64,000 bases of DNA from Thermobifida halotolerans (GTDB taxonomy: Bacteria; Actinomycetota; Actinomycetes; Streptosporangiales; Streptosporangiaceae), in contig NZ_CP063196.1 in NCBI RefSeq assembly GCF_003574835.2, forward strand, positions 4,216,001 to 4,280,000, in the 5' to 3' direction. The notes beneath the pieces are model-generated. The model worked only from the letters and a program-made list of their open reading frames with translations, did no database searches and was not told the DNA's origin. Each line of letters opens with the position of its first letter. Positions within the stretch are counted from its first letter, which is position 1. The translations under genes and the position numbers were made by a program. Positions 1-64,000 of the stretch are shown piece after piece.

Positions 1-1
1 G

Positions 2-133
2 CTGCTGCGCACCCTGGTGGAGGAGGGGCTGGCCTGGCCGCTGCCGCCCAACCGCACCCTCCAACCGGGACGCCCCCGCCAGTTGTACCGCCTCATCGTG
101 GAGAAGCTGGACAAGGACAAGGCGGAGAAGTAG
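2..133 (+). CDS. C-terminal end of an unidentified protein (partial)
   Basis: An open frame enters from the left edge and stops at TAG 131-133, giving 43 residues. The segment GRPRQLYRLI resembles the wing of winged-helix regulators, and the tail is Lys/Asp-rich (KLDKDKAEK). This is too little to name a family. Its stop lies 6 bp before a strong hairpin, so it is probably the real end of a plus-strand gene that converges on the aminotransferase gene. Confidence 0.55.
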   Translation: MLRTLVEEGLAWPLPPNRTLQPGRPRQLYRLIVEKLDKDKAEK

Positions 134-139
134 CCGGAC

Positions 140-194
140 GATCCCGACGGATGAGGGCCGAGGTCGCGGAGAACGGCCCTCATCCGTCGGGATC
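140..194. terminator. Bidirectional terminator hairpin
   Basis: A perfect 20-bp inverted repeat (140-159 with 175-194) encloses a 15-nt loop. It lies between two convergent genes and probably ends transcription from both sides. No T-tract is present, which is common in high-GC actinobacteria. Confidence 0.85.
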
Positions 195-209
195 ACGGTG
201 GGGCCGGGG

Positions 210-1289
210 TCAGCGCCGTTTCGGGTGGGCCCGGGCCGCCGCCAGGAAGGCGTCGTTGTCCTCGGGGGAGCCGATGCTGACCCGGGCTCCCTCGCCCGCG
301 AAGGGGCGCACCGCGACTCCGGCGTTCTCGCAGGCGGCGGCGAAGTCGAGGGTGTCCTCCCCCAGCCGCAGCCAGACGAAGTTGGCCTCGGTCTCGGGAA
401 CGGTCCAGCCGTCGGCGACGAGCGCGCCGCGGACCCGTTCCCGCTCCTTGACGGTGGCCTCCACCCGTTCCAGCAGCTCCTGTTCGGCGTCCAGTGACGC
501 CACCGCCGCCGCCTGGGCGAGGTGGTTGACCGCGAAGGGCACCATCGTCTTGCGCACGGCCTCCGCGACGTGGGGGTGGCCGACCAGGAAGCCCACGCGC
601 AGCGCGGCCAGCCCGTAGGCCTTGGAGAAGGTGCGCAGCACCGCGACGTTGGGGCGGTCCCGGTACAGCCGCACCCCGTCGGGCACGTGCGGGTCCCGGA
701 CGTACTCGCGGTAGGCCTCGTCCAGGATCACCAGTACGTGGTCGGGGACCGCGTCGAGGAAGGCGGTCAGCTCCGTCTCGCGTACGGCCGTCCCGGTGGG
801 GTTGTTCGGGTTGCACACGAACAGCAGGCGGGTGCGGTCGGTGACGGCCGCGGCGAGCGCGTCCAGGTCGTGGACCTCCTCCCGCAGCGGAACCTGCACC
901 GGGGTGGCCCCCGACAGGCCGACCAGCAGCGGGTAGGCCTCGAACGAACGCCACGCGTAGACGACCTCCACCCCGGGTTCGGCCGCCGCCTCCAGAATCT
1001 GCTGGAGGATGCCCACCGAGCCCGCGCCCAGCGCCACGTGCTCTTCGGGAACCCCGAAGCGGCGGGCCAGCGCGGCGGTCAGCGCGGTCGCGGCGGGGTC
1101 GGGGTAGCGGTTGAGCTCGGCCGCCGCCTCCGCGACGGCCTCGCGCACCGAGGGCAGCGGACCGAAGGGGCTCTCGTTGGAGGAGAGCTTCGCCGATCTC
1201 CCGTCGGGACCGACGACCTTGCGTCCCGGCCGGTAGGGCGGGATCGAACCGAGCACCGCCCGGAAGTATGAGGTATTCCGCTCCGCCAC
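210..1289 (-). CDS. HisC/Pat-type PLP aminotransferase
   Basis: A 359-aa fold-type I PLP aminotransferase of the histidinol-phosphate/aromatic aminotransferase group. It would transfer an amino group between an amino-acid-like substrate and 2-oxoglutarate in the cytosol. Seen: the N-terminal [13 protein letters not shown] substrate segment, CNPNNPTG near residue 160, and FSKAYGL near 220 carrying the PLP-binding lysine. Length is normal. The GTG start is preceded by AAGGACGACG. No other his genes are nearby, so it is more likely a Pat/HisC2-like aromatic aminotransferase than the main histidine enzyme; the sequence alone does not settle this. Confidence 0.85.
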
Positions 1290-1503
1290 CGTCGTCCTTC
1301 CTTGATACTGTGTGCAATCATCTGACTACTTCTCGGAGTCAGAGTCGGCTCTCCCCGTCCGGGAAGGCCACCCCTTCGCACGCCGGGAGAGCCGCACGGG
1401 CGTGCCACCGCGGTCGGTGAGTCCGCACAACCGCCACCGACGCGCTGCCACCCCTTTTCACCGCCTCCGGGCGAGACACCACAGAGAACAGGAACCACGT
1501 TTC

Positions 1504-2229
1504 ATGAATCTTCCCAAGAAGCTGCTTACGGCCATTGTCGCGCCCCTGGGAGCCGCCGCGCTGCTCGGCGGCCTGGTCGGCTGTGGAGGCGACGACGGGA
1601 CGGCCTCGGAGGACACCGCGACCGACTCGGCCGTCGACTCCCGGGAGGATGTGGCGTCCCGGCTCCACGAGGCCCAGTTGAGCGGGTTCCAGGGCCTCGA
1701 GCGGGTGGAGGAGGAGAGCCACGCGGGCCGCTACGGCGAACTCGACGCGGTGCGCGAGGCGGCGGAGAACCGCGACTCGGTCACCCTGGACAAACCGGAG
1801 TGCGCGGACCCCACGAGGCAGTGGGGGGAGTTGCCCGAGGTGCGCGAGGCTCCCGCCTCGCTGGCGCTCTTCAGGGGGGAGAACGGGGCCATCACCCACA
1901 TCCTGCTGCGGCTGCCCGAGGACCTGGCCGCCCAGGCGGTCGACACCGTGCCCTCCGAGGAGTGCGCCACCTACGAGGCGACGATGGAGGACGGCAGCTC
2001 CCACTCGTACACGGTGCGCGAACTCGACATCGAGACGATCGGCGACCAGTCCCGGGGCATCGTCGTGGAGACGGAGAGCGAAGAGGGGGAGGCGCTGCTC
2101 TACAGCCTCCTCTACCGCGACGGCCAGCACCTGGGCGCGGTCTCCATGCTCGGCGGCCCCGACGCGGAGCAGCGGATCGTCGACTTCGCCACCGCCGCCC
2201 TGGACTACCAGAACGAGGTTCTGGGCTGA
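1504..2229 (+). CDS. Secreted lipoprotein, unknown function
   Basis: A 241-aa protein with a lipoprotein signal: MNLPKKLL, a hydrophobic stretch, then lipobox LVGC with the lipidated Cys at residue 27. A short acidic linker (GDDGTASEDTATDS) follows, then a mostly acidic globular domain with two further cysteines. An ATG with the signal peptide directly behind it decides the start over upstream in-frame codons. I do not recognise the domain. It would be anchored to the outer face of the membrane. Confidence 0.75.
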   Translation: MNLPKKLLTAIVAPLGAAALLGGLVGCGGDDGTASEDTATDSAVDSREDVASRLHEAQLSGFQGLERVEEESHAGRYGELDAVREAAENRDSVTLDKPECADPTRQWGELPEVREAPASLALFRGENGAITHILLRLPEDLAAQAVDTVPSEECATYEATMEDGSSHSYTVRELDIETIGDQSRGIVVETESEEGEALLYSLLYRDGQHLGAVSMLGGPDAEQRIVDFATAALDYQNEVLG

Positions 2230-2270
2230 GTTTCCGAACTCCGCGGGTGGCGCCTGTCCGGCCGATCCAC

Positions 2271-2302
2271 TACAGTTTCCACTGACTCGAACGCACGTTC
2301 GA
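2271..2302 (+). promoter_or_regulatory. LexA (SOS) box with adjoining -10 element
   Basis: TCGAACGCACGTTCGA at 2287-2302 is a perfect 6-4-6 palindrome and matches the actinobacterial LexA operator TCGAAC-N4-GTTCGA. A TACAGT hexamer at 2271-2276 could be the -10, which would put the operator over the transcription start. The only gene downstream on this strand is the 28-codon ORF at 2323; the next genes converge. Confidence 0.75.
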
Positions 2303-2322
2303 CTCCAGAGAGGGGAGGGGAC

Positions 2323-2409
2323 ATGACCACGGCAGCGTCCACGTCGGCCCGTAGGGCGATCCGGTCCGGCGTGGCGGGACAGTCCCCTCCCCCGCCCCGA
2401 CACGGGTGA
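2323..2409 (+). CDS. Possible SOS-controlled 28-aa peptide
   Basis: ATG...TGA, 28 codons, with a strong GAGAGGGGAGGGG ribosome site just upstream. The peptide is Ser/Ala/Arg-rich at the start (MTTAASTSARRAIRSG) and ends SPPPPRHG. It has no membrane segment. Its existence is suggested by position: a perfect LexA box 21 bp upstream, a good ribosome site, and no other gene for the promoter to serve. Damage-induced micropeptides that block division are known in other bacteria, but no homology is claimed. It could instead be a non-coding SOS transcript. Confidence 0.45.
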   Translation: MTTAASTSARRAIRSGVAGQSPPPPRHG

Positions 2410-2426
2410 CGGCGTCCGGACCGTTC

Positions 2427-3224
2427 TCACCCCGGTCCGGAAACGTCGGCCGAAGTCCCCGCCGCCGTGTCGGCGACCAGGGCGCGCACCTCGGGGCGCC
2501 GCCCGGCCACCTCGACCGCGAACACCACGTCGACCGTCCGCTCCCCGTCACGTCCCGCGAACCGGGCCAGCCACCAGCAGCCGTGCCGCCAGGTGTCGAC
2601 CGGCTCGCCCGACGTCATCAGGGATCGCCTCTCCCGCCATTCGGCGCTGGCCCGCAGCCGCCGCAGCAACCGGCTCCGCGACACCTCCCGAAGCTCGCAC
2701 GGTACGGGGGAGCGCAGCCGCACTCCGATCTCCCCGATCTCCGGGGACAGCGCGGCGATGACGACGACCTCCACGGCCAGCGCGGCCCCGTGCCAGAGGG
2801 TGGGATCAGCCAGCACCGCCCACCCGGGACGGGGCACCCCGACCGTGGCCGCCGCGGCGGCGAGGAACAGACCGCAGCGGGTCAGGCTGCGCCATCCGAT
2901 CGGTTCGGTGCTCAGCCCGCCGAAGCAGCCGCATCCCATCTCCGGGTCGCGTCTGCGCATCTGGACGAGGGCCGCCAGACCGACGGCGAACACGACCGCG
3001 GTGGCGGTCCGGGCGGCCTCCGCCGCCGGCCCGGTCAGCGTCAGCAGCGCCACCGCGAGGACCGCCTCCAGGCCCGCGTGCGCAAGCGAGAACGGCCGCC
3101 GCAGCGGGACGGGGAGCAGCACCGCCGGTCCCTGCGCCGTGCGGTCCACGGCCTTGGCCACCGCGCCGAGCAGCAGCACGGCGGCCAGGACCGGCAGTTG
3201 GGCCTCACGAAGCGCTTCGATCAC
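2427..3224 (-). CDS. MauE-family membrane protein
   Basis: A 265-aa membrane protein of the MauE/DoxX-like group, linked in methylamine dehydrogenase systems to disulfide formation in a partner protein. Seen: about four to five hydrophobic helices in the first 160 residues, and the family motif MGCGCFGG after the third helix with the redox-type cysteine pair. A soluble C-terminal part of about 100 residues includes a WRHGCWW patch. The GTG start overlaps the stop of the upstream cysteine-rich gene by four bases (GTGA), so the two are probably translated together. No mau genes are present; the redox role is inferred from the motif and partner. Confidence 0.75.
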   Translation of the reverse strand: MIEALREAQLPVLAAVLLLGAVAKAVDRTAQGPAVLLPVPLRRPFSLAHAGLEAVLAVALLTLTGPAAEAARTATAVVFAVGLAALVQMRRRDPEMGCGCFGGLSTEPIGWRSLTRCGLFLAAAAATVGVPRPGWAVLADPTLWHGAALAVEVVVIAALSPEIGEIGVRLRSPVPCELREVSRSRLLRRLRASAEWRERRSLMTSGEPVDTWRHGCWWLARFAGRDGERTVDVVFAVEVAGRRPEVRALVADTAAGTSADVSGPG

Positions 3225-4177
3225 GGTGCACCCGCCGTCAGGGTCGCGGTGCAGCACCCGGCCTCGGGCTGTCCGCCCAGCGCCACGAAGGCGGCGAGGG
3301 TGAGTTGGGCGACTCGGCCGCGCTCCGGGGAACCGCAGGCGGTGCAGCGGTCGCAGAAGTGGCTGACCGCCGCGCCGCAGGCCACCACCGGAAGCACGGC
3401 GGCGATCCGGGCGCACTCGTTGACCAGGTGGACCGTCGCGCCGAGGGAGAGCAGCGGCAGCGGGGCGCACGGGGTCGCCCGGTCGCAGGCGGGGCCGCAG
3501 TCGCCGGTCCGGTCCAGGGCGGGATAGGCCACGCCCATGAGCGTGCCGGACGGGTCGGCGTGGGCACCGCCGGGCGCGGGGTCGTACCAGGACGCCGTTC
3601 CGGTCACGCGCATGCTTCCCCGGTGCACCGGGGGGCGCCGCGGTGCTTCCACCACGGGGTAGGGCGGCTGGGTGGTCGTGGGGACGAGGGCGTGGACGGT
3701 GCCGCCGTCGCGCACTCCGACGGCGTCGAACAGGTATCCCGGTTCCAGCCGGGGATGCCGTACCCGCATCCGACCGGAGGCCCGGTAGGGGATGACCGCG
3801 ACGGCCGGTCCCCGGTCGTGTCCGGCGTCGACCCGCAGGGTGTCGCCGTCCACTGCGGTGATCACCCCGGTGATCCGGGCGAGGTCGGCCCAGACGCGCT
3901 CGACGACGAGTTCGGCGCCGGGGACGCAGCGGAGGAGCACGTCCTGCCCGGGACGCAGTTCGTGGGCCGCGCGGTCGCCGCCGTGCCAGAAGGTCGTCCG
4001 CGGGGTGAGGATGAAGCGCCGTTCCCCTTCGGGGGCGGCCAGGCCGAGCATGTGCGGGCTGATGTCGGTCAGCGTGCCCCGGACGACGTGGGCGGGCGCG
4101 CGGTCGGGCTCCGGCGCCGCGGCCGGGCCGAGCAGGGCGGCGGTCAGTCGGCGGCGGTCACGGGTCTCCGTTGCCAA
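3221..4177 (-). CDS. Cysteine-rich protein with RlpA-like C-terminal segment
   Basis: A 318-aa protein of unknown function. Residues up to about 190 look like small beta domains. The C-terminal third begins GTASWYDP, like the start of RlpA/double-psi barrel domains, and carries about a dozen cysteines (DCGPACD, FCDRCTACG, GCCTA). The TTG start at 4177 is chosen because GGGAG lies five bases upstream; the frame stays open further up without a good ribosome site. No signal peptide is visible, which is odd for a disulfide-rich protein. The stop overlaps the start of the MauE gene (GTGA), making that protein a likely oxidising partner. Confidence 0.6.
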   Translation of the reverse strand: MATETRDRRRLTAALLGPAAAPEPDRAPAHVVRGTLTDISPHMLGLAAPEGERRFILTPRTTFWHGGDRAAHELRPGQDVLLRCVPGAELVVERVWADLARITGVITAVDGDTLRVDAGHDRGPAVAVIPYRASGRMRVRHPRLEPGYLFDAVGVRDGGTVHALVPTTTQPPYPVVEAPRRPPVHRGSMRVTGTASWYDPAPGGAHADPSGTLMGVAYPALDRTGDCGPACDRATPCAPLPLLSLGATVHLVNECARIAAVLPVVACGAAVSHFCDRCTACGSPERGRVAQLTLAAFVALGGQPEAGCCTATLTAGAP

Positions 4178-4512
4178 GAGCACTCCCTCGCTCCGGGGGT
4201 CAGGTCGTGCGGCACCGCACCGTCGTCCACACGCTGTGGAAACTCCTCCATTCTCCCCCAGAGGCGCGCCCGCCCCGGTGGATCCCCTCCCGCCCGTGGC
4301 CCCGTCGGCCGAGGAGGGGCCGTTCCGCCGTCGCGGCACCGCCGCGTCCGCGACATGTCCGTCAACGCCCGCATTCACGGGACTTCGTGTCACATACTCG
4401 ATCGATTTATTGGAAGATGGCGTTGAACAGGGCAAACGATGACACTCCCCGTGTCAGAGTGAAGAACGTGGGAGTGTGATCGAAAACACGTACCTCGGGG
4501 GTCGGTGGTCGT
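4178..4512. promoter_or_regulatory. Divergent intergenic region with a small palindrome
   Basis: 335 bp between the minus-strand cysteine-rich gene and the plus-strand sigma factor. It is locally AT-richer around 4390-4450. TGACAC-N5-GTGTCA at 4440-4456 is a perfect 6-bp inverted repeat about 60 bp before the sigma-factor start and may be an operator. No confident -35/-10 pair was identified. Confidence 0.4.
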
Positions 4513-5028
4513 GTGAACGAAGCGACGCGAACCACGTACGACGAGTTCGCCGAGTACGTACGGCACCGTGGTCCCGCGCTGCGCCGCATGGCGCAGTCAC
4601 TGACCGGCAACCACGCCGACGCCGAGGACCTGCTGCAGGCCGCGCTGATCAAGACCTTCTTCGCCTGGGACCGGATCACCAGCCCGAACGCCCGGGACGG
4701 CTACGTGCGCCGTGCGATGGTCAACACGCAGATCTCCGAGTGGCGGCGGCGCCGCCTGGACGTCTATCCCACCGACGAGATCCCCGAGCAGCGGATCGAC
4801 GATCCGAGTTGGCGCACCGACCTGGCGGACGTCGTCAACCGAGCCGTCAACCGACTGCCCCACCGGCAGCGGCTCGCCGTCATCCTCCGCTACTACGAGG
4901 ACATGTCCGAGGCCGAGATCGCCTCCGTGCTGGGGGTGAGTGTCGGCACGGTCAAGAGCACCGTCTCCCGCGCCGTGGCCAAACTCCGCCGCGACGCCGA
5001 CCTCTCCGTCGAGCGCGCAGCCCCCTGA
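4513..5028 (+). CDS. SigE-family ECF RNA polymerase sigma factor
   Basis: A 171-aa sigma-70 family protein of the actinobacterial SigE-type ECF group. Region 2 is at residues ~10-75 (GNHADAEDLLQAALIKTFFAWDRI) and region 4 at ~105-165, with the helix-turn-helix segment MSEAEIASVLGVSVGTVKSTVSRA. The length is that of a minimal ECF factor. The GTG start follows a weak G-rich ribosome site. No anti-sigma factor gene is adjacent: the next feature is a tRNA. The controlled genes are unknown; the palindrome upstream hints at autoregulation. Confidence 0.88.
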   Translation: MNEATRTTYDEFAEYVRHRGPALRRMAQSLTGNHADAEDLLQAALIKTFFAWDRITSPNARDGYVRRAMVNTQISEWRRRRLDVYPTDEIPEQRIDDPSWRTDLADVVNRAVNRLPHRQRLAVILRYYEDMSEAEIASVLGVSVGTVKSTVSRAVAKLRRDADLSVERAAP

Positions 5029-5094
5029 CGCGCCCGCATCCGCCGCTTCTGTTTTGCACCTTGGCCACTTCTCTCTGTACGCTTGTTCCAGCCA

Positions 5095-5183
5095 GGAGGA
5101 TTCGCCTAGTCCGGTCTATGGCGCCGCACTGCTAATGCGGTTAGGGTTCACGCCCTTCCGGGGTTCAAATCCCCGATCCTCCG
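5095..5183 (+). tRNA. tRNA-Ser (GCT)
   Basis: An 89-nt class II tRNA. Acceptor GGAGGAT pairs with ATCCTCC, the anticodon stem CCGCA/TGCGG encloses CTGCTAA with anticodon GCT at 5131-5133, a long variable arm follows, and the T-loop is GTTCAAATC. CCA is not encoded. It reads AGC/AGU codons. Confidence 0.95.
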
Positions 5184-6465
5184 CTCTCACGACCTGGGGT
5201 CTCTGTGTCGCTCATGCGGCCAAGAGCCCCAGGTCCTCTTGTTTGGGGAAGAACCTGGCGGAGGCTGGGCCCCAGGTCTCAGGTGGCCGGTGCCGGGAAC
5301 TCGTCGAGGTTTGATGGCCGGATTCCGCGGCGGACACGGTTCCGCCGCCACTCCCGGCGAGGTCGAGGCATTCCACCGAACCCTCCAGAAGCGGCCCGCC
5401 CCGGACAGCCGGTGCGGAAAGCCCCACCCCCAGGGGTCTCCGCGAAGACCCCCGCGCCCACCGCAGAGCCGAACACCCACATCCCAGTCAGGAGCCCGGC
5501 GGGGCCGTCTCCCGGGCGCGGATCGCCCCGCATCCGCCCACGCCCGGTGCTTTTCCCCGCCCCGGTGGTGCGGGATGCTCGTGGAGTCCGTCGCGGGCGG
5601 ATGCGGCGCCGGGGGCGTCTCGACCGTTCCGCCGCCGACGCACCCTTCGGGGGAGCTTCCCCGGACCATGCCTCTCCTCCGAGGCCGGGGCCGCAGCCCC
5701 CTCGGGACAGGGCCGTCCGGGAACTCCCTCCCCGGCGTCCCGGAAGCGGGCGTTCCCGGCGCGCACGGCCCATGCCGGATTTGGGGACGGCCCGCCGCCA
5801 CGGGTCGCCTGCTTCCGGAAAGTGCGGTTCTGGAATGCCGTCTGTTGCACCCGCCCGGTCCGTGTCGGGAGGTTTCTCGGATTCCGGCCTCCTCCGGAAG
5901 GGTCCGTCGCGGCGACCCGATGCCGCCGACCGCGCCGGTACCGCTCGACAGCGGCGTCTCCTCCGGTGGGGGGAGTTTCCCGGGTCCTCGGCATCCTGGC
6001 GCCAGGACCGGACATCCGGTGGTCGCCCCAGAAGCGGTCCCCCCGGCCGCTCGAGGAGGGGGAGACAGCCGACACCCCCCATTTGAGGGTTTTGCCGGTT
6101 TTCTCCATTTACGAGGCGAAGAAAAGCCCCCTGAACAGGCCATTCAGAATTGCCAACACGGCTGGACCCAATTGCGGACCGAGGACAAATGGGCGATACG
6201 AAGACGGGTTCACATCACCCGCACCGGTCCCCGTCCCCGGCGTTCGGCCACGGGACGCACCCGTGCGGGGGAGCCGCACCGGCCCGGGCGGAGCTGCGGA
6301 CCCGCCCTGCCCGCCCTCTTCGGGCGCTTCCCGGTATCGCCCCGACCGGTGCGGCTCCCCCGCGCCCACGGTCTTCACCGGCCCCGCTGGCCCGCCCCCG
6401 TGCTGCTGCGCCCCGCCTCCCGGCCCCGGGGCCCACGGAAAGCGCGGGGCGCCCTCGACGCCGAA
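5184..6465. other. 1.3-kb stretch without a credible gene
   Basis: Open frames exist on both strands but their translations are Arg/Pro/Gly-rich with no domain, signal or consistent codon pattern, as expected of chance frames in very GC-rich DNA. Two structures stand out: ACCTGGGG (5191-5198) pairing with CCCCAGGT (5228-5235) just after the tRNA, and the 18-bp inverted repeat listed at 6265-6363. It may be a decayed region or house an unannotated RNA. Confidence 0.5.
6265..6363. repeat. 18-bp inverted repeat with 63-bp spacer
   Basis: GCGGGGGAGCCGCACCGG (6265-6282) has its exact reverse complement at 6346-6363. The spacer is itself GC-rich. It lies inside the gene-free region downstream of lsr2. 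Function unknown; a folded RNA or an old mobile-element end are both possible. Confidence 0.6.
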
Positions 6466-6516
6466 AGGGCCGGGTGACGTCAGCGGATCGACCGCTGAGG
6501 AATGTCACCCGGCCCT
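6466..6516. terminator. Terminator hairpin after lsr2
   Basis: AGGGCCGGGTGAC (6466-6478) pairs with GTCACCCGGCCCT (6504-6516); an inner TCAGCGG/CCGCTGA stem closes on ATCGA. It sits about 35 bp beyond the lsr2 stop on the minus strand. Confidence 0.8.
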
Positions 6517-6551
6517 CGGCACAGTCGGGTCGGCGGACCCGTCGCCGAGCA

Positions 6552-6884
6552 TCACCCCCGAACCGCGTGGTACTCGTCCACGATCGCCTGGGGAATCCGG
6601 CCCCGGTCGCTGACCTGCTTGCCCGCGGCCTTGGCCCACGCCCGGATCTCCGCGCTCCTGTCCCGGTTGGGCGCGGTGCGCTGCTTGCCCCGGCCGGCGG
6701 CACGCTTGGCCGGGGCCTTACGGGCCGCCTCGACAAAAGGCGCGAGCGCGGCGCGGAGTCTCGCCGCGTTGTCACCGCTGAGGTCGATCTCGTAGGTGGA
6801 GCCGTCGATCCCGAACGAGACCGTCTCCTCGGCCTCTCCACCGTCGAGGTCGTCAATGAGAAGCACCTGAACCTTCTGCGCCAT
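6552..6884 (-). CDS. lsr2: Lsr2 nucleoid-associated protein
   Basis: A 110-aa xenogeneic silencer of actinobacteria that bridges AT-rich DNA and represses horizontally acquired genes. Seen: the N-terminal dimerisation domain (MAQKVQVLLIDDLDGG, then a beta-rich segment with EETVSFGIDG), a basic Ala/Lys linker, and a C-terminal DNA-binding domain with the RGR minor-groove motif in DRGRIPQ. The ATG at 6884 is chosen because GGAG lies nine bases upstream and it matches the usual Lsr2 N-terminus; a further in-frame ATG lies 15 bases upstream. The 5' region is unusually AT-rich, suggesting autoregulation. Confidence 0.95.
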   Translation of the reverse strand: MAQKVQVLLIDDLDGGEAEETVSFGIDGSTYEIDLSGDNAARLRAALAPFVEAARKAPAKRAAGRGKQRTAPNRDRSAEIRAWAKAAGKQVSDRGRIPQAIVDEYHAVRG

Positions 6885-7240
6885 GAGGGCGGTCTCCATC
6901 CATCGGTTTAAGAGAGACTCTCGACACCAGACAAGCTATCTGGATAACCCCAACAGAATGGCAGGTTTCTCAGGATCCTCCGGCACTCCGTCTCAGGATC
7001 TTTATCTTTTCTATAGGATTCTGATAGATCGTACTCCGGCCCCGTCTATCCGTTTAAGAAACAGGACGCATTTTAGCTGTCGGGACCAGGAGAAACACGG
7101 CACGGGAAGCCTGTGCCCTCCGGAGGATACTACTATAAATCGTAACGAACGGCGGGCTTCCCGATATGTCGGAAACCGGATATGGCGGGGAAGCGCCACG
7201 GAACTCGCCGTCCTCTCCCCCGAAGAATCGCCTTTCGACG
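6885..7240. promoter_or_regulatory. AT-rich upstream region of lsr2
   Basis: About 350 bp without a gene. The part around 6900-7160 is clearly richer in A/T than its surroundings, with runs such as CTTTATCTTTTCTATAGG and ACTACTATAAATCG. On the minus strand TTGTCT and TTAAAC hexamers (roughly 6908-6937) could form the lsr2 promoter. Lsr2 binds AT-rich DNA, so self-silencing is a reasonable inference. Confidence 0.5.
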
Positions 7241-7282
7241 CCCGGAGCACCGTTCCGGCCTCCGGTCGGCGGTGCTCCCGGG
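7241..7282. terminator. Terminator hairpin of the PPOX gene
   Basis: CCCGGAGCACCG (7241-7252) pairs with CGGTGCTCCCGGG (7270-7282) with one bulged base. It lies just beyond the stop of the minus-strand gene ending at 7295. Confidence 0.6.
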
Positions 7283-7294
7283 CGGAGTGGCGTG

Positions 7295-7921
7295 TCAGTA
7301 GAGTTCCCTGGCGTACTGCTCGGTGTAGTAGCGCTCGATCTCCTCCAGCGCCTCGTCCCCGCGTTCCATGGCCTTGGCGAGACGGGCCCGGGACGGCACC
7401 GCGTCGGGCTGCCAGGTCTCCGGCCGCCACAGCGAGGACCGCAGGAACGCTTTGGCGCAGTGGTAGAACACCTGCTCGATCTCGACGACCAGTGCGAGCA
7501 CGGGACGGTGGCCCCTGACGACCATCCGGTCGAAGAACGGCGCGTCCCGCACCACCCGGGCGCGGCCGTTGACGCGCAGTGTGTCACCACGGCCGGGGAG
7601 CAGGTAGATCAGACCGACGTGGGGGTTGGTCAGCACGTTCCGGAAACCGTCGAACCGCCGGTTGCCCTTGCGGTCGGGGATGGCGATCGTGGTGTCGTCG
7701 AGAACCAGGGTGAAGCCGGGAGGGTCGCCCTTGGGAGAGACGTCACAGCGGCCGTCCGCGCCGGACGTCGCGATGAGGCAGAAGGGGGAGGCGGCGAGCC
7801 ACTTCCGGTCGAGTTCGTGCAGCGCCGCACGCTCCTTGGCCAGCGCCTGCGGTGCGGGGACACCGAGCAGCTCGGCGAGCTGGGCCTCCGAGGTGATCTC
7901 CACCAGACCGTCCTTCTCCAT
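7295..7921 (-). CDS. PPOX-family FMN/F420-type oxidoreductase
   Basis: A 208-aa split-barrel flavoprotein of the pyridoxamine 5'-phosphate oxidase superfamily, close to the MSMEG_1061-type subgroup. Seen: SPFCLIATSGADGRCDVSPKG, the usual substrate/cofactor strand; then DRKGNRRFDGFRNVLTNPHVGLIYLLPG, typical of the flavin-binding barrel; and a helical C-terminal tail (EIERYYTEQYAREL). The ATG at 7921 has GGGGGCG a few bases upstream; a TTG start 12 bases earlier is less likely. Substrate unknown. It appears to be a single-gene unit with its own hairpin terminator. Confidence 0.8.
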   Translation of the reverse strand: MEKDGLVEITSEAQLAELLGVPAPQALAKERAALHELDRKWLAASPFCLIATSGADGRCDVSPKGDPPGFTLVLDDTTIAIPDRKGNRRFDGFRNVLTNPHVGLIYLLPGRGDTLRVNGRARVVRDAPFFDRMVVRGHRPVLALVVEIEQVFYHCAKAFLRSSLWRPETWQPDAVPSRARLAKAMERGDEALEEIERYYTEQYARELY

Positions 7922-7963
7922 GACCGCCCCCAATTTCTGCCCCGGACGGCGCCAGATTAGCGC

Positions 7964-8254
7964 TCAATCGGTTAAGGAACCATGTTTTTCCTCCTCCCGG
8001 GCACTCTCACCCGCGCGTTGGGATACGCGCAGTCCGACGGAGGCCAGTTTGCGGACGGCGATGACGATGGCGGCCAGCGCGATGTCACTCCAGGAGGGGT
8101 CGGCGGTGAGGCGCAGCAGGCCCGCGGCGATGAGGAAGTCGACCAACACCCCCAGAGCCAGAACGGCCCGGCGTGTCCGGGCGAGACACACCGCGGCGGC
8201 CATCAGCCCCGCCGCGGTGACCAGCGGCACCAGGATCTGCACCGTAGCGGTCAC
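7964..8254 (-). CDS. Small membrane protein next to DUF1622 protein
   Basis: A 96-aa protein with an N-terminal helix (VQILVPLVTAAGLMAAAVC), a second helix (VLALGVLVDFLIAAGLL) and a third weaker one, then a charged cytoplasmic tail. The start codon overlaps the stop of the DUF1622 gene by four bases (ATGA), so the two are a translationally coupled pair and may form one membrane complex. Function not known. Confidence 0.7.
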   Translation of the reverse strand: MTATVQILVPLVTAAGLMAAAVCLARTRRAVLALGVLVDFLIAAGLLRLTADPSWSDIALAAIVIAVRKLASVGLRVSQRAGESAREEEKHGSLTD

Positions 8255-8661
8255 GGCGCCGAGGACCCCCGTGTGCCCTGCTTCTGCTTCCCTTCCTGGT
8301 CGAGTTGGGCGCGCTCCTCGGCGATCTCCCGGGCGAGGAAGAAGTTCAGCGCGGTGCGGATCGCGGCGATCGCCGCCAACTGCCCGATCTCGACGAACGT
8401 CGGCGCCACCGCCGTGCGCAGGATGTCTCCGGCCAGTTGGAACTCCAACCCCAACGCCAGGAACCGGCCCAACCGCAGCCGGACCGCGGTGAAGTTTCGG
8501 CTTCCCGCACGGCGGCGCAACCCCACGACCAGGAACTGGACGAAGGCCCAGACCGCCCCCACGAAGATGACCAGTGCTCCCGCCGCCTCCACCAGGCGCA
8601 CCAGCAGGTCCACGACCTCGTGCAGCAGCGGCTCGGGCAGCACGTTATGCAGCAGGTCCAT
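8251..8661 (-). CDS. DUF1622-family membrane protein
   Basis: A 136-aa integral membrane protein matching DUF1622 in pattern: an N-terminal amphipathic part, a TM segment (AAGALVIFVGAVWAFVQFLVVGL), a basic loop, a helix carrying LGRFLALGLEFQLAGDIL, and a C-terminal helical region with RTALNFFLAREI. The family is widespread but uncharacterised. It is the first gene of a two-gene unit whose second gene overlaps by 4 bp. Confidence 0.8.
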   Translation of the reverse strand: MDLLHNVLPEPLLHEVVDLLVRLVEAAGALVIFVGAVWAFVQFLVVGLRRRAGSRNFTAVRLRLGRFLALGLEFQLAGDILRTAVAPTFVEIGQLAAIAAIRTALNFFLAREIAEERAQLDQEGKQKQGTRGSSAP

Positions 8662-8725
8662 GACCTATCGCTGACCGCGTCTCCGTCAGCCACACCCCCA
8701 CGGCCTTCCCACTCCGAACACGCCG

Positions 8726-9811
8726 TCAGGAAGGCAGGCCGATGGCCTGCGCCACGGGCGCGGAGCCCAGGACGGCCCGGTAGACCTCCTCGTAGTTCCG
8801 CGCCATCGTCTCCCCGCCGAAGCGGCGGCACACATGCTCCCGGCAGGCCCGCGGGTCCAACCGGACGGCCTCGTCGACCGCCTCGGCCAGTTCGGTCCGC
8901 CGCGAGACGAGCACCCCGGTGACGCCGTCGCGCACCGTCTCCCGAAGCGCCCCCCGGCGGAACCCGACGACCGGAGTGCCGCACGCCATCGCCTCGACGG
9001 CCACCATGCCGAACGGCTCCTCCCACCGGACCGGGAAGAGCAGGCAGCATGCCCCGGCGAGCAGTTCCGACTTCTGCTTCCTGGACGCCTGCCCGACATA
9101 GTCCGTGTCGGAACCGAGCAGCGGACGGACCACCGCGTCGAAGTAGTCCCGCTCGTCGGGCTGGCTGCACTTGAGCGCGATCACGAGCCGCCGCCCGGCC
9201 TCCCGGGCCGCCTCGATCGCGATGTCGATTCCCTTGTCGGGGGTGCAGCGGCCCAGTACCAGCGTGTAGTCCTCCTTGACCGCGCGGAACGGGAACCGGT
9301 GCGGGGCCACCGCGTTGTGCACGGTCGCCGCCCACGGCAGGTCCGGTGCGGACCGCCGCTGGGCCTCGGAGACCGCGGCGATCCGGACGTCCCCGCGCAG
9401 GGACCGGTAGCACAGGGCCAGGTCCGGGGTGAGGAGCGAGTGCACGGTCGCCAGTGTGGGAGCCGTGCGCGCCGCGGCCATCAGCGGCCCCGCGACCGTG
9501 TGGTCGTGCACGAGGTCCGGCCGCAGTTCCGCGATGAGCCGCTGTGCCGCCGCGACGTGCGCGATCTCGACGGTGTGCTCCCCGATCCGCTCCTCCTGCG
9601 GCCGGCCGTAGGTGGTGCGGAGCTTCGCCCTGGTCCTGCGCCTGCCCACCCCTACGATCGTCACGTCGTGGCCGTGGTCGACGAGCCGGTCGGCAAGCTC
9701 TCCCAGCACCTCCTCGACCCCTCCGTACGCCACGGGCGGCACTTCGTACCAGGGCGGCGCCAACAGGACGAGACGCATCCGCGGACGGTCGGACGCGGTG
9801 GCGTTTTCCAT
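8726..9811 (-). CDS. GT4-family glycosyltransferase
   Basis: A 361-aa GT-B fold retaining glycosyltransferase that would move a sugar from a nucleotide-sugar donor to a glycan or small acceptor in the cytosol. Seen: N-terminal WYEVPPVAYGGVEEVLGELAD acceptor-side motif, LVLGRCTPDKGIDIAIEAA opening the C-terminal Rossmann domain, and the donor-site segment WEEPFGMVAVEAMACGTPVVGF carrying the E-X7-E signature. The ATG has GGAGG nine bases upstream. It starts 22 bp after the debranching-type glucosidase gene and shares its strand, so the pair probably acts on one storage or envelope glucan. Confidence 0.85.
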   Translation of the reverse strand: MENATASDRPRMRLVLLAPPWYEVPPVAYGGVEEVLGELADRLVDHGHDVTIVGVGRRRTRAKLRTTYGRPQEERIGEHTVEIAHVAAAQRLIAELRPDLVHDHTVAGPLMAAARTAPTLATVHSLLTPDLALCYRSLRGDVRIAAVSEAQRRSAPDLPWAATVHNAVAPHRFPFRAVKEDYTLVLGRCTPDKGIDIAIEAAREAGRRLVIALKCSQPDERDYFDAVVRPLLGSDTDYVGQASRKQKSELLAGACCLLFPVRWEEPFGMVAVEAMACGTPVVGFRRGALRETVRDGVTGVLVSRRTELAEAVDEAVRLDPRACREHVCRRFGGETMARNYEEVYRAVLGSAPVAQAIGLPS

Positions 9812-9833
9812 GGTGGTCAACCTCCGGACGGAA

Positions 9834-12004
9834 TCAGGCCGACTGTTCGCGCCCCGGCTCCCCCGCCCTCGGCGCGTACGAGGAGTTCCGGCCGCGTGGC
9901 TCGGTGACGAGGCGCAGGCCCTCCGGCAGGCCCTCGACCGAAACCGCGTCGCCGCGCACGTCCACGGAGAGCCGCGTACCCGCGACCGGGACACGTTCGA
10001 TCCGCAGGCGCGCGCAGCCCGACGGCAGGGCGGGTGCCACGCACAACTCGCCGCGCGGGACCGACGGGGCGAACCGGAGCAGGGACCGCACCAGGTGGAT
10101 CGGCGCCGCGGCCGCCCATGCCTGCGGAGAGCACGAGGTCGGGTAGGGCACGGGGGCGGGATAGTCCCCTCGGTCGAAACCGCAGAACAGCTCGGGCAAC
10201 CGGTGGTCGAAGTGCTCGGCCGCCTCGAACAGGGACAACGCGATGCGCTGCGCGTGCTCGGTGAAGCCGTACCGCGTCAGTCCCGCCGCGATGAGCGCGT
10301 TGTCGTGCGGCCACACCGAGCCGTTGTGGTAGCTCACGGGATCGTAGGCGCCCATGTCACGGGCCAGGGTGCGCACGCCCCAGCCGGAGAACATCTCCGG
10401 CCCCAGCAGGCGTTCGGCCACGTACGGCGCCTTGTCCTCGTCGACGATGCCGCTCCACAGGCAGTGCCCCATGTTCGAGGCGCAGGCGTCGACCGGTTTC
10501 TTCTCCCGGTCCAGCGCCACCGCGTAGTAGCCGCGGTCCGGCAGCCAGAACCTCTCGTTGAACGCCTGTCTGAGATCGGCGGCCCGCTCCGCCCAGTACC
10601 GGGCCTCCCGCTCCTGCCCGGCCTCTCCGGCGAGCTGGGACCGTGCGAGGTAGGCGCCGTAAACGTAGCCCTGCACCTCGCACAGTGCGATCGGCGCCTC
10701 GGCGAGCCGCCCGTCGGCGAAGTTGACGCCGTCCCAGGAATCCTTCCATCCCTGGTTGACCAGGCCGTGGTCGGTGGTCCGCCGGTACTCCACGAAGCCG
10801 TCGCCGTCCCGGTCGCCGTGGCGTTCGATCCATTCCAGCGCCCGGTCGGCGTGCGGCAGCAGCTTCTCGACCCCGGTGGGATCGGCTCCCCACCGGCGCA
10901 GCTCCCCGAGGAGCACGACGAACAGCGGCGTCGCGTCGGCGGTGCCGTAGTAGACGCTGCCGTCGCCCAGCCAGAGGCCGCTCTCCGACCCCAGACGCGC
11001 CTCGTGCAGGATGCGGCCCGGCTCCTCCTCGGTCAGTGGTTCTCCTCGGTTCCCTGGCGGTCGGCCAGCGTCTGCAGGGTGCCCAGTGCGAGCGACTGGT
11101 CGACGGGCAGCGCCATGTAGGCGGTGAGCAGCGAGTCGCGTCCGAACAGGGCCATGAACCACGGGGCTCCCGCGGCGACGACGGGGCGTTCCGGATACCG
11201 GGGATCGGAGATCCGCAGCGCCCCGAGGTCCTGCTGGCTGCGGCGCAGCACCGCCTGGAGTGTCTCGTTGTCGGTGAAGACGACCGGGCTGCCACTCCGC
11301 CACGCCTGGAACCGGAGGGCCGGTTCGGCCTCCTCGACCGGCCTGTCCTGCGGGAACCGGGTCCGCAGTTCCTGGTCGTCGACAACGGGACGCACCTGTA
11401 CGGTCGTCGACCACCTGCCGCGCGCCGGGACGACGACGCGGAAGGTGATGTGGTCGTGCACCACGGACGTGGCGCCGTCCGCGAGCACGACGACGCCGCG
11501 TCGCGAGCCACGCCGCCAGCGTTCGATGAGCGTGCGTGTGCCCTCACTGTGGAACACGTACTGCCCGTTCCTCCGGACCTCGCCCGCCTTGACCTCGAAG
11601 AGGTCGGCGAAGTCCGCGTCGACCACGAGGGTGACCGTACAGGCCGCGGGCTCACGCCCCAGGTTGCGCAGTGTGATGTCCTCGCGCATGCCCGTGCCCA
11701 CGCGTCGGTCCCGTTCGACGAGGAGGGTGGCTTCGGCTCCTCCGCCGCGTTTTCTGGCCCGCGCGAGGAACACGGCTCGGTAGGGGTGGTCGTGGACGAT
11801 GGCGGTGAGCGGCTCGGGCGCACTGCCGTTCACGGAGAACTCCCACTTCGACACGATGCGGATGTCGTCGTAGAAGACCCCGTGCGGACGGTCCGGGAGC
11901 ATGCCGCCGTCCGCCGCCGAGACGGCGAAGGAGGTTCCCTCGACGATGGTCACCGCTCCGGCGCCCACCCCGGCTGACCCTGTGTCGGTGTTCCAGACGG
12001 TCAT
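9834..12004 (-). pseudogene. Glycogen-debranching/amylo-alpha-1,6-glucosidase-type protein, frameshifted
   Basis: Two adjoining frames together make one protein of about 720 residues. The N-terminal ~320 residues are a glycogen-debranching N-terminal domain (FAVSAADGGMLPDRPHGVFYDD, later FMALFGRDSLLTAYMALP). The rest is an (alpha/alpha)6 catalytic domain (EEPGRILHEARLG, VNQGWKDSWDG, SYHNGSVWPHDNALIAAGL, GFDRG). The first frame stops at TGA near 11033 right after GTEENH, and the second resumes as LTEEEPGRILHE, consistent with loss of one base around 11033-11045. It is a true mutation, a sequencing error or, less likely, programmed slippage. The GT4 gene follows by 22 bp. Confidence 0.75.
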
Positions 12005-12099
12005 GGGGCCGCTTCTTCCCGCTTTCGGCTGGTTCAGCCGCATATGGGGTGCCCATTGCCGAAGGTTTCCCGCCGGGGGCGGCTGTGCCCCCGGGCAGG

Positions 12100-13062
12100 T
12101 CAGGGACGCTCGCGCGGCCGTTTCCGGGCGGGCGGGATCGGAACCGGGTCGCGGCCCTCGACGATGGTGTTGCGGATCGTCCCGATTCCCTCCACGGTCA
12201 TGGTGACGGTGTCACCGGGTTCGAGAGGGCGGGGGGAGCGGACCCCGGTGCGCCCCCACAACTCGGCCAGGCAGCCGCCGTTGCCGCAGGTGCCCGAGCC
12301 GAGCACGTCACCGGGACGCACCAGGGTGCCGCGTGACGCGTAGGCGACCAGGTCCTCGAACGGCCATCCCATGTTGGACAGCAGGTCCCTGCCGACCTCC
12401 TCGCCGTTGACCTCGACGGTCATGGCCAGCCGCAGGAAACCCTCGCCGTCTCGGTGCGGCTCCAGTTCGTCGGCGGTGACGAACCACGGGCCGAGGGTCG
12501 TCGCGAAGTCCTTTCCCTTGGCGGGCCCCAGGTTGACCCGCATCTCACGGGACTGCAGGTCACGCGCTGACCAGTCGTTGAAGACCGTGTATCCGGCGAT
12601 GTGCGAGCGGGCCCGCTCCGGGGAGAGGTCGCCGCCCTCCCGGCCGACCACGGCCGCCACCTCCAGTTCGAAGTCGAGCACCCGGCAACCGGGCGGGACG
12701 GCGACGTCGTCGTACGCGCCCACCAGAGCGTACGGGTTGGTGAAGTAGAACGTCGGAGCCTCGTACCACTCCGCGACCACCTCCGTGTCGCCGGTGACCG
12801 CGCGCGCCACCCCCTCCACGTGCTCCTCGAAGGCCACGAAGTCCCGGACCGTCGGCGGCCGCAGCGGCGGCAGCAGGCGCAGTCCGGCCAGGGGGATCGG
12901 GGACGCCTCCCGGACGGCCCGCTCCCCCTCCTCACGCAGCGCGTCCTCCCCCCGCCGGAGCAGGGCGAGCAGGGTCTGCCCGGCGGGCAGCGGATGCAGG
13001 ACGTCGTCGACGACCACTCCGCAGCGGGGCCCGCCCTCGTACTCGACCGTGGCTATTCGCAC
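12100..13062 (-). CDS. Fumarylacetoacetate hydrolase-family protein (FAH1)
   Basis: A 320-aa FAH-superfamily enzyme that hydrolyses or hydrates C-C bonds of 2-oxo/1,3-dicarbonyl ring-fission products using a divalent metal. Seen: DFELEVAAVVG with acidic metal ligands, GYTVFNDWSARDLQ, GPAKGKDFATTLGPW, and the C-terminal LRPGDVLGSGTCGNGG loop. The GTG start follows GGAGGAGG at ideal distance. Last gene of the aromatic operon, 167 bp after the VOC gene, so it probably acts late in the pathway. The exact substrate cannot be read from the sequence. Confidence 0.85.
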   Translation of the reverse strand: MRIATVEYEGGPRCGVVVDDVLHPLPAGQTLLALLRRGEDALREEGERAVREASPIPLAGLRLLPPLRPPTVRDFVAFEEHVEGVARAVTGDTEVVAEWYEAPTFYFTNPYALVGAYDDVAVPPGCRVLDFELEVAAVVGREGGDLSPERARSHIAGYTVFNDWSARDLQSREMRVNLGPAKGKDFATTLGPWFVTADELEPHRDGEGFLRLAMTVEVNGEEVGRDLLSNMGWPFEDLVAYASRGTLVRPGDVLGSGTCGNGGCLAELWGRTGVRSPRPLEPGDTVTMTVEGIGTIRNTIVEGRDPVPIPPARKRPRERP

Positions 13063-13217
13063 GTGTCCTCCTCCGTCCGTGCCGGTACCGGGGCTCCGGC
13101 TCCCCGGCGTCTGAGCCTCACGACCGGCATGCGGCAGCGCACCGTGCGCCACCGAACCCGCCGGCGCCTCCGGTTCATCGCGGCGGTCGACCCGCCGACG
13201 GTGACGACGCCGCTCAT
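13053..13217 (-). CDS. Possible small Arg-rich ORF between VOC and FAH1 genes
   Basis: A 54-codon frame starts at ATG 13217, about 10 bases after an AGGGAG sequence that overlaps the VOC stop, and ends inside the start of FAH1. The peptide is strongly basic (MNRRRRRVRWR in its middle). It would fill the only sizeable gap in an otherwise tight operon and couple VOC to FAH1 translation. No homology recognised; it may be a chance frame. Confidence 0.25.
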   Translation of the reverse strand: MSGVVTVGGSTAAMNRRRRRVRWRTVRCRMPVVRLRRRGAGAPVPARTEEDTCE

Positions 13218-13229
13218 CGTGTCGGCTCC

Positions 13230-14168
13230 CTACACCGGAGGGGCGACGAACACCCCCCGGTCGGGGTCGTTGAAGGACTCGGCCGCCACGAACTCGTCCA
13301 TGGGGTTGGCGGTGCCCCACTGGTCGCTCACCTCGGGCCTGGTGAAGTCGTAGACGTGGGGGTGCCAGGCGTCCTCGTCCAGCAGTTCCAGTTCGGTGGT
13401 GTATTCGAGGGTGTTGCCGTGCGGGTCGAGGAAGTAGGAGAAGGTGTTGTTGCCCGCGAGGTGGCGGCCCGGTCCCCAGATCTTGCGCACTCCGCCGCGC
13501 AGCAGCCGTCCGGTGCCGCGCATGTACTCGTCGATGCCGCGCATCTCGAAGGAGATGTGGTGCAGCGAGGTGTGCGGGCCGCGTGCGATGGCCATGCTGT
13601 GGTGCTGGGGGTTGCACCGCATGAAGTGCATCATGTCGCCCATGTTGGGGTGGATGAGCGTGTCCGACAGCGCGAAGTCCAGGTGCTTCTCGTACCACTC
13701 GCGGGTGCGGTTGATGTCGGTGGAGTTGAGCACCACGTGCGAGACGCGCACGGGCACCGACTCCTTCTCCTCCAGCCTGCGGTGGACGCGCACCGCGACG
13801 TCGCTGGAGACCTCGATGGTGCGGCCGTCGACGTCGAAGAAGCGGAAGCCGTAGCCGCCCCCGGGGGTCTCCACCTCGCCGGGTTCGCTGATGATCCGCA
13901 CGTTCTGCTTGATCAGCCGGTCGGCGAGCGCGTCGACGTCGGCGGCCGTCGCCGCACCGAAGGACACCAGGTCCAGACGCTTCTCCTCGGCCCTGCGCAG
14001 CCGCACCACGTACTGCTCCGGGGAGCCCTCGGCGGCCAGGAAGGTGATGCCGCTGTCGTGCTCGACCTCGGTGAGGCCCCACATCGTGGTGTAGAACTCG
14101 TGCTGCCTGTCGTAGTCGGGGACCGCGAGCGCGACGTGTCGCAGATGGGTGATGAGGCGATCAGACAT
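13230..14168 (-). CDS. VOC-family extradiol ring-cleavage dioxygenase
   Basis: A 312-aa two-module vicinal-oxygen-chelate protein like catechol 2,3-dioxygenases, which use Fe(II) and O2 to open a catecholic ring next to the diol. Module 1: residues ~5-130 (HLRHVALAVPDYDRQHEFY). Module 2: ~140-290, with VRVSHVVLNSTD (first His ligand), SLHHISFEM (second His) and GNTLEYTTELE (Glu ligand). It starts at ATG with AGGAGG upstream, 14 bp after the amidohydrolase gene. The full ligand set suggests an active enzyme and points to a catechol-like intermediate. Confidence 0.85.
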   Translation of the reverse strand: MSDRLITHLRHVALAVPDYDRQHEFYTTMWGLTEVEHDSGITFLAAEGSPEQYVVRLRRAEEKRLDLVSFGAATAADVDALADRLIKQNVRIISEPGEVETPGGGYGFRFFDVDGRTIEVSSDVAVRVHRRLEEKESVPVRVSHVVLNSTDINRTREWYEKHLDFALSDTLIHPNMGDMMHFMRCNPQHHSMAIARGPHTSLHHISFEMRGIDEYMRGTGRLLRGGVRKIWGPGRHLAGNNTFSYFLDPHGNTLEYTTELELLDEDAWHPHVYDFTRPEVSDQWGTANPMDEFVAAESFNDPDRGVFVAPPV

Positions 14169-14182
14169 GGTCGTCCTCCTTG

Positions 14183-15295
14183 TCAGGATGCGGCCGGACG
14201 GTGCCCGGCGTCGTGGGAAACGGTGTCGGTGAGGCCGAAGAGGTCCACGGCGTTTCCGCCGCGGACGGCGGTGGTCTGGTCGTCGGGGAGTCCCGCCGCC
14301 CTGAGGGTGCCGAGCGGGTCGTCGGAGCCCATGTCGAAGGGGTGGTCGGAGCCGAGCACGACACGGTCGGCCCCGACCGCCGTGACCAGGGACCGCAGGG
14401 TCTCGGGGGCGTGGACGAGCGAGTCGAACCAGATGCGGCGCAGGTAGTGACCGGGGGGTTCGGCGCAGCCGCGGGCGTCGGGGCGGACCCGCCAGCCGTG
14501 CTCGGAGCGGCCCAGGTAGGTGGGCAGGTAGCCGCCGCCGTGCGCGGCCAGGATCTTCAGGCCGGGGTGGCGGTCGAGCACCCCGCCGAAGATCAGGTGG
14601 GACAGCGCGACGGCGTTCTCGACGGGCTGGCCGACGATGTTGCTCAGGTACCACTGGTCGAGCCGTTCGTCGAGGGTGCAGCCGAACGGGTGCAGGAACA
14701 CCACCGCGTCCAGTTCCTCGGCCCGGGACCAGAACGGGTCGAGGCGGCGGTCGGAGAGTTCGGTGATCTCCGTGCCGTCGTCGACGTGCGAGGAGATCTC
14801 CACTCCCAGCAGTCCGTGTTCGAGGACGGCGTGGTCCAGTGCGGCGACCGCGAGGTCGGGGTGCTGCAGCGGGGCCAGGCCGAGGCCGCGCAGCCGCTCC
14901 GGTGCGGCGGCGCAGTGTTCGGCGACCCCCTCGTTGGCGGTGCGGAAGATCCGTTCGGCCAGGTCGGGGGCTGCCCAGTAGTGGTAGTGCGACGGGGAGG
15001 GGCTGACGATCTGCACGTCCACGCCGGCCGCGTCCATGTCGGCCAGTCGGGTACCGGGGTCGGTCAGCCGGGGCCAGCGGTCCCGGATCATCCGGCCGTT
15101 GACCCGGAGGGCCTCCGCGCCGTTGCGGCGGCCCTCCTTCCCGCGGTGCGCGGCCAGCCCGTCGGCGTCCTGGGCGAGCGCGTCCACCCGCGGCAGCAGA
15201 ACGTGGGCGTGCGCGTCGACGACCGGCGACATTCCGGCCCTCCCGTCTGGTCGGCGGCGTGGGGTCTGCGGGGTGCGCTGGTCGGCCGCGGTCAC
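14183..15295 (-). CDS. Amidohydrolase-2 family protein (decarboxylase/hydrolase type)
   Basis: A 370-aa TIM-barrel metal enzyme of the ACMSD/gamma-resorcylate decarboxylase group. Seen: VDAHAHVLLP near residue 26 (HxH metal ligands), FLHPFGC, LKILAAHGGGYLP and VVLGSDHPFDMG with the conserved Asp. Such enzymes remove CO2 from aromatic acids or ring-fission acids. The GTG start overlaps the stop of the FAD monooxygenase gene by four bases (GTGA). Within this operon it probably decarboxylates a pathway acid, before or after ring cleavage. Confidence 0.82.
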   Translation of the reverse strand: MTAADQRTPQTPRRRPDGRAGMSPVVDAHAHVLLPRVDALAQDADGLAAHRGKEGRRNGAEALRVNGRMIRDRWPRLTDPGTRLADMDAAGVDVQIVSPSPSHYHYWAAPDLAERIFRTANEGVAEHCAAAPERLRGLGLAPLQHPDLAVAALDHAVLEHGLLGVEISSHVDDGTEITELSDRRLDPFWSRAEELDAVVFLHPFGCTLDERLDQWYLSNIVGQPVENAVALSHLIFGGVLDRHPGLKILAAHGGGYLPTYLGRSEHGWRVRPDARGCAEPPGHYLRRIWFDSLVHAPETLRSLVTAVGADRVVLGSDHPFDMGSDDPLGTLRAAGLPDDQTTAVRGGNAVDLFGLTDTVSHDAGHRPAAS

Positions 15296-16419
15296 GCGGG
15301 CTCACCGACCATGGCCGCGATCCGGCCCATGAGGCCGGGGACGTCGGCGTCTGGGGTGGAGGCGAGCTGCCATTCGCACAGTTGGACGGAGGCCTCCACC
15401 ACGGTGCGGGCCCGGTCGAACCGGCGGTCCATGAACGCGGTGAACAGCGACTCGTCCAGGGTGTCCCGGGTGGTGAGGAGTTCGGCGAGGACGGAGGCGT
15501 CCTCCAGGCCCATGGCCGCGCCCTGGGCGAGGGTGGGCGGGCAGGAGTGCGCGGCGTCGCCGACCAGCACGACCCGGCCCCGGTGCCAGGGCCGCTCCAC
15601 CAGGTGGGTCTCGAACCAGGTGTAGTTGATCCGCTCGGGGTCGGTCATGTCGGCGCGGATCTCCTCCCACACCCCTCCGTATCCGGCGGCGAGGCGGCGC
15701 ATCTCGGCGCACTGCCGCTCGCCGGTCAGGTGGAAGCGGTCCTGGGCCTCCTCGACCAGGTAGGCGTACATGGTGTCGGGGCCGGTGGGGCAGTATCCGG
15801 CGATGTGGCAGGGACCGCCGTAGACCAGGTCGGTGCGGGTCACCGTCTCGGGGCGGCGGGTGTGGATCCGCCAGATTCCCATGCCGACGGGGCGGGGGCG
15901 CACGTCGATGCCGAGGAGGGAGCGCACCGTGGAGCGCACCCCGTCGGCGCCCACCACCAGGTCGTAGGTCCCGGTGGTGGCGTCGTCGAAGCGGACCCGC
16001 ACGCCCGCCGCGTCCTGGTCGATCTCCTCGACGGTGGTGGAGGTGCGGATTCGCGCGCCCGCGTCGGTGGCGGCCCCGGCGAGCACGGCCTGCAACCGGG
16101 GGCGTTCCATTCCCAGGGTGGCGGGCAGGTCGGGTCCGCCGGTGCGCGCGTCCTGCTGCTCGAAGTACAGCGTGCCGTCGGGTTTGCGCAGGCCGAGGGT
16201 GTCGAAGCCGAATCCGCGGGTCCTGACCTCGTCCCACACGCCGACCTCGCGCAGCACGCGCAGCGCGTTGCCCTGGAGGGTGATGCCGGAGCCGAGCGCG
16301 GTGATCTCCGGTTTGATCTCCACGACGTCCACGCCGACGCCCGCGCGGGCCAGCAGGGCGGCCAGGGAGCAGCCGACCGGGCCGGCGCCGACGATGAGGA
16401 CGGATCCGACGCACGTCAT
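15292..16419 (-). CDS. FAD-dependent aromatic-ring monooxygenase
   Basis: A 375-aa class A flavoprotein monooxygenase that would use NAD(P)H and O2 to hydroxylate an aromatic ring. Seen: VLIVGAGPVGCSLAALLARAG (FAD dinucleotide site, residues ~7-27), LVVGADGVRSTVRSLLG (DG motif, both cofactors), and RVVLVGDAAHSCPPTLAQGAAMGLEDA (GD motif). Length is typical. The ATG follows AAGGAGA. It lies 26 bp after the cyclase gene and overlaps the amidohydrolase gene by 4 bp. It probably supplies the hydroxylated substrate of the VOC dioxygenase. Confidence 0.88.
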   Translation of the reverse strand: MTCVGSVLIVGAGPVGCSLAALLARAGVGVDVVEIKPEITALGSGITLQGNALRVLREVGVWDEVRTRGFGFDTLGLRKPDGTLYFEQQDARTGGPDLPATLGMERPRLQAVLAGAATDAGARIRTSTTVEEIDQDAAGVRVRFDDATTGTYDLVVGADGVRSTVRSLLGIDVRPRPVGMGIWRIHTRRPETVTRTDLVYGGPCHIAGYCPTGPDTMYAYLVEEAQDRFHLTGERQCAEMRRLAAGYGGVWEEIRADMTDPERINYTWFETHLVERPWHRGRVVLVGDAAHSCPPTLAQGAAMGLEDASVLAELLTTRDTLDESLFTAFMDRRFDRARTVVEASVQLCEWQLASTPDADVPGLMGRIAAMVGEPA

Positions 16420-16445
16420 GGGGGATTCTCCTTCGCTGGCGGAAG

Positions 16446-17417
16446 TCACTTCAGCGCGATGGGGTTGACGGGGGAGCCGACGGCGCCGGTGATCGGCAGC
16501 GGCGCGGCCACGAGCTGGAACTCGTAGACGCCGTCGGAGGCGCAGTCGGCGGCCAGCGCGTCCAGGTCCCACATCTCGCCGATGAACAGTCCGATGTTGG
16601 GGATGGCGACCTGGTGCAGGGGCTGGAAGGCGTGGTCGAACTCGTTGGGGCGCACCTCGAAGCCCCAGGTGTCGGTGGCGACGGCGGCGATCTCGGTGTC
16701 GTGCAGCCAGTCGGCGGTGGTGAACGACAGTCCGGGGGCCGCTCCGCCCGCGTAGTCGCCCCAGCCGTCGCGGCGGGCCCGGGTGAGCTGGCCGGTGCGC
16801 ACGCACACGATGTCGCCGCGCCCCACCCGTGCGGTCCCGCCCTGGCGGGCGATGGTGGCCGCCAGGTGTTCGGTGGTGATGGCGAAGCCGTCGGGGAGTT
16901 CGCCGTCGGTCCCCAGGGCGCGGCCCACGTCCAGCAGCACGCCCCGGCCGGTGATCGCCGCGGCGGCGGTCTCGATCCCGGTGACCTGGTCGCCCTCGCT
17001 GGTGACGACCTTCTCGGCGGGGCGGCCGTTCCAGGCGCGGCCGTGGTCGAAGATGTGGCCGAGGCCGTCCCACTGGGTGGAGCACTGCAGCGGCATGGCG
17101 ATGACGTCGTCGGCGCCGCCGATGCCGTGCGGGAAGCCCTGGTTGCCGAGTGCGGCGTCCACCCCGGTGTCGAGCATGGTGTGGACGGGGTTGGTGCGTC
17201 TGCGCCAGCCCTTCTGCGGGCCGTTCATGTCGAAGCGCTGGGACAGGGAGAAGGCCGCGCCGCGGCGGACGAGGCGCGCGGCGTGGGCGCGTTTGGCGTC
17301 GTCGATGAAGTTGAGGGTGCCGAGGACGTCGTCGTCGCCCCACCGGCCCCAGTTGCGGTTGCGGGCGGCGGACGCGGCGACGGCCTCCTCCGGCCCGGCG
17401 GGGTCGATCGCGCTCAC
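16446..17417 (-). CDS. Cyclase-family (kynurenine formamidase-like) hydrolase
   Basis: A 323-aa member of the cyclase family (PF04199-type), metal enzymes that hydrolyse amides or lactones. Seen: CSTQWDGLGHIFDHG, equivalent to the family HxGTHxDxPxH metal motif but with Q/W/G in place of several ligands. A later conserved segment is GDIVCVRTGQL, and TWGFEVRPNE follows. The partly altered metal motif means activity should not be assumed. The GTG start overlaps FAH2's stop by four bases. It could open a lactone or amide intermediate in the aromatic pathway. Confidence 0.78.
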   Translation of the reverse strand: MSAIDPAGPEEAVAASAARNRNWGRWGDDDVLGTLNFIDDAKRAHAARLVRRGAAFSLSQRFDMNGPQKGWRRRTNPVHTMLDTGVDAALGNQGFPHGIGGADDVIAMPLQCSTQWDGLGHIFDHGRAWNGRPAEKVVTSEGDQVTGIETAAAAITGRGVLLDVGRALGTDGELPDGFAITTEHLAATIARQGGTARVGRGDIVCVRTGQLTRARRDGWGDYAGGAAPGLSFTTADWLHDTEIAAVATDTWGFEVRPNEFDHAFQPLHQVAIPNIGLFIGEMWDLDALAADCASDGVYEFQLVAAPLPITGAVGSPVNPIALK

Positions 17418-18412
17418 CGCGCCTCCTCCGCGACGCAGCGGTTGCGCTGGACGCCCAGTCCGGTGATGGTGCTCTCCATGACGTCGCCGGGGCGCAGCAG
17501 GCGGCCCCAGTGCATGCCGTTGCCCGCGGGGCTGCCGGTCAGCACCAGGTCTCCGGGGGACAGCGGCACGGTCTGGGAGGCGGCCGAGACCAGGCGGGCC
17601 ACGTCGAAGATCATGTCCTTGGTGGTCTCGTCCTGCATGACACGGCCGTTGAGGGTGAGCCGGATGCGCAGGTCCATGGGGTCGGGCACGAACTCGGCGG
17701 GGACCAGCCAGGGGCCGAGGGGAAGGAAGGTGGGCGCGTTCTTGGCGCGCAGCCAGTCGGTGCCGATGTCGGGCATGTCGCGGCGGAAGACGAGGTCGCG
17801 GGTGGTGATGTCGTTGGCGATGGTGTATCCGGCGACGTGGTCGAGCGCCTGTTCGGGGGAGACGCGGAACGCGGGGCGGCCGATGACCGCGGCGAGTTCC
17901 AGTTCCCAGTCGTGCTGGTCGCTGTAGGCGGGCAGGACCACGTCGTCGTCGGGGCCGCAGACCGCCGAGGGCAGACCGACGAACAGGTAGGGCTCTCCCT
18001 CGGCGGCGCGGCGGTCCATGAACGCCGCGGCCTCGGCGCGCACCTGCTCCTCGTCGCGGGGGTCGTCGGGGTCGCGGTGGGCCACCACCAGGTCGATGAC
18101 GTGGGTGCGGTAGTTGGCGCCCGACTGCAGGACCTGGCCGGGAGTGAGGGGGGCGCGGACGCGCAGTCCGGCGCCGTCCCGCCAGCCGTCGTCGGCGGCG
18201 GCGAGTTCGGCGAGCCGGGGCACGGCGTCGTCCCAGACCCGCAGGAGACCGAGAAGTGCGGGTGGTCCGTCGCAGGGCAGCACCCCACCGGTGATCGCGT
18301 CGGTCAGGTCCCGGACGCGCTGGTCGCGCACCAGGCCGGGGAACACGCGGCCGTCGGGCGCCTCGAACGTGCCCAGCGCGAACCGCTCAGCGGCTGCGGG
18401 AGTGGCCACCAC
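17414..18412 (-). CDS. Fumarylacetoacetate hydrolase-family protein (FAH2)
   Basis: A 332-aa FAH-superfamily enzyme and first gene of the aromatic operon. Seen: QSGANYRTHV, the family substrate-site start; HDWELELAAVIG with metal-binding acidic residues; GYTIANDITTRDL; and LSPGDLVLTGSPAGNGMHWGRLLRPGD near the end. It differs widely from FAH1, so the two probably hydrolyse different intermediates. The GTG start (followed by a second GTG) has GGAGG upstream. Divergent from the LysR gene, 115 bp away. Confidence 0.85.
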   Translation of the reverse strand: MVATPAAAERFALGTFEAPDGRVFPGLVRDQRVRDLTDAITGGVLPCDGPPALLGLLRVWDDAVPRLAELAAADDGWRDGAGLRVRAPLTPGQVLQSGANYRTHVIDLVVAHRDPDDPRDEEQVRAEAAAFMDRRAAEGEPYLFVGLPSAVCGPDDDVVLPAYSDQHDWELELAAVIGRPAFRVSPEQALDHVAGYTIANDITTRDLVFRRDMPDIGTDWLRAKNAPTFLPLGPWLVPAEFVPDPMDLRIRLTLNGRVMQDETTKDMIFDVARLVSAASQTVPLSPGDLVLTGSPAGNGMHWGRLLRPGDVMESTITGLGVQRNRCVAEEAR

Positions 18413-18527
18413 ATCGCCTCCACTTCGAGAAGGGGTTGACGTGTGTCACTCTGTCAAATAGGTCACAATAAGAGAAATAGATAAGTGACATGGGAGCAAT
18501 CCATGACATGGATTCTTCGGAGGCGGC
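18413..18527. promoter_or_regulatory. Divergent control region of the aromatic operon and LysR gene
   Basis: 115 bp, AT-rich in the centre. AATCCATGACATGGATT at 18498-18514 is a 17-bp palindrome (8-bp arms around one base) ending 13 bp before the LysR start, well placed for repression of the regulator gene. GTGTCAC (about 18443) and GTGACAT (about 18486) form a second, wider inverted pair towards the operon. The LysR protein probably binds here. Confidence 0.6.
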
Positions 18528-19463
18528 ATGAACAACCTCGCCAACCTGGACCTGAACCTGCTGACCGCGCTGCACGCGCTGCTCCAGGAGCGCAACGTCA
18601 CCCGTGCCGCCGAGAGGGTCGGCCTGAGTCAGCCCGCGATGAGCGCGGCCCTGGGCCGACTCCGCCGCCACTTCGGCGACGACCTGCTGATCCGGGTGGG
18701 CAACCGGTTCGAACTGAGCTCCCTGGGCCGAGAACTCGCCGGACACACCGGGCTGGCCTGCCAGGTCCTGGAGCGGCTCTTCTCCGCCCGGGTCGGCTTC
18801 GACCCGATGACGTCCGAACGCGAGTTCACCCTGGTGACCTCGGACTATCCGCTGGCGGTGCTCGGCAGCGCCCTCACCGAGGCGCTGCGTGAGCGGGCGC
18901 CCCGCGTCCGCCTGCGTCTCCCCCAGGTCAGCAGGGGCGCGGTGGAGGACATCGACACCACCCTGCGCTCGGTGGACGGCGTTCTGATGCCGCACGGCAT
19001 CCTGGGCGACCTGCCCGCCGTGGACCTCTACCAGGACCGGTGGGTCTGCATGGTCTCCGACAGCAACACGGCCGTCGGCGACCGGCTGACCATCGAGCAC
19101 GTCCGCACCCTGCCGTGGATCGTCACCTACCAGCGCCCCACCTCCTACGCTCCGGCGGCCGAGCAGTTCGGGATGCTCGACATCGAGCCCCACATCGAGA
19201 TCCGGGTCGAGGGATTCCTGTCCCTGCCGCTGCTCGTCGCCGGGACCGACCGGATCGCCCTGGTCCAGGAGCGGTTGGCCCGCCGCCTGCTGCCGCTGGG
19301 GGGATTCCGGATCATGGACTGCCCCTTCGAGGTGACGCCGCTGGTGGAGGCGTTCTGGTGGCATCCCGTCCACCGCCACGACCCCGGTCACCTGTGGCTG
19401 CGCGACTTCCTCGCCGAGGTCGGCAGAAGTGTCGGCGCGTCCGTTCCCGCCCCGGTGGACTGA
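18528..19463 (+). CDS. LysR-family transcriptional regulator (NodD-like)
   Basis: A 311-aa LysR regulator. The N-terminal winged helix-turn-helix is at residues 1-65 (NLLTALHALLQERNVTRAAERVGLSQPAMSAALGRLR), the linker helix follows, then the periplasmic-binding-like inducer domain. The DLNLL start and the DLLIRVGNRFELSSLG segment are those of the NodD/PcaQ-like branch that often controls aromatic catabolism. Divergent arrangement with the six-gene operon is the classic LysR layout. The inducer is probably the pathway substrate or an intermediate. Confidence 0.9.
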   Translation: MNNLANLDLNLLTALHALLQERNVTRAAERVGLSQPAMSAALGRLRRHFGDDLLIRVGNRFELSSLGRELAGHTGLACQVLERLFSARVGFDPMTSEREFTLVTSDYPLAVLGSALTEALRERAPRVRLRLPQVSRGAVEDIDTTLRSVDGVLMPHGILGDLPAVDLYQDRWVCMVSDSNTAVGDRLTIEHVRTLPWIVTYQRPTSYAPAAEQFGMLDIEPHIEIRVEGFLSLPLLVAGTDRIALVQERLARRLLPLGGFRIMDCPFEVTPLVEAFWWHPVHRHDPGHLWLRDFLAEVGRSVGASVPAPVD

Positions 19464-19656
19464 CCGACGCGGCGCATGCCCCCGTCCCGGAATCCGATTC
19501 CCGTACGGGAGTCCGGCCTGCCGGGGCCGAGGGCATGCTGGTCGTCCCGGTGCGGCGGTCGCGCCGCATCCCCGTCCGCTCCTCCTGGGTTCGCCGCACG
19601 CGTTCGCGGGCAGTCGTATGAGCTGTCCCGTGAGCACGGAGACCCAAGGAGGGGAA

Positions 19657-20223
19657 ATGACCGCACCCACACAGAGCGTGGACCTCATCGACGTGATCAT
19701 CACCGACCACCGGGAGGTCGAGCGCGTCTTCACCGAACTGGAGACGGGGACGTCCTCGCCGGAGCACCGCAGGAGGCTGGTGGACCACGTGATCACCGAA
19801 CTGGTGCGTCACTCGGTGGCCGAGGAGCAGTACATGTACCCGGCGGCCCGGGAGAAGCTCGACGACGGCGACCGGATCGCCGACCACGAGCTCGAGGAGC
19901 ACACCGAAGCCGAGCGGGTGATGAAGGACCTGGAGGGCCGCGACCCGTCCGACCCGCGCTTCGAGGAACTGCTGCGGACGCTGATGTCGGACATCCGCCA
20001 CCACATCGAGGATGAGGAGAACGACCTGCTGCCCAGGCTGCGCGAGGCCTGCTCGCAGGAGGAGCTGCGGGACCTCGGGCAGAAGGTCCTCAGGGCGAAG
20101 GAGCACGCGCCGACCCGGCCGCATCCCAGCGCTCCCGACACCCCGCCCGCGAACCGGATCCTCGACCCGGGAGCGGGCATGATCGACCGGATGCGCGACG
20201 CGCTGACCGGACGCCGCTCCTGA
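19657..20223 (+). CDS. Hemerythrin HHE-domain protein
   Basis: A 188-aa protein whose residues ~8-140 form a four-helix HHE cation-binding domain (LIDVIITDHREVERVF, LVRHSVAEEQYMYPAAR, DHELEEHTEAERVM, IRHHIEDEENDLLP). The His/Glu/Asp ligands for a di-iron site are all visible. The rest is a Pro-rich tail. Actinobacterial members bind O2, NO or peroxide and are tied to stress responses. Start ATG after AAGGAGGGG. A single-gene unit ending in the hairpin at 20273-20300. Confidence 0.88.
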   Translation: MTAPTQSVDLIDVIITDHREVERVFTELETGTSSPEHRRRLVDHVITELVRHSVAEEQYMYPAAREKLDDGDRIADHELEEHTEAERVMKDLEGRDPSDPRFEELLRTLMSDIRHHIEDEENDLLPRLREACSQEELRDLGQKVLRAKEHAPTRPHPSAPDTPPANRILDPGAGMIDRMRDALTGRRS

Positions 20224-20272
20224 CCTCCGCCCGCCGCCGCGTGGAGGTCCGGAACCCGTCGGCGGCGGGGCC

Positions 20273-20300
20273 GCGGCGGCCGGAACGCTCCGGCCGCCGC
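20273..20300. terminator. Bidirectional terminator hairpin
   Basis: GCGGCGGCCGGA (20273-20284) pairs perfectly with TCCGGCCGCCGC (20289-20300) across a 4-nt loop. It sits between the convergent hemerythrin and MftD-like genes. Confidence 0.8.
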
Positions 20301-20319
20301 ACCGCTGTCCGGGACGGTG

Positions 20320-21525
20320 TCACCTCTTGCCGGGCACGGACGACATCGCGCTCATCTTGGGGATGGTGAACCCCGCCGGGATGATCAGGTCGTCGAGGCT
20401 GAGATCGTGGATCGACTTGTGGCCGAGGCCGATGAGGGACTCGTCGATGCCGGAGCGCAGGATCTCCAGCACCTGACGCACCCCGTCCTCGCCGCCCGCC
20501 GCGAGTCCCCACAGCCACACCCGGCCCACGAGCACGGCCTTGGCGCCCATCGCCAGGGCCTTGACCACGTCGCTGCCCCGGCGGATTCCGCCGTCCATCA
20601 GCACGTCGACCTGGTCGCCCACGGCCTCGACGACGCCGGGCAGCGCGCGCAGCGCCCCCGGGATGCCGTCGAGGTTGTTGCCTCCGTGGTTGGAGACGGA
20701 GACCGCGTTGGCGCCGCAGTCGACAGCCCGCCGGGCGTCGTCGGGATAGTAGACCCCCTTGACGAGGAACTCGCCGTCCCACAGGTCCCGCAGCCACCGC
20801 ACGTCCTCCCAGGTGGGCAGCGGGGTCTGCGCCCATTCGACGTACGCCTCCCTGAAGGTCGGCGTGCCCTTGGCCTCCGTCCGCAGGTTGGGCGCCTCCA
20901 GGTTCGGTATGCCGCCGAGCAGGAAGCGCAGCGCCCAGCCGGGACGCGAGATTCCCATGGGCGCGAACTCCAGCAGCGTGGAGAAGGTGACCCGTTCCGG
21001 GATGGTGGGGCTGCCCCAGTCGCGGCGGCTGGCGAACGACCAGTCCAGGGTGAGGATCAGCGCCTTCGCTCCGGCCCTGCGGGCGCGTTCCACCCGTTCG
21101 GCGATGTCGTCGCGGGTGCCCACCCAGTACAACTGGAAGAACGCCTTGGGGTTGGCCGCGGCGACGTCCTCGAGGGGCATGCTGGCGAACGAACTGAGCC
21201 CGATGGCGGTGCCCGCCGCCGCTGCCGCCCGCGCCACGGCCACCTCTCCGCCGGGGTCGACGGCCTGGGCTCCGGCGGGTGAGACGATCACCGGGAAGTC
21301 GATCTCCTGCCCCAGCACGGTTGTGCTCATCTCACGGGCGGGCGGAAGTTCCGCGGCGATCCGCGGGATCAGCCCGATCTCGTCGAACGCCTGGATGTTG
21401 TCGTGCAGGGTGATGCCCTTCTCCGTCCCCGCGACGAGAGACGCGTACACCGCCGTCGGAAGGCGTTTGCGCGCGCGCCGCTGCGCTTCGGCGACGGACT
21501 CCAGTGGGGTACTCGTGAACAACAC
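20320..21525 (-). CDS. MftD-like FMN-dependent alpha-hydroxy-acid oxidase family protein
   Basis: A 401-aa TIM-barrel flavoprotein of the lactate/glycolate oxidase family, closest by eye to MftD, which oxidatively deaminates the precursor of the redox cofactor mycofactocin. Seen: the KRLPTAVYASLVAGTEKGIT start, QAVDPGGEVAVARAAAAAGT, GLSSFAS, KALILTLDWSFASRRDWGSP, and SNHGGNNLDG with the catalytic His. Classical 2-hydroxy-acid oxidases have SNHGGRQLD there, with Arg binding the carboxylate; NN replaces it here as in MftD. No mftA/B/C genes are near. The GTG start has GAGGAG upstream. Role uncertain: stand-alone MftD relative or a different oxidase. Confidence 0.75.
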   Translation of the reverse strand: MLFTSTPLESVAEAQRRARKRLPTAVYASLVAGTEKGITLHDNIQAFDEIGLIPRIAAELPPAREMSTTVLGQEIDFPVIVSPAGAQAVDPGGEVAVARAAAAAGTAIGLSSFASMPLEDVAAANPKAFFQLYWVGTRDDIAERVERARRAGAKALILTLDWSFASRRDWGSPTIPERVTFSTLLEFAPMGISRPGWALRFLLGGIPNLEAPNLRTEAKGTPTFREAYVEWAQTPLPTWEDVRWLRDLWDGEFLVKGVYYPDDARRAVDCGANAVSVSNHGGNNLDGIPGALRALPGVVEAVGDQVDVLMDGGIRRGSDVVKALAMGAKAVLVGRVWLWGLAAGGEDGVRQVLEILRSGIDESLIGLGHKSIHDLSLDDLIIPAGFTIPKMSAMSSVPGKR

Positions 21526-21723
21526 TGAACACACTCCTCGTCGGATGGATGCGACCCGCACCGCCATGCCGTGGAGACCGCCGTGCCCGCTGACGGTCGG
21601 CCGCTGGATAGTCCAGACGTTCACTAACCTGCGGGTGAGCTGGGCAAACCCGGAGCGGTCGCAGTGGCGCGGCACGAGGCGCGCCTGCGGCGTGCCGCCG
21701 CGGCGGTGGCGGATACTCGGGGC

Positions 21724-22161
21724 ATGACGACACTGCGACGCAGCGCCGACCTGGGCTCGCCGGCCGCGGAGGTCTGGGCTCTCGTCGGCGACTTCTCCGC
21801 GATCGGCCGCTGGCATCCCACCACCCCCGACCCGGTGATCCGGGGCGCGGACTCCCCGAACACCCCGGGGGCCGAGCGTGTCTTCGGCGCGGGAACCGAC
21901 AGCGCACTGGTGGAACGGCTCGTGGACCGGGACGGGGCGGCCCGCCGCCTCGTCTACACGATGCCGGACCCGCCGTTTCCCATCACCGGTCACCGGGCGA
22001 CCCTGGAGGTGGTCGAACGGGACGCGCACCACTGCACGGTGGTCTGGACGGCGACGTTCGACTCCTCCGAGGAGGTGGCGCGGGAGTTGGAGTCCGCGAT
22101 GGGCGACGGTGTGTTCACCGTGGGACTGGACGCGCTGGCCGAGCGTTACGGGCGCGGATGA
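21724..22161 (+). CDS. SRPBCC-family protein (polyketide-cyclase-like)
   Basis: A 145-aa START/Bet v1-like hydrophobic-pocket protein. Seen: the typical N-terminus LRRSADLGSPAAEVWALVGDFSAIGRWHP, a central strand with GAERVFG, then LVYTMPDPPFPITGHRATLEV, and a C-terminal helix (FTVGLDALAERYG). Related proteins bind or modify small hydrophobic ligands. Divergent from the MftD-like gene, with ~200 bp between them, so the two may share a control region. No clear ribosome site. Confidence 0.78.
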   Translation: MTTLRRSADLGSPAAEVWALVGDFSAIGRWHPTTPDPVIRGADSPNTPGAERVFGAGTDSALVERLVDRDGAARRLVYTMPDPPFPITGHRATLEVVERDAHHCTVVWTATFDSSEEVARELESAMGDGVFTVGLDALAERYGRG

Positions 22162-22257
22162 CCGCTGTCCTCGCTGGTCAGGGGGCGACACTCCGTCCTT
22201 TGCGAACTCATTGCCTGCTCGCGTGAACCTTCGCTCCGATACGGGGGAGTCTGTGTG

Positions 22258-22307
22258 GAGGGACGGGAACGGGAGAAGGACGGCGTCGATCGCCATCCCC
22301 GTCCCTC
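22258..22307 (+). promoter_or_regulatory. 5' UTR hairpin before the DUF7144 gene
   Basis: GAGGGACGGG (22258-22267) pairs with CCCGTCCCTC (22298-22307), and an inner GGCG/CGCC stem lies in the loop. It ends 35 bp before the ATG. It could affect translation or mRNA stability, or be a small terminator for the preceding gene. Confidence 0.4.
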
Positions 22308-22341
22308 GCCCGAGCAAGCCCGTGAAGGGAAAGGGAAGGCA

Positions 22342-22875
22342 ATGAACCGCACACGTTCCCGCGGCTGGATGCTCTTCGCCGCGACCCTGCTGTTCCTGAC
22401 GGGAGCGATCAACATCATCCAGGGCATCACCGCCCTGTTCCTGACCGACAACCTCTTCAACTTCGGAGGCGAGGCGTTCTTCTTCAACCTCACCCCGTGG
22501 GGCATCCTGCTGGGTCTGTGGGGTCTGCTCCTGGTGGCGGCGGGCTTCGCCCTGACCACCCGTCAGAGCTGGGCGCGCATCGCGGCCGTCGTCCTTCTCG
22601 CGATCAACATCGTCGCGCAGTTGGCGTTCTTCGCCGCCAACCCGCTGTGGTCGCTGGCCGTCGTCGCCATCGACCTGTTCGCCATCTACGCCCTGACCGC
22701 CGGTTGGTCCTCGGCCTCCGCGCTGGAGGAGGAGCGGGAGTCCGAGCGGGGCACCGACGAGGCCTCCTACCGGTCGGGCTACGAGGCGGGGGTGCGGGAG
22801 AGCCGCGAGGTCCCGTCCTCCGGTGCGCACGTTCCGCAGCCGACCCGGGGTGAGCACGCGCGCCGAACCGGCTGA
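22342..22875 (+). CDS. DUF7144-family four-helix membrane protein
   Basis: A 177-aa membrane protein with four helices in residues ~8-125: WMLFAATLLFLTGAINIIQG, an extracytoplasmic loop with NLFNFGGEAFFFN, then WGILLGLWGLLLVAAGFALT, IAAVVLLAINIVAQLAFFA and LAVVAIDLFAIYALTAGW. A charged tail follows. This matches the DUF7144 pattern common in actinomycetes; function unknown. Start chosen at the ATG after AAGGGAAGG. It ends 6 bp before the convergent AlkZ-like gene. Confidence 0.78.
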   Translation: MNRTRSRGWMLFAATLLFLTGAINIIQGITALFLTDNLFNFGGEAFFFNLTPWGILLGLWGLLLVAAGFALTTRQSWARIAAVVLLAINIVAQLAFFAANPLWSLAVVAIDLFAIYALTAGWSSASALEEERESERGTDEASYRSGYEAGVRESREVPSSGAHVPQPTRGEHARRTG

Positions 22876-22881
22876 GCGTTC

Positions 22882-23997
22882 TCAGCCTGACGTCGGGGGT
22901 TCGACCACGACGCGGCGTTCCTCCGCCTTCGGGTGGAGGAAGGCCAGGAGTCGGCCCCCTTCGGCGGCCACCTCCTCCTCTTCCGCGGCGCTGAGCGCGC
23001 GGAGGGGGCGGACGGTCAGAGCCGCCGTTCTGTTTTCTCCGGTCGTCGCCGCCCACAGGGCGGTGACGACTCCGTCGACGAGGACCGTGTGCGGTGCGAT
23101 CCCGTTCCGGGGAGTGAACGCGCCGAGGTCGACGGTGAGCACGCGGCGGCGGTCCGCATGGGAGCGCAGCAGGTTGTCGAAGTCGTAGAGGAAACGCACC
23201 GGCGCGGGCGTGTCGGGATCGGGGCGCGGCGCGTCGGGAAGGTCGAACAGTTCGGCGCCGTCCTCGCCGCGGAACACCGCGAGCCGGGGCCGCAGCCTGT
23301 CGACGACCTCGCCGAGCCGGGTCAGTCCGCACCAGGTCTGTACGTCGCGGACGGTGGCGGGACCGAACGCGGCGAGGTAGCGCAGAACGAGCCGCTCCGG
23401 TGCGGCCGCGGTGCCGGGGGAACGGCCCGTCCACGCCTCCGCCGAGGTGTGGACGGCGCGTCCGCTACGTCCCCACACCCCGCGCGGCGGGAGCTGCACC
23501 AGCGGCACGAACGCACGGATCGCCTGGGCCAGCGCGGCCGGATCGTGGTCGGGCCACCGCCGCGCCAGTTCCCGGCCCAACTCGCTGAAGGTCCGGGGTC
23601 TCTCCTCCACCAGCGCGCGGCCCGCAGCGGCGAGGTCGGCGGGGTCCACTCCGGCCAGGTTCCTTCCGTAGACGCTCCGGAACCCGCGTTCGATCATCGG
23701 CTGCACCAGGGGCCGCAGCCACAGGCAGTCGTCGGCGGTCACCAGGTGGAGGGTGGAGCGCATCAGCGCCGTGCGCACCACCCTCCCGTCCGTCAGCAGG
23801 CGCACGGTGTCGTCGGGCGTGTAGTCGGCCAGGCGGCTCCACAGTCCGACGTACCAGGTGTGGGTGGTCTGGGCCTGCAACCCCACCAGGCGCTCCAGCA
23901 CCCGGGGAACGGTCGCGGTGGAGCGGCGCAGCAGCGACTGCCGGTCGAGGACGGCCCGGTTCAGTGCCCGCCGGGTGAGGACTGCGGTGGTTCCCAT
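22882..23997 (-). CDS. AlkZ/YcaQ-like winged-helix DNA glycosylase (copy 1)
   Basis: A 371-aa protein of the HTH_42/AlkZ family, winged-helix DNA glycosylases that remove bulky alkylated bases and unhook interstrand crosslinks. Seen: RLVGLQAQTTHTWYVGLWSR with the catalytic-type QxQ motif near residue 45; VRTALMRSTLHLVTADD; a central winged-helix region; and VRFLYDFDNLLRSHADR near residue 270. ATG at 23997 preferred; another start 12 bases upstream lacks a ribosome site. Its paralogue lies at 25053-26120, with only a thioesterase gene between. Confidence 0.8.
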   Translation of the reverse strand: MGTTAVLTRRALNRAVLDRQSLLRRSTATVPRVLERLVGLQAQTTHTWYVGLWSRLADYTPDDTVRLLTDGRVVRTALMRSTLHLVTADDCLWLRPLVQPMIERGFRSVYGRNLAGVDPADLAAAGRALVEERPRTFSELGRELARRWPDHDPAALAQAIRAFVPLVQLPPRGVWGRSGRAVHTSAEAWTGRSPGTAAAPERLVLRYLAAFGPATVRDVQTWCGLTRLGEVVDRLRPRLAVFRGEDGAELFDLPDAPRPDPDTPAPVRFLYDFDNLLRSHADRRRVLTVDLGAFTPRNGIAPHTVLVDGVVTALWAATTGENRTAALTVRPLRALSAAEEEEVAAEGGRLLAFLHPKAEERRVVVEPPTSG

Positions 23998-24104
23998 GTC
24001 TGACAGCATGCCCCCGATTGCGGTCAGTTCCTGACCGTAGAGGTGGGGACGGCACCGGGGAAGCGCAGGGAACCGGCTCCCGGTGCCGTGACCACCGCGG
24101 GGCT

Positions 24105-24887
24105 TCAGCGTCCGCGTACCAGCAGCGGCTGGCTGACCTCACCGAGGTAGCCGTCGGGGTCGCACAGGGTGGCGTGGGAGACGCCGAGTCCGTCGGCGGA
24201 CAGGTGGGAGCGGCAGGACATGTGCACCCAGTCGGCCTCGGGGAAGCGCGCCAGGGTGGTGGTCATGGACGGCGGGATGAACAGCCACTCCTCCGCGGGC
24301 AGGGCGGCGGACAGGCCGTTGGCGGAGTCGGCGACGACCAGCGTGCGAGCCAGGGCGGTGAGCTTCTCCCCCTCGATCAGGGGAATGCGCACCCTCGTCC
24401 ACACGTCCGCCTCACCGGAGTTCTCCCCGTGGCCGCCGCGGGTGTAGCGCCACTCGACGGCCTCGCCGTAACCCCAGTCGGTCAGGCCGAGCACCGTGTC
24501 CTGTTCGGGACCGGGCAGGGCGGGCGGCCTGGCCTGCCGGCCGGTGGCCGGCGGCGTCGGGCCGGTCGCGATCGCCCAGGCACGCGCGACCACCGCCGGA
24601 CGGCCGTCGAAGACCATCCGCGCCTCGAACAGGGCGATCCGCCTTCCCGGGCGCACCGGGGCCACCTCGACGCGGAAGCCGCGGCGCGGGATGGCTCCGA
24701 GGAAGTCCGCGGAGATCCGGGCCAGGCGCATGTCCGGACCGGCGGCGCTGTCGAGGAGGTGCCCCAGCAGTGCCGTGGGCGGGCCGCCGTGCTGGGAGTC
24801 CGCGTCCCAGGGGCTCTCGGTGGCGCGGGTCGGTTCGTAGCGGCCGTCGCCGCGGGGCAGGTAGAAGGCTTCCGCCGGTTCACTCAT
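24105..24887 (-). CDS. Acyl-CoA thioesterase-like hotdog protein
   Basis: A 260-aa double-hotdog protein of the TesB-like thioesterase group, expected to hydrolyse acyl-CoA thioesters. Seen: the N-terminal FYLPRGDGRYEPTRATESPWDADSQHGGPPTALLGHLLD (catalytic-side segment and ligand-lining GGPPTALL), RPGRRIALFEARM, and a C-terminal SHLSADGLGVSHATLCDPDG. Normal length. ATG with GGA upstream. A palindrome at 24956-24970 sits where an operator would be. Lies between the two AlkZ-like genes on the same strand; no functional link is evident. Confidence 0.75.
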   Translation of the reverse strand: MSEPAEAFYLPRGDGRYEPTRATESPWDADSQHGGPPTALLGHLLDSAAGPDMRLARISADFLGAIPRRGFRVEVAPVRPGRRIALFEARMVFDGRPAVVARAWAIATGPTPPATGRQARPPALPGPEQDTVLGLTDWGYGEAVEWRYTRGGHGENSGEADVWTRVRIPLIEGEKLTALARTLVVADSANGLSAALPAEEWLFIPPSMTTTLARFPEADWVHMSCRSHLSADGLGVSHATLCDPDGYLGEVSQPLLVRGR

Positions 24888-24955
24888 GGAGCAGTCCTTG
24901 ATCGGGAGGCGATGCGGTCGGGCGGAGGATCAGGGATCACGACAACCGAATGCTT

Positions 24956-24970
24956 CCGAATCAGATTCGG
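24956..24970. promoter_or_regulatory. Palindromic operator candidate upstream of the thioesterase gene
   Basis: CCGAATC-A-GATTCGG is a perfect 7-bp-arm palindrome, extended outward by CAACCGAA/TTCGGTTG with a bulge. It lies about 70 bp upstream of the thioesterase start. Symmetric sites of this size are typical for TetR- or MarR-type repressors; the binding protein is unknown. Confidence 0.5.
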
Positions 24971-25052
24971 TTTCGGTTGCGGTCGATGATAGTCCGCTCC
25001 CCGAAGCCCCCGTCGAGGCATCGGGCCGGATCTGCGGTCCCCCTGCCCCCGC

Positions 25053-26120
25053 TCATCCCACGAGGAAGCGCGTGACGTCGGCCGCCTCGGCCTCGGCGGC
25101 CTTCCGCAGGGGTTCGGGCGGCCCGTCGAAGGGGGTGATCTCCACCGTTTCTCCGGTGCGCCGCCACGTCGCGACGGCGCGGCCGTCCACGATGACGGTG
25201 GGGCGGATCTGCCCTCCGCCGGGCCACACGGCCCGCTCGTGCTCGGGCGGCACGGACAGCGCCCGGTCGCGGTAGCCGACCAGGTAGTTGTCGTAGGCGG
25301 GCAGCAGCCGCAGGTCACCGGGGCCGTCGTCCTCGGCCGCCGCGGTCCCGGCGGCCCGTTCGACGGGCAGCGCGTACGGTTGCCCGTCGACGGTGACCTC
25401 GACGGTGTCGAGGCTCTGCCACGCGACCCTGGCGACGGGGGCGGGCAGCCCCGACCAGGACGCGAAGTCGGCGGCGGTCGCCGGGGCGTGGGCCGCGAGG
25501 TAGCGGCGGGCCAGGTGCGCCGCCGACTCCTCCCGGCTCCACCCGGGTCCGGTTCCGGGAACCCAGTCGTCCAGGGCGACGAACGCGGGTTCGCCGCCGC
25601 GCGACGGCCCGTAGCAGATCCGCCCGGCCAGCGCGCTGCGCCGGATCAGGTGGAAGGCGGCCTGCCCGGTGGCGGGCACCCCGATGGCGGCGAGGCGTTC
25701 GGTCAGTTCGGCGCGGGTGAGCGGACCCTCGCTGACCGCGTCGAGGACGAGGGCGTCGGCGCGGGCCAGCAGGGCGTCGTCGAAACCGAGTTCGGCGTAG
25801 CGGCGGCGGCTGGCCGCGAGGAACACCGGTCCGAGCAGGGCGAGCAGCCACCGCACGTCGGCGGCGGGGACGATGTGCAGGGTGCCGCGCAGGAACCAGC
25901 CGCGCACGATCGTGCGGTCGGTCCCGACGGCGCGGACGACGTCGCCGAGGCGGGCGCCGGTGGTGCGGACGCGCAGACCCAGCGCGGCGGCGGTGGCGTC
26001 CTGCGCCTGCACCGCGAAGACCCGGTCGAGGGCCTGGAGGGGGTCGCGGTCGCGTTCTCCGAGGAGGCGTTGGGCGGCGGCGCGCAGCCTGCGGGCGGCG
26101 TCGGCGGTGAGGATCGGCAT
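25053..26120 (-). CDS. AlkZ/YcaQ-like winged-helix DNA glycosylase (copy 2)
   Basis: A 355-aa HTH_42/AlkZ family protein. Seen: VFAVQAQDATAAALGLRVR with the QxQ motif near residue 38, IVRGWFLRGTLHIVPAADVRWLL, an HTH-type segment (TRAELTERLAAIGVP), and LLPAYDNYLVGYRDR, the family C-terminal signature. Clearly diverged from copy 1 (short shared motifs only), so substrate ranges may differ. ATG start. Upstream lies the inverted-repeat block and the IS30 remnant. Confidence 0.82.
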   Translation of the reverse strand: MPILTADAARRLRAAAQRLLGERDRDPLQALDRVFAVQAQDATAAALGLRVRTTGARLGDVVRAVGTDRTIVRGWFLRGTLHIVPAADVRWLLALLGPVFLAASRRRYAELGFDDALLARADALVLDAVSEGPLTRAELTERLAAIGVPATGQAAFHLIRRSALAGRICYGPSRGGEPAFVALDDWVPGTGPGWSREESAAHLARRYLAAHAPATAADFASWSGLPAPVARVAWQSLDTVEVTVDGQPYALPVERAAGTAAAEDDGPGDLRLLPAYDNYLVGYRDRALSVPPEHERAVWPGGGQIRPTVIVDGRAVATWRRTGETVEITPFDGPPEPLRKAAEAEAADVTRFLVG

Positions 26121-26216
26121 GGGGGTCCTTACTCCAGCGGGCTGAGATCCCGGGGAACAGCCCGAATCTGTCAGGAAGCGTCATCGGAGGGCTGTCTGGG
26201 GTGGGGGAGGGTGCGG

Positions 26217-26473
26217 TGTTCCAGGCCGGCCCCTGCGGTGGGTTGCCACGGGTTGCCGGTGGCCGGTCGAGGCGCCCCGGCACCGAGTCCGGCCGCGGCT
26301 CCACCCGCCCGCACTGTGAAGACGGTCCCGCACCCTGGGGACTGGCCTGCGGTGGCCGGTGTTCTTTCGGTTCGTCTGTCTGTGGGGGCGCGCCTGGACT
26401 CGGCGCCGGGGCGCCTCGACCAGGCGCTGCCAACCCGTGGGGGCCGTTGCGGGGGGTGGGGTGGAATGCCTCG
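26217..26473. repeat. Imperfect long inverted repeat block
   Basis: Arms of about 80 bp (about 26216-26300 and the reverse strand of about 26390-26470) share a core GGTCGAGGCGCCCCGGC followed by CCGAGTCC, and a second shared block CACGGGTTG. Outer parts match loosely. The segment carries no credible gene and separates copy 2 of the AlkZ-like gene from the IS30 remnant. It may be a MITE-like element or a duplicated intergenic unit in opposite orientation. Confidence 0.5.
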
Positions 26474-26631
26474 TCTTCCCGCCCCCGGGGGTGGTTGTCC
26501 GGGACTTCGAGCGTCCCCGCCTCGGCCGCCTGGCGTTCTCTTCCGCCTCTGAACCGCGATGATCCCGACAACAGGAGGCGGTGTTTCGCGGAAAAGGCCC
26601 TCCGGTGCCGGGGCGAATCCGAGGGGTCGTC

Positions 26632-27741
26632 GCAACACATGCTGATCAACTGGCCACGGCCAGGAGCTTGGCCAAACGCTCGGCCGGGGTCTCCCAGCCG
26701 AGCGTCTCGCGTGGGCGGGAGTTCAACTCGGCAGCGACCTCCTCCAGGCGCTCACGGCCGTGCTCGGGCAGGGTCGTGATGGTCTCGACCAAGGCGTCAC
26801 GGACGCTCGCGGTGCCGCGCGTTCCAGGCAGATGGACGAGCATCACGTAGCGGCTGGACCGCTCGACCAGCGTGCCGATCGCCGAACCGTTCTCCTTGCC
26901 CACGATCAGACCACCCTCCCAGTGACCGGAAACCGCGCGGTCAGCGACCTCGGGCGGTCGCTCGCTGATCATGCGGGAAACGCGGTGTGCGCTGGTCCGG
27001 GCGGCGCTGAGGACGTCGCAGGGTGCGGCCGGTGCGCAGCGCCTTGGTCAGCTCGCGGCGCAACTCCCCGCGGCCCTGGACGTAGAGGGCCTGGTAGATC
27101 GTCTCGTGGCACACGTGCATCTCCGCCTGGTCGGGGAAGCTCAGCCTCAGGTGGTGGCTGATCTGCTCCGGACTCCACTTCATGCCCAAGCGGTGCTGGA
27201 TGATCTCGCGCAGGAGCGGGTTGGCCGCGATCTTGCCGCCCTTGGGGCGGGGCCGACGGGCCTTGGCACGGGCGTGCGCGGCGTGGGGGCGGTACCGGTG
27301 ACTGCCGGGGTGGCGGTTGCGGCGGATCTCCCGGCTGATCGTGGAGGGGGCGCGGCCCAACTCGGCGGCGACGGTGCGGATGGACGCCTCCTCACGCAGC
27401 CGATCGGCGATGTGGATACGTCCGTCCTCGCCCAGGTAGCGGCCAGTGCCACGGGCCTCGATCCTGCGGTTGCAGCCCGCAGAACCGGCCGAGGTCGCCG
27501 GTGCGTCTTTGGCTGGCGACCTCGGCCGTTTCTTTCGGCCCTCGGGGCGCCCGTAGCGCCACTCCCGTCCGGTGCGCGGGTGAACACCCACCATCCGGCT
27601 CGCCTGCGTGTTGCTGTAGCCCTGTTCCACCAGGGCAAGGTAGCGCTCACGCTCGGCGAGGAGCTTCCTGCGCCCCCGTGGTTTCCGGCTCTTGCGGATC
27701 TCGAAGTCGTCCACTGCACCCCTTCACAGATGGGGTGTTGC
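26632..27741 (-). mobile_element. Degenerate IS30-family insertion sequence
   Basis: About 1.1 kb. It contains a broken IS30 transposase gene covering nearly its whole length. GCAACAC at 26632-26638 is the exact reverse complement of GTGTTGC at 27735-27741 and may be the remains of terminal repeats. A CACCCC/GGGGTG hairpin lies at the right end. No convincing target duplication was seen. Confidence 0.6.
26646..27714 (-). pseudogene. IS30-family transposase, frameshifted and deleted
   Basis: The N-terminal part (27714 to ~26975) is a normal IS30 helix-turn-helix region: GYSNTQASRMVGVHPRTGREW, IADRLREEASIRTVAAELGRAPSTISREI, then MKWSPEQISHHL and HETIYQALY. Near 26975 the frame breaks and continues as ISERPPEVADRAVSGHWEGG. 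Family members read GHWEGDL there, so the first catalytic Asp is Gly. After TTLPEHGRERL the sequence jumps to EEVAAELNSRPRETLGW, losing about 60-70 residues that would carry the second Asp and the Glu. All three DDE residues are gone, so it cannot transpose itself. Confidence 0.88.
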
Positions 27742-27903
27742 AACGGCCTCCAGAACCCAAGCGACGGTGGGGGCCTTCTCGATGCATACCCGATGCGTTT
27801 CCCGCGCTGAGCCTGCCCTCAACCACCGACGATCTCGACACGAGGGAGCCAAAACCGCAGCTCACAGGCCCTATCGGTCAAGATCGTCAGTGTCCGCTCC
27901 GGG

Positions 27904-28989
27904 TCAGGCCAGTGCCTCCCGGGTCTCCCCCGCGATCTGGAGGTCCTCCCGTGCGGTGATCACGAACACGCGCACCCGCGAGCCCGGACCGGTCAGCTCC
28001 GCGTCCGGTTCGGCCTCGGCGTTGGCCGCCTCGTCCAGACGCACCCCCAGGAAACCGAGCCCGCCGACCGCGCCCGACCGCACCAGGGGCTGGTGTTCGC
28101 CCACTCCCCCGGTGAAGACCAGGGTGTCCAGCCCGTCCAGGGCGGCGGCCATCGCCGCGACCTTGCCGCGCAGCCGGTACAGGTACACGTCCACGGCCAA
28201 CCGCGCGTCCGCGTCGCCCGCGTCGGCCCGCGCCACCACCTCGCGCATGTCGGGGGTGCCCGCCAGACCGGCCAGGCCGCTGCGGTGCGTCAGGCCGAGG
28301 TCCAACTCCTCGTAGGTGAGCCGTCCCTCCCGCAGCAGCCACAGCACCAGGCCCGGGTCCACATCCCCCGGCCGGGTCGCCATCACCAGGCCCTCCAACG
28401 GCGTGAAGCCCATGGTGGTGTCCACGCAGCGCCCGCCACGCACCGCCGACAGCGACGCGCCCGCGCCCAGGTGGGCGACCACCACCCGGCCCGGGTCGCC
28501 GCCCACCAGGTCGGCGGAGCGACGGGCCGCATAGGCGTGCGACAGCCCGTGGAAGCCGTAGCGGCGCAGCGTGTACCGGTCACGCCACGAGGCGGGCAGC
28601 GCGTAGGTGGCCGCCGCCTCCGGCAGGTCGCTGTGGAACGTGGTGTCGAAGCAGGCCACGTGCGGCACGTCCGGCAGCAGCTCACCGAGCACGTCGATCG
28701 CCGACAGCGCCTGCGGCTGGTGCAGCGGCGCCAACTCCACCAGGGACCGCAGCCTCCGGCGCACCTTGTCGTCAATACGCACCGCCGACCGGTAGGCCGT
28801 GCCGCCGTGCACCACCCGGTGCCCCACCGCGTCGACCCCGCCGAACCCGCGCAGCGCCTCGGCGACGTCGTCGGCGGGCAGACGGCCGTCGACGACGTCG
28901 AAGTCGCGCCGCTCCAGCAGCGTGTCGTCGGAGTCCAGCAGCCGCAGTTTGACGCTGGTGGACCCGGTGTTGACAACAAGGATCCGCAT
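27904..28989 (-). CDS. ackA: Acetate kinase
   Basis: A 361-aa ASKHA-fold kinase converting acetyl phosphate and ADP to acetate and ATP. Seen: VVNTGSTSVKLRLLD (phosphate 1 loop), GHRVVHGG, HVACFDTTFHSDLP, RRYGFHGLSHAYAARR with the catalytic His/Arg region, HLGAGASLSAV, and DTLVFTGGVGEHQPLVR (adenosine site). Slightly shorter than the ~400-aa norm but all motifs are present. Its ATG overlaps the phosphoketolase stop (TGATG), so acetyl phosphate made upstream is passed straight to this enzyme. Confidence 0.93.
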   Translation of the reverse strand: MRILVVNTGSTSVKLRLLDSDDTLLERRDFDVVDGRLPADDVAEALRGFGGVDAVGHRVVHGGTAYRSAVRIDDKVRRRLRSLVELAPLHQPQALSAIDVLGELLPDVPHVACFDTTFHSDLPEAAATYALPASWRDRYTLRRYGFHGLSHAYAARRSADLVGGDPGRVVVAHLGAGASLSAVRGGRCVDTTMGFTPLEGLVMATRPGDVDPGLVLWLLREGRLTYEELDLGLTHRSGLAGLAGTPDMREVVARADAGDADARLAVDVYLYRLRGKVAAMAAALDGLDTLVFTGGVGEHQPLVRSGAVGGLGFLGVRLDEAANAEAEPDAELTGPGSRVRVFVITAREDLQIAGETREALA

Positions 28990-31367
28990 CAGTGCTCCCA
29001 CACCCAGTCGCGGATCTCGGGGGCGTCCTCGCCGTACTTGCGGGTGTACTCGCGGCAGCGCAACCGCTCGTCCTGCATGCGCTGGCGCAGCCCCGCCGCG
29101 CGCACGCCCAGCCCCGGCACCCGGTCGATCACGTCCATGACCAGGTGGAAGCGGTCCAGGTCGTTGAGCATCACCATGTCGAACGGGGTGGTCGTGGTGC
29201 CCTCCTCCTTGTAGCCACGCACGTGCAGCTTGGCGTGCCCGGTACGGCGGTAGGTGAGCCGGTGGATCAGCCACGGGTAGCCGTGGAACGCGAAGATGAC
29301 CGGCTTGTCGCGGGTGAACAGCATGTCGTACTCGCTGTCGGGCATGGCGTGCGGATGCTCGCCCTCGTTGCTCAACCGCATCAGGTCGACGACGTTGACC
29401 ACGCGCACCCGCAACTCCGGCAGGTGGCGGCGGAGCAGGTCGGCGGCTGCCAGCGTCTCCAGGGTCGGCACGTCGCCCGCGCAGGCCAGTACCACGTCGG
29501 GCTCCTCGCCGTCCTCGGTGCCCGCCCACTCCCAGATGCCCGCACCGCGCGTGCAGTGGGCGATGGCCTGGTCCATGGTCAGGTAGGTCAACTGCGGCTG
29601 CTTGCCCGCCGTGATCACGTTGATGTAGTTGCGGGAGCGCAGGCAGTGGTCCATGGTGGACAGCAGGGTGTTGCTGTCCGGCGGCAGGTAGATCCGGACG
29701 ATCTCCGGTTTCTTGTTGATGACGTGGTCGATGAAACCGGGGTCCTGGTGGCTGAACCCGTTGTGGTCCTGCCGCCACACGTGCGAGCTGAGCAGGTAGT
29801 TCAGCGAGGCGATGGGCCGCCGCCACGGCAGGGCGCCGCTGGCCTTCAACCACTTGGCGTGCTGGTTGACCATCGAGTCCACGATGTGGATGAACGCCTC
29901 GTAGGAGTTGAACAGGCCGTGCCGCCCGGTCAGCAGGTAGCCCTCCAGCCAGCCCTGGCACAACTGCTCGCTGAGGACCTCCATGACCCGCCCGTCGGGG
30001 GAGAGCTGCCGGTCCACGGGCAGGCGGCCGGTGTTCCAGGTCCGGTCGGTGGCCTCGAAGACCGCGCCGAGCCGGTTGGACTGGGTCTCGTCGGGGCCCA
30101 TGATCCGGAAGGTGCGCGGGTTGGCGGCCACGACGTCGCGCAGGAAGCCGCCGAGGACCCGGGTCGCCTCGGACTTCTTCTCGCCGGGCCGTTCGACCTC
30201 CACGGCGTAGTCGCGGAAGTCGGGCAGGATGAGGTCGGTGAGCAGCAGTCCGCCGTTGGCGTGCGGACTGCCGCTGATACGGCGCTCCCTGCTGGGCACC
30301 ACGGCGGTCGTCTCGGACCGGGGCGCGCCGTCGGCGTCGAACAGTTCGTCGGGCCGGTAGCTGCGCAGCCACTCCTCCAGGCTCCGCAGGTGGTCGGGGT
30401 TGTCCCGGGTCTCGGTGAGCGGCACCTGGTGGGAGCGCCAGGTGTTCTCCACCTGCATGCCGTCCACGGTCTCGGGGCCGGTCCAGCCCTTGGGAGTGCG
30501 CATGATGATCATCGGCCAGCGCACGTCCTCGGCGGTGCCGTCGCCGTGGCGGGCGCGGAACCGGATCGCGTCGATGCGTTCCAGGCAGGTGTCCAGAACT
30601 CCGGCCATCTGCTGGTGGACGGTGTCCGGGTCGTCACCCGCGACCACGTGCGGTTCGTAGCCGTGGCCGCGCATCTGGGCCAGCAGGTCGTCCTCGGGGA
30701 TGCGGGCCAGCACGGTCGGTCCGGCGATCTTGTAGCCGTTGAGGTGCAGGATCGGCAGGACCGCGCCGTCGCGCACCGGGTTGAGGAAGCGGGCCGACTG
30801 CCAGCTTCCGGAGAGCGCCCCGGTCTCGGCCTCGCCGTCGCCGATGACGGTGGCGACCACCAGGTCGGGGTTGTCGAAGGCCGCGCCGAAGGCGTGGGAG
30901 AGCGCGTAGCCGAGTTCGCCGCCCTCGTGGATGGAGCCGGGCGTCTCCGGCGCCGCGTGGCTGGGCACCCCGCCGGGGAAGGAGAACTGGCGGAACAGCT
31001 TGCGCATGCCCTTGGCGTCCAGACCGACGTCGGGATAGGTCTCGGAGTAGACGCCGTCCAGCCACGCCGTGGCCACGGCCGCGGGTCCGCCGTGTCCGGG
31101 ACCGATGATCCACACCATCTCGGTGCCGCGGCGGCGGACCTGGTGGTTGAGGTGCGCGTAGATGAAGTTGAGGCCGGGCGTGGTGCCCCAGTGGCCGAGC
31201 AGCCGCGGCTTGATGTGCTCGGGAGCGAGCGGTTCGCGCAGCAGCGGGTTGTCCATCAGGTAGATCTGGCCGACGGACAGGTAGTTCGCGGCTCGCCAGT
31301 ACCGGTCGATCTCCTGGAGTTCGGTGGCGGTGAGCGCCTGTCTGGGAACGGACTCTGTCGCGGTCAT
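28989..31367 (-). CDS. xfp: Xylulose-5-P/fructose-6-P phosphoketolase
   Basis: A 792-aa ThDP enzyme splitting xylulose 5-phosphate or fructose 6-phosphate with phosphate into acetyl phosphate plus an aldose phosphate. Seen: [57 protein letters not shown] (ThDP-binding GDGEAE), [26 protein letters not shown], and [13 protein letters not shown]. Full family length. ATG at 31367 is chosen over a GTG 30 bases upstream because GAGGGA precedes it. Forms a two-gene unit with acetate kinase, a carbon-saving route to acetyl units and ATP. Confidence 0.93.
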
Positions 31368-31522
31368 GCGGTTTCCCTCTGGTTCGGTGGATGTCACCTT
31401 TCCACTACCGATGTCGGCGCCGGTCCATGCGGGCCCTTGGTCGCCCGCGGGTAAGTACTCCCTCCCGGTTTCGGAGGAAAAACGGGGTGCGCGCGGTGAC
31501 CGCGCCGGGTGATAGTGCGGTC

Positions 31523-32365
31523 ATGGAACGAGACGATCCGATTCCGGTGGCGCACCCCTCGACCGAGGAGCTGGCCCGTGACCCGCTGCCGCTGCGCGGA
31601 CGGGTCGCCCTGGTCACCGGGGTGAGCAGGCGGGAGGGCATCGGGTTCGCGGTGGCGCGGCGGCTGGCCGCCCACGGGGCGAGCGTGTTCTGCCACCACT
31701 ACCGGCCGCACGACGAGGAGCAGCCGTGGGGCCCCGACGACGTGGCCTCCGTGCTGGCGGGGGTGCGTGCGGCGCTGGCCGGTCCGGGGGCGCGGGTGGC
31801 CGACGTGTCCGCGGACATGGCCGATCCGGACGCGCCCCGACAGGTCATGGCCGCGGCGGTCGCCGAGTTCGGGCACGTGGACATCCTGGTGGCCAACCAC
31901 GCGCGCAGCGGCGGCGACGGCCGACTGCCCGAGGTGGACGCGGCGATGCTGGACGCGCACTGGGCCGTGAACACCCGTTCCGCGCTGCTGCTGGCCGGGG
32001 AGTTCGCCGCCCGGCACGACGGCCGCGAGGGAGGGCGGGTGATCTTCATGACCTCCGGGCAGGTGCGGGGGCCGATGCCGGACCAGATCTGCTACGCCGC
32101 CGCCAAGGGCGCGCTGGCCGCGATCACACCGAGCGTCGCCGCGGAGTTGGCCCGCCGCGGCATCACGGTGAACACGGTCAACCCGGGCCCGGTGCAGACC
32201 GGGTACATGACGCGGGAACTGGTCGAACTGCTGCTGCCGATGCTGCCGTTCGGCCGCTACGGCTTCCCCGACGACCCGGCGCGGCTCATCGCCTGGCTGG
32301 TCACCGACGAGGCGCGGTGGATCACCGGCCAGGTCATCAGCAGCGAGGGGGGATTCACCTGGTGA
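31523..32365 (+). CDS. Short-chain dehydrogenase/reductase
   Basis: A 280-aa SDR, NAD(P)-dependent oxidoreductase. Seen: GRVALVTGVSRREGIGFAVARRLA (cofactor loop, with SRREGIG replacing the usual GxxxGIG spacing), ILVANHARSGG in place of NNAG, a helix with W-VNTRSALLL, VIFMTSGQVRGPMPDQICYAAAKGAL (Ser, Tyr and Lys of the catalytic set), then NTVNPGPVQTGYM and ITGQVISSEGG at the end. Substrate unknown; similar enzymes include 3-oxoacyl reductase-like proteins. ATG after a weak site. A terminator hairpin follows at 32374-32406. Confidence 0.85.
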   Translation: MERDDPIPVAHPSTEELARDPLPLRGRVALVTGVSRREGIGFAVARRLAAHGASVFCHHYRPHDEEQPWGPDDVASVLAGVRAALAGPGARVADVSADMADPDAPRQVMAAAVAEFGHVDILVANHARSGGDGRLPEVDAAMLDAHWAVNTRSALLLAGEFAARHDGREGGRVIFMTSGQVRGPMPDQICYAAAKGALAAITPSVAAELARRGITVNTVNPGPVQTGYMTRELVELLLPMLPFGRYGFPDDPARLIAWLVTDEARWITGQVISSEGGFTW

Positions 32366-32373
32366 TCTCCTGC

Positions 32374-32406
32374 GTGGTCCGCCCACGGCGGTGCGGGGCG
32401 GACCAC
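32374..32406. terminator. Terminator hairpin after the SDR gene
   Basis: GTGGTCCGCCC (32374-32384) pairs with GGGCGGACCAC (32396-32406), 11 bp perfect, beginning 9 bp after the SDR stop. Confidence 0.75.
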
Positions 32407-32686
32407 GGTCTCGGGGTCAGCCGATCGGGACGTCGGGCCGCTCGTCGAGGAACCGGTGCGCCCGGTCTTCTCCCGCTCGGGGATCAGCCTCCGGTGTTTC
32501 CCCACCGGTGCCCGCCGGGGTCCCACCCGCGCTGCGCCATCGAACAGCGGCCGCGTCCGCCTGGGCAAAGGCACCGGCCCGGTTCACCACCCTGAAGAGC
32601 GGAGCGCTCCCGGACAGAACCGGTAGCGGTCAGTGACCGAGTCCCTTCCGGAGCCCCGGTGCGCGCACCGGAGTATCGGGTGGGGC

Positions 32687-32716
32687 TTGACAATTCGCCC
32701 TTTTCTGCCGAATGCT
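32687..32716 (+). promoter_or_regulatory. Probable sigma-70-type promoter
   Basis: TTGACA at 32687-32692 and AATGCT at 32711-32716 with an 18-bp, locally AT-richer spacer. It lies about 40 bp before the ATG at 32755. The stretch between the SDR terminator and this promoter (about 280 bp) shows nothing else. Confidence 0.5.
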
Positions 32717-32754
32717 CACGGCAGTCCACCGGCCCCGTCACGGAGCACACCCCC

Positions 32755-33396
32755 ATGAACGAATTCCTGCTCGTCCTGGCGGGCGGCGCGGTCAGTCTGG
32801 TGACCAGCGCCACCGTCACCTGGTTGCAGGGACGCTACGCCCGCAGGAGCGAGACGCGGCTGGCGGCACGCGACGCCACCCGGCAGTTGACCAGCCTGCT
32901 CATCGCCCAGCGCGACGCCCCCGAGGGCACTCCCTCGACCACCGTGCTGGCCGAGGCGGAACTTCTCGCCGCCACCATCACCACGCGCCGCACCCGCGAG
33001 GCCGTGCAGGAGGTGATCCGACTGCTCCGGGAGTGCGAACTGCCGGAACTCGAACAGCTCAGCGGGGTGCGGGCGGCGCGGGCCCGCCAGATCCTGTGCG
33101 ACCACGGCCTGGCCGTCCTCGGCGCGCACCTGCGCGGTGACCGACTGCCGTCGGTTCCCGAGACCGTGCGCAGCATGCGCAGCGTGGAGAACGAAGCGCT
33201 GAACATCCGCGCGGGCGGCTCCCCCGCCTCCTCCGCGGCCACGTCCCTGCCCCCGGTTCCGGACGTCACGAGCGATCCCGCCCCCGCCGGGGAGACCCCC
33301 GCGTCGGACACCCCCGCGGTCTCCTCCCGCAAGGTGCGCAGTCGGCCGCGCGCCTCCCGCAAGAGCGGTGCCACCGAACCCGACCCCCTGGACTGA
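32755..33396 (+). CDS. Membrane-anchored protein of unknown function
   Basis: A 213-aa protein. An N-terminal hydrophobic helix (FLLVLAGGAVSLVTSATVTWLQG) anchors it. A helical, charged domain to about residue 150 follows (RSETRLAARDATRQLTSLLIAQRD; EAVQEVIRLLRECELPELEQL), then a disordered Ser/Pro/Ala tail rich in charged residues. The pattern resembles small actinobacterial proteins with one TM and a coiled-coil-like cytoplasmic part. No family recognised. Confidence 0.65.
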   Translation: MNEFLLVLAGGAVSLVTSATVTWLQGRYARRSETRLAARDATRQLTSLLIAQRDAPEGTPSTTVLAEAELLAATITTRRTREAVQEVIRLLRECELPELEQLSGVRAARARQILCDHGLAVLGAHLRGDRLPSVPETVRSMRSVENEALNIRAGGSPASSAATSLPPVPDVTSDPAPAGETPASDTPAVSSRKVRSRPRASRKSGATEPDPLD

Positions 33397-33437
33397 CGCG
33401 GCCCCACGCGCGGACCGGACGTCCTCGGACCGCTGTC

Positions 33438-33690
33438 GGTCCCCCCGGCGGCGACCTCCGCCCCGGCGGCACGTTCCGTTCCGAGGGCAACGCCAGCGGG
33501 GGAATCCCGCGCCGCGAGCCGCCCCGCCCGCTCGGGACCACCTGGGTCTGCGGGGAGCCCACCGGCCACGGGGTCGAACTGCGACTGTCGCCCGCGGACG
33601 GCGGTGGCACCGTGCTGGAACTCGAACGACTTCTTGCCGAACGGGGTGTTCGACCGCCTCAACGATCCCGCGAAGGGGCTGTGGGGCCTT
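33438..33690 (+). pseudogene. Remnant of an SRPBCC/AHSA1-domain protein gene
   Basis: Translated from 33438, the frame reads GPPGGDLRPGGTFRSEGNASGG, then EPPRPLGTTWVCGEPTG and VELRLSPADGGGTVLELERLL. This is the order of motifs in AHSA1-like SRPBCC proteins. After about 33640 the recognisable sequence moves to another frame (VFDRLNDPAKGLWGL), matching the family's C-terminal helix start. There is no start codon, no N-terminus and no C-terminal end. It is a decayed, frameshifted fragment between the gene at 32755 and the ALDH-like gene. Confidence 0.65.
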
Positions 33691-33702
33691 ACCCGAACGC
33701 GG

Positions 33703-34509
33703 TCAGGAGGCCGCCTCCCGGAGGAACGCGGTGACGCGGGCGGTGCCCGGATCGGCGAACCAGTCGACGCGGCCCTCGGGACGCAGCACCCGCTTGGCCG
33801 CCGCGGTGCTGTCCGACGCGAGTGCGGCGGCCGACTCGCCCGCGCCGGTCAGGTCGACGGCGTCGACGTCGGCGTGCGCGGTCAGCAGCGGGGCGAGTTC
33901 GGCTGTACGCCCGGTCAGGATGCCCACCACGCCGTCCGGCAGTTCCGCCTCGGCGAGCGCCTCGGCGAGGGTGAGCGCGGGAAGCGGTGCGCGTTCGCTG
34001 GCCACCACCACCGCCGTGTTGCCGCCCGCGACCACCGGGGCGAGCAGCGACACCAGTCCCAGCAGCGGCCCGAACGGCGGCGCGACGATCGCGACGACAC
34101 CGACGGGCGCCTTCCCGTCGCACGCTCCCCCGATGATCCGGTCCGCGTAGTGGGTCCACCGGTCGGCGGCCGTGGTCACCAGCCGTTCGGCCAGGTCGGG
34201 AGCGACCCCGTCGGCGTCGACGACCTCCTGGACGAGTCGGGCGTGCCGGTCCCGCAGCGCCTCGGCCACCCGGACCAGGGACCGTGCCCGCCGGTCGGCG
34301 GCGTGCTCCGCCCAACCGCCGAAGGCGGTGCGCGCCGCGCGCACCGCCTCGTGGGCGTCCTCCTGCGACGCTCGGGGCACGTGGCCCAGCGGGGTTCCGT
34401 CCGACGAGGTCACCGGGTAGCTGTCACCGGGGGCCGACCGTGCGGACGCGCCGTCCGGGGAGGCGGCCACGGTCGCACGCGTCGCCGGGTCGCCTGTGAA
34501 CTCGGTCAT
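33703..34509 (-). CDS. Half-length aldehyde-dehydrogenase-like protein
   Basis: A 268-aa protein matching only the first half of aldehyde dehydrogenases (usual length ~480). Seen: SYPVTSSDGTPLGHVPRAS, an HEAVRAARTAFGGWAEH helix, then PVGVVAIVAPPFGPLLGLVSLLAPVVAGGNTAVVVASE (NAD-fold), LPDGVVGILTGRTAELAPLL, and VDAVDLTGAGES in place of the FTGS turn. The LELGG segment, the nucleophilic Cys and the whole catalytic/C-terminal part are missing, so it cannot be a normal dehydrogenase. It may be a truncated relic or a structural partner of another ALDH. ATG start. Confidence 0.7.
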   Translation of the reverse strand: MTEFTGDPATRATVAASPDGASARSAPGDSYPVTSSDGTPLGHVPRASQEDAHEAVRAARTAFGGWAEHAADRRARSLVRVAEALRDRHARLVQEVVDADGVAPDLAERLVTTAADRWTHYADRIIGGACDGKAPVGVVAIVAPPFGPLLGLVSLLAPVVAGGNTAVVVASERAPLPALTLAEALAEAELPDGVVGILTGRTAELAPLLTAHADVDAVDLTGAGESAAALASDSTAAAKRVLRPEGRVDWFADPGTARVTAFLREAAS

Positions 34510-34723
34510 CGAAACACGTCTTTCCACCGGATACGCCGCTCGCGCGGCCGCGGGGGCCATCGCCCGGGGGCGGTGGCCTGATCGTCGACGACGAGAGTAG
34601 TTCATCCGCCGCACGGGGTTCCTCCGGTTTCCGGCAACACGGCGCCGTTCCGCCGCCTCCGGCGCGCATCTTCCGGGCGCTCTCGGGCAGTCGTCGGGTG
34701 TCCAGAGAAATCGGGAGGTAAGC

Positions 34724-35005
34724 ATGGAGATCGGCGGTGGATTCTTCGGCACCATCATCAGTGCCCTCGTCGTCGGCCTGATCGTCGGTGCGCTCGGACG
34801 GCTCATCGTCCCGGGCAAGCAGGACATGCCCATCTGGTTGACGATTGTCATCGGCATCATCGCAGCCCTGCTCGGAACCGCGATCATGGCGAGCTTCACC
34901 GGTTCCTTCTGGCTGATCCTGATCGTGCAGGTGCTCCTGGCAGCGGCCGGCGTCTACCTCGTCTCGATGATGCGCGGCAGGCGGCGTCGGCAGACCCCCG
35001 TCTGA
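34724..35005 (+). CDS. GlsB/YeaQ/YmgE-family stress membrane protein
   Basis: A 93-aa protein with three hydrophobic helices and Gly-rich packing: FFGTIISALVVGLIVGALGRLIVPG, MPIWLTIVIGIIAALLGTAIM, and FWLILIVQVLLAAAGVYLVSMM, then a basic tail (RGRRRRQ). The GALGRLIVPGKQ segment is the family signature. GGGAGG precedes the ATG. Members are induced by general stress in many bacteria. Monocistronic, ended by the hairpin at 35047-35072. Confidence 0.88.
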   Translation: MEIGGGFFGTIISALVVGLIVGALGRLIVPGKQDMPIWLTIVIGIIAALLGTAIMASFTGSFWLILIVQVLLAAAGVYLVSMMRGRRRRQTPV

Positions 35006-35046
35006 CACATCCCCCAGCACCCGGAGTGGGTTTCCGGACACACCAC

Positions 35047-35072
35047 GAGCCCGCGGCTTCGGCCGCGGGCTC
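35047..35072 (+). terminator. Terminator of the glsB-type gene
   Basis: GAGCCCGCGGC (35047-35057), loop TTCG, GCCGCGGGCTC (35062-35072), followed by TTCCGTT. An 11-bp perfect stem with a UUCG tetraloop. Confidence 0.88.
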
Positions 35073-35219
35073 TTCCGTTATGCGAAGAAAATCAACTTTC
35101 GTCGTTTTTGGTGATGGACCGGACCCGACCCAACGGAAGAATCAGCGATAGTGCGGGACCGTATCCCACATGTCCGCACCATCGCACCCCAACCTTCTCT
35201 GACCTTGGGAAATCCCCCT

Positions 35220-36698
35220 ATGTCTCTCTTCCTGTCCCCGGGCCGCCGCAACGGACTCTCCCGGTCCCGCGGGGCCGCCGCCGTCAGCGCCTCGACCGCG
35301 GCCCTGCTGGCCTTCGGCTTCTGCGCGGCCCCCGCCGCCCTGGCCGCCCCCATCACCGTCAACCCCGTCTCCGGCAACCACGGCTTCCTCGTGATGACCG
35401 AAGCCGAGGCCATGCTCGCCAACGGCCGCTCCGAGGGTCCCGTCGCGGTGGGCGGAGACCTGGAGTTCATGGACTACAGCGTGGCCACGGCCACCGCCGG
35501 ATCGTTCGTGGCCCCCGGCGACGACCAGCCGTCGGCCCTGGTGGTCGGCGGCACGGTCGGCACCGCGCTGTCCGGAGGCGACCTCGAGGTCCGCAACGGC
35601 GGCTACGTCAAGATCGGCGACCTCGGCGACGCCACGGTCGAGACCATCGACACGCACACGGCCATCTCCCTCACCGGTGAGGGCAGCGCGCGCATCACCC
35701 TCACCACCCAGCAGCCGCAGGAGTCGGTCCAGGGCTCCCCGATCGACTTCGCGGCGGCCTTCGCCGAGTACCGCACCCGCTCGGCCGCCCTGGCCTCCTG
35801 CGAATCCACCGTGGTACCGATCGACACCGACGGTGGGGAGCCCTTCGGCGACTTCCCCATGGCCGAGCGCACCGCCCGGATCGTCCTGGAGCAGGGCAGG
35901 CAGAACGTCTGGAACGTCTCCGCCGAGGACCTGTCCAGCCTCATGGGCATCGAGTTCGGCGACGTCACGCCCAGCGCCGACACCCCCCTGGTGATCAACG
36001 TGCTGCTCCCCGAGGGGAGCGAGGAGGACGCCTCCTTCCTGTTCGTCCCGCCCATGACCGGGGTCGGAGCGGCGGAGGCCCCCTACATCCTGTACAACGT
36101 CTCCGGCGCCCACAACCTGCTCCTCGGCAGCGCGGGGGAGGCTCTGCCGGGCACCGTGTTCGCGCCCGAGGCCACCGTTGTCGCGCTTCTGGAGAGCGGC
36201 CTGCGGGGCAACGCCATCGCCAAGCGCTTCGGGGTCTTCTTCCCCGAGGATGTGGTTCTGACCGAGGAGACGGAGACGGTCGAGGAGTTCCAGGCCCTCG
36301 AGGAAGAAGCGACTCAGGGGGAAGCGGAGGAGCAGTTGGAGGAGGTGGAGAGGGTCCGTAACACGCTGTACAACGTCCCCTTCGCCGCCGAACTGGAACT
36401 GTGCGGCACGGAGGCCCCCGACACCGGCTCCGGAGACGGCGGGCAGGACGGACAGGACGGGCAGGAGACCGGAGGCGGCGGGACCACTCCCCCGCCGGGC
36501 GAGGGAGGCCAGGACTCCACCCCCTCCCCGACCCCCGTCGCGGACGGCCCGAAACCCGGTGACACCACCGACCACAAGGACGACGGCGGCCTCCCGGTCA
36601 CCGGCGCCAGCCTCGTCGGCCTGATCGCCGCCGCCGTCACCGCCGTCCTCGGAGGCGCCGCCGCCCTCGTCCTGGCCCGCCGCCGCAGGAACGCCTGA
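35220..36698 (+). CDS. Choice-of-anchor-A domain surface protein with LPVTG sorting signal
   Basis: A 492-aa secreted protein. A signal peptide spans residues 1-~45 (basic start, ALLAFGFCAAPAALAAP). The choice-of-anchor-A domain occupies ~45-400 (HGFLVMTEAEAMLANGRSEGPVAVGGDL; ADTPLVINVLLPEG; LYNVSGAHNLLLG; LPGTVFAPEATVVALLESGLRGNAI). A Gly/Pro/Thr-rich spacer follows, then LPVTG, a hydrophobic helix and RRRRNA, a sortase signal that would link it to peptidoglycan. The acidic run VEEFQALEEEATQGEAEEQ inside the domain is unusual. ATG 35220 is chosen by signal-peptide position; the ribosome site is weak. Confidence 0.85.
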   Translation: MSLFLSPGRRNGLSRSRGAAAVSASTAALLAFGFCAAPAALAAPITVNPVSGNHGFLVMTEAEAMLANGRSEGPVAVGGDLEFMDYSVATATAGSFVAPGDDQPSALVVGGTVGTALSGGDLEVRNGGYVKIGDLGDATVETIDTHTAISLTGEGSARITLTTQQPQESVQGSPIDFAAAFAEYRTRSAALASCESTVVPIDTDGGEPFGDFPMAERTARIVLEQGRQNVWNVSAEDLSSLMGIEFGDVTPSADTPLVINVLLPEGSEEDASFLFVPPMTGVGAAEAPYILYNVSGAHNLLLGSAGEALPGTVFAPEATVVALLESGLRGNAIAKRFGVFFPEDVVLTEETETVEEFQALEEEATQGEAEEQLEEVERVRNTLYNVPFAAELELCGTEAPDTGSGDGGQDGQDGQETGGGGTTPPPGEGGQDSTPSPTPVADGPKPGDTTDHKDDGGLPVTGASLVGLIAAAVTAVLGGAAALVLARRRRNA

Positions 36699-36718
36699 CC
36701 CCACGTCACGGCGCGGTA

Positions 36719-36748
36719 CCGGGGGCCCGGCGACCGCCGGGCCCCCGG
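36719..36748 (+). terminator. Terminator of the LPVTG protein gene
   Basis: CCGGGGGCCCGGCG (36719-36732) pairs with CGCCGGGCCCCCGG (36735-36748), with GCGCG/CGCGC outside. It lies 20 bp beyond the stop. Confidence 0.85.
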
Positions 36749-36886
36749 CGCGCTTCCTCTCACCCGCCACCACCACCGGATTGGACAAAGAGCAAAAAAC
36801 TGGGACGGGACTGCCGTTCCGGGGCGTTATCACCCGATTACCGGGTAGCCGTCTTCACGTGTGACCGGTGCGACGCCCAGGAATTG

Positions 36887-37396
36887 GTGATGCCCATGAG
36901 CGATGACGCCCGAGGCCCTATCCAGGCGACGCGGACCTTCCCCGGAACGGCCGAGAACTGCGGCAGGGCACGTTCCTGGGTCCGCTCCCTGACCCTTCCC
37001 TACCCAGACGTCCGCGACTCGGTGGAACTGGTCGCCAGTGAACTCTTCACCAACGCGATCAGACACACGCGGTCAGGAGATCCAGGAGGGTTGGTCCAGA
37101 TGACACTCAGCACCGAGGACGACCCTCCGACGCTCCTGCGTCTGGAGATCACCGACGGGGGCCTGAGAACGGACCTCCCCAAACAGGTGGCCCACGCCCT
37201 CCTGCCGCCCAGTGACGCGCAGAGCGGCCGCGGCCTGTTCATCGCCTCTGTGCTGTCACGCGCCTGGGGACGCTTCCCCGCCCACGGCAACGGCGACCAC
37301 CTGTCAGGCGCCGCCCTCGGACCGCACAGCGGTTCCATGACCACCTGGGTGGAGTTCTCCCTCCACCCGGAACTGGAGATGGCCGGAAGCCGATGA
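36887..37396 (+). CDS. HATPase_c_2 anti-sigma-type ATP-binding protein
   Basis: A 169-aa GHKL-type protein of the RsbW/SpoIIAB-like group abundant in actinomycetes. Seen: VELVASELFTNAIRHTRSGDPG with the N-box (E-LFTNAIRH), LRLEITDGG (D-x-G box), and SGRGLFIASVLSRAWG (G2 box). ATG 36887 is chosen because AGGA lies seven bases upstream. Such proteins phosphorylate anti-sigma antagonists or regulators; the partner is not adjacent. The last six codons and the stop are part of a perfect hairpin (37376-37414). Confidence 0.82.
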   Translation: MMPMSDDARGPIQATRTFPGTAENCGRARSWVRSLTLPYPDVRDSVELVASELFTNAIRHTRSGDPGGLVQMTLSTEDDPPTLLRLEITDGGLRTDLPKQVAHALLPPSDAQSGRGLFIASVLSRAWGRFPAHGNGDHLSGAALGPHSGSMTTWVEFSLHPELEMAGSR

Positions 37397-37414
37397 TCGG
37401 CTTCCGGCCATCTC
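37376..37414 (+). terminator. Terminator hairpin with the stop codon as its loop
   Basis: Perfect 18-bp arms at 37376-37393 and 37397-37414; the loop is exactly TGA, the stop codon of the HATPase gene. The last six codons (EMAGSR) form the 5' arm. A ribosome at the stop would keep the hairpin open, so terminator formation may respond to translation. Confidence 0.8.
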
Positions 37415-37439
37415 TGTGCGGCGCAACCGCGGACGAAGA

Positions 37440-37471
37440 GCCGGGGACCTGTCCACCCGACGGTCCCCGGC
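37440..37471 (-). terminator. Terminator of the camelysin-like operon
   Basis: GCCGGGGACC (37440-37449) pairs with GGTCCCCGGC (37462-37471). It lies a few bases past the stop of the last minus-strand subunit gene. Confidence 0.75.
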
Positions 37472-37475
37472 CTGT

Positions 37476-38078
37476 TCAGAGGGCCTGCGTCACGGTGGCG
37501 ACCAATCGGAACTCGGTGGTCGTCCCGGTGTAGGCCCCGGTGTCGTCCACGCCGACGAACCGCAGCTTGAGGTAGAGGTCCCGGGTGGCTTCGACGGGCA
37601 GTTCACCCAGTTCCGAGGCGATGACGCGGCCGTCGGGTTCGAGATCGGTGGCGACCTGCCGCCAGACCAGCGCGGGGTCGTGCCAGTCCTGCCCCGGGTC
37701 GGCGCTGACCGCGACCTCCAGCACCCTGCTCAGCGGCCCGGCGCCGCCGGGGCCGTCGTCGGCGACCTCCACCGTCTCCAGGCTGCTGACCACTCCGGCA
37801 AGGTCCCCGGTGTTGCGCAGCGACACCGAGAACGCGCCCTCCGTCGGCCACATCAGGTCCGGGCCGACCTCGGAGAAGTCGACCAGGATCGGCTCCTGCC
37901 CCCCGGAGGAAGTGAACAGCTCCACGTCCAGACGCCCCGCCGAGATCGGCAGCGACCCCGCGGTGGTGTGCGCGGTGAACGCGGCCTGCGTGGTCACCAG
38001 CACCCCGCACACCGCCGTCGCCGCGGCGGCGACGCTGACCGCCACCAGCACCGGCTTGCGGAGCTTCATCCTCTTCAT
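37476..38078 (-). CDS. TasA/camelysin-like secreted protein (third in operon, divergent signal)
   Basis: A 200-aa secreted protein with a basic start (MKRMKLRKP), a hydrophobic core (VLVAVSVAAAATAVCGVLVTT) and a cleavage region QAAFTAHTTAG that only partly matches the SipW-type motif: F-T-A is kept, the preceding Y-A-Y is lost. The mature part is all-beta (GRLDVELF; FSVSLRNTGDLAGVVSSLETVEV; TRDLYLKLRFVG), the jelly-roll pattern of TasA/CalY. ATG at 38078 has GGGAG five bases upstream; a GTG overlapping the previous stop is less likely. Probably a minor subunit or tip/anchor of the surface structure. Confidence 0.75.
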   Translation of the reverse strand: MKRMKLRKPVLVAVSVAAAATAVCGVLVTTQAAFTAHTTAGSLPISAGRLDVELFTSSGGQEPILVDFSEVGPDLMWPTEGAFSVSLRNTGDLAGVVSSLETVEVADDGPGGAGPLSRVLEVAVSADPGQDWHDPALVWRQVATDLEPDGRVIASELGELPVEATRDLYLKLRFVGVDDTGAYTGTTTEFRLVATVTQAL

Positions 38079-38089
38079 CCGGACTCCCG

Positions 38090-38674
38090 TCACGCCTGAC
38101 CGAGACTGACGTCGAACACGAACTCGGTTTCGGCGCCCTGGAAGCGATTGTCGTACTCGGGGTCGCTGTCGGGCCACCGGAGTTGGAAGTGTAGTTCGCT
38201 GGACCCGCCCGGCCGGACCAGGGCGGGCCGCCCGGGCAGATGGTCGAGCACCGGTCCCGAGTCCAGTCCGATCCATCCGCTGCCGCGGGACCAGTTCGGG
38301 CCGCGGCCCTCGGCGGTGAGACTGTACCTGGCCTCCAGGGCCTCACTGAGGTTCGGCCGAGTGCCACCGGTGACCACGACGTCGATGGAGTCGATCAACG
38401 CGGGCAGCGAACCGGTGTTGCTGATCACCAGGGTGTAGGACTCGGTGGAGGAGGCGGGCCAGCGTCCCCCCGGAGCGGCCCCGCCGAGACCGACCAGCCC
38501 GCTGGCCCCGCCCGGACCGTGCTCGTCCACCTCCACCGTGAGGTCGCCCGCGGTGATCTGGCCGGGCTGGGAGACCGCGCTCGCGGAGAAGTAGGCGTAG
38601 GTCCCGCCGGCGGACAACAGCAGTGCCGCACTGGCCGTGGCGACGCCCAGGGCCAGAACGGTCCTCTTCCTCAT
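38090..38674 (-). CDS. TasA/camelysin-like secreted protein (second in operon)
   Basis: A 194-aa secreted protein. MRKRTVLALGV, a hydrophobic core, then GGTYAYFSASA, the SipW-dependent signal motif. The mature domain has SQPGQITAGDLTVEVDEHG, a Gly-rich loop (GPGGASGLVGLGGAAPGG), SYTLVISNTGSLPALIDSIDVVV, and SSELHFQLRWPDSD near the end; all are typical strands of the camelysin/TasA beta-sandwich. It ends 11 bp before the third subunit gene. Expected to be exported, cut by the SipW-type peptidase encoded at 41325, and assembled on the cell surface. Confidence 0.82.
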   Translation of the reverse strand: MRKRTVLALGVATASAALLLSAGGTYAYFSASAVSQPGQITAGDLTVEVDEHGPGGASGLVGLGGAAPGGRWPASSTESYTLVISNTGSLPALIDSIDVVVTGGTRPNLSEALEARYSLTAEGRGPNWSRGSGWIGLDSGPVLDHLPGRPALVRPGGSSELHFQLRWPDSDPEYDNRFQGAETEFVFDVSLGQA

Positions 38675-38755
38675 GCTCGCGCCTCATCTCCCCCGGGTTC
38701 CGGTGACCGTGGACGGCCCCGCACCGGGATTCCACCGGTGCGGGAGACACCACGG

Positions 38756-39382
38756 CTAGTTCCCCTGGTTGAACTGGTCCAGGTTCACCTGGAACTTGAA
38801 GGAGGTGGTCGCGTTCATGTACGGGTTGTCCTCTTCGGGACTGCCGTTGGGCCACTCGATCTGGAAGTAGACGTAGACGGAGCTGCCCGCGGGCACGAGC
38901 TTGATGCCGGGCAGGTTGTCCAGCCTGCCGCTGTCCAGCGGCTCGAAACCGGGGTTGCCGAACGAGCCGGGCTCGAAGTCGAGCTGCCTGACGACGGCGC
39001 GGATCTGCAACCGGTCGGCCAGGTTCGGGTCGCTGCCGGCCAGGTCGACGATCTCCAGGGAGTTGATCTCGCCGTCGATGCTGCCGGTGTTGGTGACCTT
39101 CATGCGGTACCACTTCTGACCGATGAAGGGGAAGGTCAGGTCCTCGACGTAGACGTCGCCCGGGGCGGCGTTGGTGACCTCCACCGGCTTGTTCGACACA
39201 CCGTGGCCGGACTGGTCGACGCGCACCTCCAGGTCACCGGCCTCGATCGACTGCTCGGCGGTCTGCGCGCTGTCGGTGAAGTAGGCGTAGGTGCCGCCGG
39301 TGATCGCCACCGCGGCGCCGATCACCGCCGCCGCACCCAAGCCCGCAACGAGTCTTTTGCTCTTGTTCATCCCGGTGGCCAC
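38756..39382 (-). CDS. TasA/camelysin-like secreted protein (first in operon)
   Basis: A 208-aa secreted protein with KSKRLVAGLGAAAVIGAAVAI and GGTYAYFTDSA, the clearest SipW-type signal of the three. The mature domain: QSIEAGDLEVRVDQSGHG, DLTFPFIGQKWYRMKVTNTGSIDGEINSLEIVDL, and SSVYVYFQIEWPNG. The GTG at 39382 is preferred because AAGGAAGG precedes it by six bases; the internal ATG four codons on lacks a site. First gene of the minus-strand subunit operon and probably the main subunit. Divergent from the SipW/regulator genes. Confidence 0.84.
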   Translation of the reverse strand: MATGMNKSKRLVAGLGAAAVIGAAVAITGGTYAYFTDSAQTAEQSIEAGDLEVRVDQSGHGVSNKPVEVTNAAPGDVYVEDLTFPFIGQKWYRMKVTNTGSIDGEINSLEIVDLAGSDPNLADRLQIRAVVRQLDFEPGSFGNPGFEPLDSGRLDNLPGIKLVPAGSSVYVYFQIEWPNGSPEEDNPYMNATTSFKFQVNLDQFNQGN

Positions 39383-39817
39383 GACGGCCCTTCCTTTCAC
39401 GCCGTTGTCGGCGAAGCTGGGGGAGGTTCGCAGGGCGAGCCGGAAGGCGGTGGCCCCGAGGGTGCGCCGGGTGACGGAAGCCGTACGCCGAACCGTCCCG
39501 TTGCCGTCTTCGTCGCTGTCGCGTCGACAGAGCGGGACCGTCAGGGGGATGTGACGCGGCTCCATGTCCAGAGACGCCCATCCAGCGGCGTTGCCGCCGT
39601 GGTGCGCGTTCTCCGCCACCGGGCCTTCCGGTTCTGCCGTGTAGAACTCTGCCGACGGGGACGGCCCCGGTCATCCCCAAAGTGAACGAAGTCGTTTCCC
39701 TCTTTTTTGGCGATGAGTCGCGGCCTCGCCCGGTGCAGTCTGGGTCAGCGACACCCGTAGTGGTCGTGGACGAGATCACCGCCCCGGCGATGCGACCCCG
39801 CTTCGAGGATCGAGAGC
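39383..39817. promoter_or_regulatory. Divergent control region of the surface-fibre locus
   Basis: 435 bp between the subunit operon (minus) and the Pro-rich/SipW genes (plus), with no credible gene. GTCGTTT at 39691 followed by a T-rich run and TTTGGCGATGA resembles GTCGTTTTTGGTGATGG at 35101-35117 upstream of the LPVTG protein gene; this may be a shared regulator site. An AT-rich patch at about 39675-39715 is a plausible promoter zone. Confidence 0.45.
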
Positions 39818-40315
39818 ATGAACGTGAACCGTGCTGACCGCGGCGTCGACGAGTCGACGCGACGGCCGGGCCCGTTGGCCGCGGCAGGCCGCCTCATCGG
39901 CCTGGTCGTGCTGTTCACCGCCGTGCTCCCCGCGGTCGCGCTGTCCCTGCCGTCCGCGGAGAGCACGGTCGCCGCCTTCACGGTGCGCGCCACCACGCCC
40001 GTCATCGAGGCGGTCGCTCCCACGCCCACGGCCTCTCCGAGCCCGTCGGCCTCCCCGTCGACGCTGTCGACTCCCGCACCGACCGCGACGCCCTCCCCCA
40101 CACCCTCCACGACACAGGAGCAGGAGGAGTACGACGACCCGGAGCTGTCCCCGCAGAGCCCCCAGAGCGATCCCTCGGGAACGGACGTCGAGGACCGCTC
40201 CCCCCGTTCGCCGGGGCACCACGGGTCCGAGAGCCCCCACAGCGGCATGAACCTGTACGGTTCGGACACGCCCTCCGTACGAGGGCCGAGAGGTGACGAC
40301 CTTGATCCGGCGTGA
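39818..40315 (+). CDS. Secreted/membrane-anchored Pro-Ser-Thr-rich protein
   Basis: A 165-aa protein: a charged start, one hydrophobic helix (RLIGLVVLFTAVLPAVALSLP) that may be a signal or anchor, then a short AAFTVRATTPVIEAV segment and a long low-complexity tail of Pro/Ser/Thr repeats (PTASPSPSASPST) and acidic/Ser stretches. AAFTVRA recalls the signal region of the third camelysin-like protein, so it could be SipW-processed. Its 3' end overlaps the next gene by 23 bp. Probably a wall-spanning or spacer protein. Confidence 0.65.
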   Translation: MNVNRADRGVDESTRRPGPLAAAGRLIGLVVLFTAVLPAVALSLPSAESTVAAFTVRATTPVIEAVAPTPTASPSPSASPSTLSTPAPTATPSPTPSTTQEQEEYDDPELSPQSPQSDPSGTDVEDRSPRSPGHHGSESPHSGMNLYGSDTPSVRGPRGDDLDPA

Positions 40316-41084
40316 ACCCTCCAGCCCCCGTTCGATCGCCGTGCGGACCGCCTCGTTCGTGCTGTGCCCCGTCCTCGTCCTCTCCTCCTCCGGTGCGCCC
40401 GCCCTCGCCGACCAGCAACCGCGCCCCGGAGGGGTGATCCGGGTCGGCGAGCAGGTGGACGTGAGTGGTCTGCACGGCGTCAACGTGTCCGACATCGCCC
40501 CCGGCTACCGGGAGTCCTGGCTGGTCACCGTGGCCAACGAGCGGAGCGAGTCGGTGACGCTCGGGGTACGGGTGGACGGGCTGGCCGACGACGACAACGG
40601 GTGCAACGACCCCGAGTCCCGGGTGGACGACTCCTGCGACGGCAGAGGGGAGTTGGGCGACCACCTGGAGCTGCACCTCGGCGTCCCGGACAACGTCCGC
40701 ATGTTCAGCGCGTCCCTGAACGAGGCGACGTCGGGCAGCGGCCAGGTCGTCACCGTTCCCGCGCGGGGCGAGGCCGAGGTGGTGCTCGGGTTGACACTGC
40801 CCGCCGCCACCGGAAACGAGGTCCAGACCGACTCGGTGGAGTTCGTCCTGGTCTGGCGGGCCGAGGCGGTCCCCGGCGCTTCGCCGGACTCCTCCGAGGA
40901 CGGTGTCGAACTGCGGTCGACAGTCGTGGGCGGCGGCGACTCCGCGAACCTGGCGCTGACCGGGGCGCGGGTCATGCTGCTGGTCGGACTGGCGATGGCA
41001 CTGGTCGCGGGCGGAACCCTGCTGTTCCTGGTGGTGGGGCGCGAGCGGGAGAAGCGGCCGACGGACCGGGCCGCCGACCGCTGA
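40293..41084 (+). CDS. Secreted protein with LALTG-type sorting signal
   Basis: A 263-aa protein with a signal peptide (TASFVLCPVLVLSSSGAPALAD), an all-beta domain (VIRVGEQVDVSGLHGVNVSDIAPGYRESWLVTVANERSESVTLGVRV; DDNGCNDPESRVDDSCDG with a likely disulfide; VEFVLVWRAEAV), then NLALTG, a 25-residue hydrophobic helix and REREKR. LAxTG is the recognition form used by class E sortases. The beta pattern is camelysin-like, so it may be the wall-anchored base of the fibre. GTG start inside the previous gene's end, giving translational coupling. Confidence 0.75.
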   Translation: MTTLIRREPSSPRSIAVRTASFVLCPVLVLSSSGAPALADQQPRPGGVIRVGEQVDVSGLHGVNVSDIAPGYRESWLVTVANERSESVTLGVRVDGLADDDNGCNDPESRVDDSCDGRGELGDHLELHLGVPDNVRMFSASLNEATSGSGQVVTVPARGEAEVVLGLTLPAATGNEVQTDSVEFVLVWRAEAVPGASPDSSEDGVELRSTVVGGGDSANLALTGARVMLLVGLAMALVAGGTLLFLVVGREREKRPTDRAADR

Positions 41085-41324
41085 GAGCGCTTCGGCCTTT
41101 GCCGCCCACGGGTGCGGTCCCTCTGGGAAAATCCAAAGACTGTGCGATACCTCCCCCTTCAATATCAATTCTCCGTAAAATTGCTGACGGGCGACACAAT
41201 CCGGTGCCGCTGTTTCCGTCCGTTCGACGCATCACGCGGGAACGGGCTCTCCGCCACACCGCCCGGATGCGGTCCCAGGCGGTGACCAGGCCCGCGAGGC
41301 ACACGAACGCGAAGGGGAGACCGC

Positions 41325-42035
41325 ATGGGCAACAGCCTCGATCCGCACGGTGGCGGCTCTCCGCCAACCGGTGACTCCCCCCGGAACGATCGGGAAGAGG
41401 GGCTGCCGGACCCCCGACCCAAGAGGCGTTCCGTGATTCTGCGCGTTCTCTCCGCGCTGTTCCGGGTCGTGGTGACGGTCCTCGTGCTCGCCGCGCTGGC
41501 GGTCGTCTTCTCGGTCTCGGTGCTGCCGCGCGTCACCGGGGCCCAGGCCCTGATCGTGCTCAGCGGAAGCATGGAGCCCGCGCTCCCGGTCGGTTCGGTC
41601 GCGATCGCCGGTCCTGTCGATCCCACCGAGATCGAGGTGGGCGACGTCATCACGTTCACCCACAGCGCCCCCGCCCAGACGGATGTCACCGACGCCCGGT
41701 CCGTCCCCCTGGTGACCCACCGGGTCATCGGCATCGAGGAGACCGCCGACGGTCGACTCTTCCACACCCGGGGCGACGCCAACACGGTCCCCGACGACCC
41801 CCCGGTGCCCGCCGCCGACGTCCGGGGGAGGCTGTGGTACCACATCCCCTACTTCGGCTACGCCCAGCAGGCCCTGGTCCAGGGACCGACGCTCGTGTTC
41901 GTTCTGGCCGGTCTGCTCCTCGTCTTCGGCGTCTGGCTGCTCAGCGTGGCCCTCAGCGACGACGAGTCGTCCGAGAAGAAGGAACGGCGGGCGACGACGC
42001 ACCACACGACGGAGGACGGGGACGCGTCCCGATGA
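41325..42035 (+). CDS. sipW: SipW-type (ER-type) signal peptidase I
   Basis: A 236-aa integral membrane protease that removes signal peptides from dedicated substrates such as TasA/camelysin proteins. TM1 is at ~40-65 (VVVTVLVLAALAVVFSVSVLP), IVLSGSMEPALPVGS carries the nucleophilic Ser, THRVIGIE has His in place of the bacterial Lys general base (the ER/SipW type), FHTRGDANTVPDD holds the catalytic Asp region, and the C-terminal TM is LVFVLAGLLLVFGVWLLSVAL. A charged tail follows. Starts after AGGGGAGACCGC. Its substrates are almost certainly the three proteins encoded divergently at 37.5-39.4 kb. Confidence 0.9.
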   Translation: MGNSLDPHGGGSPPTGDSPRNDREEGLPDPRPKRRSVILRVLSALFRVVVTVLVLAALAVVFSVSVLPRVTGAQALIVLSGSMEPALPVGSVAIAGPVDPTEIEVGDVITFTHSAPAQTDVTDARSVPLVTHRVIGIEETADGRLFHTRGDANTVPDDPPVPAADVRGRLWYHIPYFGYAQQALVQGPTLVFVLAGLLLVFGVWLLSVALSDDESSEKKERRATTHHTTEDGDASR

Positions 42036-42081
42036 CGAGTCGTGTTCCGGCCCTCTCCCTGTGTCGAAGGACGGTTGCACC

Positions 42082-43644
42082 GTGCGCAGACTCGTTATGG
42101 AATCGGCCGTTCTGCTGGCCCTGGTGGTCGGCGGCGCGCTTCTGCTGTCCTCCCTGGAGATCTGGCTCCCCCTGAGCTCGGGAGCGATGGCGACCCTGGC
42201 GATGTTCGCGGCGGCCACCGCGGTCGCGGCGGGCTTCGCCGCCGAACTCGTCTCACGGTTGTCGGAGCAGCCCTCCCTGCGTCGGATCGCGGCCGCCATG
42301 ATGCTCTACGGGATGGTCGTCATCCCGACCACGGCCTCGGGCCTGGCCACGGCGACCGTGGACACCATCGTGGTCGCCACGATCCGGCACACCGCGACAC
42401 TGCTGACGATCGGTCTGCTGCTGCTCGCGGTGGCCCCCTTCGACCGCCCCCGCCCCTGGCCGGTGCGGCCGCTGCGCACCCCGGCGACCGGTCTGCGCGG
42501 GCTGCTCATAGCGGTGGTGTGCTCCTTCGCGGCGGGAGTCGCCGCCGCGGCGTTTCCCGAGACCGCCTACTCGATGATCCGCTCGCCCGTGCTGCTCTAC
42601 GGCACCGCGCTGCTGTGGTTGAACGTCGGCCTGGCGACCCTGGTGACGGGGGTCCTGCAGCGTCGGCGCGTGCTGGTGTGGCTCGGTTTCGGACAGCTCT
42701 CCGTCGTCATGGGGCACGCGCCCCGGTTCTGGAACGGCGATCCGCTGCTGTACTCGCCCCTGATGGTCCCCGGCGTCCGGGCCCTGGGAACAACCCTGAT
42801 CCTGCTGGCCGTGCTCCAGATCGCCTACCGGACCTACCAGCGGTTCCAGCTCGATCGGGAACGGCTCGCCGAGGCGGAGGCCGAGGCCGTGGAGGCTCGG
42901 CAGCGGCTGTCGACGCAGGCGCACGAGCTCCGCAACGCCCTGGCCGGTGTGGACGGGGCCGCGCAACTGCTCACCATGGACGATCCGGAGGGGAGGATCG
43001 ACCGTGCCGCGCTGAGCGCCGCGCTGTCCGCGGAGCTGAACCGGATGCGGGCGATGCTGTCCCCGCGGTCGGAGCAGGCCCGCCGGGAAAGCACCCGGCT
43101 CAGGCCGCTGCTGGAGCAGATGGTGCTGATCCGGCGCGGCAACGGCACCCGGATCGACCTCACGGTCGAAAGCGACCCCGTCGTCGCCGTGCCCCAGGAC
43201 GTCATCGCGCAGGTGGTCACCAACATCCTCGCGAACTGCGAACGGCACGCCCCCGGGGCGCACGTGTGGGTGGAGGCCCACCTGCTCGGTGACACGGTCC
43301 GGGTGCGGGTCCAGGACGACGGTCCGGGCATTCCTCCCGGTCAGGAGCGTGAGGTGATGCGCCGCGGGGTCAAGGGCAGCGGCTCGGTCGGGGAGGGCAT
43401 CGGTCTGGCCGTGTGCCGGGAGCTGGTCGTCGAGCACGGGGGACGGCTGCGCCTGGCCCCCAGCCGCCCGGACCGCCCTGGCTGTGTCGTCCTTATCGAT
43501 CTGCCCGTAAAGTCACGTTCAGCGCAGGAGCCCGAGCCGGGTCGACGCGGCCATCGCGGTGCTTCGGCCCGCGGGTCCGGACGTTCCTCCGAGCCGTCCA
43601 CCACGTCCACCACGAGTATCGGGAGCGGCAATGTCGAACCCTGA
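42082..43644 (+). CDS. Membrane histidine kinase
   Basis: A 520-aa sensor kinase. The N-terminal ~250 residues contain about seven hydrophobic helices with very short loops, so it probably senses something within or at the membrane. A coiled coil follows (RERLAEAEAEAVEARQRLSTQ), then HELRNALAG with the phospho-accepting His (residue 281). N-box: VVTNILANCERHAPGA; G-box: VQDDGPGIPPGQ; G2: GEGIGLAVCRELVVEHGG. The GTG at 42082 has AAGGA upstream; an earlier GTG (42061) has none. The stop overlaps the response regulator gene by 14 bp, making a clear pair. Confidence 0.85.
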   Translation: MRRLVMESAVLLALVVGGALLLSSLEIWLPLSSGAMATLAMFAAATAVAAGFAAELVSRLSEQPSLRRIAAAMMLYGMVVIPTTASGLATATVDTIVVATIRHTATLLTIGLLLLAVAPFDRPRPWPVRPLRTPATGLRGLLIAVVCSFAAGVAAAAFPETAYSMIRSPVLLYGTALLWLNVGLATLVTGVLQRRRVLVWLGFGQLSVVMGHAPRFWNGDPLLYSPLMVPGVRALGTTLILLAVLQIAYRTYQRFQLDRERLAEAEAEAVEARQRLSTQAHELRNALAGVDGAAQLLTMDDPEGRIDRAALSAALSAELNRMRAMLSPRSEQARRESTRLRPLLEQMVLIRRGNGTRIDLTVESDPVVAVPQDVIAQVVTNILANCERHAPGAHVWVEAHLLGDTVRVRVQDDGPGIPPGQEREVMRRGVKGSGSVGEGIGLAVCRELVVEHGGRLRLAPSRPDRPGCVVLIDLPVKSRSAQEPEPGRRGHRGASARGSGRSSEPSTTSTTSIGSGNVEP

Positions 43645-44308
43645 CCGCCCGGTTTCCCCCGCCGTACTCATCGTCGACGACCACGAACTGTTCAGCGCCG
43701 CGGTCGAGACGATGCTGCGCAGCCGGGGCATCAACGCGGTGCGCGCCCCTTCCCTGGAGCCGCAGGAAGTGCTCGCTCTGGCCACCGAGACCCAGCCGTC
43801 GCTGGTCCTGCTCGACCTTGACCTGGGAACCGACGCCTCCGGGCGTCCGATGGACGGGGTGACGCTGGCCCGGGACCTGACCCACGACGGCTGGCAGGTA
43901 CTGCTCGTGACCGGAAGCACCGAGCGGCCGCGGATCGCCGAGGCGATCGCCGCCGGAGCCGCGGCCTGGCTGTCCAAGGCGGTGCCCTTCGACGAGCTGA
44001 TCTACGCCATCCTGGACGGTTTCGCGGGCCGCCCGATGATGGACCCCAGGGAACGGCAGCGCCTCCTCTCCGAACACCGCGCCCTCCAGTCGCAGCAGCG
44101 CTCCGCCAAGCAGATGTTCAACCAGTTGACCAAGCGGGAGCGTCAGGTGCTCGCCGCCCTGGTCGAGGGCAAACGCGCCAAGGTGATCGCCGAGGAGTCG
44201 TACGTCTCGATCGCCACGGTCCGCTCGCAGATCCGGTCGATCCTGGCCAAGCTCAACGTGAAGTCGCAGCTTGAGGCGGTCGCGCTGGCCAAGTCACTGG
44301 GCGAGTGA
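43631..44308 (+). CDS. NarL/LuxR-type response regulator
   Basis: A 225-aa regulator. The receiver is at residues ~10-130: VLIVDDHELFSAAVE (acidic pocket), LVLLDLDLG with the phospho-Asp, QVLLVTGST and WLSKAVP (Lys). A GerE-type helix-turn-helix lies in ~155-220 (LTKRERQVLAALVEGKRAKVIAEESYVSIATVRSQIRSILAKL). Overlaps the kinase gene. The likely targets are the two promoters at 35.1 and 39.4-39.8 kb, but this is inference from location. Ends in the terminator at 44441-44474. Confidence 0.88.
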   Translation: MSNPDRPVSPAVLIVDDHELFSAAVETMLRSRGINAVRAPSLEPQEVLALATETQPSLVLLDLDLGTDASGRPMDGVTLARDLTHDGWQVLLVTGSTERPRIAEAIAAGAAAWLSKAVPFDELIYAILDGFAGRPMMDPRERQRLLSEHRALQSQQRSAKQMFNQLTKRERQVLAALVEGKRAKVIAEESYVSIATVRSQIRSILAKLNVKSQLEAVALAKSLGE

Positions 44309-44440
44309 AAGGTCCGTCACCGGCCCGGGAAGGCGTCTCGCACCGCGTCCTCCCCGGTGGGGCGTCTCCCGGAAGATTTTTCCGGCCGGATGTTTGGGCC
44401 ACCCCCTCTCGGTCAGGACTGCTAGCGGGGGGATGGCAGC

Positions 44441-44474
44441 GGGCGGTGGTTTCCGGGGGGATGAACCACCGCCC
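44441..44474 (+). terminator. Terminator of the SipW/two-component unit
   Basis: GGGCGGTGGTT (44441-44451) pairs with AACCACCGCCC (44464-44474), followed by GCCTTCCTTTT. An 11-bp perfect stem plus T-rich tail. Confidence 0.85.
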
Positions 44475-44515
44475 GCCTTCCTTTTGCCCGTGATCGGACC
44501 GGAGGAGGAACCGCG

Positions 44516-44761
44516 ATGGCAGAGGCTTCGGAACGCGAGACCGAACGGCAGCGGGACCGCTTCTTCGCCCCGGTGGTGCGCGCCGACGACGAGCCGCAGG
44601 CCTCCGACCGTGCCCGTGCCCGTGGATACAAGGTGACCGGCACGGGGGTGCCCACCCGGGTCCCCGCCGAGGACGGCGACACCGAGGCCCGCTCCGGCCT
44701 GGAGGGCCCTCCGGACAACGACTTCGCCCCGGACCGCGGCGAGGATCAGGAACGCAGGTAG
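44516..44761 (+). CDS. Small hydrophilic protein, unknown
   Basis: An 81-aa, highly charged, probably disordered protein (MAEASERETERQRDRFFAPV; RARARGYKVTGTGVPTRVP; DNDFAPDRGED). A strong GGAGGAGGAA ribosome site supports translation. Its 3' end overlaps the tail of a convergent gene by 16 bp. No family recognised. Confidence 0.6.
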   Translation: MAEASERETERQRDRFFAPVVRADDEPQASDRARARGYKVTGTGVPTRVPAEDGDTEARSGLEGPPDNDFAPDRGEDQERR

Positions 44762-45102
44762 TGCTCCCTGGCCGGACGGGTCAACACCAGCACGGCCACC
44801 GCCACCGGCAGGACGAGCTGGGTGAGGACACCGTCCTGTCCGGGAAACAGCAGTGTGGCGGAGGCGGTCAGCGACTGCACGACGATGACGGCGGCCAGCA
44901 CCGGCCACCCGCGCTGGTGCATCAGCAGTCCGAGAATCAACTGCGATCCGCCCGACGTGCCCGCGAACACCAGGTAGCCGACCGCCTCCGACGTCAGTCC
45001 CACCCGCAGCAGTTCGACGGCGCTCAACGCGAAGACGAGCCCCGCCAGTACGAAGACCAGGATTCTGGCCCAGCGGACGGGGCCGGGCAGGACGTCTCGC
45101 AT
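44746..45102 (-). CDS. Four-helix membrane protein, unknown
   Basis: A 118-aa protein with four hydrophobic helices (ILVFVLAGLVFALSAVELL; VGYLVFAGTSGGSQLILGLLM; WPVLAAVIVVQSLTASATLLF; LTQLVLPVAVAVLVLT) and a short polar tail. ATG at 45102 is chosen because GGAGAG precedes it; the frame is open to a GTG at 45120. Function unknown. Tail-to-tail overlap with the small hydrophilic gene. Confidence 0.65.
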   Translation of the reverse strand: MRDVLPGPVRWARILVFVLAGLVFALSAVELLRVGLTSEAVGYLVFAGTSGGSQLILGLLMHQRGWPVLAAVIVVQSLTASATLLFPGQDGVLTQLVLPVAVAVLVLTRPAREHYLRS

Positions 45103-45129
45103 CGCTCTCTCCACTGTCACACTCCCCGG

Positions 45130-45582
45130 TCAGTGCCGTTTCGGAACGGGAGCGCCCGGTCTGGGACCCGTTCCGGGCACCCGCTGGGGAAGCCGGCCGC
45201 CCGGTGCGTTCTGGTTGCTGCGGACCGCGGACTGGGACGGACCGGCGTAGGTCGCCCAGGACGGCCGCACTCCCCAGGACTGTCCGGGGCGCTCCTCCGT
45301 CTCGGGCTCCTCCTGGTACGGACCGTCGATGTCGTCGAACTCGACCAGCACCCCCTCGCCGGTGGCCGTGGCCCGGGTCGCACGCTTCAGGTGCTTGCCC
45401 GCGACCCTGCCCGCCGCGACGGCACGCTGCTGGTCCCGGTCGGTGAACGCGTCCAGGATGACACGCGGATGGCTGCGCAGCCCGTCCGCGATCCGCTCGA
45501 CCAGATCGGGCTGCCGCTCGCCGTCGGAGACAGCGGACAACCGGAGGGGCTCACCATCGGTGGGAAGGGAGGAGACAGGCAT
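45130..45582 (-). CDS. Hypothetical soluble protein
   Basis: A 150-aa protein with an ordered first half (QPDLVERIADGLRSHPRVILDAFTDRDQQRAVAAGRVAGKHLKRA; TGEGVLVEFDDIDGPY) and a Pro/Gly/Arg-rich tail. No signal peptide or TM. It precedes the four-helix membrane gene by 27 bp on the same strand, so the two may be co-transcribed. Not recognised. Confidence 0.55.
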   Translation of the reverse strand: MPVSSLPTDGEPLRLSAVSDGERQPDLVERIADGLRSHPRVILDAFTDRDQQRAVAAGRVAGKHLKRATRATATGEGVLVEFDDIDGPYQEEPETEERPGQSWGVRPSWATYAGPSQSAVRSNQNAPGGRLPQRVPGTGPRPGAPVPKRH

Positions 45583-45893
45583 TCAGAAGTCCGGTTTCAC
45601 ACACTGAGTTGCCGCTTGCTCGTTCGTCCGGCGAATCCGAGCGGTGGCGTGCGGGAACAGGACCGATCGCCCGGACTCCCGTCCACCCTAAGCCACCGGA
45701 ACCGCTGTTTTCCGCGCGGTACCGATCTGTAACCCGGGCTGTCCGATATCGAAGCCTCTTCGTGTGCCTCGGAGGAGGATCTCATGGGATCATCTTCTAA
45801 CCATCCCTTATCGTCCGTTGTGCACCTTTCGAGCTGGTGCCCCGGCCAGGCACACCGACCCCCGGAGTCCCACCCCTCTCGCGGAAAGCTCTC

Positions 45894-47132
45894 ATGTCCG
45901 ACGACGCCCCCACGCCCGCAGACTCCTCCCCAGACGCCCCGCCGCGCCCGCGCCGCCGCGGCAAGCGGCGGGTGGTGCTGTGGACCTCCCTGGTAGTGGT
46001 CGTGGCCCTGTCCGCCTGCCTCGGCACGGCCTACGCCTACTACCGGTCACTGCGCGCGAACATGGTCCAGCACGACCTCGCCACCGTCCTCCCCGAGGAG
46101 GAGCGGCCGCCCAAGATCGGCGACGCCGTCAACATCCTCTTCATCGGCTCCGACGGCCGGGAGGGCGGCAACGCGGCCTACGGCGGCCGGGACTTCGTCG
46201 GCGAACGCTCCGACTCGCTGCTGCTGGCGCACATCTCCCCCGGCAACGGGGTCACCGTCGTCAGCTTCCCCCGCGACTCGCTGGTGCAACTGCCCCAGTG
46301 CAACCCGTACGGAGAGACCGAGGGAACCCACGGCTACTACGGCATGATCAACGCCGCACTGTTCCACGGCGGACCGCCCTGCGTGGTCAGGACGATCGAG
46401 TCGCTGACCGGGATCCGCGTCGACCACTTCGTGCACCTGAGCTTCGTGGGTTTCCGGGAGATGGTGGACGCGATCGGCGGCGTGGAGATGTGCATTCCCG
46501 AACCGATGCACGACGAACGCGCCAAACTCGACCTGGAGGCGGGAAACCAACTGCTGGACGGCGAGGACGCGCTCGCCTTCGTGCGTGCCCGCTACGAGAT
46601 CGGCGACGGCGGCGACCTGGGCCGTATCGACCGCCAGCAGATGTTCCTCGGCGCACTGGCCTCACAGGTGCTCAGCAGGGACGTCCTGGGCGACCCCGGC
46701 AGGCTGAACGCGCTGCTCACCTCGGTCACCCAGTACACCGCGACCGACTCGGAACTGACCCTGGACACCATGCTGTCGATCGGGTTCACCATGTCCGACG
46801 CCAGACCGAAGGACATCACCTTCTACACGGTGCCGTCCTGGCCCGCCCCCTGGGACCCCAACCGGGTGGTCTGGAACGAGGAGAAGGCCGAGCGGCTGTT
46901 CCGCGCCATCCAGGAGGACAAACGGGTGGACGACGCCCTGCTGGAGACCGGACGGCCGCAGGCCGATTCCAGCCCGTCGGCCAGTCTCACCCCGTCCTAC
47001 CCGGCGGAGCCCTCCACCGAGCCGGAGCCGACCCCGTCCGCGACCCCCGCCGACGCGATCGAGGGACGCGACGCGACCGCGAACCCGTGCGTCAACGGCC
47101 TCGGCCTGGGCACGGAGGACACGGGCGCCTAG
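45894..47132 (+). CDS. LytR-CpsA-Psr (LCP) family protein
   Basis: A 412-aa membrane-anchored transferase that attaches anionic glycopolymers to peptidoglycan from a lipid-linked donor. A basic cytoplasmic start, TM at ~30-52 (VVLWTSLVVVVALSACLGTAYAYY), then the LCP domain to ~350: NILFIGSDGR, RSDSLLLAHIS, TVVSFPRDSLVQLP (Arg/Asp catalytic set), HGYYGMINAALFHGG, VDHFVHLSFVGFREMVDAIGG, LDGEDALAFVRAR and GDLGRIDRQQMFL. The C-terminal tail is Pro/Ser-rich. ATG 45894 has GGAAAG upstream. An overlapping frame with a stronger ribosome site starts at 45784. Confidence 0.9.
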   Translation: MSDDAPTPADSSPDAPPRPRRRGKRRVVLWTSLVVVVALSACLGTAYAYYRSLRANMVQHDLATVLPEEERPPKIGDAVNILFIGSDGREGGNAAYGGRDFVGERSDSLLLAHISPGNGVTVVSFPRDSLVQLPQCNPYGETEGTHGYYGMINAALFHGGPPCVVRTIESLTGIRVDHFVHLSFVGFREMVDAIGGVEMCIPEPMHDERAKLDLEAGNQLLDGEDALAFVRARYEIGDGGDLGRIDRQQMFLGALASQVLSRDVLGDPGRLNALLTSVTQYTATDSELTLDTMLSIGFTMSDARPKDITFYTVPSWPAPWDPNRVVWNEEKAERLFRAIQEDKRVDDALLETGRPQADSSPSASLTPSYPAEPSTEPEPTPSATPADAIEGRDATANPCVNGLGLGTEDTGA

Positions 47133-47163
47133 GCGGGCGAGGCGACACACCGCGTGACAACGA

Positions 47164-47199
47164 CGAAGTCGGCCGGGTCCGCGCTCCCGGCCGACTTCG
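47164..47199 (+). terminator. Terminator of the LCP gene
   Basis: CGAAGTCGGCCGGG (47164-47177) pairs with CCCGGCCGACTTCG (47186-47199), a 14-bp perfect stem 32 bp beyond the stop. The remaining ~340 bp up to 47536 hold only a possible TACGGT -10 hexamer near 47450. Confidence 0.85.
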
Positions 47200-47536
47200 T
47201 GAGCGGCGCGTATCGGCTGCGGAGCCTGCCCGGAACAGCCGAGAGGAGTTCCCGCGCCCGCCCCCTGGGGGGCCTTCTCAGTGCGGCGGTCGAGGACCGC
47301 ACTCCCGACCGCCACCATCAGTCAACCCCATCCCACGAGCGCGCAACATCGGCACAAAGACCGCATTCTCCCGGGGCTTTGGTCCCACGACGCGACTGGT
47401 CACGGCGTTTTCCGCAGAACCGGCCACCCACGGGGCCGCGTTCGTGCTACGGTCACTGACCACAGCGGGCCGTCACCTTGCGTAGGCAAAACATCACCCA
47501 AGGGGCCCGCGTGTCGTCGCACACCCGGAGGACGCC

Positions 47537-48295
47537 ATGGCGTGGAGGAGACAGGAGGGACGCACGTCGCGTCTCCTCGCCGTCGCCCGCGCCGCCCGCT
47601 CCCTTCCGGTGCGGCGCGCCCTGGCCATCGGAGGTCTCACGCTGACCGCCTGGGCGCTCGGCTCGGCGGCTCCGGCGCTCGCCGACACGTTCGACACGGT
47701 CACCGAAACCGCCCGGCTCCGGGACGGCCAAGCCGTGGAACAGCACAACGTCGAGTTCACCGCCATAACCGAGACCGTGACGCCCCCGGTCGACCCCGAC
47801 ACCACTTCGGTGCCAGCGGTCGAATCCCCGCAGATCATCGACGTCGACCCGTTGCTCGACCTGGCCACGACGGAGACGGACGCGCTCCCGGTCCCGCCGG
47901 TCGAAAGCGCCCCGGGCGTGTCGGAGACCGCCCGTACCTCCGACGAGGACACGGACTCCCCGGCCTTCCACGACGACTCCGCGACCGGTGCCGCCACCGG
48001 TGCCGCCAAACACGACGCCGACCCCGCGCCCCACGAGCCCGAACGGTCATCCGCCGTCGAGGCCACCCCGGACACCGACGACTCCGCATCGGAGCCGTCG
48101 GTGTCCGCGGCGCCCGCTCCCACCCAGCCCGCCCAGGCACAGCAGCAGGGCCCCTCGTCCTCCGGAGCGCTCGCCGGCTACCTCACGTACCCGCCCGCCG
48201 CGCCGCGCCGCGACGCGCTCACCTCCACGGTCGGACACTCCACCGCGCTGCCGCCGCAGCAGCACGTGGCCGACCCGTTCTTCTCCCCCGACTAG
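47537..48295 (+). CDS. Secreted low-complexity protein, unknown
   Basis: A 252-aa protein with a signal peptide (basic start, RALAIGGLTLTAWALGSAAPALAD, cleavage after ALA near residue 49). The mature part is rich in Thr/Asp/Pro/Ser/Ala with little predicted structure (TFDTVTETARLRDGQAVEQ; ATGAATGAAKHDADP; APTQPAQAQQQGP). GGAGGACGCC precedes the ATG. Likely a wall-associated extended protein, in keeping with the surface genes around it. No family recognised. Confidence 0.65.
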   Translation: MAWRRQEGRTSRLLAVARAARSLPVRRALAIGGLTLTAWALGSAAPALADTFDTVTETARLRDGQAVEQHNVEFTAITETVTPPVDPDTTSVPAVESPQIIDVDPLLDLATTETDALPVPPVESAPGVSETARTSDEDTDSPAFHDDSATGAATGAAKHDADPAPHEPERSSAVEATPDTDDSASEPSVSAAPAPTQPAQAQQQGPSSSGALAGYLTYPPAAPRRDALTSTVGHSTALPPQQHVADPFFSPD

Positions 48296-48449
48296 GCCGC
48301 ATCGGCCCCGGGCCCGCAGTCGCGCGCCGATCCCGGCACCCGCTCACGCCGTGACCGCGCCGCCTGTCCGGTGGCCGACCGGTCCCGTCAGAACCGAGCG
48401 ACGTCCTCCGCACCCGATCCGGCCCGCGTTCCCAGCCCGCTCTGGGGGT

Positions 48450-48492
48450 TGACCTGAGTTCCGCGCACCCGTCCATCGCGGGGTTCAGGTCA
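48450..48492. promoter_or_regulatory. Inverted repeat upstream of the small secreted protein gene
   Basis: TGACCTGAGTTCCGCG (48450-48465) faces CGCGGGGTTCAGGTCA (48477-48492); 14 of 16 bases pair, with perfect 8-bp ends TGACCTGA/TCAGGTCA. It may be an operator for the gene at 48621 or the terminator of the gene ending at 48295, although it is ~150 bp away from each. Confidence 0.5.
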
Positions 48493-48620
48493 GCCGGGCG
48501 GCCCGTCGAACCCCTCGGCTGACGCGCCGGCGCAACGGAATCGCGCACCCACACGCAGACTCCAGCGCACGGTCGCACATCTCGTGTCATTCCCTTCACA
48601 ACGATCAGGGAGGAATCCCC

Positions 48621-49172
48621 GTGTCCGAATTCATCCGCTCCGCCGTGAAGACCTTCGTCCTCTCCGCGGGAACCGCCGGTCTCCTCGCCCTGGGCGGCGG
48701 CGTCGCCTCCGCCGCCGCACCGACCGCCGACGACCTCACCAACCCGCTCGACGGGATGGGCGTCAGCCTGCCCGGCGAGCAGCTTCCCACGGACTCGCTG
48801 CCGGGCGACCTGGCCGGAAACGAGATCGTCGACATGAGCGCGCCGGTCGTGGAGTCCGAGGACGAGCCGATGGTGTCGGGCGACCTGGCCGTGCTGCCCG
48901 AGGGTAAGGACACCCTCCAGGTCATGCTCGACGAGATCGAGCACCAGTCCATGGTCCACCAGGGTGAGGTCGAGTCGCTCCTCGGCGGGGCCACCGAGCA
49001 GACCTCCACCAGCGACACCGTCGGCTCGGTCACCGGCTCCGCGCCGGGCGTCGTGCCGCAGCGCGGCGCCGCTCCCGCGCAGCCCGCCGCCGAGGACCCC
49101 GCCAAGTCGCTGGGCCTGTCCACGGAGGGCCTGGTGGGCAAGGGTCTGCTGGGTGAGGGCCTGCCGCTGTAG
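48621..49172 (+). CDS. Small secreted protein, unknown
   Basis: A 183-aa protein with a signal peptide (FIRSAVKTFVLSAGTAGLLALGGGVASAAA, cleavage near residue 33). The mature part is acidic and rich in Leu/Pro/Gly (LDGMGVSLPGEQLP; KDTLQVMLDEIEHQSMVHQGEVESLLGG), ending in a Gly/Leu repeat (STEGLVGKGLLGEGLPL). GGGAGGAATCCCC precedes the GTG. The short hydrophobic end suggests surface association, as in chaplin-like or other small envelope proteins, though no chaplin signature is present. Confidence 0.65.
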   Translation: MSEFIRSAVKTFVLSAGTAGLLALGGGVASAAAPTADDLTNPLDGMGVSLPGEQLPTDSLPGDLAGNEIVDMSAPVVESEDEPMVSGDLAVLPEGKDTLQVMLDEIEHQSMVHQGEVESLLGGATEQTSTSDTVGSVTGSAPGVVPQRGAAPAQPAAEDPAKSLGLSTEGLVGKGLLGEGLPL

Positions 49173-49194
49173 CCACCGTCGACGGGACGGCCCG

Positions 49195-49225
49195 GGGTGT
49201 GCCGGCCGCGCGGACCGGCACACCC
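49195..49225. terminator. Bidirectional terminator hairpin
   Basis: GGGTGTGCCGG (49195-49205) pairs with CCGGCACACCC (49215-49225) between the convergent secreted-protein and tenA genes. Confidence 0.8.
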
Positions 49226-49235
49226 TCCAGAAGAA

Positions 49236-49943
49236 TCAGGTCCCGTTCGGAGGAGTCCAGTCCTCCAGGGACCACGCCATCTCCCAGAACCGCACCTCGT
49301 AGTGGCAGCTGGCCACGAACGCACGCTCGATCCGCTCCCGCTCGGCGGGACCGGCCTCGGCGGCCAGCACGTCCAGCCGGGAACGCAGCGTGAGGAGCTT
49401 CTCCGTCATGGAACGCTCGACGTAGAAGTCCCACCAGCCGTGGAAGGGGTGGTCGGCGGCGAGAGGAGTCTCCTCGGTGAAACGCCTCGCCGCCCACAGG
49501 TAGGTCCACGGGCACGGCAGCAGCGCGGCCAGCAGCACGCCGAGCGTGTCGTGCCCCGCCGCCGTCATGTGGTTGATGTAGGCCTGCGCGCTGGGAGCGA
49601 GCCGGTCGACCTGCGCCTCCTCGTAGGAGACGCCCGCGTACTCGCACAGCGCCTCGTGTGCCCGGCTCTCCTCACCGAGGATGAAGGCGGCGCTGTCGTG
49701 GAAGAACCGCATCCACTCCCGGTCGGGCGACAGCGCCAGTCCCAGGCCGTAGCAGCGGACGTAGGCGGTCAGGTACTGGTGGTCCTGACCGACGTAGTGC
49801 AGCACCTGCTCCTTGGCCAGGGTTCCCTCGCGCATGCCCTTGAGGAAGGGATGCTGGTAGAAGGCTTCGAACAGGTCCGAGTGCCGACGCCCCAGGTCGG
49901 CGGTGAAGCCGGTCTCATCGGCGGCAACAGGAAGTACGCCCAC
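49236..49943 (-). CDS. tenA: TenA-family aminopyrimidine aminohydrolase (thiaminase II)
   Basis: A 235-aa all-helical TenA protein that salvages the thiamine pyrimidine by deaminating aminopyrimidine. Seen: HPFLKGMREGTLAKEQVLHYVGQDHQYLTAYVR (substrate-site Asp/Tyr region), a CEYAGVSYEEA segment with the Cys in its typical place, LPCPWTYLWAARR, and HPFHGWWDFYVER. A C-terminal helix carries SCHYEVRFWEMAW with the catalytic Glu. The GTG at 49943 is chosen because the sequence further upstream is a TPP riboswitch and GGAGG lies just ahead. Regulation by thiamine diphosphate follows. Confidence 0.88.
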   Translation of the reverse strand: MGVLPVAADETGFTADLGRRHSDLFEAFYQHPFLKGMREGTLAKEQVLHYVGQDHQYLTAYVRCYGLGLALSPDREWMRFFHDSAAFILGEESRAHEALCEYAGVSYEEAQVDRLAPSAQAYINHMTAAGHDTLGVLLAALLPCPWTYLWAARRFTEETPLAADHPFHGWWDFYVERSMTEKLLTLRSRLDVLAAEAGPAERERIERAFVASCHYEVRFWEMAWSLEDWTPPNGT

Positions 49944-50032
49944 CGTTCCTCCGCTCGTGCTAACGAGATCAGGTTCGACGGGTTCGGGCCCGCGGCCCGT
50001 CTCAGTCCCCGTATGGGACACCCCGCGTGGTT
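49944..50032 (-). promoter_or_regulatory. TPP riboswitch (THI element)
   Basis: On the minus strand the order is GCGGGGTG, ACTGAGA, a GC-rich variable stem, ACCCGTCGAACCTGATCTCG, TTAGCACGAGCGGAGGAA. CTGAGA, ACCTGAT and the GCGGAGGAA end are the conserved core of thiamine diphosphate riboswitches. The final GGAGG is also the ribosome site of tenA, ending four bases before its GTG, so ligand binding most likely blocks translation initiation. Confidence 0.92.
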
Positions 50033-50162
50033 ACGTCCGCCACTCTAGCCGTTCCGCTCCGCGTCCGACAGTGAGGGGTACGCGATGGCCGCCGGACCGG
50101 CCGAGCGGGCGGTCGCCGCCGGCCCCGGGGAAGGGGGATCGACGGAGGAGCCGCGGAGGAGG

Positions 50163-50600
50163 TCAGCGCCTCGTCGGGATGCGCCGCCCGGTGACGATGT
50201 CGGTCACGATGCGGATGTAGTGCGAACGGGACCCCGGCGCCCAGGGGTTCAGCGGCAGCGCCTCCAGCACCGCCCGCTCCGCGGGGTCGTCGACCGCCCG
50301 GCCGAGACCGATCACCATGACCGACCAGCCGGTGCGTTCCGTCACGTCGTAGTCGTCCACCTCGAACGCGACCACCGTGTCCTGGGTGGCCTGCGCGAGC
50401 TTGGACCCGGGCGACGTGCGGATGATGATGTCCGTTCCCAGCATGGCGAAGTTGACCGGCTGGACGGCGGGGAGCGCCTGGTCGGTGAAGACGATGCGTC
50501 CGATCGGGGCCTGGGACAGCAGCCGCAGGCACTCCTCCCGTGCGAGCACCTCCAACCCGGCCGTGTCGGTGGCGACCGCGTTGTGCCCCTCCACGTTCAT
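50163..50600 (-). CDS. PPOX-family protein (PNPOx-like)
   Basis: A 145-aa split-barrel protein of the pyridoxamine-5'-phosphate-oxidase superfamily. Seen: LSQAPIGRIVFTDQALPAVQPVNFAML, IIIRTSPGSKLAQA, VVAFEVDDYDVTERTGWSVMVIGLGRAV, and a C-terminal HYIRIVTDIVTGRRI. This short form is common in actinomycetes, often in hypoxia/redox gene sets. ATG after AAGGGAAAACACGC. It lies 41 bp downstream of the DevR-like regulator on the same strand and is probably co-transcribed with it. Confidence 0.82.
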   Translation of the reverse strand: MNVEGHNAVATDTAGLEVLAREECLRLLSQAPIGRIVFTDQALPAVQPVNFAMLGTDIIIRTSPGSKLAQATQDTVVAFEVDDYDVTERTGWSVMVIGLGRAVDDPAERAVLEALPLNPWAPGSRSHYIRIVTDIVTGRRIPTRR

Positions 50601-50641
50601 GCGTGTTTTCCCTTCTGAGCGCTCTGTCCTCCCGGGGAGAG

Positions 50642-51307
50642 TCAGATCTCGTTCTTCGCCCGCAACTGCGCGACGAGCACCGCCGCCTGGGTGCGACGCT
50701 TGAGGTCGAGCTTCCCCAGGAGGCTGGAGACGTAGTTCTTCACGGTCTTCTCCGCGAGGAAGAGCCGCTCCCCGATCTGCCGGTTGGTCAGGCCCTCCCC
50801 GATGAGGTCGAGGATCTGCCGTTCCTGCGGGGTGAGCACGGCGAGCGGGTCGGGCCTGCCGCTGTTCTCACGCAGCCGCTCCAGCATGCGTCCGGTGCTT
50901 CGCGGATCGAGCAGCGAACCGCCCGCCGCGACCGTGCGCACCGCTCCGACCAGGTCGGATCCGTGGATCTGCTTGAGCACGTATCCGGCGGCGCCCGCCA
51001 TGACCGCTTCGAACAGCGCCTCGTCGTCGGCGAAGGAGGTGAGCATCAGGCAGGCGATCTCGGGGTGACCGGACCGGATCTCGCGGCACACCTCGACCCC
51101 GGAACCGTCGGGCAGCCGCACGTCGAGCACCGCCACGTCCGGCCTGACCACGGGAATCCGGTGCAGCGCCCGCTCCGCGGTACCGGCCTCGCCGACCACC
51201 CGCAGGTCGCCCTCGTCCTCCAGCAGCGAGGCGACGCCTCTGCGCACCACCTCGTGGTCGTCGACCAGAAACACCCTGATCGGGTCAGGCGTGCTCGCCT
51301 GCGGCAT
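50642..51307 (-). CDS. DevR/NarL-type response regulator
   Basis: A 221-aa two-component regulator. Receiver: RVFLVDDHEVVRRGVASLLE, VAVLDVRLPDGSG with the phospho-Asp, LMLTSFADD, and GYVLKQIHG with the conserved Lys. C-terminal GerE helix-turn-helix: LTPQERQILDLIGEGLTNRQIGERLFLAEKTVKNYVSSLLGKL, then KRRTQAAVL. It looks most like DevR/DosR of the hypoxia response. ATG after GGGAGG. No sensor kinase is adjacent. The two tandem 245-bp repeats lie immediately upstream on its 5' side. Confidence 0.9.
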   Translation of the reverse strand: MPQASTPDPIRVFLVDDHEVVRRGVASLLEDEGDLRVVGEAGTAERALHRIPVVRPDVAVLDVRLPDGSGVEVCREIRSGHPEIACLMLTSFADDEALFEAVMAGAAGYVLKQIHGSDLVGAVRTVAAGGSLLDPRSTGRMLERLRENSGRPDPLAVLTPQERQILDLIGEGLTNRQIGERLFLAEKTVKNYVSSLLGKLDLKRRTQAAVLVAQLRAKNEI

Positions 51308-51436
51308 GGCTGCCTCCCTGGTTCTGTCTCCTCCCTTCGACCGTAGCGGCCCCGGTGCGGGGGCGCCGCGCCGAACGACTCGATTACCACTGCCAAAGGT
51401 CCCGAACCCGGTGCCCGCCACCCGGTGGAGCCCTCT

Positions 51437-51681
51437 CGGGCGCACCGGAGGCGCGGGAGAAAAAAGTTTCCGGCTGGGGAATGATGCGAGTAGCCACCCT
51501 GTTGTGCAGGGTGTGGGTCGGTGCGGTAGCAAGTGTCCCCCGGGCTCCAACCCTTAGCCTTCGCGGAATACCGCGTCCGGACACCACCTCGGTGGCGTCC
51601 CGGACGGTCTCCGGAGCCGCGTTGCGCACTCCGCCGTGAGGCGACCGCCGCACCAACCCACAGCAGTGAAGACCCCGCCGG
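51437..51681. repeat. Tandem 245-bp duplication, copy 1
   Basis: Identical, as far as read, to 51696-51940; the period is 259 bp with 14 bp between copies. Hairpins inside each unit: CACCCTG-TTGTG-CAGGGTG; GCGG-AATA-CCGC; and a longer stem GTCCGGACACCACC with GGTGGCGTCCCGGAC. An A-run (GAGAAAAAAGTTTCC) opens the unit. Copy 1 carries only the left half of the downstream terminator stem. It lies between the DevR-like gene (5' side) and the aldehyde dehydrogenase gene (3' side). Confidence 0.9.
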
Positions 51682-51695
51682 CGACCTCCCGCCCA

Positions 51696-51940
51696 CGGGC
51701 GCACCGGAGGCGCGGGAGAAAAAAGTTTCCGGCTGGGGAATGATGCGAGTAGCCACCCTGTTGTGCAGGGTGTGGGTCGGTGCGGTAGCAAGTGTCCCCC
51801 GGGCTCCAACCCTTAGCCTTCGCGGAATACCGCGTCCGGACACCACCTCGGTGGCGTCCCGGACGGTCTCCGGAGCCGCGTTGCGCACTCCGCCGTGAGG
51901 CGACCGCCGCACCAACCCACAGCAGTGAAGACCCCGCCGG
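51696..51940. repeat. Tandem 245-bp duplication, copy 2
   Basis: Second unit; same internal hairpins as copy 1. Its right end is the left arm of the complete hairpin at 51927-51961. A 52-codon plus-strand frame (starting MMRVATLLCRVWVG) after GGCTGGGGA is present in both copies but has no recognised relatives. The unit could be a small structured RNA with the hairpin as its terminator, or a duplicated promoter/leader for the DevR-like gene. Confidence 0.9.
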
Positions 51941-51961
51941 GTTCGCCCGGCGGGGTCTTCG
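51927..51961. terminator. Bidirectional terminator hairpin
   Basis: GAAGACCCCGCCGGG (51927-51941), loop TTCG, CCCGGCGGGGTCTTC (51947-51961). A 15-bp perfect stem just beyond the aldehyde dehydrogenase stop; it also faces a plus-strand transcript of the repeats. Confidence 0.9.
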
Positions 51962-51976
51962 CGTCTCACCGGTCGG

Positions 51977-53446
51977 TCACAGTCCGGCGATGCCGACGTA
52001 CTTGGTCTCCAGGTACTCGTCGATGCCGACGGTTCCGCCCTCGCGTCCCAGCCCGGACTGCTTGACTCCCCCGAACGGGGCCGCCGGGTTCGACACGATC
52101 CCCTGGTTGAGTCCGACCATTCCGGTCTCCAACGCCTCCGACACCCGCAGCGCCCGCCCCAGGTTCTGCGTGAACACGTAACTGACCAGACCGAACTCGG
52201 TGTTGTTGGCCTCGGCCAAGACCTCCTCCTCGGTCTCGAAGGGGATGACCGGCGCGACCGGGCCGAAGATCTCGGTGCGTGACACCTCACTGTCCTTGGG
52301 AACGTCGGCGAGCACGGTGGGCCGGTAGAAGTAGCCCGCGCCGTCCTCCTGTTCCCCACCGACCAGCACCCGCGCACCGCGGTCCACCGCGTCGTCGACG
52401 AGCCCCTGCACCTTGGAGCGGGTCTTCTCGTCGATCAGCGGTCCCACATCCACCTCGGCCTCGGTGCCGCGGCCGACCCGCAGCGCGGCCATGCGTTCGC
52501 TGAGGCGGCCCGCGAACTCCTCGGCCATCCCGGCCTGCACGTACATCCGGTTGGCCGCGGTGCACGCCTCACCGGTGTTGCGCATCTTCGCCAGCATCGC
52601 CCCGTCCACGGCGGCGTCCAGGTCGGCGTCGTCGAAGACGATGAACGGGGCGTTGCCCCCCAGTTCCATGGAGGTGCGCAGCACCTGGTCGGCGCTCTGC
52701 CTGATGAGAGTGCGCCCCACCTGGGTGGACCCGGTGAACGACAGTTTGCGCAGGCGGCCGTCGCCCAGCAGCGGCCCGGTCAGCCCGCCCGCGTCGGTGG
52801 TGGTCAGCACGCTGAGCACCCCGTCGGGCAGCCCGGCCTCCCGCAGGATCTCGGCGAGCGCCAGAGCCGACAGCGGGGTCTGCTGGGCGGGCTTGAGGAT
52901 CATGGTGCAGCCCGCCGCCACCGCCGGACCGATCTTGCGGGTGCCCATCGCCATGGGGAAGTTCCACGGCGTGATCAGCAGCGACGGCCCCACCGCCTGA
53001 CGCATGACGAGGAAACGGGTCTGCCCGTTCGGGGAGACGGAGTAGCCGCCCCCGATCCGCACCGCCTCCTCGGCGAACCAGCGGAAGAAGTCGGCGGCGT
53101 AGGCGATCTCCGCCCTGGACTCGGCCACCGGCTTGCCCATCTCCAGGGTCATGAGCAGCGCCAGATCGTCCTGGCGGTTCATCAGCAACTCGTAGGCGCG
53201 CCGCAGGATCTCTCCGCGCTCCCGGGGCGGGTGAGCGGCCCAGGAGGACTGCGCGTCGGCCGCCATCTCCAACGCGTCCATCCCGTCGGCCTGCCCGGCG
53301 TCGGCCACCTCGCACAGCACCGCCCCGGTCGAGGGGTCCTCCACCTTGAACGTCGCTCCGGACCGGGCGTCCCGCCAGTGTCCGCCCACACACAGCTGCT
53401 TGGGTACCTGCTCGACGATCCGCGCCTCGCGCTCTGTCGTGGTCAT
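51977..53446 (-). CDS. gabD: Succinate-semialdehyde dehydrogenase-type ALDH
   Basis: A 489-aa NAD(P)-dependent aldehyde dehydrogenase oxidising an aldehyde such as succinate semialdehyde. Seen: TPWNFPMAMGTRKIGPAVAAGCTMILKPA (cofactor and Asn), LSFTGSTQVGR, MELGGNAPFIVFDDAD (general-base Glu), NTGEACTAANRMYV with the nucleophilic Cys, and EIFGPVAPVIPF. Full length. GCT-A around the Cys and the PFGGVKQSGLGREGG end fit the GabD group. ATG 53446 after GAGGAGCCCG. No GABA transaminase is adjacent. Confidence 0.88.
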   Translation of the reverse strand: MTTTEREARIVEQVPKQLCVGGHWRDARSGATFKVEDPSTGAVLCEVADAGQADGMDALEMAADAQSSWAAHPPRERGEILRRAYELLMNRQDDLALLMTLEMGKPVAESRAEIAYAADFFRWFAEEAVRIGGGYSVSPNGQTRFLVMRQAVGPSLLITPWNFPMAMGTRKIGPAVAAGCTMILKPAQQTPLSALALAEILREAGLPDGVLSVLTTTDAGGLTGPLLGDGRLRKLSFTGSTQVGRTLIRQSADQVLRTSMELGGNAPFIVFDDADLDAAVDGAMLAKMRNTGEACTAANRMYVQAGMAEEFAGRLSERMAALRVGRGTEAEVDVGPLIDEKTRSKVQGLVDDAVDRGARVLVGGEQEDGAGYFYRPTVLADVPKDSEVSRTEIFGPVAPVIPFETEEEVLAEANNTEFGLVSYVFTQNLGRALRVSEALETGMVGLNQGIVSNPAAPFGGVKQSGLGREGGTVGIDEYLETKYVGIAGL

Positions 53447-53621
53447 GACCGGGCTCCTCTCGGTCGCGCTCACGGTCTCGCGGTACGCCCTTCCCTCCAT
53501 CCCCCACGGCTAACGGCTGTCCGACCTCACCCCCGGATTAATCCGTCCGAGCCATCCCCCGCGCTGTGCTACAGTTTTTCGTGTCGGCGCGCGGAGCAGC
53601 GCCGCAGCACAACACAGTCCA

Positions 53622-53694
53622 GCACTCGTAGCTCAACGGATAGAGCATCTGACTACGGATCAGAAGGTTGGGGGTTCGAATCCCTCCGAGTGCG
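53622..53694 (+). tRNA. tRNA-Arg (ACG)
   Basis: 73 nt: acceptor GCACTCG/CGAGTGC, D-arm AGCTCAACGGATAGAGC, anticodon stem TCTGA/TCAGA enclosing CTACGGA (ACG at 53655-53657), T-arm GGGGGTTCGAATCCCTC. CCA not encoded. Marks the left edge of the island that follows. Confidence 0.95.
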
Positions 53695-53715
53695 CTCGCT
53701 GAGACCAGCTAGACC

Positions 53716-53752
53716 AAGGCCCTGAACTGCGGAAACGCAGTGGCAGGGCCTT
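53716..53752 (+). terminator. Terminator after tRNA-Arg
   Basis: AAGGCCCTG pairs with CAGGGCCTT, and an inner CTGCG/CGCAG stem closes on GAAA. It ends ~58 bp after the tRNA. Confidence 0.8.
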
Positions 53753-54253
53753 CGTCGTGTGTACGGGTGCCGTCGGGCGGTGTCGGGGGTGTGCGGGGGC
53801 CGCGCCAGATACGCGACAAAGCTTCGCGGGGTGGTGGCGGTTTCTGCCCGTCCGCGCGGGGGCAGCCGACCAGGGCACACCAGAGCCTCCGTCACACCCG
53901 GTACGGAACACTCTGAGCCGAACTCACGAAGTCGTTGGCGATGATGCCCCGCCGGAGCCGTCCACGGCGAACTTCGCCCCCTCGCGGCGCTCTGACGTTT
54001 CCTGGCACTTCTTCCCGGAGGAAGAAGACTCATACGACGGCAACCCTGCCGCGAGGCAGGAACAGCCACAGCACCGGCGACGCCGACTACGCGAAGATCG
54101 GGGTTTCCGGCACCGTGGCGATACGTGACTCCCGCAACCGCGACGCAGGCCACCGAGAAACCAGAACTGCTCCTCAGCCACTAAGGGAAAACCAGTACCC
54201 CCAGCCAGATGACGGAACCCGTGGGAAGCCGTTGGCCTCCCACGAGCGGTCGG
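53753..54253. other. 500 bp without a recognisable gene
   Basis: Short overlapping frames on both strands, none with a domain or good start. Composition is less GC-biased than the core genes. It probably represents the decayed left flank of the island inserted next to tRNA-Arg. No obvious copy of the tRNA 3' end was found here. Confidence 0.45.
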
Positions 54254-54451
54254 TCAGAGTTCGTCGAGTCCTGCGGTGAAGGCGGTCCACTCCGCAGGGG
54301 GAAAGCCGAGGACGGTCTGTCGGGGATGCACGGAGTCGCGCAGGCCGATGGTGTCGGGGGTGTGGTGGGTGATGGCGGCTTCGACGCAGCCGAAGTCGCC
54401 GCTGCGGTCGGACTTGCGGAAGTCGGCGTCGGTGAACAGGTGGTCGGTTAT
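54254..54451 (-). CDS. DUF397 protein with ATA at the start position
   Basis: A 65-aa frame with the complete DUF397 pattern: DADFRKSDRSGDFGCVEAA, then IGLRDSV, and LGFPPAEWTAFTAG before the end. DUF397 proteins accompany helix-turn-helix regulators in actinomycete development clusters. The codon where relatives have ATG (before TDHLFTDADF) is ATA at 54449-54451, with GGAG six bases upstream; no ATG or GTG is available upstream before the in-frame stop. Either a non-standard start or a gene silenced by one base change. It follows the DUF6879 gene. Confidence 0.6.
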   Translation of the reverse strand: MTDHLFTDADFRKSDRSGDFGCVEAAITHHTPDTIGLRDSVHPRQTVLGFPPAEWTAFTAGLDEL

Positions 54452-54469
54452 GGGCGCTCCAGGGATTGG

Positions 54470-54955
54470 TCAGCGTTCGGCTGACAGGCCAACGGTTTTG
54501 AGGTAGTCGTCCAGGGGGATCGCGGCGGTCTGGGCGGTGCGCCGCCAGTCGGCGTGCTGGGCGGCGCGAGCTGGATCGGCGAACTCGACGCCGAGGAACT
54601 CGCCGTCGTCGTCGTAGTGGAGCAGTGCCGAGCGTTCGTCGTCGAACAGCCAGTAGTCCTCCCCGTCGGGCAGGCCCAGCGAGTCGGCGGTTGCCCTGCT
54701 GAGGATGCGTACGTCCTCTCCGGCGTCGACGCTGGAGGGGTAGGCGCAGGTGAGTTCGAACTTCAGGTAGTCGGTCAGTTCGTCGGGGACGATGTGGACG
54801 CGGCCTATGCCGCGTCCGCTGGTTCGGATGTCGCGGACCAGTCGCTGCCAGGGGCGCCGCCACCCCAGGTCCTGGGGGAGACCCGCCAGGAAACGGCGGT
54901 AGGGTTCGCGTTCGTTGCCGGCCACATAGGCGTCGAGGGTTTCCAGGCGGAACAC
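54470..54955 (-). CDS. DUF6879-family protein
   Basis: A 161-aa protein with the DUF6879 layout: FRLETLDAYVAGNEREPYRRFLAGLP, RLVRDIRTSGRGIGRVHIVPDELTDYLKFELTCAYPSSVDAGEDVRIL, and LPDGEDYWLFDDERSALLHYDDDGEFLGVEF, then an AIPLDDYLK end. Actinomycete genes of this type sit beside XRE regulators and DUF397 genes; here only the DUF397 gene is present downstream and the regulator is absent. GTG start without a strong ribosome site. Function unknown. Confidence 0.75.
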   Translation of the reverse strand: MFRLETLDAYVAGNEREPYRRFLAGLPQDLGWRRPWQRLVRDIRTSGRGIGRVHIVPDELTDYLKFELTCAYPSSVDAGEDVRILSRATADSLGLPDGEDYWLFDDERSALLHYDDDGEFLGVEFADPARAAQHADWRRTAQTAAIPLDDYLKTVGLSAER

Positions 54956-54972
54956 CGAGGTGTGGAACCAGG

Positions 54973-55165
54973 ACAGGAACCGGAGACGGAACCCTGTTCA
55001 AACGGACCGGCGGCGCTGAGGTGCGCGTCGAAGCAGACTTCCAGCGCATGCTGGCGGACCGGGGATTCCCGGTGTCCCGAATCGTTGAGACGGGAGAAGA
55101 ACGGGGAGGGTTCTTCTTCGTCGAGCAGAGCGTCGGCGCGGAGTCGCTGCACGACGTCGCGATAC
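54973..55165 (+). pseudogene. Remnant of an aminoglycoside-phosphotransferase-family gene
   Basis: The frame reads GTLFKRTGGAEVRVEADFQRMLADRGFPVSRIVETGEERGGFFFVEQSVGAESLHD, shown here only by its key parts: VEADFQRMLADRGFPV, ETGEERGGFFFVEQS. This matches the N-lobe of APH-type kinases. The kinase core (HGD and DFG-like motifs) is missing; the sequence then shifts into a TetR-like fragment in another frame. A broken, probably recombined gene. Confidence 0.55.
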
Positions 55166-55567
55166 GCGACGCAGGACGAAGACTTCGAGCAACGCCTCAC
55201 GCAGGCGGTCACCGGCCGGACGCCGCACGAGCCGCTCATCCCTGCGCTACGCCGAGAGATCCAGACCCTGGTGCGACACTGCACGGTGGACAGCGCCGCC
55301 CCGATCTGGCGCATGGTCGACGAATCACCTGCCCTGCGGGAGTACGAGGAGTCGATGAGGCTGCGCCACGCGGAGTCGCTGGCAACGGCCATCGCCGCCG
55401 ATCTCGACCTGTCACAGACCACGACGGCCTGCCGGGCGATCGCGAGGTTCGTGGTCGACGCCTATTCGCTGGCCCGTGAGGCGGCCGATCCGGAGGCCGC
55501 GGTGGACGACGTCTTCCGGATGATCGAGGCGGCCTGGGAGGTCACCTGCCCTTCTCAACGTGCGTGA
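55163..55567 (+). pseudogene. C-terminal remnant of a TetR-family regulator
   Basis: About 134 residues in frame from 55163, with DEDFEQRLTQAVTGRTPHEPL, VDESPALREYEESMRLRHAESLATAIAADLD, CRAIARFVVDAYSLARE and an AVDDVFRMIEAAW end. This is the ligand-binding half of a TetR/AcrR regulator. The N-terminal helix-turn-helix is absent and replaced by the APH-like fragment in a different frame. There is no start codon at its junction. Confidence 0.6.
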
Positions 55568-56328
55568 GGAACTGCTCCTCCAGGTAGGACAGGGGCCGGT
55601 CGGGCCGTGGAGAACCCGCCGTGGAAGCGGCAGGATGCGAGCATTGGCGTACGGGTTCCCCGGTGAAGCCGTCCGGGAGTCTCGGAACCCGCGCGCCTGC
55701 GTCCGCGACTCCGGCGAGACCGTCGCCGTCGACCCCCGCCACGTGCGCGCGCTGTCGCACACCCTGGAGGCCACCACCCGCCCCGCGCCCGCCGTCCCGG
55801 GGAGACCCGGACCCTACTGTCCGACGCGCCGCACGGCCGGGAATCCGACACGGCGGCCTGGGTACCGCCCGCAGAACCCCTCTGCGCCGACGATCTGGAG
55901 GTCCACGTCCTGGACGAAGAGGGGTCGATCTCCTGTGCCCACCCGGCCGTGGCCGCCGAACACCACGTCCAGCGCCAGATCACGCCGTAGACCCCGCGCA
56001 CCGACGCCGCCATCGAGGCCGGAGTGGCCTGCCCGCCCCCTCCCCGTCGCGCCTGACCCCCGGGAGAGACGGATCACGAGCTACTTTGCGGCTCGCCGTA
56101 GCTTCGGGAGAACTGGGCCTACCGGGCGGCCGCCTGACGCCGACCCGCCGCGCCGACTCCCGATCCCCTGCCCACCCGGGAACGCCTGTGATCGGAGCCA
56201 CTCAACCCGTGGCCGCGATCGTCGTTGACCTTGCCCTTAGGTCAGGGTGAAAACCCCGCCCTTCGGTATGCCTCACCACCAGACTGCCGGAAGAACCGAC
56301 CCACGCCCTGTCGGCCCCATCAGCAAGA
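55568..56328. other. Decayed region between TetR remnant and vsr
   Basis: About 760 bp. No intact gene. Fragments with protein-like character appear in changing frames (for example VRDSGETVAVDPRHVRAL near 55700 and DDLEVHVLDEEGS near 55890), suggesting old degraded genes. TTGACC near 56227, inside a TGACC/GGTCA pair, is a possible vsr promoter element. Confidence 0.4.
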
Positions 56329-56760
56329 ATGGCACCCGTGGCAGGCAACGGATGGACCCCAACCGAGAAGGGCGCCCACCTACGTGGCAGGCGGACCAGC
56401 AACACCAAACCCGAGGTTGATCTGCGACGTGCGGTGCATGCGCTGGGGCTGAGGTTTCGGCTGCACCAGCGCGTTGTCGGCCGCTGCACCCCCGACTTCG
56501 TGCTTCCCCGGTGGAGGCTTGCGGTCTTCGTCGACGGGTGCTTCTGGCACGGCTGCCCGAAACACTCACCCGCCGAGTTCAGGGGGCCGAACGCCGAGAA
56601 GTGGCGGGAGAAGATCGACACCAACCGTGTCCGTGACCTCCGGAACAACTCCCTGCTGGAGGAGGCCGGCTGGCGGGTCCTCCGTGTGTGGGAGTGTGAG
56701 GTCAAACGGAGCCCCACGGAGGCTGCCAGACGCGTGGAGGCGGCTGCCAGGGCTCAGTAG
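56329..56760 (+). CDS. vsr: Very-short-patch-repair (Vsr) endonuclease
   Basis: A 143-aa PD-(D/E)XK-like nuclease that nicks DNA at T:G mismatches arising from deamination of 5-methylcytosine made by a partner methyltransferase. Seen: RRTSNTKPEVDLRRAVHALGLRFRLHQ, CTPDFVLPRWRLAVFVDGCFWHGCP with the catalytic Asp and the Zn-site Cys/His, and NRVRDLRNNSLLEEAGWRVLRVWECE. Full length. It converges with, and overlaps by 7 bp, the cytosine methyltransferase gene, as expected of a Dcm/Vsr pair. Confidence 0.92.
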   Translation: MAPVAGNGWTPTEKGAHLRGRRTSNTKPEVDLRRAVHALGLRFRLHQRVVGRCTPDFVLPRWRLAVFVDGCFWHGCPKHSPAEFRGPNAEKWREKIDTNRVRDLRNNSLLEEAGWRVLRVWECEVKRSPTEAARRVEAAARAQ

Positions 56761-58628
56761 AGCGTCTCCGGACTCCTGTTCCTCTCGGCGAATCGACACC
56801 AGTTCTGTAGCGGGCAACCACTGCACAGCGGCTTCTTGGGAAGACAGTTCGTGTATGAGAGATGCCGGAGTGCTGCCATGCGCACCGGAGCATCCTCACC
56901 GCCACCGATCAGACGGGCGATCTCGACACGTCCGTCGGTGAGCCGGTTGATCTGGTCCGACATACTGCCGAAGACCCTTGCCGCCGATCTCAGCGGCCCC
57001 TGGCCGGCGAGCATGACATCCTCTCCCATCAGCAACCGGAAGAGGGCCTTCTCCGCCGGTTTGAGACCGAGCACGCCAACGAGTTTGTCGGTGTCCCCCC
57101 AGACACCCTCCTCTGCTGTTGCCTTCTCGATCTGCTTGAGACGTTCCTTCGTACGGTCGTTGCGGACGGTGTCACGGAGGATACGGAACTCCTCCGCGGT
57201 GATCCTGACCTTTCCCCTGAGTCGTTCGAGCAGCCATCCGAGGTTGTGTGTCTCGGTCCGTTCAGGGCCGACAAGTGACACCACCAAGGCCACCGCCTGC
57301 TTCACGTCGGGCCCCGGATAGAGAAACCACGATCTTACGTTCCGTTGCCGAAGCCCCCAATCCACCAGTTCCCGATGCAACTCCAGCCAGGTGTTCCTGA
57401 CGGGCTTCCCACCCGGAGAGGGTCTGACGACCGTGGCTGCGGCCTCCCCGAGTCGGGGAGGCACAGCATTGCCGATCTGACGGAAAGCGTCGCTACGGGT
57501 CCCCGCGAAGCGGAAGTGGTCGGGAAAGGTCTGGATACGGGCGGCTTCCCGCACTGTGAGGGTCCTGTGCTGCTCGGGATGGATGTACCAGTATCCGTCC
57601 TTGGCGATGTGGGCCGTGATGGCTCTGCTGAAGCTGTTCCCGTCCAGCCGCTTGTACTTGTCGTCGAAACTGTCAGCCCTGTAGCGGCGCAGATTCTCGG
57701 GGATGTCCGAGTACAGGGTCTCGTGGGTCATGAGTTTGAAGACCTCGAGGTCGTCCGGTCGGACCGGCCTCGTCATGTGGTCGTGGACGACGTTGGACTC
57801 CGTGACTTCCTTCCTCATGAACCGCACGAACTGTGATGGTTCCTCCGGAGGTGTGTAGGGCAACTCTCTGGCACCCACGGGATTGTCCTCGGGAAGTTCG
57901 GGAAGGTCGCTGATCGCCTCGTTGAGATACACCGGGGTTGTCTGCTCGGGCCAGTCGAAGTTCTCACTGTCTCGCCGTGCCAGGAGGATCAGTCTTTTGC
58001 GGTGCTGGGGTACTCCGTACCTCCAGGCGTCGACCAGCCGCACCTGGACGAAGTATCCGTTGTTCTCCAGGGACTCGGTGATGGTCCGGACCACGCGGAA
58101 GTCGTCACCGAGCGCCATGTCGGGGACGTTCTCCATCAGCACAGCGCGCGGTCCGACCTGCACAACGACGTCGAGGAAGGCACGCCACAGCTCTTTACGC
58201 AGGTCTTCGGGATCCCTTGCCCCGGCTTCGACCAGACTTCTGATCTTGCTACGTCCGGCCCTGCTGAACGGTTGACAGGGCGGACCTCCGGCGATCAGAT
58301 CGATCGACGTCTGCCTGAACAGGGTGATGAGCCGTTCCCGCTGCTCCGGTTCACCGAGGTCAACCTTCAGCGCGAGCCCCGGGAAGTTCGCCCTGTGGGT
58401 CTCCAGCGCGCGCTGGTCGAAGTCGACCGACGCCGCAACGGTCCAACCCGCGTTCTCGAGGCCGAGGCTCAGCCCTCCTGCCCCCGAGAAGAGGTCCACG
58501 GCAAGAGGGGCCCCCGCACGGATCCTTTCCTCACACCAGGTGAGAAAGGTTTCCTCGGTACAAGCCTCGGGATGCTCGCCGAGTTGGAGTACGTCACTGC
58601 GGTGCAGTTTCACTCCGTAGAACGACAC
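56754..58628 (-). CDS. C5-cytosine DNA methyltransferase fused to an EndoIII-like iron-sulfur domain
   Basis: A 624-aa protein. Residues ~40-410 are a C5-cytosine methyltransferase: VDLFSGAGGLSLGLENAGW (AdoMet, motif I), AGGPPCQPFSRAGR (motif IV, nucleophilic Cys ~118), MENVP (VI), GVPQHRKRLILLARR (VIII) and RQIGNAVPPRLG (X). Residues ~420-624 are extra: an HhH-like GLKPAEKALFRLLMG, and near the end Cys595-X6-Cys602-X2-Cys605-X5-Cys611, the [4Fe-4S] loop spacing of endonuclease III/MutY. The usual catalytic Lys and Asp are not evident, so this part may only bind DNA. The GTG at 58628 has GAGGAG upstream. Confidence 0.88.
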   Translation of the reverse strand: MSFYGVKLHRSDVLQLGEHPEACTEETFLTWCEERIRAGAPLAVDLFSGAGGLSLGLENAGWTVAASVDFDQRALETHRANFPGLALKVDLGEPEQRERLITLFRQTSIDLIAGGPPCQPFSRAGRSKIRSLVEAGARDPEDLRKELWRAFLDVVVQVGPRAVLMENVPDMALGDDFRVVRTITESLENNGYFVQVRLVDAWRYGVPQHRKRLILLARRDSENFDWPEQTTPVYLNEAISDLPELPEDNPVGARELPYTPPEEPSQFVRFMRKEVTESNVVHDHMTRPVRPDDLEVFKLMTHETLYSDIPENLRRYRADSFDDKYKRLDGNSFSRAITAHIAKDGYWYIHPEQHRTLTVREAARIQTFPDHFRFAGTRSDAFRQIGNAVPPRLGEAAATVVRPSPGGKPVRNTWLELHRELVDWGLRQRNVRSWFLYPGPDVKQAVALVVSLVGPERTETHNLGWLLERLRGKVRITAEEFRILRDTVRNDRTKERLKQIEKATAEEGVWGDTDKLVGVLGLKPAEKALFRLLMGEDVMLAGQGPLRSAARVFGSMSDQINRLTDGRVEIARLIGGGEDAPVRMAALRHLSYTNCLPKKPLCSGCPLQNWCRFAERNRSPETLY

Positions 58629-58873
58629 CCGGGCCTCCTCGTCAGGGATCAGTTCAGTGAGCACCAGGACAACACAGAGCCCCCTGGGATACAAGTCTCT
58701 CCGGAATACCTGGGGACAGGGGAGTGCTCTCCGGTTCCGGGGAGGCTGTGGGTGGGCGTCAGGTGTCCGGCCATACCGGGTTGTGCCCGTAGGTGGGGTA
58801 CGGATCACCCCGTGAGTTGCCCACCGCCCCACACAGCAGTCGAAAACACTACTGCCCGAAGGTCAAGATCGGA

Positions 58874-60634
58874 CTACTTTTTCTGCTGTCGGGCGATGGT
58901 GGGCGACGGACCTCCCCACCTGATGTCGAGAACGCTCTTCCAGCAGTCCTCCTTCTTGCACCACTCCGTCACATTGCCCGCCCCCGGAGCGGCGAGGAGC
59001 ACCCTGCGTACAGGGCCGCTCAGTTCCTGCACGGCCCTGATGACCTCGGCGGGTACTTCCTGTTGCTTCCACGTCAGAGCAAAGACCTTCTCCAGATCGA
59101 TGTCCTCGACCAGCCTGGCGAGTGTGTACGTGGTGACGTTGGCCAGGTAGCCCGCTTTCGGGTTCAGCCTGTTGATTTCGCTCCGTGCTCCCTCGAAGAG
59201 GATCCTCTTCGCGACCAACTTCCGGAAGTACTCGTCATCCGGGACACCCGTGAAATTCGACACCACCTCAGAGGTCCAGCGCTGGAAACACTTCTGTGCC
59301 CCAAGGCTGACCACGTGCGGTGCCTGTCGGAACGTCATCTCGTACTTGGCAGCGTCGGTCTTGGTGAAGCGCTGTTGCCTCGGGTACTCGGCAGCGAAGG
59401 CCCTCTTCTGGGCAGCCGTGGGGCGACGGCTCTTGTCCACGTCGTACTGCCCCCGGGCACGCTCGTAGTACCAACGACTCTGACGTGTGCCTCCCGCAAC
59501 GGCCGGGGCCCAGACCCTTCGGGACGCCCGTTCCAACTCGACGTGGAAAGGGCTGTTCGCCTCGAAGTCCGCCTCGTTGATCGTGTTCTGGGAGTTGGCA
59601 TACCTGGAGATGTTCGGCACGAGTTCGTCGAGCAACCCCGCACGGACGACCGTGATCTTCGCTGTTACCCAGATCCTGCTGAGGTCCGCACGGCTTCGTT
59701 TGGCAGCGTGGTGGAGCGAGGCGGTCGTCTGACCTCCGTTGACAATCTGGAGGTCGTCCAGCCGGACGATACGGGTCTTCTCCCCGTCGAACTCGACACC
59801 CGTGGCCGTTGCGGAGATTCCGTTGTTGTACGCCAGGAACCGTTCGGGGGCTGTACGGATCGTCTCGTTGATCCCCTTGTTGACCTTGCCCCGCAACTGC
59901 AGGAAGGAGCGGACGTTCCTCTGGAGGAGTTTTGCGCCGTACAACTCGTACATGTCGGCGAGTACCTGTCCGGGAATGACCGTCAGAAGACACTGGTAAT
60001 CGTCTTCTCCGGTGGATGCAGGAAGACAGGGCAGCGGCCCGCCCAACTCGGTGAAATCGACGGAGATGGGCTCCTCGTGTCTCCCCGATGTCGCCAGTCG
60101 CCGGATCCGTTCGATGTCCCACAGGTCCTGGACGACGGGGATTCCCCCAAGTTCGCTCTGGGGAAGGTTGTCGAAGGTGCTACGGCCATCTGTGAGCAGG
60201 AAGATCCGGATCTTGTCGAAATCTGACCACTGGGAGTGAATCTTCTGGGCCATGTCGAACTCGGGAGTGGATTCGTCCATCTCCCGATGGTGTCCGTCGC
60301 GGCAGGCTTCTGCGAACAGCTCCGCCCACCTGAACCGCTTTCTCACCTGGTCGCGGGAGACGGTCTGACCGTAGTTCCCGTAATCCGCAACCACGAGGTC
60401 CAGTACATGCCCGTCGTCGCTGATCGCATAGCCGGACACCTCCACCCGGCTCCGTCCGTACGGATGGACGTAGTAGCAGACGTACAGATCCTCCAGGGTT
60501 CCGTCCTCGATCAGGTACTCACTGACCACCTGAACGAAGACGTCACGTTTGTGCAGACCCGACTCCTCGTTGAGGCGGTCGTCCACGGCCTGCTCGAGGC
60601 TGATGGCGAACTCTTCGACCGATGCGCCCTGCAC
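58874..60634 (-). CDS. AIPR-family (abortive-infection phage-resistance) protein
   Basis: A 586-aa protein with the AIPR domain at ~230-480: KLLQRNVRSFLQLRGKVNKGINETI, then a PERFLAYNNGISATA segment and LDDLQIVNGGQTTASLHHA, followed by ISRYANSQNTINEADF. The N-terminal part (SLEQAVDDRLN; GYAISDDGHVLDLVVADY) is an extra domain seen in many members. AIPR proteins occur with restriction-modification and phage-defence genes, and the conserved D/NGGQTT core suggests a nucleic-acid enzyme. GTG start with AAGGAG upstream, 3 bp after the DUF4420-like gene. Confidence 0.88.
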   Translation of the reverse strand: MQGASVEEFAISLEQAVDDRLNEESGLHKRDVFVQVVSEYLIEDGTLEDLYVCYYVHPYGRSRVEVSGYAISDDGHVLDLVVADYGNYGQTVSRDQVRKRFRWAELFAEACRDGHHREMDESTPEFDMAQKIHSQWSDFDKIRIFLLTDGRSTFDNLPQSELGGIPVVQDLWDIERIRRLATSGRHEEPISVDFTELGGPLPCLPASTGEDDYQCLLTVIPGQVLADMYELYGAKLLQRNVRSFLQLRGKVNKGINETIRTAPERFLAYNNGISATATGVEFDGEKTRIVRLDDLQIVNGGQTTASLHHAAKRSRADLSRIWVTAKITVVRAGLLDELVPNISRYANSQNTINEADFEANSPFHVELERASRRVWAPAVAGGTRQSRWYYERARGQYDVDKSRRPTAAQKRAFAAEYPRQQRFTKTDAAKYEMTFRQAPHVVSLGAQKCFQRWTSEVVSNFTGVPDDEYFRKLVAKRILFEGARSEINRLNPKAGYLANVTTYTLARLVEDIDLEKVFALTWKQQEVPAEVIRAVQELSGPVRRVLLAAPGAGNVTEWCKKEDCWKSVLDIRWGGPSPTIARQQKK

Positions 60635-60637
60635 CCA

Positions 60638-61627
60638 CTACTCCTTCGCCTGGTTCGTCCGCGCGACCACTGCTCGCACCGTCTCCTCGTCCACCTGGTG
60701 TGAGCCGCATACTGCCAGACTGACAAGGTATGACACACCGGACACCGCTGGAGGAAGGTCTGCGGGGGTCACCCGTGGAAAAGTGTCAGTCACGGAGAAA
60801 CACCGTCTTCGGACCAGCGCATACCTGTCACCGGCGTACTGGCTGCGGTGAACATCCAGCCATCCCGCCTGGAGCAGGCAGTTCTCGAAATGGGGGAGCT
60901 CTGCCCGTACTTCCGGAGCGCAACGGAGGTCATCGACCAACTCCTCGAGCAGGACGCCGTCCGACGACGTTCCCACCACCTGGTGAACCAGGAAGAGATC
61001 GGTCAGCCCAGTCGAGTCCAACTGGCGCTCGTGGCTGATCCGGCACCGCTCCGGCTCCCTGCTGGAGACGGTTTTGACCTCGATCGCAACCGGAGGAAGC
61101 ACGAAGTCCTTGGCTCCTCCGGAGGGACCCACCCAGGCCCTGACTGCTGCCTCTCCCAGTGTGGGAAGCAGTACCTCACGGAGCACGACCAGCTCACCGT
61201 ACAGACCGAGGCGTTGCTCGGGGGTCAGACCGGTGTGCAGGCCGCGGCCGAGCATTCGGCGCCAGGCTCTGATCCTGTGAGCCAGTGCGCTCACCGGTGT
61301 TCTCGTGGATGTCTCCAACTGCTTGACAATGTCGGCGAGGAGGGTACAGAACAGCAGCCGGTCGGTTCCCGACTCCGCTATGACCTCAACCGAACCGTTC
61401 TTCGTCCGACAGGTCAGCCCTGTTGTCAGAATGATGTCCTGGTCCTCGGTCCGCTCGTCACTGCCGACCAGGAGCACCCACTCCCGGCTGGGAAAGCGGA
61501 CCTCCGTGAAGACGTCCAGTTCGGAATCCGGGATGAGTCGACGGCGGATTGCTCCCGGGCCGACACATCCATTCGCCTCGGCCTCACGGAAGGACGCCTC
61601 AAGCTGCTCGGGTGTGGCGGAGGCCAT
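60638..61627 (-). CDS. PD-(D/E)XK motif (DUF4420-like) nuclease
   Basis: A 329-aa protein. Residues 1-~120 are an N-terminal domain; then RLGLYGELVVLREVLLP and WVGPSGGAKDFVLPPVAIEVKTVSS give the E, the D and E-V-K catalytic residues of a PD-(D/E)XK fold. LFLVHQVV and a helical C-terminus follow. This is the layout of DUF4420-type nucleases found next to Z1 helicases. The ATG overlaps the Z1 gene's stop (TGATG), so translation is coupled. Probably the DNA-cutting component of the system. Confidence 0.88.
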   Translation of the reverse strand: MASATPEQLEASFREAEANGCVGPGAIRRRLIPDSELDVFTEVRFPSREWVLLVGSDERTEDQDIILTTGLTCRTKNGSVEVIAESGTDRLLFCTLLADIVKQLETSTRTPVSALAHRIRAWRRMLGRGLHTGLTPEQRLGLYGELVVLREVLLPTLGEAAVRAWVGPSGGAKDFVLPPVAIEVKTVSSREPERCRISHERQLDSTGLTDLFLVHQVVGTSSDGVLLEELVDDLRCAPEVRAELPHFENCLLQAGWLDVHRSQYAGDRYALVRRRCFSVTDTFPRVTPADLPPAVSGVSYLVSLAVCGSHQVDEETVRAVVARTNQAKE

Positions 61628-64000
61628 CACTCCTCACCGTCCCCCGAGTCCTCGACGGCCTTCCTGAGCGATTCCAGGAACACCTCGTTAACCCGGTAAC
61701 TGATCCTCTCGGCCTGTTCGGAGTGGGGGAAGACAACCGCGTACCCGATGACCGGAAGCCCCGGAGCCCCAACCTCGATCTCCGAGGCGGCTGGGTCTAT
61801 GGGGTAGAGCAGCAGAAGCCCCTCCCCGGGATCCCGAACCCTGCGCAGAGCGTCTCCACTCGCCCGTTTGGGCTCCCGTCCCCGCCCGCTTCTGTGGAAC
61901 TCGTCAACCGTCCTCTCGAAAGCCCTGTTCTTCGCGGAAGGAGCGAGTCCCAGCGCCTCGTGGGCCGGGCTGACGAGAACGCCAACCTCGCACTCCCCGT
62001 CCAGCACCCGGGCGTGGGTGATGGTCCGGCGTTTGATCAGCGGGATGTCGACGTCCTGAACGGGCAACGGTTTCTTGGAACTGCCTCCCGTGATTCCCAC
62101 CACCCAACGAACGAGTTCTCCCCTGGCTGTCTGCTTCCGGATGTAGGAGAGAAGGTTGTCCGGATTGGCGGTGAGGACACGGGGCGAAACGTGGAAACCC
62201 TCCAGGAACTCCACAACGGCTTCGGGTGGGACGTTCCGACGGAACAGGCCCCTTCCTGCACCGTGTAGCCGTTCCTCCGGCACGGGGTCGAGCGGAAGGA
62301 TCCGCTCGACGAGCCGTTGCAGACGTTCGTGACCGTCCTCCTGGGCCTTTCTGTCTGTCCGCATAACCAGCGTCTCCGCCCTGGTCCCGGCCAGGCTCAC
62401 CTTCATCGCCGTGGACGAGCGCATCTTGGCTGCCGCCGTGACCTGGAGGTTGCCTGTCCCCTCCCGTATGCGCAGCCCAACGTCTCCGGGAGTCTTCTGT
62501 GCTCTGGAGATGGCGGCGGTGAGGTCCATCAGTTCCCGGTTGGCCCGGGTGATGTGGACGTAGTAGTTGATCAGCTCTCTGGTGGTGTACAGCCGGATGA
62601 CGTCCAGGTATCCGGGACGGTAACCGAACCAGCGTCCCATCTGGAGCAGGGTGTCGTAGGTTCTGGAAGCCCGCAGGTAGTAGGAGACGGTGAGGCCCTC
62701 CAGGGTCAGCCCCCGGGAGAGTTTGTCGCCTCCGACCGCAACCACGGTGACCGGGGTACTCGACTGGTAGTCGAGTACGTCGGCGACGCTGCCGTTGATC
62801 CGCTTCACGTTGGCAGCGGCCTCGTCCAACACGTGGGGGACAAAACTCTCGATGTCCTCCCAGGACACCCGGGGTCCGACCTGGGCACTGACGTCATCGC
62901 GGTTGGCGATCTCCTCGTGGGTCGGAACGAAATCCCTCTTCCACAGGTCGGTCAGCCGTTCCTGCAGAGCGATCCCGGCGTCCCCGTAGTCCCCCCAGGA
63001 GTCCGCCATGCGCCGCAGATGGTGCTCGATCTGACGGGCGACCTCGCCCTGGACGTCCGTGAACCGGGTCACGTGGACGAGCATGGTGTTGTGTCCACCG
63101 ACTTCGCCGTTGTTCCTCTCCCGGGCCTTCCGGATCGCCGTGGCCAACACGAAGGCGTCCAGCGCCTCCACCAGCGACCCCGGAAGCGACACGTCGGGAA
63201 CATGGCCCTTCCTGTGACCGTCCGGCATCCAGTCCCTGTGGTCACCGACCTCGTGAACGATGGGGAGTGGCTCACGGATGTCCGCCGCGGTGGGATCCTC
63301 CAACCCGAAGACGAGTTCCGGGCCGCAGTAGTTCGACGGGGGTTCCAGTGTGACGAGGAAGCTCCGTGGAAACAGGTCCTCGCCGTGCTCAGGGTGGTCT
63401 GTGCTGTGGGGGATGAAGATGTTCGCGAAGGGCGTCGCCGTGTATCCCAGGTACGCCCGCTTCTCGAACAACTCCAGCAGCCCCCGGATGGCCTTGTTGA
63501 TCGCGGTGGGGTCGTGCTCGGGGTCGCTGTGGTCTCCTCCCCTGGTGGGGCGTTTCGTGTCCACCGAGGCGTAGTCGGCCTCGTCGTCGATGAGGAGGAG
63601 CGGTGCTCCCCCTACCAGCTTCGGCTCTCCCTGCGGGCCTGAGGCGAAGTTCCCCAACCAGTCTCTGAGGTTGGCCAGGATCCGCGCGTTCTTCTTGGCG
63701 ACAACGAGTATCGGCACCTCGTGGATGTTGACCGGTGTTCCCTGGAACTGTGCCGTGGTGAAATCACTGTCCTGCGTCGTCACCGGTATACAGATGGTCG
63801 ACACCCTGCCCAGGTTGCCGACACCGATGTCCATGGAACTGTCACTGGTCCGGTCGCGGCTGAACCTGCTGTTGAAGCCCAGGAACTCCAGATCCAGCCT
63901 CGCCTGGGTCTGGTGCCGGAGACTCTCGTGCTGGCTGGTGAGCACGATGATGACCCGGTAGCCGGCATCCACCGCCTTACAGATCACACCGGTGTAGTTG
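61627..64000 (-). CDS. Z1-domain SF2-like helicase/ATPase (partial, runs off right edge)
   Basis: At least 790 residues; the frame is open to the window edge and the first visible residues (NYTGVICKAVDAGYRVIIVLT) follow directly on a Walker-A-type helix in relatives, so the P-loop lies just outside. Seen: LLLIDDEADYAS (motif II), YLGYTATPFANIF (motif III), NTMLVHVTRFTDVQ, VVAVGGDKLSRGLTLEGL (motif V), and SRTYDTLLQMGRWFGYR (motif VI, Arg fingers). Z1 proteins are ATP-driven partners of methylase-linked defence operons. First of three overlapping or abutting genes (Z1, nuclease, AIPR). Confidence 0.9.
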   Translation of the reverse strand, partial: NYTGVICKAVDAGYRVIIVLTSQHESLRHQTQARLDLEFLGFNSRFSRDRTSDSSMDIGVGNLGRVSTICIPVTTQDSDFTTAQFQGTPVNIHEVPILVVAKKNARILANLRDWLGNFASGPQGEPKLVGGAPLLLIDDEADYASVDTKRPTRGGDHSDPEHDPTAINKAIRGLLELFEKRAYLGYTATPFANIFIPHSTDHPEHGEDLFPRSFLVTLEPPSNYCGPELVFGLEDPTAADIREPLPIVHEVGDHRDWMPDGHRKGHVPDVSLPGSLVEALDAFVLATAIRKARERNNGEVGGHNTMLVHVTRFTDVQGEVARQIEHHLRRMADSWGDYGDAGIALQERLTDLWKRDFVPTHEEIANRDDVSAQVGPRVSWEDIESFVPHVLDEAAANVKRINGSVADVLDYQSSTPVTVVAVGGDKLSRGLTLEGLTVSYYLRASRTYDTLLQMGRWFGYRPGYLDVIRLYTTRELINYYVHITRANRELMDLTAAISRAQKTPGDVGLRIREGTGNLQVTAAAKMRSSTAMKVSLAGTRAETLVMRTDRKAQEDGHERLQRLVERILPLDPVPEERLHGAGRGLFRRNVPPEAVVEFLEGFHVSPRVLTANPDNLLSYIRKQTARGELVRWVVGITGGSSKKPLPVQDVDIPLIKRRTITHARVLDGECEVGVLVSPAHEALGLAPSAKNRAFERTVDEFHRSGRGREPKRASGDALRRVRDPGEGLLLLYPIDPAASEIEVGAPGLPVIGYAVVFPHSEQAERISYRVNEVFLESLRKAVEDSGDGEE

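Follow-up and report, generated by a model that had tools for sequence, protein, structure and literature searches.

How do defence systems built from a Z1 helicase, an AIPR protein and a GHKL ATPase tell self from foreign DNA? The locus described here, from the actinobacterium Thermobifida halotolerans, offers a testable candidate for the reader: the tail of its cytosine methylase, a MutY-type domain that has lost its catalytic aspartate and kept its iron-sulfur cluster. From its sequence, and with about even confidence, we read the locus as an island-borne, methylation-gated defence against foreign DNA, in which an Mza (type II Z1) module is joined to a DrmAB core and a RadD-like helicase. 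Below, we describe the genes and the island that carries them, weigh the evidence on whether the two modules belong together, and discuss two components, MzaE and the methylase tail, before setting out the proposed working.

Gene organization of the locus

The window is the whole 64-kb stretch that was analysed, C1:4216001-4280000 of a 5.5-Mb genome. All coordinates are given in the window frame, and those above 64000 lie past the window end. The locus and its island comprise the following features.

53622..53695, + strand: tRNA-Arg (acg), the island integration site (ARAGORN); the left att copy begins at 53653, in its 3' part
56329..56760, + strand: Vsr endonuclease (PF03852 E=2.2e-19; PADLOC Vsr E=4.3e-18)
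56754..58832, - strand, likely start near 58628: C5-cytosine methylase with a C-terminal MutY-like domain (PF00145 E=4.5e-62; dcm TIGR00675)
56757..57431, - strand: methylase C-terminal domain with the MutY/MIG fold; retains the 4Fe-4S cysteines and lacks the catalytic Asp
58874..60634, - strand: AIPR protein, MzaE-like (PF10592 E=4.6e-89; PADLOC MzaE E=4.8e-86)
60638..61630, - strand: PD-(D/E)XK nuclease DUF4420, MzaD-like (PF14390 E=1.1e-62; PADLOC MzaD E=2.6e-18)
61627..64440, - strand: Z1 SF2 helicase/translocase, MzaC-like (PF10593 E=1.3e-67; PADLOC MzaC E=3.3e-148)
64437 to about 65915, - strand: MzaB GHKL ATPase (MzaB model E=1.7e-93; PF13589 E=2e-32)
66268-68043, + strand: Hel2, RadD-like SF2 helicase (profile matches)
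68093-69859, - strand: DrmB (DUF1998; DISARM model, 563 bits)
about 69860-73767, - strand: DrmA helicase (DISARM model, 1335 bits; solved DrmA E=7.7e-142)
73226-74824, + strand: divergent HNH nuclease frame
75667: right att copy

An earlier note on this DNA had named a Vsr endonuclease, a cytosine methylase, an AIPR protein, a PD-(D/E)XK nuclease and a Z1 helicase, and Pfam family matches place all five where it put them. The junctions it described are likewise borne out on the sequence: the Z1 and nuclease genes overlap in TGATG (junction sequence GAGTGATGGCC), the AIPR gene starts 3 bp past the stop of the DUF4420 nuclease gene, and Vsr converges on the methylase with a 7-bp overlap. The GHKL ATPase that it expected beyond 64 kb, if there was one, is present as MzaB, whose gene runs into the start of the Z1 gene. 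The extent that it gave to the operon was correct for these five genes but too narrow, as another ~10 kb with DrmA, DrmB and an SF2 helicase belongs to the locus, all of it inside a 22-kb island. A check of sequence motifs found methylase motifs I, IV, VI, VIII, IX and X intact, along with Walker A/B and DTLLQMGRWFG in the Z1 helicase, D..ExK in the DUF4420 nuclease, and the motifs of the GHKL protein MzaB, Hel2 and DrmA.

We annotated 80 Z1 loci from named genomes and 20 regions from an Actinobacteria survey, using profiles made from the proteins of this locus. The MzaB-C-D-E order is kept across phyla; a C5 methylase usually accompanies it, as Vsr often does. The recurrence of this order in dozens of distant loci indicates that it is not due to chance. 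Together, the family matches and this gene order point to a defence operon that is linked to a methylase and belongs to the GHKL/MORC-associated class, as had been proposed. Sequence searches found no solved relatives of MzaC, MzaD or MzaE.

A tRNA-bounded island

The genes are carried on a ~22-kb island bounded by tRNA-Arg(acg) and a partial copy of the tRNA 3' end at 75667, with an att direct repeat that is perfect over 21 bp and degenerate over about 45 bp. Congeners G414 and G415 have other elements at the same tRNA-Arg site, which marks it as an integration hotspot, and the left flank is conserved in congeners as far as the tRNA. No PF00589 match, which would indicate a tyrosine integrase of the island's own, lies between the att copies, and a search for the empty site with the joined flanks returned no genome matches across the junction. 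Within the island, there is also no PLDc_2 match for a DrmC-type PLD nuclease and no match to the MzaA model PDLC02203, which has six matches elsewhere in the genome.

At L178 and L179, from two congeners, a ~9-kb AICE-like element with the same flanking repeat occupies the same tRNA-Arg; judged by eye from their translations, its genes include integrase-like, FtsK-like and GntR-like ones. A DUF6879 gene (window 54473-54955) lies inside the present island beside the left att copy. Elsewhere in the window, a near-identical stretch at 51290-51900 appears to be tandemly repeated, and long identical peptides are shared by the ORFs at 51384-51809 and 50642-51550 and by those at 51355-51639 and 51533-51898.

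The DrmAB-Hel2 module and its join to Mza

A genome from another family of the same class (G128) carries the same nine genes—DrmA, DrmB, an opposite-strand Hel2, MzaB-C-D-E, and Vsr and methylase genes in swapped order. The two loci are 57-65% identical in DrmA, DrmB, Hel2, the methylase core and Vsr, 34-40% identical in MzaB-E and 35% identical in the tail. MzaB-E of this island share 56-70% identity with their counterparts in the Streptomyces loci L005 and L006, which have no DrmAB in the sequence examined. These mosaic identities place DrmAB-Hel2 at the same position beside two diverged Mza lineages, and the recurrence of the same nine genes in another family, with such divergence, suggests that the two modules may work together. 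The methylase matches DrmMII models (E=1.7e-84), and the Mza genes stand between its gene and DrmAB. No report of an Mza-DrmAB join was found in the open-licence literature searched; judging by titles and abstracts, the publications that name both Mza and DISARM look like surveys. If the recurrent join is functional, two systems treated as separate share parts. Annotation tools that use separate gene sets are expected to call two partial systems here.

Clustering in a defence island is a serious alternative account of this join. The locus would then hold two independent systems on one island: a full Mza-like restriction system and, beside it, a DISARM-like DrmAB-Hel2 module that draws on a methylase and a nuclease from elsewhere. 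We regard this as quite possible, at somewhat less than even confidence. Hel2, on the opposite strand, separates DrmB from MzaB, so that the DrmAB and Mza genes are not transcribed as a single unit. Among 22 actinobacterial full Mza loci, five have DrmAB within about 10 kb and 17 do not, which indicates that Mza does not require DrmAB; L006, L009, L010 and L012 have Mza and no DrmAB in the sequence examined, and Hel2-DrmAB in turn exists without Mza. DrmAB of other subfamilies also occurs near Mza in other positions, as expected in defence islands: it is directly upstream in L140 and downstream and convergent in L011 and L013, and in all three it is less similar to the present DrmAB. The mosaic divergence from G128 would fit independent histories as well. 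Two observations stand against independent systems: in two genomes of different families, DrmA, DrmB, Hel2 and MzaB-E occupy matching places and point the same way, and no methylase directly adjoins DrmAB here, whereas other Hel2-DrmAB loci mostly have one.

Hel2 is also linked to DrmAB on separate evidence: its large homologues (about 1,570 aa) have DrmA and DrmB adjoining in 16 of the 17 regions examined, and the one that was scanned has a TmtA/Sacsin-like GHKL N-terminus. Such loci apparently represent a DISARM-related system, common in Actinobacteria, which has no name as a unit among the PADLOC models. Large Hel2-type proteins lie beside DrmA-DrmB at L098:10435-17069 and L155-L171, often with a methylase and Vsr, and L098 also has a GajB/UvrD-like helicase.

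MzaE and the abortive-infection reading

The AIPR family name and annotation of MzaE invite a different account of the locus, in which MzaE would be the effector of abortive infection, killing or arresting the infected cell, while the methylase and helicases sense the infection. We consider this unlikely. The MzaE model (pLDDT 90) has no significant Foldseek match in the PDB. Its N-terminal part weakly resembles PD-(D/E)XK nucleases, namely AF1548 (Z 9.1), FokI (Z 8.6) and HamA of Hachiman (Z 7.9), a likeness in favour of this account, and its middle part has a faint likeness to ParB/SspE domains (Z 4.4-6.2). Neither structural resemblance is more than weak, however, and the PD-(D/E)XK catalytic positions are unconserved across 45 MzaE sequences, in which most of the invariant residues fall in and after the ParB/SspE-like middle domain. 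From this pattern of conservation and the predicted model, a sensor or scaffold role for MzaE appears more likely than cutting.

A MutY/MIG-type domain without its catalytic aspartate

The tail comprises the C-terminal 225 residues of the methylase, and its alignment and profile were built from 17 sequences. Over the whole domain, the profile matches MutY (E=1.2e-11) and MIG (1kea, E=1.2e-9) in the PDB. An AlphaFold2 model of the tail (pLDDT 86, pTM 0.83) resembles MutY (Z=14.9, rmsd 4.2, 201 residues), MIG (Z=12.9) and EndoIII (Z=11.5). The Pfam HhH-GPD model matches none of the 17 members, and annotation by that single model thus overlooks the domain. The earlier note spoke of an FeS-tailed methylase; the tail is no small motif but a full MutY/MIG-fold domain that lacks the catalytic Asp.

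The catalytic Asp is lost in all 27 distinct methylase-fused copies, every one of which keeps the four cluster cysteines. The position holds G, Q, S, T, R, N, A or K and never D (G in the window copy), and the five unfused glycosylases that can be aligned there all keep D. A conserved N..(T/S)(D/E)GR stretch is particular to the tail. Loss of the Asp with retention of the 4Fe-4S fold suggests that the tail should bind or scan DNA without base excision; the loss itself argues against excision, and the reader role is our proposal. Two other identities for the tail were rejected: a mere small FeS motif, as all 225 aa match MutY/MIG, and an active glycosylase, as the Asp is missing from every fused copy.

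The tail is present in most full actinobacterial Mza loci and unrecognisable in proteobacterial and Bacteroidota loci. The FeS-tailed methylase is thus usual for such systems in Actinobacteria and not, as had been supposed, a peculiarity of this locus. No report of a fusion between a methylase and a dead glycosylase was found in the open-licence literature searched, and a search with the tail against plasmids gave no match. With the tail alone as bait, six methylase-tail genes were recovered outside this genome, and each has a GHKL gene nearby; some lie within an Mza operon, and others belong to a smaller GHKL-methylase cassette that usually includes Vsr and in two cases Z1 and DUF4420.

The smaller cassette stands apart from the full Mza operons. 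It is found at L141, L153, L174-L177, L007:19130-22474 and L008:4777-8231 and consists of a GHKL ATPase and a methylase with the dead glycosylase tail, usually accompanied by Vsr and sometimes by Z1 and DUF4420. The ATPase gene of L174 encodes two HATPase domains.

In a Chloroflexota Mza locus (L025:15951-17979), the methylase frame overlaps at its end with the start of a separate HhH-GPD glycosylase whose Asp is intact, and Vsr was not seen there. This is the one locus where a stand-alone glycosylase was found beside the methylase, and the single case suggests that the tail descends from a repair glycosylase that accompanied the methylase. A rival view, in which the tail still works in repair as a T:G or 5mC glycosylase whose catalytic residue has moved elsewhere, protecting the host from 5mC deamination and duplicating Vsr, is very improbable: MIG, a thymine-DNA glycosylase, is among its closest solved relatives and the L025 glycosylase stands where Vsr was not seen, but the MutY/EndoIII-type Asp is missing throughout the fused tails, the Pfam HhH-GPD model fails to match them, and Vsr is found in many of the tail-bearing loci.

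Proposed working of the locus

From what was observed here—gene identity and order, intact and lost motifs, the predicted fold of the tail, the island ends and the recurrence of the arrangement—we infer every activity and interaction in the following mechanism. The methylase would mark host recognition sites as self, and its dead glycosylase tail would bind or scan DNA without excision and serve as the link between methylase and GHKL ATPase. On unmarked DNA, the GHKL protein would clamp and recruit the Z1 motor, after which the DUF4420 nuclease would cut. DrmAB, helped by Hel2, would engage entering or replicating phage DNA, and Vsr would mend the T:G mismatches that arise from 5mC deamination. 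DrmAB has been found to load at 5' single-stranded overhangs, and 5mC lowers its ATPase (PMC9142583); one 5mC mark could consequently license both modules.

A bolder form of this proposal, which we hold to be doubtful though worth stating, makes Mza and DISARM one working system, in which the dead FeS glycosylase would read methylation or mismatches and so license a MutL/MORC-type ATPase. Parts of mismatch repair, namely a MutY-like reader, a MutL-like clamp and a Vsr-like nickase, would then have been rebuilt as an immune sensor from which foreign DNA passes to Z1/DUF4420 and DrmAB. The recruitment of MutL-type ATPases in mismatch repair is a possible parallel.

Comparison with known systems

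The original Mza paper is reportedly Gao 2020. As in the Mza systems of PADLOC and NCBIfam, MzaB, C, D and E are contiguous here and in the same order (E 2.6e-18 to 3.3e-148). Unlike in those systems, the island is without MzaA, and a tailed methylase, Vsr and DrmAB are added; MzaE also falls below the NCBIfam equivalog level (NF041935, 399 bits against a cut-off of 1050). MzaA is given as a sigma factor in Miller 2022 (PMC9523054).

The core is of a known general type, represented by the operons of Iyer 2008 (PMC2292703), the type II system of Miller 2022 (PMC9523054) and PADLOC Mza, and it is therefore better described than the earlier note had allowed. The portion of Iyer 2008 that deals with Z1/paraMORC operons sets out Z1-type helicases, RE-fold nucleases, GHKL, Dcm, Vsr and AIPR, and the present locus shares all of these, including the SFII helicase motif DThhQxuRhFG; the glycosylase-like tail and DrmAB are features here that have no description in that portion. 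A simple pattern search for the ExxxH motif, which concerns the paraMORC2 subfamily only, found no E...H in MzaB. Miller 2022, in the portion concerned, describes a Z1-DUF-methylase system whose putative type II has AIPR and MORC-type proteins. The present locus resembles it in its core of Z1, a PD-(D/E)XK DUF and a C5 methylase, with AIPR and a MORC-type ATPase, and differs in DrmAB and the tail, which that portion does not mention.

Compared with DISARM, DrmA and DrmB are very close to the models, and the cluster includes a C5 methylase. In contrast to DISARM, DrmC is absent, the methylase lies ~10 kb off behind the Mza genes, and a RadD-like helicase is added; DrmC is often missing from DISARM and appears to be non-essential (PMC9142583). 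Finally, the methylase tail shares with the MutY/MIG glycosylases a whole-domain fold, as predicted by the model, and the 4Fe-4S cysteines. Unlike them, it has no catalytic Asp, is fused to a methylase and carries its own N..(T/S)(D/E)GR stretch.
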